Part shown: positions 1-9,269 of the stretch, one piece after another
Layout: every line of letters starts with the position of its first letter
How positions within the stretch are numbered: the stretch's first letter is position 1
Source of the DNA: JACPSX01 sp035288405 [NCBI: bacterium]
GTDB taxonomy: Bacteria > JACPSX01
Direction: 5' to 3'
DNA length: 9,269 nucleotides
NCBI GenBank assembly: GCA_035288405.1
Contig: DATEAK010000063.1
Location: forward strand, 1-9,269
Made by a program: the position numbers and the translations under genes
The notes under the pieces: generated by a model
What the model was told of the DNA's origin: nothing
The model's database searches: none
The model's input: the letters and a program-made list of their open reading frames with translations, nothing else

Positions 1-281
1 CCCGCGTTATTGACCAGAATATCGATCTGTCCGAAACGCTGGAGAGTTTGCTCAACCAGTTTTTTGTAAGACTCCCGGCGGGCCACATCGAGACTCAAGG
101 CCAGGACTTCAGCTCCTGTTTCCTCCTGAACCTCTCGCTCGGTCTTGCGAAGCGTATCCTCTCCCCGCGCACAGATGGTCAACCGGGCTCCCTCTCTGGC
201 CAGCCCCAGGGCAATGGCTCTGCCCAAACCCTTACTTGAAGCCAAAACGATAGCGACACGACCCCGCAACCCAAGATCCAT
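1..281 (-). CDS. SDR-family NAD(P)-dependent oxidoreductase, N-terminal part
   Basis: Short-chain dehydrogenase/reductase, presumably a soluble NAD(P)H-dependent enzyme; the substrate cannot be told from this half. The first 93 codons are present and the gene runs off the left edge. After the start comes the Rossmann beta strand RVAIVLASSKGLGRAIALG (residues about 8-26), whose ASSKGLG replaces the usual TGxxxGIG nucleotide-binding motif; this A-for-G variant is seen in FabG-like SDRs. A conserved LDV follows near residue 65, and FGQIDILVNNAG (the SDR NNAG motif) lies at the window edge. The catalytic Ser-Tyr-Lys region lies outside the window. The ATG at 281-279 is preceded by an AAAGGGGGAG Shine-Dalgarno, and a TTGTCA/TATAAT promoter lies upstream. 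It is transcribed divergently from the thioesterase gene. The family call is secure; a name such as 3-oxoacyl-ACP reductase would be a guess. Confidence 0.93.
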   Translation of the reverse strand, partial: MDLGLRGRVAIVLASSKGLGRAIALGLAREGARLTICARGEDTLRKTEREVQEETGAEVLALSLDVARRESYKKLVEQTLQRFGQIDILVNNA

Positions 282-334
282 TGGCTCCCCCTTTACCGTG
301 CTAACCCTTGCTGAAAATCAATACGGCAGGCGTC

Positions 335-363
335 ATTATACGGTCCTTGCTAAATCCTGACAA
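335..363 (-). promoter_or_regulatory. Sigma70-type promoter for the SDR gene
   Basis: On the minus strand a TTGTCA -35 box (363-358) and a perfect TATAAT -10 box (340-335) are separated by 17 bp. Transcription would start near 328, giving a leader of about 47 nt before the SDR ATG at 281. This sits in the 310-bp gap between the divergent SDR and thioesterase genes; apart from the two promoters I see only a minor hairpin there. Confidence 0.72.
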
Positions 364-500
364 GTTACCGTCCGAACCGCCAGCAATCAGCTTTCGTCGA
401 GACAAACCATCCTTTCACCAATCAACCGTCAGCTTCGGAGTCCCGAAGTTCTTACTCACTTTCCCGGCTCCCTGGCTGAGCGATGATTGCTGACCCGCCC

Positions 501-530
501 CTTGACCCTACGTCAAGCCACCGATATCAT
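501..530 (+). promoter_or_regulatory. Promoter with palindromic operator for the thioesterase-AKR-selenoprotein cluster
   Basis: A TTGACC -35 box (502-507) and a TATCAT -10 box (525-530) are spaced by exactly 17 bp, and transcription would start near 537. The -35 box is embedded in a perfect inverted repeat, CTTGAC-N5-GTCAAG (501-517, 6-bp arms), which extends into the spacer. A dimeric regulator bound here would occlude or reposition RNA polymerase. A MerR-type or other small-dyad regulator is possible, but no regulator gene is in the window. The promoter match is seen in the sequence; the operator role is inference. Confidence 0.6.
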
Positions 531-591
531 TCCCACAGCACCAAAGTGGTCCCGAAATACCGTAATTCCCATCATACGAAGCGAGGGCCTC

Positions 592-1014
592 ATGATCGAA
601 CAAATCGAACACATGCGAGTCCGCTGGATCGACACCGATGCGGCCGGCCACATCCACTACGCGGCTGTCTGGAACTATTTCGAAACTGCCGAGCACGAGC
701 TCTTGAGAACCTTGGGGGTCCCGTATTCCAGAATGCACCAAAAGCTGGGCTTCCCCAGAGTGGAAGTCTGGGCCCGCTTTAAAAAGCCGCTTTACTACGA
801 CGACGAGATTGACGTCCACTGCCGGATCGAGAAGGTCGGTCGCTCTACCGTCATGTTCCACTATCAGATCTTCAAAGAAAGTCTGCTCAGCGTGGAAGGG
901 GGACTTACCATCGTGACGGTCAACGGCCGCGGAAAGCCGATTTCCCACCCGCCTCACTTCCGCAAGTCCCTGAGCAGGGCGCTGCTTAAGACAACCAAGA
1001 GAGGGAAGAAATGA
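592..1014 (+). CDS. Hotdog-fold acyl-CoA thioesterase (4HBT/YbgC-like)
   Basis: Predicted cytosolic thioesterase that hydrolyses an acyl-CoA or aryl-CoA to the free acid and CoA. The 140-aa product has the usual length for a single hotdog domain. The signature RWIDTDAAGHIHYAAVWNYF (residues 11-30) matches the 4-hydroxybenzoyl-CoA thioesterase/YbgC family; Asp16 aligns with the catalytic Asp17 of the Pseudomonas 4HBA-CoA enzyme. A later beta strand, YYDDEIDVHCRIEKVGRSTV, fits the rest of the fold. The reading frame is open back to 487, but the ATG at 592 is chosen because GAGGG lies 5 to 6 nt upstream and the DTD motif then sits at the usual distance from the N terminus. Its TGA overlaps the ATG of the aldo/keto reductase (ATGA), so the two are probably translationally coupled. 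Substrate specificity cannot be read from the sequence. Confidence 0.9.
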   Translation: MIEQIEHMRVRWIDTDAAGHIHYAAVWNYFETAEHELLRTLGVPYSRMHQKLGFPRVEVWARFKKPLYYDDEIDVHCRIEKVGRSTVMFHYQIFKESLLSVEGGLTIVTVNGRGKPISHPPHFRKSLSRALLKTTKRGKK

Positions 1015-2126
1015 GCCGGACAAACAGCGCCACGGAAACCGGCACCCGGCGCTATCAAGACCGGATTCCGGGTCTACCCGCGGATCACTTCCGCCGTCTT
1101 CCGGAGCCACCGGGGGCTTGGGTTTCCTCCATAGGTCTGGGCACGTACCTAGGCAATCACGACGATGCCACGGATGAATTGTACCGGGAAGCCATCAGCC
1201 GGGCTCTTCAGGTCGGATGCAATGTGATCGATACGGCAATCAACTACCGCTGCCAGCGCAGCGAACGCATTATCGGCGAAGTGCTCGAGCGCAGCTTCCA
1301 GGCGGGGACCTTGCACCGGAACGAGGTCGTTGTTTCCACGAAAGGGGGATTTATTCCCTTCGATAGCGAGCCTCCCGCCAATCCCGCGGGCTACTTCCGG
1401 GACACCTTCGCGCACACCGGGGTGATTCAGCCCGGTGAGGTGGTGGCAGGCTGCCACTGCCTTGCTCCCCAATATCTCTCCCACCAGTTGGAGTGCAGCC
1501 GCCGCAACCTCCGTCTCGATTGCATCGACATCTACTACATTCACAACCCTGAAACGCAATTAGCGGAGATCCCACAGTCGGAATTTCACGACAGGATGCT
1601 TAGGGCTTTTGAGTGCATGGAGGAGGCAGTCTCCGCAGGGCGCATCCGTCTGTACGGCACCGCCACCTGGAACGGCTATCGTACTCCTCCTGAAGGGGCT
1701 GAACACCTCGATCTGGCCGAGCTTTTAGGACTGGCCCGTCAAGTAGCAGGCGAAAACCATCACTTTCGGATCATCCAACTCCCCTACAACCTGGCCATGA
1801 CCGAAGCCTTTGCTCTGAAGACCCAGAAGCTCAACGGGAAGCTTTTAAGCCCTCTGGAAGCCTGCGCCGAGCTCGGGATATACGCGATGGCCAGTGCCTC
1901 CGTCTTCCAGGGCAGAGCCACTCGTCATCTGCCGGAATTTCTCGCCTCGGCTTTCCCTGGACTGCGCACGGATGCTCAAAGAGCCATTCAATTTGTACGA
2001 TCGACTCCCGGATTGGGAACCGCTCTGGTGGGAATGAAACAAAGAGCCCACGTGGAAGACAACCTTGACACCGCCCGGATTGCCCCCGTCGCTCCCGCGG
2101 TGATTGAAAAGTTTTTCGGCTCGTAA
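1011..2126 (+). CDS. Aldo/keto reductase
   Basis: NAD(P)H-dependent oxidoreductase of the AKR superfamily, a (beta/alpha)8 barrel of 371 aa with no signal peptide. The full catalytic tetrad is visible: Asp74 and Tyr79 in VIDTAINY, Lys111 in VVSTKGG, and His178 in IYYIHNPE. IGLGTYLG (about 41-48) is the first strand and LGTALVGMKQ (about 336-345) the cofactor-binding end. Lys and His are about 67 residues apart, roughly twice the usual spacing, so there is an insertion of about 30 residues carrying a CHC triplet (148-150). The enzyme resembles the long AKRs related to L-galactose dehydrogenase-type proteins rather than small AKR1-type ones; this is a family impression, not a substrate call. 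The start overlaps the thioesterase stop by 4 bp, and a 40-bp gap separates it from the selenoprotein gene. Confidence 0.9.
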   Translation: MSRTNSATETGTRRYQDRIPGLPADHFRRLPEPPGAWVSSIGLGTYLGNHDDATDELYREAISRALQVGCNVIDTAINYRCQRSERIIGEVLERSFQAGTLHRNEVVVSTKGGFIPFDSEPPANPAGYFRDTFAHTGVIQPGEVVAGCHCLAPQYLSHQLECSRRNLRLDCIDIYYIHNPETQLAEIPQSEFHDRMLRAFECMEEAVSAGRIRLYGTATWNGYRTPPEGAEHLDLAELLGLARQVAGENHHFRIIQLPYNLAMTEAFALKTQKLNGKLLSPLEACAELGIYAMASASVFQGRATRHLPEFLASAFPGLRTDAQRAIQFVRSTPGLGTALVGMKQRAHVEDNLDTARIAPVAPAVIEKFFGS

Positions 2127-2166
2127 ACGATCGGAGAGCTATGAAACAAAGCAGGAAGAGGAGACC

Positions 2167-2403
2167 ATGCCTATGGAGATTACAATCACCTACTGCGGAG
2201 AGTGAAACTACAAACCAGAGGCTGCAAGTTTGCAGCAGGCCATCCGCAAGAGTACGGGTCTTGAATCGAAGCTCGTCGAGGGGCGCGCTGGTGTTTTCGA
2301 TGTTCGAGTCGACGGCAAGCTGATCTTCTCCCACTTTCAAACGGGCCGCTTTCCGAAGCCCGAAGAGATCCTGGCCAAGATCCGGGAGATCCAAAAACCT
2401 TAA
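2167..2403 (+). CDS. SelT/SelW/SelH-family selenoprotein (in-frame UGA = Sec)
   Basis: Small thioredoxin-like (Rdx) redox protein of 78 residues. Read straight through the TGA at 2203-2205, the frame gives ITYCGEUNYKPEAASLQQAI, then LVEGRAGVFDVRVDGKLIFS and GRFPKPEEILAKIREI. This matches the SelW pattern across the full usual length. The TGA falls exactly at the second redox position of the CxxC/CxxU motif (Cys10-Gly-Glu-Sec13), so it is a selenocysteine codon rather than a nonsense mutation; no frame disruption is seen elsewhere. A hairpin suited to a bacterial SECIS follows. The ATG at 2167 has AGGAAG 8 nt upstream; the in-frame ATG at 2173, with GGAG 9 nt upstream, is an alternative. The gene is probably co-transcribed with the aldo/keto reductase. 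Family members are thought to act as thiol/selenol redox proteins; the partner is unknown. SelA, SelB and tRNA-Sec must be encoded elsewhere in the genome. Confidence 0.93.
2221..2236 (+). promoter_or_regulatory. Candidate bacterial SECIS hairpin
   Basis: GCTGC (2221-2225) and GCAGC (2232-2236) form a perfect 5-bp stem closing the loop AAGUUU, which contains the GU found in bacterial SECIS apical loops. The loop G at 2228 is 22 nt after the UGA (2203-2205), within the spacing known for SelB-binding elements inside coding regions. The two A-U pairs next to the stem could also close, tightening the loop. I see no strong lower stem. Confidence 0.65.
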
Positions 2404-3008
2404 CGGCGCCGTGGGCGCGGCGCTAATCCCCGTTCCCAGAGAATCTCAGGTTCCTGTAGATGATGGGAAATCCAGCGGGACAGGACAAAGAAGAGATCTC
2501 CGAGCCGGTTCAGATAAATTTGTGGCCATGGACCCACGTTTTCCTGACGAGAGAGTTTTACAACCTCGCGCTCCGCTCTCCGGCATACGGTGCGGCACTG
2601 GTGCAGAAAGCTGCTCAACTTTCCTCCCCCCGGAAGGACAAAGGACTTCAGCGGCTTCAGGTCTTTCTGAAAGCGATCCATAAGCGCCTCCATCTCTTTG
2701 ACCTGCGCTTCGCAGATTCGGACAGAAGAAGGACGATCCGCTTCGCCCGGAGTGGCCAGCTCCGCTCCCAGATCAAAAAGCTGCTGCTGCACCTGGCGCA
2801 AAATCTCCTCCAACTCGGCGCGGACGGTAGACTGTTTCCGCAATTCTCGATTGAGCGCCCTGACGATCCCAACGCTCGCATTCAGCTCGTCAACCGTTCC
2901 GAAAGCCTCGATCCGAGGAGAATCCTTTGGAACCCGGCGGCCACCGACAAGCCCCGTTTCCCCTTTGTCTCCGGCCCGGGTATAGACGCGATCAATCCGT
3001 ATCGTCAC
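2400..3008 (-). CDS. pduO: ATP:cob(I)alamin adenosyltransferase, PduO/MMAB type
   Basis: Transfers the 5'-deoxyadenosyl group of ATP to cob(I)alamin, giving adenosylcobalamin; a cytosolic trimer in the known family. The 202-aa product shows all the family blocks: the N-terminal ATP-binding YTRAGDKGETGLVGG, IEAFGTVDELNASVG, the helical motif LPGGGKLSSFLHQCRTVCRRAERE, and the C-terminal YLNRLGDLFFVLSR. The usual TRTGD is TRAGD here. The GTG at 3008 is chosen over an in-frame GTG at 3023 because GGAGG (3021-3017) lies 8 nt upstream and the protein then begins VTIRIDRVYTR, as expected. Its TAA interlocks with that of the convergent selenoprotein gene. A 38-codon ORF upstream overlaps the start by GTGA. 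I see no cobalamin riboswitch. The family assignment is secure; the client B12 enzyme is not in the window. Confidence 0.95.
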   Translation of the reverse strand: MTIRIDRVYTRAGDKGETGLVGGRRVPKDSPRIEAFGTVDELNASVGIVRALNRELRKQSTVRAELEEILRQVQQQLFDLGAELATPGEADRPSSVRICEAQVKEMEALMDRFQKDLKPLKSFVLPGGGKLSSFLHQCRTVCRRAEREVVKLSRQENVGPWPQIYLNRLGDLFFVLSRWISHHLQEPEILWERGLAPRPRRR

Positions 3009-3121
3009 CGCACAAACCTCCACGTCTCATCACTGGTATCGATTTGCCGGCTCCGGAATCTCCACTCACCGGCTGTCAAACCGCACGAGGTCTCCACTCG
3101 CGTCTCCTGACTCATTTCCAT
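3005..3121 (-). CDS. Candidate 38-aa leader ORF upstream of the adenosyltransferase
   Basis: A short frame beginning MEMSQETRVETSCGLTAGEW and ending TWRFVR runs from the ATG at 3121 (or 3115) to a TGA at 3007-3005. That TGA overlaps the GTG start of the adenosyltransferase as GTGA, and the downstream Shine-Dalgarno lies inside it. A candidate promoter ends about 27 bp upstream of the ATG, so this ORF would be the first on the transcript. The Shine-Dalgarno is poor (GAGGG, about 12 nt from the first ATG). The peptide is polar, has one Cys and no membrane segment, and I do not recognise it. It may be a small protein, a coupling leader or a chance frame. Confidence 0.35.
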   Translation of the reverse strand: MEMSQETRVETSCGLTAGEWRFRSRQIDTSDETWRFVR

Positions 3122-3147
3122 GGCTGCCGGCAACCCTCGCAAGCACT

Positions 3148-3177
3148 ATTAAGTAAGAAGCAAAGATCCTCTGTCAA
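3148..3177 (-). promoter_or_regulatory. Candidate promoter for the adenosyltransferase unit
   Basis: A consensus TTGACA -35 box (3177-3172) is followed, after 18 bp, by CTTAAT (3153-3148), a 4-of-6 match to the -10 box. It begins 30 bp after the end of the EamA transporter gene. The adenosyltransferase can therefore be transcribed separately from the transporter. The weak -10 box lowers confidence. Confidence 0.45.
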
Positions 3178-3206
3178 CTCCAAACCGAAGAAAAAGAGTC
3201 ACCACC

Positions 3207-4067
3207 TCAGCGTGCCGTAATCGCTGCCGACCCCAAAACAACCAGCACCCCCCCCAGGAAAATCCGCCAGGTGACCCGTTCCACGTCCCGCAGAAACAGA
3301 AAGCTCAACAAAATGGCGAAGAGGGGACGGGTGCTCAATAGGGGAGAAACCACAACGACATCTCCATGGTTTAGACTGACAAACATAAAAAGAATCGCGA
3401 CGGCAGAGGAAACGCCCGAAGCCACATAATACCATCCGGCCAATCTGCTCATCGTGAGACGGCCTTCTCCCCGGCGTACAGAAGCAAAAATCCCCACGAG
3501 AACCGCAGCGGACAGAGAATTGACCGTGGCTCCAAGAAGTGGATCCGGGATTTCCCCTAGACCCCACTTGCGGATGACCGTGGAGATACCGTAGAAGGCA
3601 GTCGCCAGAATGGCATACAAGAGGTCTTGGAGACGCCACGGGCGATGTTCCCGCTTCTCTTGGCTTAAGTTCATCACCCCGAGGATGATCAGTACGGTCC
3701 CCAGAATAATCTGCAAGGTCAGGACTTCCCCCAGGAACCAGCGGGCCACGACCACGGTCAGCAAGGGCTCCGTGGCATATATGAGGGACGAGCGGGACAC
3801 CCCCACCCGGCTGATCGCAATGAAGCTAAAGACTCTCCCCAGCCCCGGCGCGCAAAACCCCGCCAGGGCAAAGATCAGGATTCCGACCAGAAGCAGGTGT
3901 TCGGAGGGAACCATCAACAGGGCAACCCCCACGAGCAGCAAGGCCCCCGCCCCCACTGAAAGGAGGACTCCGGCCAAGGGGTCCGAGCCCTTGAGAGCCT
4001 TCTTGGCAAAAATGTAGGAAGACGCGTAGCACAGGGAAGACAGGAGTGCAAACAGTTCCGCCGGCAT
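3207..4067 (-). CDS. EamA/DMT-family transporter
   Basis: Inner-membrane protein of the drug/metabolite transporter superfamily, 286 aa, with about ten hydrophobic segments arranged as two EamA repeats of about 140 residues. The first repeat begins with LFALLSSLCYASSYIFAKKAL and ends near TVLIILGVMNLSQEK; a charged linker REHRPWRLQD follows; the second begins with LLYAILATAFYGISTVIRKW and ends VLVVLGSAAITAR. Repeat ends carry the family pattern, seen as YATEPLLTVVVARWFLGEVLTLQ and LLSTRPLFAILLSFLFLRDVE. Members export or import small metabolites such as amino acids, nucleotide precursors or amines; no substrate can be inferred. The ATG at 4067 is preferred over upstream frame extensions because GGAG lies 4 nt before it and the first helix then starts at once. 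It is followed by the adenosyltransferase on the same strand, but a promoter between them suggests they are separable. Confidence 0.92.
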   Translation of the reverse strand: MPAELFALLSSLCYASSYIFAKKALKGSDPLAGVLLSVGAGALLLVGVALLMVPSEHLLLVGILIFALAGFCAPGLGRVFSFIAISRVGVSRSSLIYATEPLLTVVVARWFLGEVLTLQIILGTVLIILGVMNLSQEKREHRPWRLQDLLYAILATAFYGISTVIRKWGLGEIPDPLLGATVNSLSAAVLVGIFASVRRGEGRLTMSRLAGWYYVASGVSSAVAILFMFVSLNHGDVVVVSPLLSTRPLFAILLSFLFLRDVERVTWRIFLGGVLVVLGSAAITAR

Positions 4068-4336
4068 GAATCTCCATTGAATTAAAAGTTGATTATGGTG
4101 GCACATTTCGCCGCGCGAGTAAACGGAGGAAACTACCTGCCAATATCCCTTCTTCGCTTATGGAATTACGAATCCGGTAGCCTCGCCGTTGAGCCTGGAA
4201 GTGGGGCACGGGGGAAGGAACTCGATCCGAATCTATTCTTCGCGCAGCATGCTTTGCGGGATCCGAGAAGGTGACAGTGAGTGAAGGCTCACGGAGAACG
4301 AGAGCACGGAAACCAACCGCGGGCCGGGAAACTTTT

Positions 4337-4618
4337 TCAGGATGCCAGTCTGCAACGCCCATGCTTGGCCAGAAATCCCGGCAACATACAACTCACGAGC
4401 CGGTAGGCCTCCTGATCCCGGGAAACCACGCGAAAAGCCTCCTCACACAAAAGGGCAATTAAAACTCCAAAGGGCACGGTAATCCGAATGGTTTCCCGCT
4501 TTACGTTAGCCATCGCCTGATTCCCCCAAGCTGGTTGGATGCCCTCCCCCGAGTAGCATATCGGCGATTTCCATTCTTCCCTTGATCTCGATTCCATCCC
4601 TCGCCCCGGCAAGATCAA
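4337..4618 (-). CDS. Doubtful hypothetical protein, up to 93 aa
   Basis: This frame starts at a TTG (4618-4616) with AGGAGG 9 nt upstream. Alternative starts are an ATG at 4597, beginning MESRSREEW, and an ATG at 4513, beginning MANVKRETIRITVPFGVLIA and preceded by GGGGGA. The segment after the last ATG has a short hydrophobic stretch (ITVPFGVLIALLCEEAFRVV) and looks the most protein-like. I do not recognise it. A promoter-like pair lies about 75 bp upstream. It could be a small orphan gene or chance, and the true start is undecided. Confidence 0.3.
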   Translation of the reverse strand: MILPGRGMESRSREEWKSPICYSGEGIQPAWGNQAMANVKRETIRITVPFGVLIALLCEEAFRVVSRDQEAYRLVSCMLPGFLAKHGRCRLAS

Positions 4619-4693
4619 AAAACCATCCCTCCTTACCGGGACATACTGAACAAACCGCCCTCTTCACTGACACATAGGTCAGGAACGGAGGAG

Positions 4694-4721
4694 ACTATAT
4701 AAAGACGACGGGGGCTGTGAA
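4694..4721 (-). promoter_or_regulatory. Possible promoter for the 4337-4618 ORF
   Basis: TTCACA (4721-4716) and TATAGT (4699-4694), each a 5-of-6 match to the sigma70 boxes, are spaced by 16 bp on the minus strand. Transcription would begin near 4687, and a CTGAC-N6-GTCAG dyad (4682-4667) would fall in the leader. The pairing fits, but no secure gene follows. Confidence 0.35.
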
Positions 4722-4746
4722 TCCCTGCGATTGGGACCGGGATCCT

Positions 4747-4783
4747 CCGCGGTTTTTCCTCCCGCGCGCGAGAAACACCGCGG
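4747..4783. repeat. Strong inverted repeat of unknown role
   Basis: CCGCGGTTTTTC (4747-4758) and GAAACACCGCGG (4772-4783) pair over 12 positions with one mismatch, enclosing a 13-nt loop rich in CG. It lies 32 bp downstream of the STAS-like gene's stop. There is no U-run after it on either strand, so it is not a classic intrinsic terminator. It could stabilise the 3' end of the STAS-like mRNA or bind a protein. Confidence 0.5.
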
Positions 4784-4814
4784 CCGATCCACTCGAGAAA
4801 GGTGAAGAAGAGAC

Positions 4815-5399
4815 TCAGGCAGGGGAGCTCAGAATAGGGCGGTAAACGAACTGTCTGCCGGCGGGGCTCATGGTGCGTTCCTCACGCACAACAAGCCGAG
4901 CCTTATAAAGGTTGAGCAGCCGGGTGCCGCTCGTGTTCAGCTCGATGTGGAGTATTTCCGCCATCTGTCGAGCCGTCACCTCGCACTGCTTGACAACAAA
5001 GTCCAGGGTCTCCCGCAAATAGTTGTTCAAAACACCCAGGATCTCCCAGTCAGCCCCCTTCTGTTTTCCCAGAACGGCGAGACGTTTTCGCTCCAGAGCC
5101 ACCTCGATGTTTTCCTTATGACTTTCCGAAATATTTTGGAGGACAATGTAGCGGTCCCCATACTCCCCCCCAACCAGCCGGGCGACGAGTTTGGCCACCA
5201 CCTCGTCAGCGCACGAAAAATCAATCACCTCCACTCGGGAAAAATCCAGGTAGGCAATTGTTGCTTGCGGGGACTGAAGCAGTTTCTCCTCAATGTTCCG
5301 TCTCAGGGATTCTCCCGTATGACGGTTCACCAGGGGATGCGAGCCGTTGGGAAACTGCTCCCGGAGAAGATCGACAACATCGATTTGCAGCTCGGACAT
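4815..5399 (-). CDS. STAS-like (DUF4325-type) protein with C-terminal winged helix
   Basis: Predicted cytosolic regulatory protein of 194 aa. Residues about 25-110 look like the STAS-like domain: a Leu/Arg-rich helix, then ATIAYLDFSRVEVIDFSCAD followed by EVVAKLVARLV, and RYIVLQNISESHKENIEVAL. The VxDxS-type turn is characteristic of this fold. Residues about 135-190, beginning VTARQMAEILHIELNTSGTR and continuing LLNLYKARLVVREERTMSPA, look like a winged helix with a beta wing ending FVYRPI. The frame is open back to 5465, but that TTG is part of a TTGACA -35 box, so the ATG at 5399 (GGGG about 8 nt upstream) is the start. It has its own promoter 3' of the deformylase gene, with a perfect palindrome at the transcription start. 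I infer a DNA-binding regulator that may control itself. The domain names rest on pattern recognition, not a search. Confidence 0.75.
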   Translation of the reverse strand: MSELQIDVVDLLREQFPNGSHPLVNRHTGESLRRNIEEKLLQSPQATIAYLDFSRVEVIDFSCADEVVAKLVARLVGGEYGDRYIVLQNISESHKENIEVALERKRLAVLGKQKGADWEILGVLNNYLRETLDFVVKQCEVTARQMAEILHIELNTSGTRLLNLYKARLVVREERTMSPAGRQFVYRPILSSPA

Positions 5400-5422
5400 A
5401 AGATGACCCCATTTGTTCAATA

Positions 5423-5436
5423 CTTTCAATTGAAAG
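5423..5436. promoter_or_regulatory. Perfect 14-bp palindrome, candidate operator
   Basis: CTTTCAATTGAAAG is a perfect palindrome that starts immediately after the -10 box of the STAS-like gene and spans the expected transcription start. With small gaps the symmetry extends outward (CAATAC on one side, GTATATTG on the other). A dimer bound here would block initiation. The position suggests repression, and the downstream protein itself is the obvious candidate ligand. Confidence 0.6.
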
Positions 5437-5465
5437 AGTATATTGATCCCTACAATAAATGTCAA
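5437..5465 (-). promoter_or_regulatory. Sigma70 promoter of the STAS-like gene
   Basis: TTGACA (5465-5460) and TATACT (5442-5437) with a 17-bp spacer on the minus strand: a perfect -35 box and a 5-of-6 -10 box. Transcription would begin near 5430, about 30 nt before the ATG at 5399. The region around it is markedly AT-rich compared with its surroundings. Confidence 0.82.
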
Positions 5466-5498
5466 GGGAGGTTGGTTCCAAATACTCCTATAAACTCT

Positions 5499-6026
5499 TT
5501 ATTCTTTTGGTCTTTCTGGTTGGGGAAGATATTTTTTACGGGGAAAAAGGTCAGACTTCACGGAGGCAACTCGATCGAGAAAGAGGATCCCGTTGAGGTG
5601 ATCGATCTCGTGCTGCAAAACGACGGCTTCAAAACCGCTGGCATCGATGCGAAGGACAGAAAAATTGAGATCGTAGGCTTCCACTTGCACAAAGGCCGCC
5701 CGCCGGATCCGCGCCGCATAATCCGGAATGCTCAGACACCCTTCCCGGCCAATTTGCTCTCCTTTCCGCTCCACGATCTTGGGATTGAGAAGAATCAAAA
5801 GTCCGTGATGGTCCCCGGCATTTTTGTGACCGGAGACATCGACCACAATGACGCGCTTGAGCTCGCCAATTTGTGGGGCAGCGATCCCCACACATCCGGG
5901 ATAGGCCTTCATCGTGTCCAGCAGGTTCTGGGCAAGGGAATGGATCCCTGCCGTATCGGAAGTCACCGGCACCGCAACTTGTTTGAGCCGTGGGTCAGGA
6001 ACCAGCAGGATCGTTACAGGCGGCAT
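5499..6026 (-). CDS. def: Peptide deformylase
   Basis: Removes the formyl group from the N-terminal methionine of nascent proteins; a metalloenzyme acting at the ribosome. The 175-aa product carries the three family motifs: GCVGIAAPQ (residues 44-52), EGCLSIP (95-101, metal ligand Cys97), and QHEIDHLNG (138-146, metal ligands His139 and His143, catalytic Glu140). In motif I the first Gly of GxGxAAxQ is Cys45, a variant found in some bacterial deformylases, so activity is expected. The C terminus, with LFPRKKYL, is short and basic. The ATG at 6026 lies 3 bp after the ACT-protein stop; the Shine-Dalgarno is weak (GACGAGA), so translation may depend on coupling. No formyltransferase gene (fmt) follows, unlike the common def-fmt order. 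Confidence 0.96.
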   Translation of the reverse strand: MPPVTILLVPDPRLKQVAVPVTSDTAGIHSLAQNLLDTMKAYPGCVGIAAPQIGELKRVIVVDVSGHKNAGDHHGLLILLNPKIVERKGEQIGREGCLSIPDYAARIRRAAFVQVEAYDLNFSVLRIDASGFEAVVLQHEIDHLNGILFLDRVASVKSDLFPRKKYLPQPERPKE

Positions 6027-6029
6027 GGC

Positions 6030-6590
6030 TTACAAAAGAGTCTCGTCCAGGGGCTGCACAGTCACATCCACTACGAGACGCCGGCAGATCTCGGTCAATT
6101 GTGCTTGGACTGATTCCCAATCCGTGCGTCGAGGGACATCGACCTCCAACACCATGACGTACACAGGGACACCCTCCCGCTCAAGGGTGTTTGTTCTAAG
6201 ATCGGTAATATTAATCGAGTGGCGGGCCAGATGCTCACTCACGCCATACAAAATGCCGGGCTTATCGGCACCATAAACGGAAATGATATAGGAACTTGTT
6301 TCTTCCTCTCCGTCCCGCCCGGCCTCTTCCTCGGGCATCAGGCGACGAGAAGTTAAGAGACCGCAGCTCTCTTCAATCTTCTTCAGACGGACGTCCAGTT
6401 CCTGCCAATTGAGAGACTTCGGGAACCGAACCGTCAGGATCATCGCGAAGTCTCCCTTGAGGATCGTCATGCTGGAGTCTTCGATGTTCCCTCCCAATTC
6501 GTAAATTTCTTGGGATAACGCGGCAATAATCCCCGGCCGGTCTTTCCCCACGGCAGTGATGATCAGAAAAGGCCCCGAGAACCCTACCAT
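6030..6590 (-). CDS. Double ACT-domain protein, GcvR-like
   Basis: Probable small-molecule-sensing regulator of 186 aa built of two ACT domains and little else. Domain 1 (about 8-75) starts FLIITAVGKDRPGIIAALSQ and continues EIYELGGNIEDSSMTILKGD; domain 2 (about 100-172) starts YIISVYGADKPGILYGVSEH with LARHSINITDLRTNT. The two DRPGI/DKPGI turns between strand 1 and helix 1 are where ACT domains usually bind amino acids. An acidic linker (PEEEAGRDGEEE) joins them. This layout resembles GcvR, the glycine-cleavage regulator, but no gcv gene is nearby and there is no DNA-binding domain. The frame extends upstream inside the exonuclease gene, but the ATG at 6590 with GGGGAG upstream fits the domain boundary and overlaps the exonuclease stop by 7 bp. 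The deformylase gene follows after 3 bp. Confidence 0.88.
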   Translation of the reverse strand: MVGFSGPFLIITAVGKDRPGIIAALSQEIYELGGNIEDSSMTILKGDFAMILTVRFPKSLNWQELDVRLKKIEESCGLLTSRRLMPEEEAGRDGEEETSSYIISVYGADKPGILYGVSEHLARHSINITDLRTNTLEREGVPVYVMVLEVDVPRRTDWESVQAQLTEICRRLVVDVTVQPLDETLL

Positions 6591-7255
6591 CTCGATCCAC
6601 TCCCCGAAACGGGCTTGGCCCTCTGAAGTTCCAAGATCTGTCCCAGACTCATGGCACCCCGGATTTCCCAAACCTTGAGGAAATAAATAAGAACTTTCCA
6701 GGTGGTTCGGCAATCGGCCAGAGCCCTGTGCTGCCCGCAGACCTCAATTCTCAGGGCACGGCAGATTTCCTGCAAGCTGTTACTCGGGAAGCTAAAGCAG
6801 CGCCGCGCGAGTTCCAGGGTATCAACCACCTGGAATGGCGGAAGCGAGTGACCGGCCAACAGCAGCTCGTTTCGTAAAAACCCCAGATCAAAAGGGGCAT
6901 TGTGAGCTACGAGGATCGATCCCTTAAGAATCTTCATCACATGGTCGGCCACTTGGGAAAAGGGGGGAGCATCTCGGACCATGGAGTCTGTAATCCCGTT
7001 CACGGCTGAAGCTTCTGCGGAAATGGGGCGTCCCGGATTCACTAAGGTCTCAAAGGATTCTTCCTCCCGCTCCCCGCAGACCCGCAGTAATCCAACCTCA
7101 CACACCCGATCCCCCTGAGCAGGACTGAGACCTGTAGTCTCCACATCAACAAAGACCAGCGGGACGCCTTTGATCGGTTCCCGCAAGCGGGGATCTTCTG
7201 GAAGGCTCACCAACCCTCCCCCGCTGTCCTGCCCTGCGGGCCCGCCCCCGTTCAC
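6584..7255 (-). CDS. DEDDh 3'-5' exonuclease, DnaQ-like
   Basis: Predicted metal-dependent exonuclease of the DNA polymerase III epsilon superfamily, 223 aa. All catalytic positions are present: Asp37 and Glu39 in FVDVETTG (Exo I), Asp123 in HNAPFDLGFL (Exo II), His176 and Asp181 in HRALADCR (Exo III, DEDDh type). The VNPGRPIS, VNGIT and MVRDAPPF segments between them are typical of PolC-like proofreading domains. The N-terminal 30 residues are Gly-rich and probably flexible. There is no GIY-YIG or polymerase domain attached, so it may be a stand-alone repair or RNA-trimming exonuclease, or epsilon-like; which one is undecided. The GTG at 7255 has GGAG 8 nt upstream and overlaps the stop of the upstream small gene as GTGA. 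The 3' end overlaps the ACT-protein gene. Confidence 0.93.
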   Translation of the reverse strand: MNGGGPAGQDSGGGLVSLPEDPRLREPIKGVPLVFVDVETTGLSPAQGDRVCEVGLLRVCGEREEESFETLVNPGRPISAEASAVNGITDSMVRDAPPFSQVADHVMKILKGSILVAHNAPFDLGFLRNELLLAGHSLPPFQVVDTLELARRCFSFPSNSLQEICRALRIEVCGQHRALADCRTTWKVLIYFLKVWEIRGAMSLGQILELQRAKPVSGSGSRW

Positions 7256-7416
7256 TGCCGGGGCTCCACAAAAAGAAGAACTTGCCCGGGGGTCACCAGA
7301 ACCCCTTTTACCGCGGAGCTCCGATACACCACTTGCCCATCGCGGAGGATGACTTGCTCTCCATCGGTCTGCAGGGTCTCCAAGCTACCAGAGCGGTCAA
7401 GAATACGGAGGATCAC
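7252..7416 (-). CDS. Small hypothetical protein, 54 aa
   Basis: A short gene that fits snugly between the TPP enzyme and the exonuclease. It starts at a GTG (7416-7414), or at the adjacent GTG at 7419. A perfect AGGAGG (7429-7424) sits 7 nt upstream and overlaps the TGA of the TPP gene. Its own TGA overlaps the exonuclease GTG as GTGA. The product begins ILRILDRSGSLETLQTDGEQ, continues VILRDGQVVYRSSAVKGVLV and ends TPGQVLLFVEPRQ. It is predicted to be almost all beta strand, without Cys or a membrane segment, like a tiny barrel. The last part, VTPGQVLLFVE, faintly recalls the end of a lipoyl/biotinyl domain, but there is no lipoyl-lysine context, and I assign no function. Spacing and translation signals make a real gene likely. 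Confidence 0.7.
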   Translation of the reverse strand: MILRILDRSGSLETLQTDGEQVILRDGQVVYRSSAVKGVLVTPGQVLLFVEPRQ

Positions 7417-7428
7417 CACGTCCCCTCC

Positions 7429-9189
7429 TCACGGGTGCTTGCAGATCATGTTCAAGAGCGCCTGACGCTTCTCATTTTTTACCACATTCACGGCGCGCTG
7501 CAAGGCCGGACCTACTTGATCGGGCGATTCCACACGCTCTCCATATCCTCCGAAGGCCTCGCAGATTTTCTCAAAATGGGCGGCCGTCTGTAGCTCGCCC
7601 AGGGGATACTCGTTCGTCCGGGCCGACCAGCCCTTGGGGTGCACGGTCCGGGCCGCCCGCTTCACTGCATTCCAACACTGGTTGTTGTAAACGATCACGA
7701 GAATCGGGAGTTGATAGGCGGCAGAGCTGAAGTGACAAGCGCTCGGAACCGAAAACATGTAGCTGCCGTCCCCCACGGTGACGACCACCATTTTTTCCGG
7801 GGACGCCAATTTGACCCCGAGGGCCGCTCCCACTCCCCAACCCAGGTAACCCGCATGGGGAGTGCCGAAATAGCTCCCTGGACGTCGGCTTTCCAGTTGG
7901 GTCAGGTGCATGTCATATTCGTTGACCAGCACCGTATCCTCCCCCAGAATCCGGTTCACCTGATAGGATACCCACTCAAAATCCAGAGGGCACTCTGCGG
8001 CTGCTTTGGTCGCCGATTCTTTCCACTGCCTCCACATCTCATCGTGCATATCCCGAAGCTGCCCTTTTCTCTCCCGGATCCCCTCCTCGTCTCTGCCCGG
8101 GTGGCACGCCAGCGCCCGGGCCAGTTCGGTCATGACAACTGCAGGTTCCCCCTGCAAGGTGAGATCGGAACGGAAGCCGCGGATCGGGTATCGACTGTAG
8201 AGCGGATCAATCCCCACCTGGATGACCGCAGCAGACTCCTGGGGTTTCACGTGATTTGGATACCAGGGGACGTCGCAGTCGATCACCAGAACCACATCGG
8301 CCCGGGGGAGCAAGCGGTCGGGGAGAAACCCCTGGTGGCAGGGGTGATCAGTCGGGAAGTTCATATAATCGGGGTTGAAGGACACCACCCCGATACCTCC
8401 CTCTTCAGCCAGATCCACCAGGGCCCGGACACCCTCGGAAGTTCGGCCAACCGAGGACGTGATGATCAGAGGAAATTCGGCTTCGGCCAGAAGATCGGCG
8501 GCCTGTCCGACCTTCGTGGGATCGGGGTGAAATGTCGGTAGATCGAAGCGCGACTGGGCTTGAAATTCCACCTCCTCCAGAGGCAAGGCCAGTACCTCCC
8601 GGGGGAGCGTCAGATAGACAGGCCCCCGGGGTTCGGTCATGGCCATGGAAAGGGCCCGATCCACGACCACCTCCAGCTGGGAAGGGGTTCTGAGCTCATA
8701 GTCCCACTTCACAAACTCCCGCAGCACTCCTGCCTGATCGAAACATTCCTGCCCCCAGTGGATATATCCGGTGCGGCAACCGAGCTCCCCTTCCTCCGTG
8801 ATGGGGGTTCGGCCGGCGCCGAAGAGGATAGGGACCCGCGCCCGGCTGGCCGTCATGATGGCGCCGAGGCCATTGGCGGTTCCCACTCCCACGTGCACCA
8901 TGGCCGCCTGGGGTCTTCCCGTGACCAGATAGTAGCCGTGGGCCATGCTGACCACCGCCACCTCATGAGGGATCCCAAGAGGTTTGGGAGATGGCATGCC
9001 GTGTTCCTGACGGTAGGCGAAAGCATCCACGATACTGGCATAATCGGTTCCGGGATTTGCAAAAAAATAGTCGATTCCCCGCAAGGACAACAGCTCAAGG
9101 AAGGCTTGGGCAACCGTCTCCGCCTTCACCGTAATCCTCGCTCCTCGCTCGGTGCTTGCTCCGCCTTTTTTGCCGATTTTTTCCATCAT
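7429..9189 (-). CDS. Thiamine pyrophosphate-dependent enzyme, acetolactate-synthase superfamily
   Basis: TPP enzyme of 586 aa with the three-domain plan of the ALS/benzoylformate-decarboxylase superfamily. The N-terminal pyrimidine-binding domain (about 20-190) has FFANPGTDYASIVDAF and the activating Glu76 in GIPHEVAVVSMAHGYY. The central domain (about 220-350) has IITSSVGRTSEGVRALVDLA and VVLVIDCDVPW. The C-terminal pyrophosphate-binding domain holds the Mg-binding motif GDGSYMF starting at residue 473 and ending at Asn502-Asn503 (the GDG-x26-NN pattern). No FAD-specific or acetohydroxyacid-synthase regulatory features are evident, so valine/isoleucine synthesis is unlikely; the substrate (a 2-oxo acid or acyl-CoA ketone) is unknown. 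ATG 9189 has GGGGAG 5 nt upstream; a second ATG is adjacent. The enzyme heads the operon-like series of small protein, exonuclease, ACT protein and deformylase. Confidence 0.92.
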   Translation of the reverse strand: MMEKIGKKGGASTERGARITVKAETVAQAFLELLSLRGIDYFFANPGTDYASIVDAFAYRQEHGMPSPKPLGIPHEVAVVSMAHGYYLVTGRPQAAMVHVGVGTANGLGAIMTASRARVPILFGAGRTPITEEGELGCRTGYIHWGQECFDQAGVLREFVKWDYELRTPSQLEVVVDRALSMAMTEPRGPVYLTLPREVLALPLEEVEFQAQSRFDLPTFHPDPTKVGQAADLLAEAEFPLIITSSVGRTSEGVRALVDLAEEGGIGVVSFNPDYMNFPTDHPCHQGFLPDRLLPRADVVLVIDCDVPWYPNHVKPQESAAVIQVGIDPLYSRYPIRGFRSDLTLQGEPAVVMTELARALACHPGRDEEGIRERKGQLRDMHDEMWRQWKESATKAAAECPLDFEWVSYQVNRILGEDTVLVNEYDMHLTQLESRRPGSYFGTPHAGYLGWGVGAALGVKLASPEKMVVVTVGDGSYMFSVPSACHFSSAAYQLPILVIVYNNQCWNAVKRAARTVHPKGWSARTNEYPLGELQTAAHFEKICEAFGGYGERVESPDQVGPALQRAVNVVKNEKRQALLNMICKHP

Positions 9190-9207
9190 GCAATCTCCCC
9201 TGTCCTT

Positions 9208-9269
9208 TTATCCGGGTAAGAAAACTTCAATTACGGCCAGCAGGGAGTTCTCCGCCAGATCGCCCACTT
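9208..9269 (-). CDS. C-terminal end of an unidentified upstream gene
   Basis: One minus-strand frame stays open from the right edge to a TAA (9210-9208), giving the 19 residues VGDLAENSLLAVIEVFLPG; the other two frames close early. The stop lies 18 bp before the TPP gene's ATG, so it would be in the same operon. The fragment is too short to name, and chance is possible. Confidence 0.45.
   Translation of the reverse strand, partial: VGDLAENSLLAVIEVFLPG

What the first reader, a model, noticed from the sequence alone, without database searches (positions are those of the whole stretch)
2167..2403. Hidden selenoprotein gene read through UGA in a SelW-like frame
The plus-strand frame after the AKR gene encodes a complete SelT/SelW/SelH-family protein only if the TGA at 2203-2205 is read as an amino acid. 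It sits exactly at the second redox position of the CxxC motif (CGEU), and conservation continues on both sides. A hairpin with a GU-containing loop lies 22 nt downstream. A standard ORF caller instead reports a meaningless 60-aa frame (2141-2323). The genome must therefore decode UGA as selenocysteine.
Basis: partly seen in the sequence, partly recalled or inferred. Interest (0 to 1): 0.75.

Follow-up and report, generated by a model that had tools for sequence, protein, structure and literature searches.

The report
Bacterial SelW-like selenoprotein gene
A small bacterial redox-protein gene carries an in-frame UGA that is almost certainly read as selenocysteine; this is real, but it belongs to a selenoprotein family known since about 2005.

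Summary
With TGA 2203-2205 read as a residue, window 2167-2403 (+) encodes a complete 78-aa Rdx/SelW protein, MPMEITITYCGEUNYKP… (Pfam Rdx E=2e-18; TIGR02174 over its cut-off).

All 64 relatives aligned have TGA at that codon (three are second copies). The closest, on a Tectomicrobia MAG contig 79% identical in DNA, differs in 31 of 77 codons yet keeps the TGA, with dN/dS about 0.08. That argues against sequencing error or pseudogene.

The hairpin at 2221-2236 meets the published bacterial SECIS constraints. In relatives two wobble-base pairs covary (0 of 2000 synonymous shuffles reach the observed pairing), and the loop GU is near-invariant (64 of 65 rows).

SelB is present in the three nearest genomes. 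In a 199-genome sample, 56 of 59 genomes with a TGA-containing SelW match have SelB, against 74 of 136 without a match.

Caveats: the window's own genome is not held. In the closest MAG, SelB and a UGA-containing SelD were found, but not SelA or tRNA-Sec. The window hairpin is no stabler than shuffled sequence.

Verdict: supported; an ordinary new member of the known SelW-like family.

The parts
2167..2403 (+). SelW-like (Rdx family) selenoprotein CDS, 78 aa plus TAA stop, CxxU motif
   Evidence: translation; Pfam Rdx PF10262 66.8 bits; TIGR02174 64.5 bits over cut-off 34.2; dN/dS about 0.08 against L001
2203..2205 (+). in-frame TGA, predicted selenocysteine codon (U13)
   Evidence: TGA at the homologous codon in 65 of 65 aligned rows, window and three duplicate loci included; Cys three codons earlier in 65 of 65
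2221..2236 (+). predicted bacterial SECIS hairpin, 6 bp stem, AGUU loop
   Evidence: fold; meets the bSECIS constraints (model from PMC13188914 section 5); covariation in relatives
2154..2164 (+). purine-rich, Shine-Dalgarno-like stretch before ATG 2167 (read by eye)
   Evidence: sequence printed
1011..2126 (+). upstream aldo/keto reductase gene, same strand (neighbour)
   Evidence: PF00248 E=2e-26; same order in L001
2400..3023 (-). convergent cob(I)yrinic acid a,c-diamide (cobalamin) adenosyltransferase gene, overlapping the SelW stop by 4 nt (neighbour)
   Evidence: PF01923, TIGR00636

Best explanation
Window 2167-2403 is a gene for a SelW-like (Rdx family) selenoprotein. SelB with Sec-tRNA-Sec, recruited by the hairpin 2221-2236 just after the codon, inserts selenocysteine at UGA 2203-2205. 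That gives a thioredoxin-like redox protein with a C-x-x-U active site, which probably works in thiol/selenol redox chemistry. Shown by computation: frame, family, conserved UGA, conserved RNA hairpin in relatives, purifying selection, SelB in relatives. Inferred: decoding in this organism, the fold, and the redox role.
For: Pfam Rdx E=2e-18 across the UGA; TIGR02174 over cut-off. TGA at the same codon in 65 of 65 aligned rows, with no other stop inside the domain in any row. L001, a contig 79% identical in DNA, keeps the TGA; 22 synonymous (one of them the stop codon) against 9 non-synonymous codon differences, dN 0.059, dS 0.762. Hairpin wobble pairs 18-30 and 21-27 formed in 56 and 57 of 57 distinct rows, against synonymous-shuffle means of 36.9 and 46.3; 0 of 2000 shuffles reach the observed total; loop codon AGT or GGT in 56 of 57. 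Window hairpin meets the bSECIS constraints. SelB over cut-off in G001, G002 and G003. 56 of 59 genomes with a TGA-containing SelW match have SelB against 74 of 136 with no match, Fisher p = 2.9e-9. UGA-containing SelD in the closest genome. TGA is an ordinary stop elsewhere in the window: 4 of 10 listed genes end in TGA.
Against: Own genome not held. SelA and tRNA-Sec not found in the closest MAG G001. SelD and tRNA-Sec not found in G003. Hairpin free energy is not unusual in the window (z 0.19) or in L001 and L002 (z about -0.5); only L003 stands out (z -2.0). The window hairpin's 3' arm pairs in a register one base off the family consensus. Stem pair 19-29 forms in only 43 of 57 rows, and the three pairs without a varying wobble base do no better than the synonymous shuffle. 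23 of 62 rows fail the bSECIS constraints in their minimum-energy fold. 3 of 59 genomes with a TGA-containing SelW match show no SelB. All genomes concerned are of unstated completeness.
Confidence: 0.96

Rival explanations
1. The TGA is a sequencing or assembly error for TGC/TGT, or a nonsense mutation, and the gene is a Cys-SelW or a pseudogene.
For: Stop-free Rdx matches exist: 5 of 66 matches (whether they hold Cys at this position was not read).
Against: TGA in all 65 rows, including L001, a separate contig 79% identical in DNA; dN/dS about 0.08, and 0.09 after the UGA; conserved SECIS-like hairpin in relatives.
Confidence: 0.02
2. UGA is reassigned genome-wide (e.g. to Trp or Gly) and no selenocysteine is involved.
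For: None found.
Against: 4 of the 10 genes listed (thioesterase, EamA, the unassigned ORF 4815-5465, TPP enzyme) end in TGA; SelB in relatives; the residue falls at the redox position.
Confidence: 0.005
3. Only a truncated protein starting at TTG 2230 is made.
For: A 57-aa ORF exists.
Against: The peptide before the UGA is identical in L001 over residues 3-12; the Rdx profile starts at residue 4; the truncation would lack the CxxU site.
Confidence: 0.01

Closest known systems
Bacterial SelW-like selenoprotein (Rdx PF10262 / TIGR02174; SelW-like family of PMC1088965 and PMC1794560)
   Same: CxxU motif, 78-aa single-domain Rdx protein, in-frame UGA, hairpin with a G in its loop just after the UGA (passages of both papers)
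   Different: Nothing essential; its closest relative is a Tectomicrobia MAG, and the 3' arm of the SECIS stem is shifted by one base against the relatives aligned here
NF041051 SelTWH_Campy, SelT/SelW/SelH family (seleno)protein
   Same: Best NCBIfam E-value, 4e-23
   Different: 81.4 bits, below its curated cut-off of 88

Membership tests
Rdx / SelW-like protein family | match to the Rdx or SelTWH profile over curated cut-off | tested here: met
   66.8 bits vs 22.6; TIGR02174 64.5 vs 34.2
Rdx / SelW-like protein family | CxxC or CxxU motif near the N-terminus | tested here: met
   C10-G-E-U13
NF041051 SelTWH_Campy equivalog | score over the curated cut-off | tested here: not met
   81.4 vs 88 bits
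bacterial selenoprotein | in-frame UGA conserved in homologs at a redox position | tested here: met
   65 of 65 aligned rows
bacterial selenoprotein | bSECIS hairpin (3-9 nt loop, 4-16 bp stem, G in first two loop positions, 16-37 nt spacing, MFE <= -7.5) | tested here: met
   loop 4 nt AGUU, 6 bp, 21 nt spacing, -8.0 kcal/mol; 17 of 1000 shuffles also pass (constraints)
bacterial selenoprotein | selA, selB, selC, selD in the same genome | not testable with these tools
   own genome not held; closest MAG: SelB and SelD found, SelA and tRNA-Sec not found
bacterial selenoprotein | selenium in the protein | not testable with these tools
   needs experiment

The most novel reading that the evidence does not exclude
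In this lineage the SelW SECIS has slipped by one base on its 3' arm: an AGUU tetraloop closed by A-U, instead of the NGUYU loop closed by C-G or G-C seen in relatives. This suggests that SelB recognition is anchored on the distance from UGA to the loop GU rather than on the stem register.
Probability: 0.2. Interest if true: 0.25.

Novelty: new member of a known kind. Interest (0 to 1): 0.15.

Why it matters
It adds a selenoprotein, and by inference selenocysteine decoding, to a poorly studied, probably Tectomicrobia-like lineage, and it is a clear case of a gene that plain ORF callers miss. It changes no general understanding: SelW-like was the most abundant selenoprotein family in the 2005 Sargasso Sea survey (PMC1088965, passage).

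Tried and rejected
Tried without result: search of the window's own genome and laying it as a file (not held); tRNA scan of the window (none); Rfam on the window (no match at gathering threshold); phylum search around G001 (returned only G001 itself). RF01852 rang over its cut-off in 3 of 3 genomes, 7 hits in all, but it also rang over cut-off in 5 of 14 control genomes, and ARAGORN calls only one of the 7 a tRNA-SeC (G002); the others are tRNA-Leu, -Ser and -Trp. Only 150 of 459 to 1082 first-look candidates per genome were scored. The first anticodon-plus-T-loop pattern hit only G002; the looser one gave 3 hits in G001 against 4 for its reversed control, and 2 against 1 in G003. SelA in G001 was sought with two models and not found. 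Gene-neighbourhood conservation (thioesterase, AKR, adenosyltransferase, EamA) was seen only in L001 and its copies L029 and L093 among the 93 loci held then, many of which hold only about 1.5 kb per side. Two translations were in a wrong frame and were replaced. Three fetched rows listed with an extra stop (L030, L038, L046) were checked: the extra stop is the end of the gene. Structure prediction was not run, since the family assignment was already secure.

Full report
Observation. The plus-strand frame 2167-2403 is open from ATG to TAA except for one TGA at 2203-2205. Read through, it gives a 78-aa protein with the motif YCGEUNYKP. Pfam Rdx matches residues 4-74 at E=2e-18, and NCBIfam TIGR02174 (SelT/SelW/SelH family) scores 64.5 bits against a cut-off of 34.2; NF041051, the SelT/SelW/SelH family (seleno)protein model, has the best E-value but falls below its cut-off, 81.4 against 88. 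Eight distinct solved sequences match at E <= 0.1, the best Atu0228 (2fa8, E=1.7e-8), and the weakest a Selenoprotein W (2npb, E=0.008).

Relatives. A scan of bacterial and archaeal genome contigs found three related loci: a Candidatus Tectomicrobia MAG (L001, 87%), a Phycisphaerae MAG (L002, 49%) and a Thermoanaerobaculaceae MAG (L003, 54%). All three have TGA at the same codon. Phylum searches around the genomes of L002 and L003 found matches in 143 of 392 genomes (its list of matches is truncated) and in 63 of 199 genomes. In one search, whose list of matches is complete, 61 of 66 matches contain a TGA and 5 have no stop; the place of the TGA was read only for the 30 fetched. The 30 best loci of each search were fetched; with L001-L003, the window and the second copy L029, 65 rows align over codon 13 and all 65 read TGA (L029, L035 and L061 are second copies of L001, L002 and L003). 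All 65 have Cys three codons earlier, and none has another stop inside the domain. These loci are the best-scoring ones, so the sample leans towards this form.

The closest relative. L001 is 79% identical in DNA to the window over 493-3796 and keeps the order thioesterase, AKR, SelW, convergent adenosyltransferase, EamA transporter. Over 77 codons, counted from Met3 through the stop, 31 differ: 22 synonymous (the TAA/TAG stop among them) and 9 non-synonymous, with 26 of 35 base differences at third positions. Leaving out the UGA and the stop, dN is 0.059 and dS 0.762, and after the UGA alone 0.070 and 0.744. So the reading frame is under protein-level selection beyond the UGA, and the TGA is shared by a clearly distinct sequence. 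Whether L001 and the window come from different samples is not known.

The RNA element. The window folds a 6-bp hairpin with loop AGUU at 2221-2236. It meets the four bSECIS constraints given in PMC13188914 section 5 with its figure legend (read): loop 4 nt, stem 6 bp, G at loop position 2, 21 nt from UGA to loop, -8.0 kcal/mol. 17 of 1000 dinucleotide shuffles of the same 48 nt also pass. Across the family 39 of 62 non-duplicate rows pass, against 119 of 2480 shuffles; L002 is among the 23 that fail in the minimum-energy fold. Folding energy alone is not unusual for the window (z 0.19), L001 (-0.54) or L002 (-0.48), and is lower than shuffles for L003 (-2.03). The strong evidence is comparative. 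In the 57 distinct rows other than the window and L001, one register (column sum 48) has 99% of its five best pairs formed, against 77% for the next best register tested. Wobble-position pairs 18-30 and 21-27 form in 56 and 57 of 57 rows, through CG, GC, UA, AU, GU and UG at 18-30 and CG and GC at 21-27. Shuffling synonymous codons among rows gives means of 36.9 and 46.3 for these pairs, and 0 of 2000 shuffles reach the observed total. The other three pairs tested do not exceed that shuffle, because amino acids fix their bases (17-31, 56 of 57; 20-28, 57 of 57; 19-29, only 43 of 57). The loop codon is AGT or GGT in 56 of 57 rows, though the code would allow other third bases; over all 65 rows the loop GU is present in 64. 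The shuffle does not correct for shared ancestry. The window and L001 keep the 5' arm and the loop GU at the same distance from the UGA, but pair the 3' arm one base earlier (column sum 47), a small variant of the element.

Machinery. SelB over cut-off was found in all three nearest genomes, SelD in two of three (G001, G002), SelA in two of three (G002, G003), and a tRNA-Sec confirmed by ARAGORN only in G002 (also the pattern). In G001, the closest, one SelD is on the same 9.6-kb contig as SelB and has a UGA in CAGUAGK near its N-terminus; a second SelD there also contains a TGA, whose place was not read. SelA and tRNA-Sec were not found in G001. G001 is a MAG in many contigs, so this may be incompleteness, but that is not shown. 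In the 199-genome sample around G003, 56 of 59 genomes with a TGA-containing SelW match have SelB at E <= 1e-60, against 74 of 136 without a match (Fisher p = 2.9e-9) and 3 of 4 with only stop-free matches. The genomes are related, so the p-value overstates the number of independent cases.

Other readings. Genome-wide reassignment of UGA is very unlikely, because 4 of the 10 genes listed end in TGA (one of these four, 4815-5465, matches no family). Sequencing error or pseudogene is contradicted by L001 and by dN/dS.

What is known. SelW-like bacterial selenoproteins with CXXU were the most abundant selenoprotein family in the Sargasso Sea survey, 48 genes (PMC1088965, passages), and are tabulated across bacteria in PMC1794560 (passages), which names SelW-like among selenoproteins with very few or no Cys homologs in Sec-containing organisms. 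This window is a further member. Three literature searches (listings, apart from passages of PMC1794560, PMC1088965 and PMC13188914 and section 5 of the last) listed no paper on this particular lineage's SelW; they were not exhaustive.

Role. The thioredoxin-like fold and redox role are recalled for the family and inferred from the CxxU motif; no partner was identified. The AKR neighbour was seen only in the sister locus.

Noticed in passing
window 2221-2236: The 3' arm of the SECIS hairpin pairs one base earlier than the consensus of 57 relatives, with the loop GU at an unchanged distance from the UGA.
   Followed up: partly
window 2400-2403: The SelW gene (+) and the adenosyltransferase gene (-) overlap tail to tail by 4 nt, sharing TTAA.
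   Followed up: no
L022 and L024 (genome G001): Two SelD genes over cut-off in one MAG, each with one TGA inside; only the one on contig C175 was read through and placed.
   Followed up: partly
window 4815-5465 (-): A 216-aa ORF without a Pfam or NCBIfam match at E 0.001.
   Followed up: no
window 4107-4814: Stretch without a clear gene (no ORF in it was searched against families); parts near it and in it (3941-4133, 4308-4501) are about 79% identical to L001.
   Followed up: no
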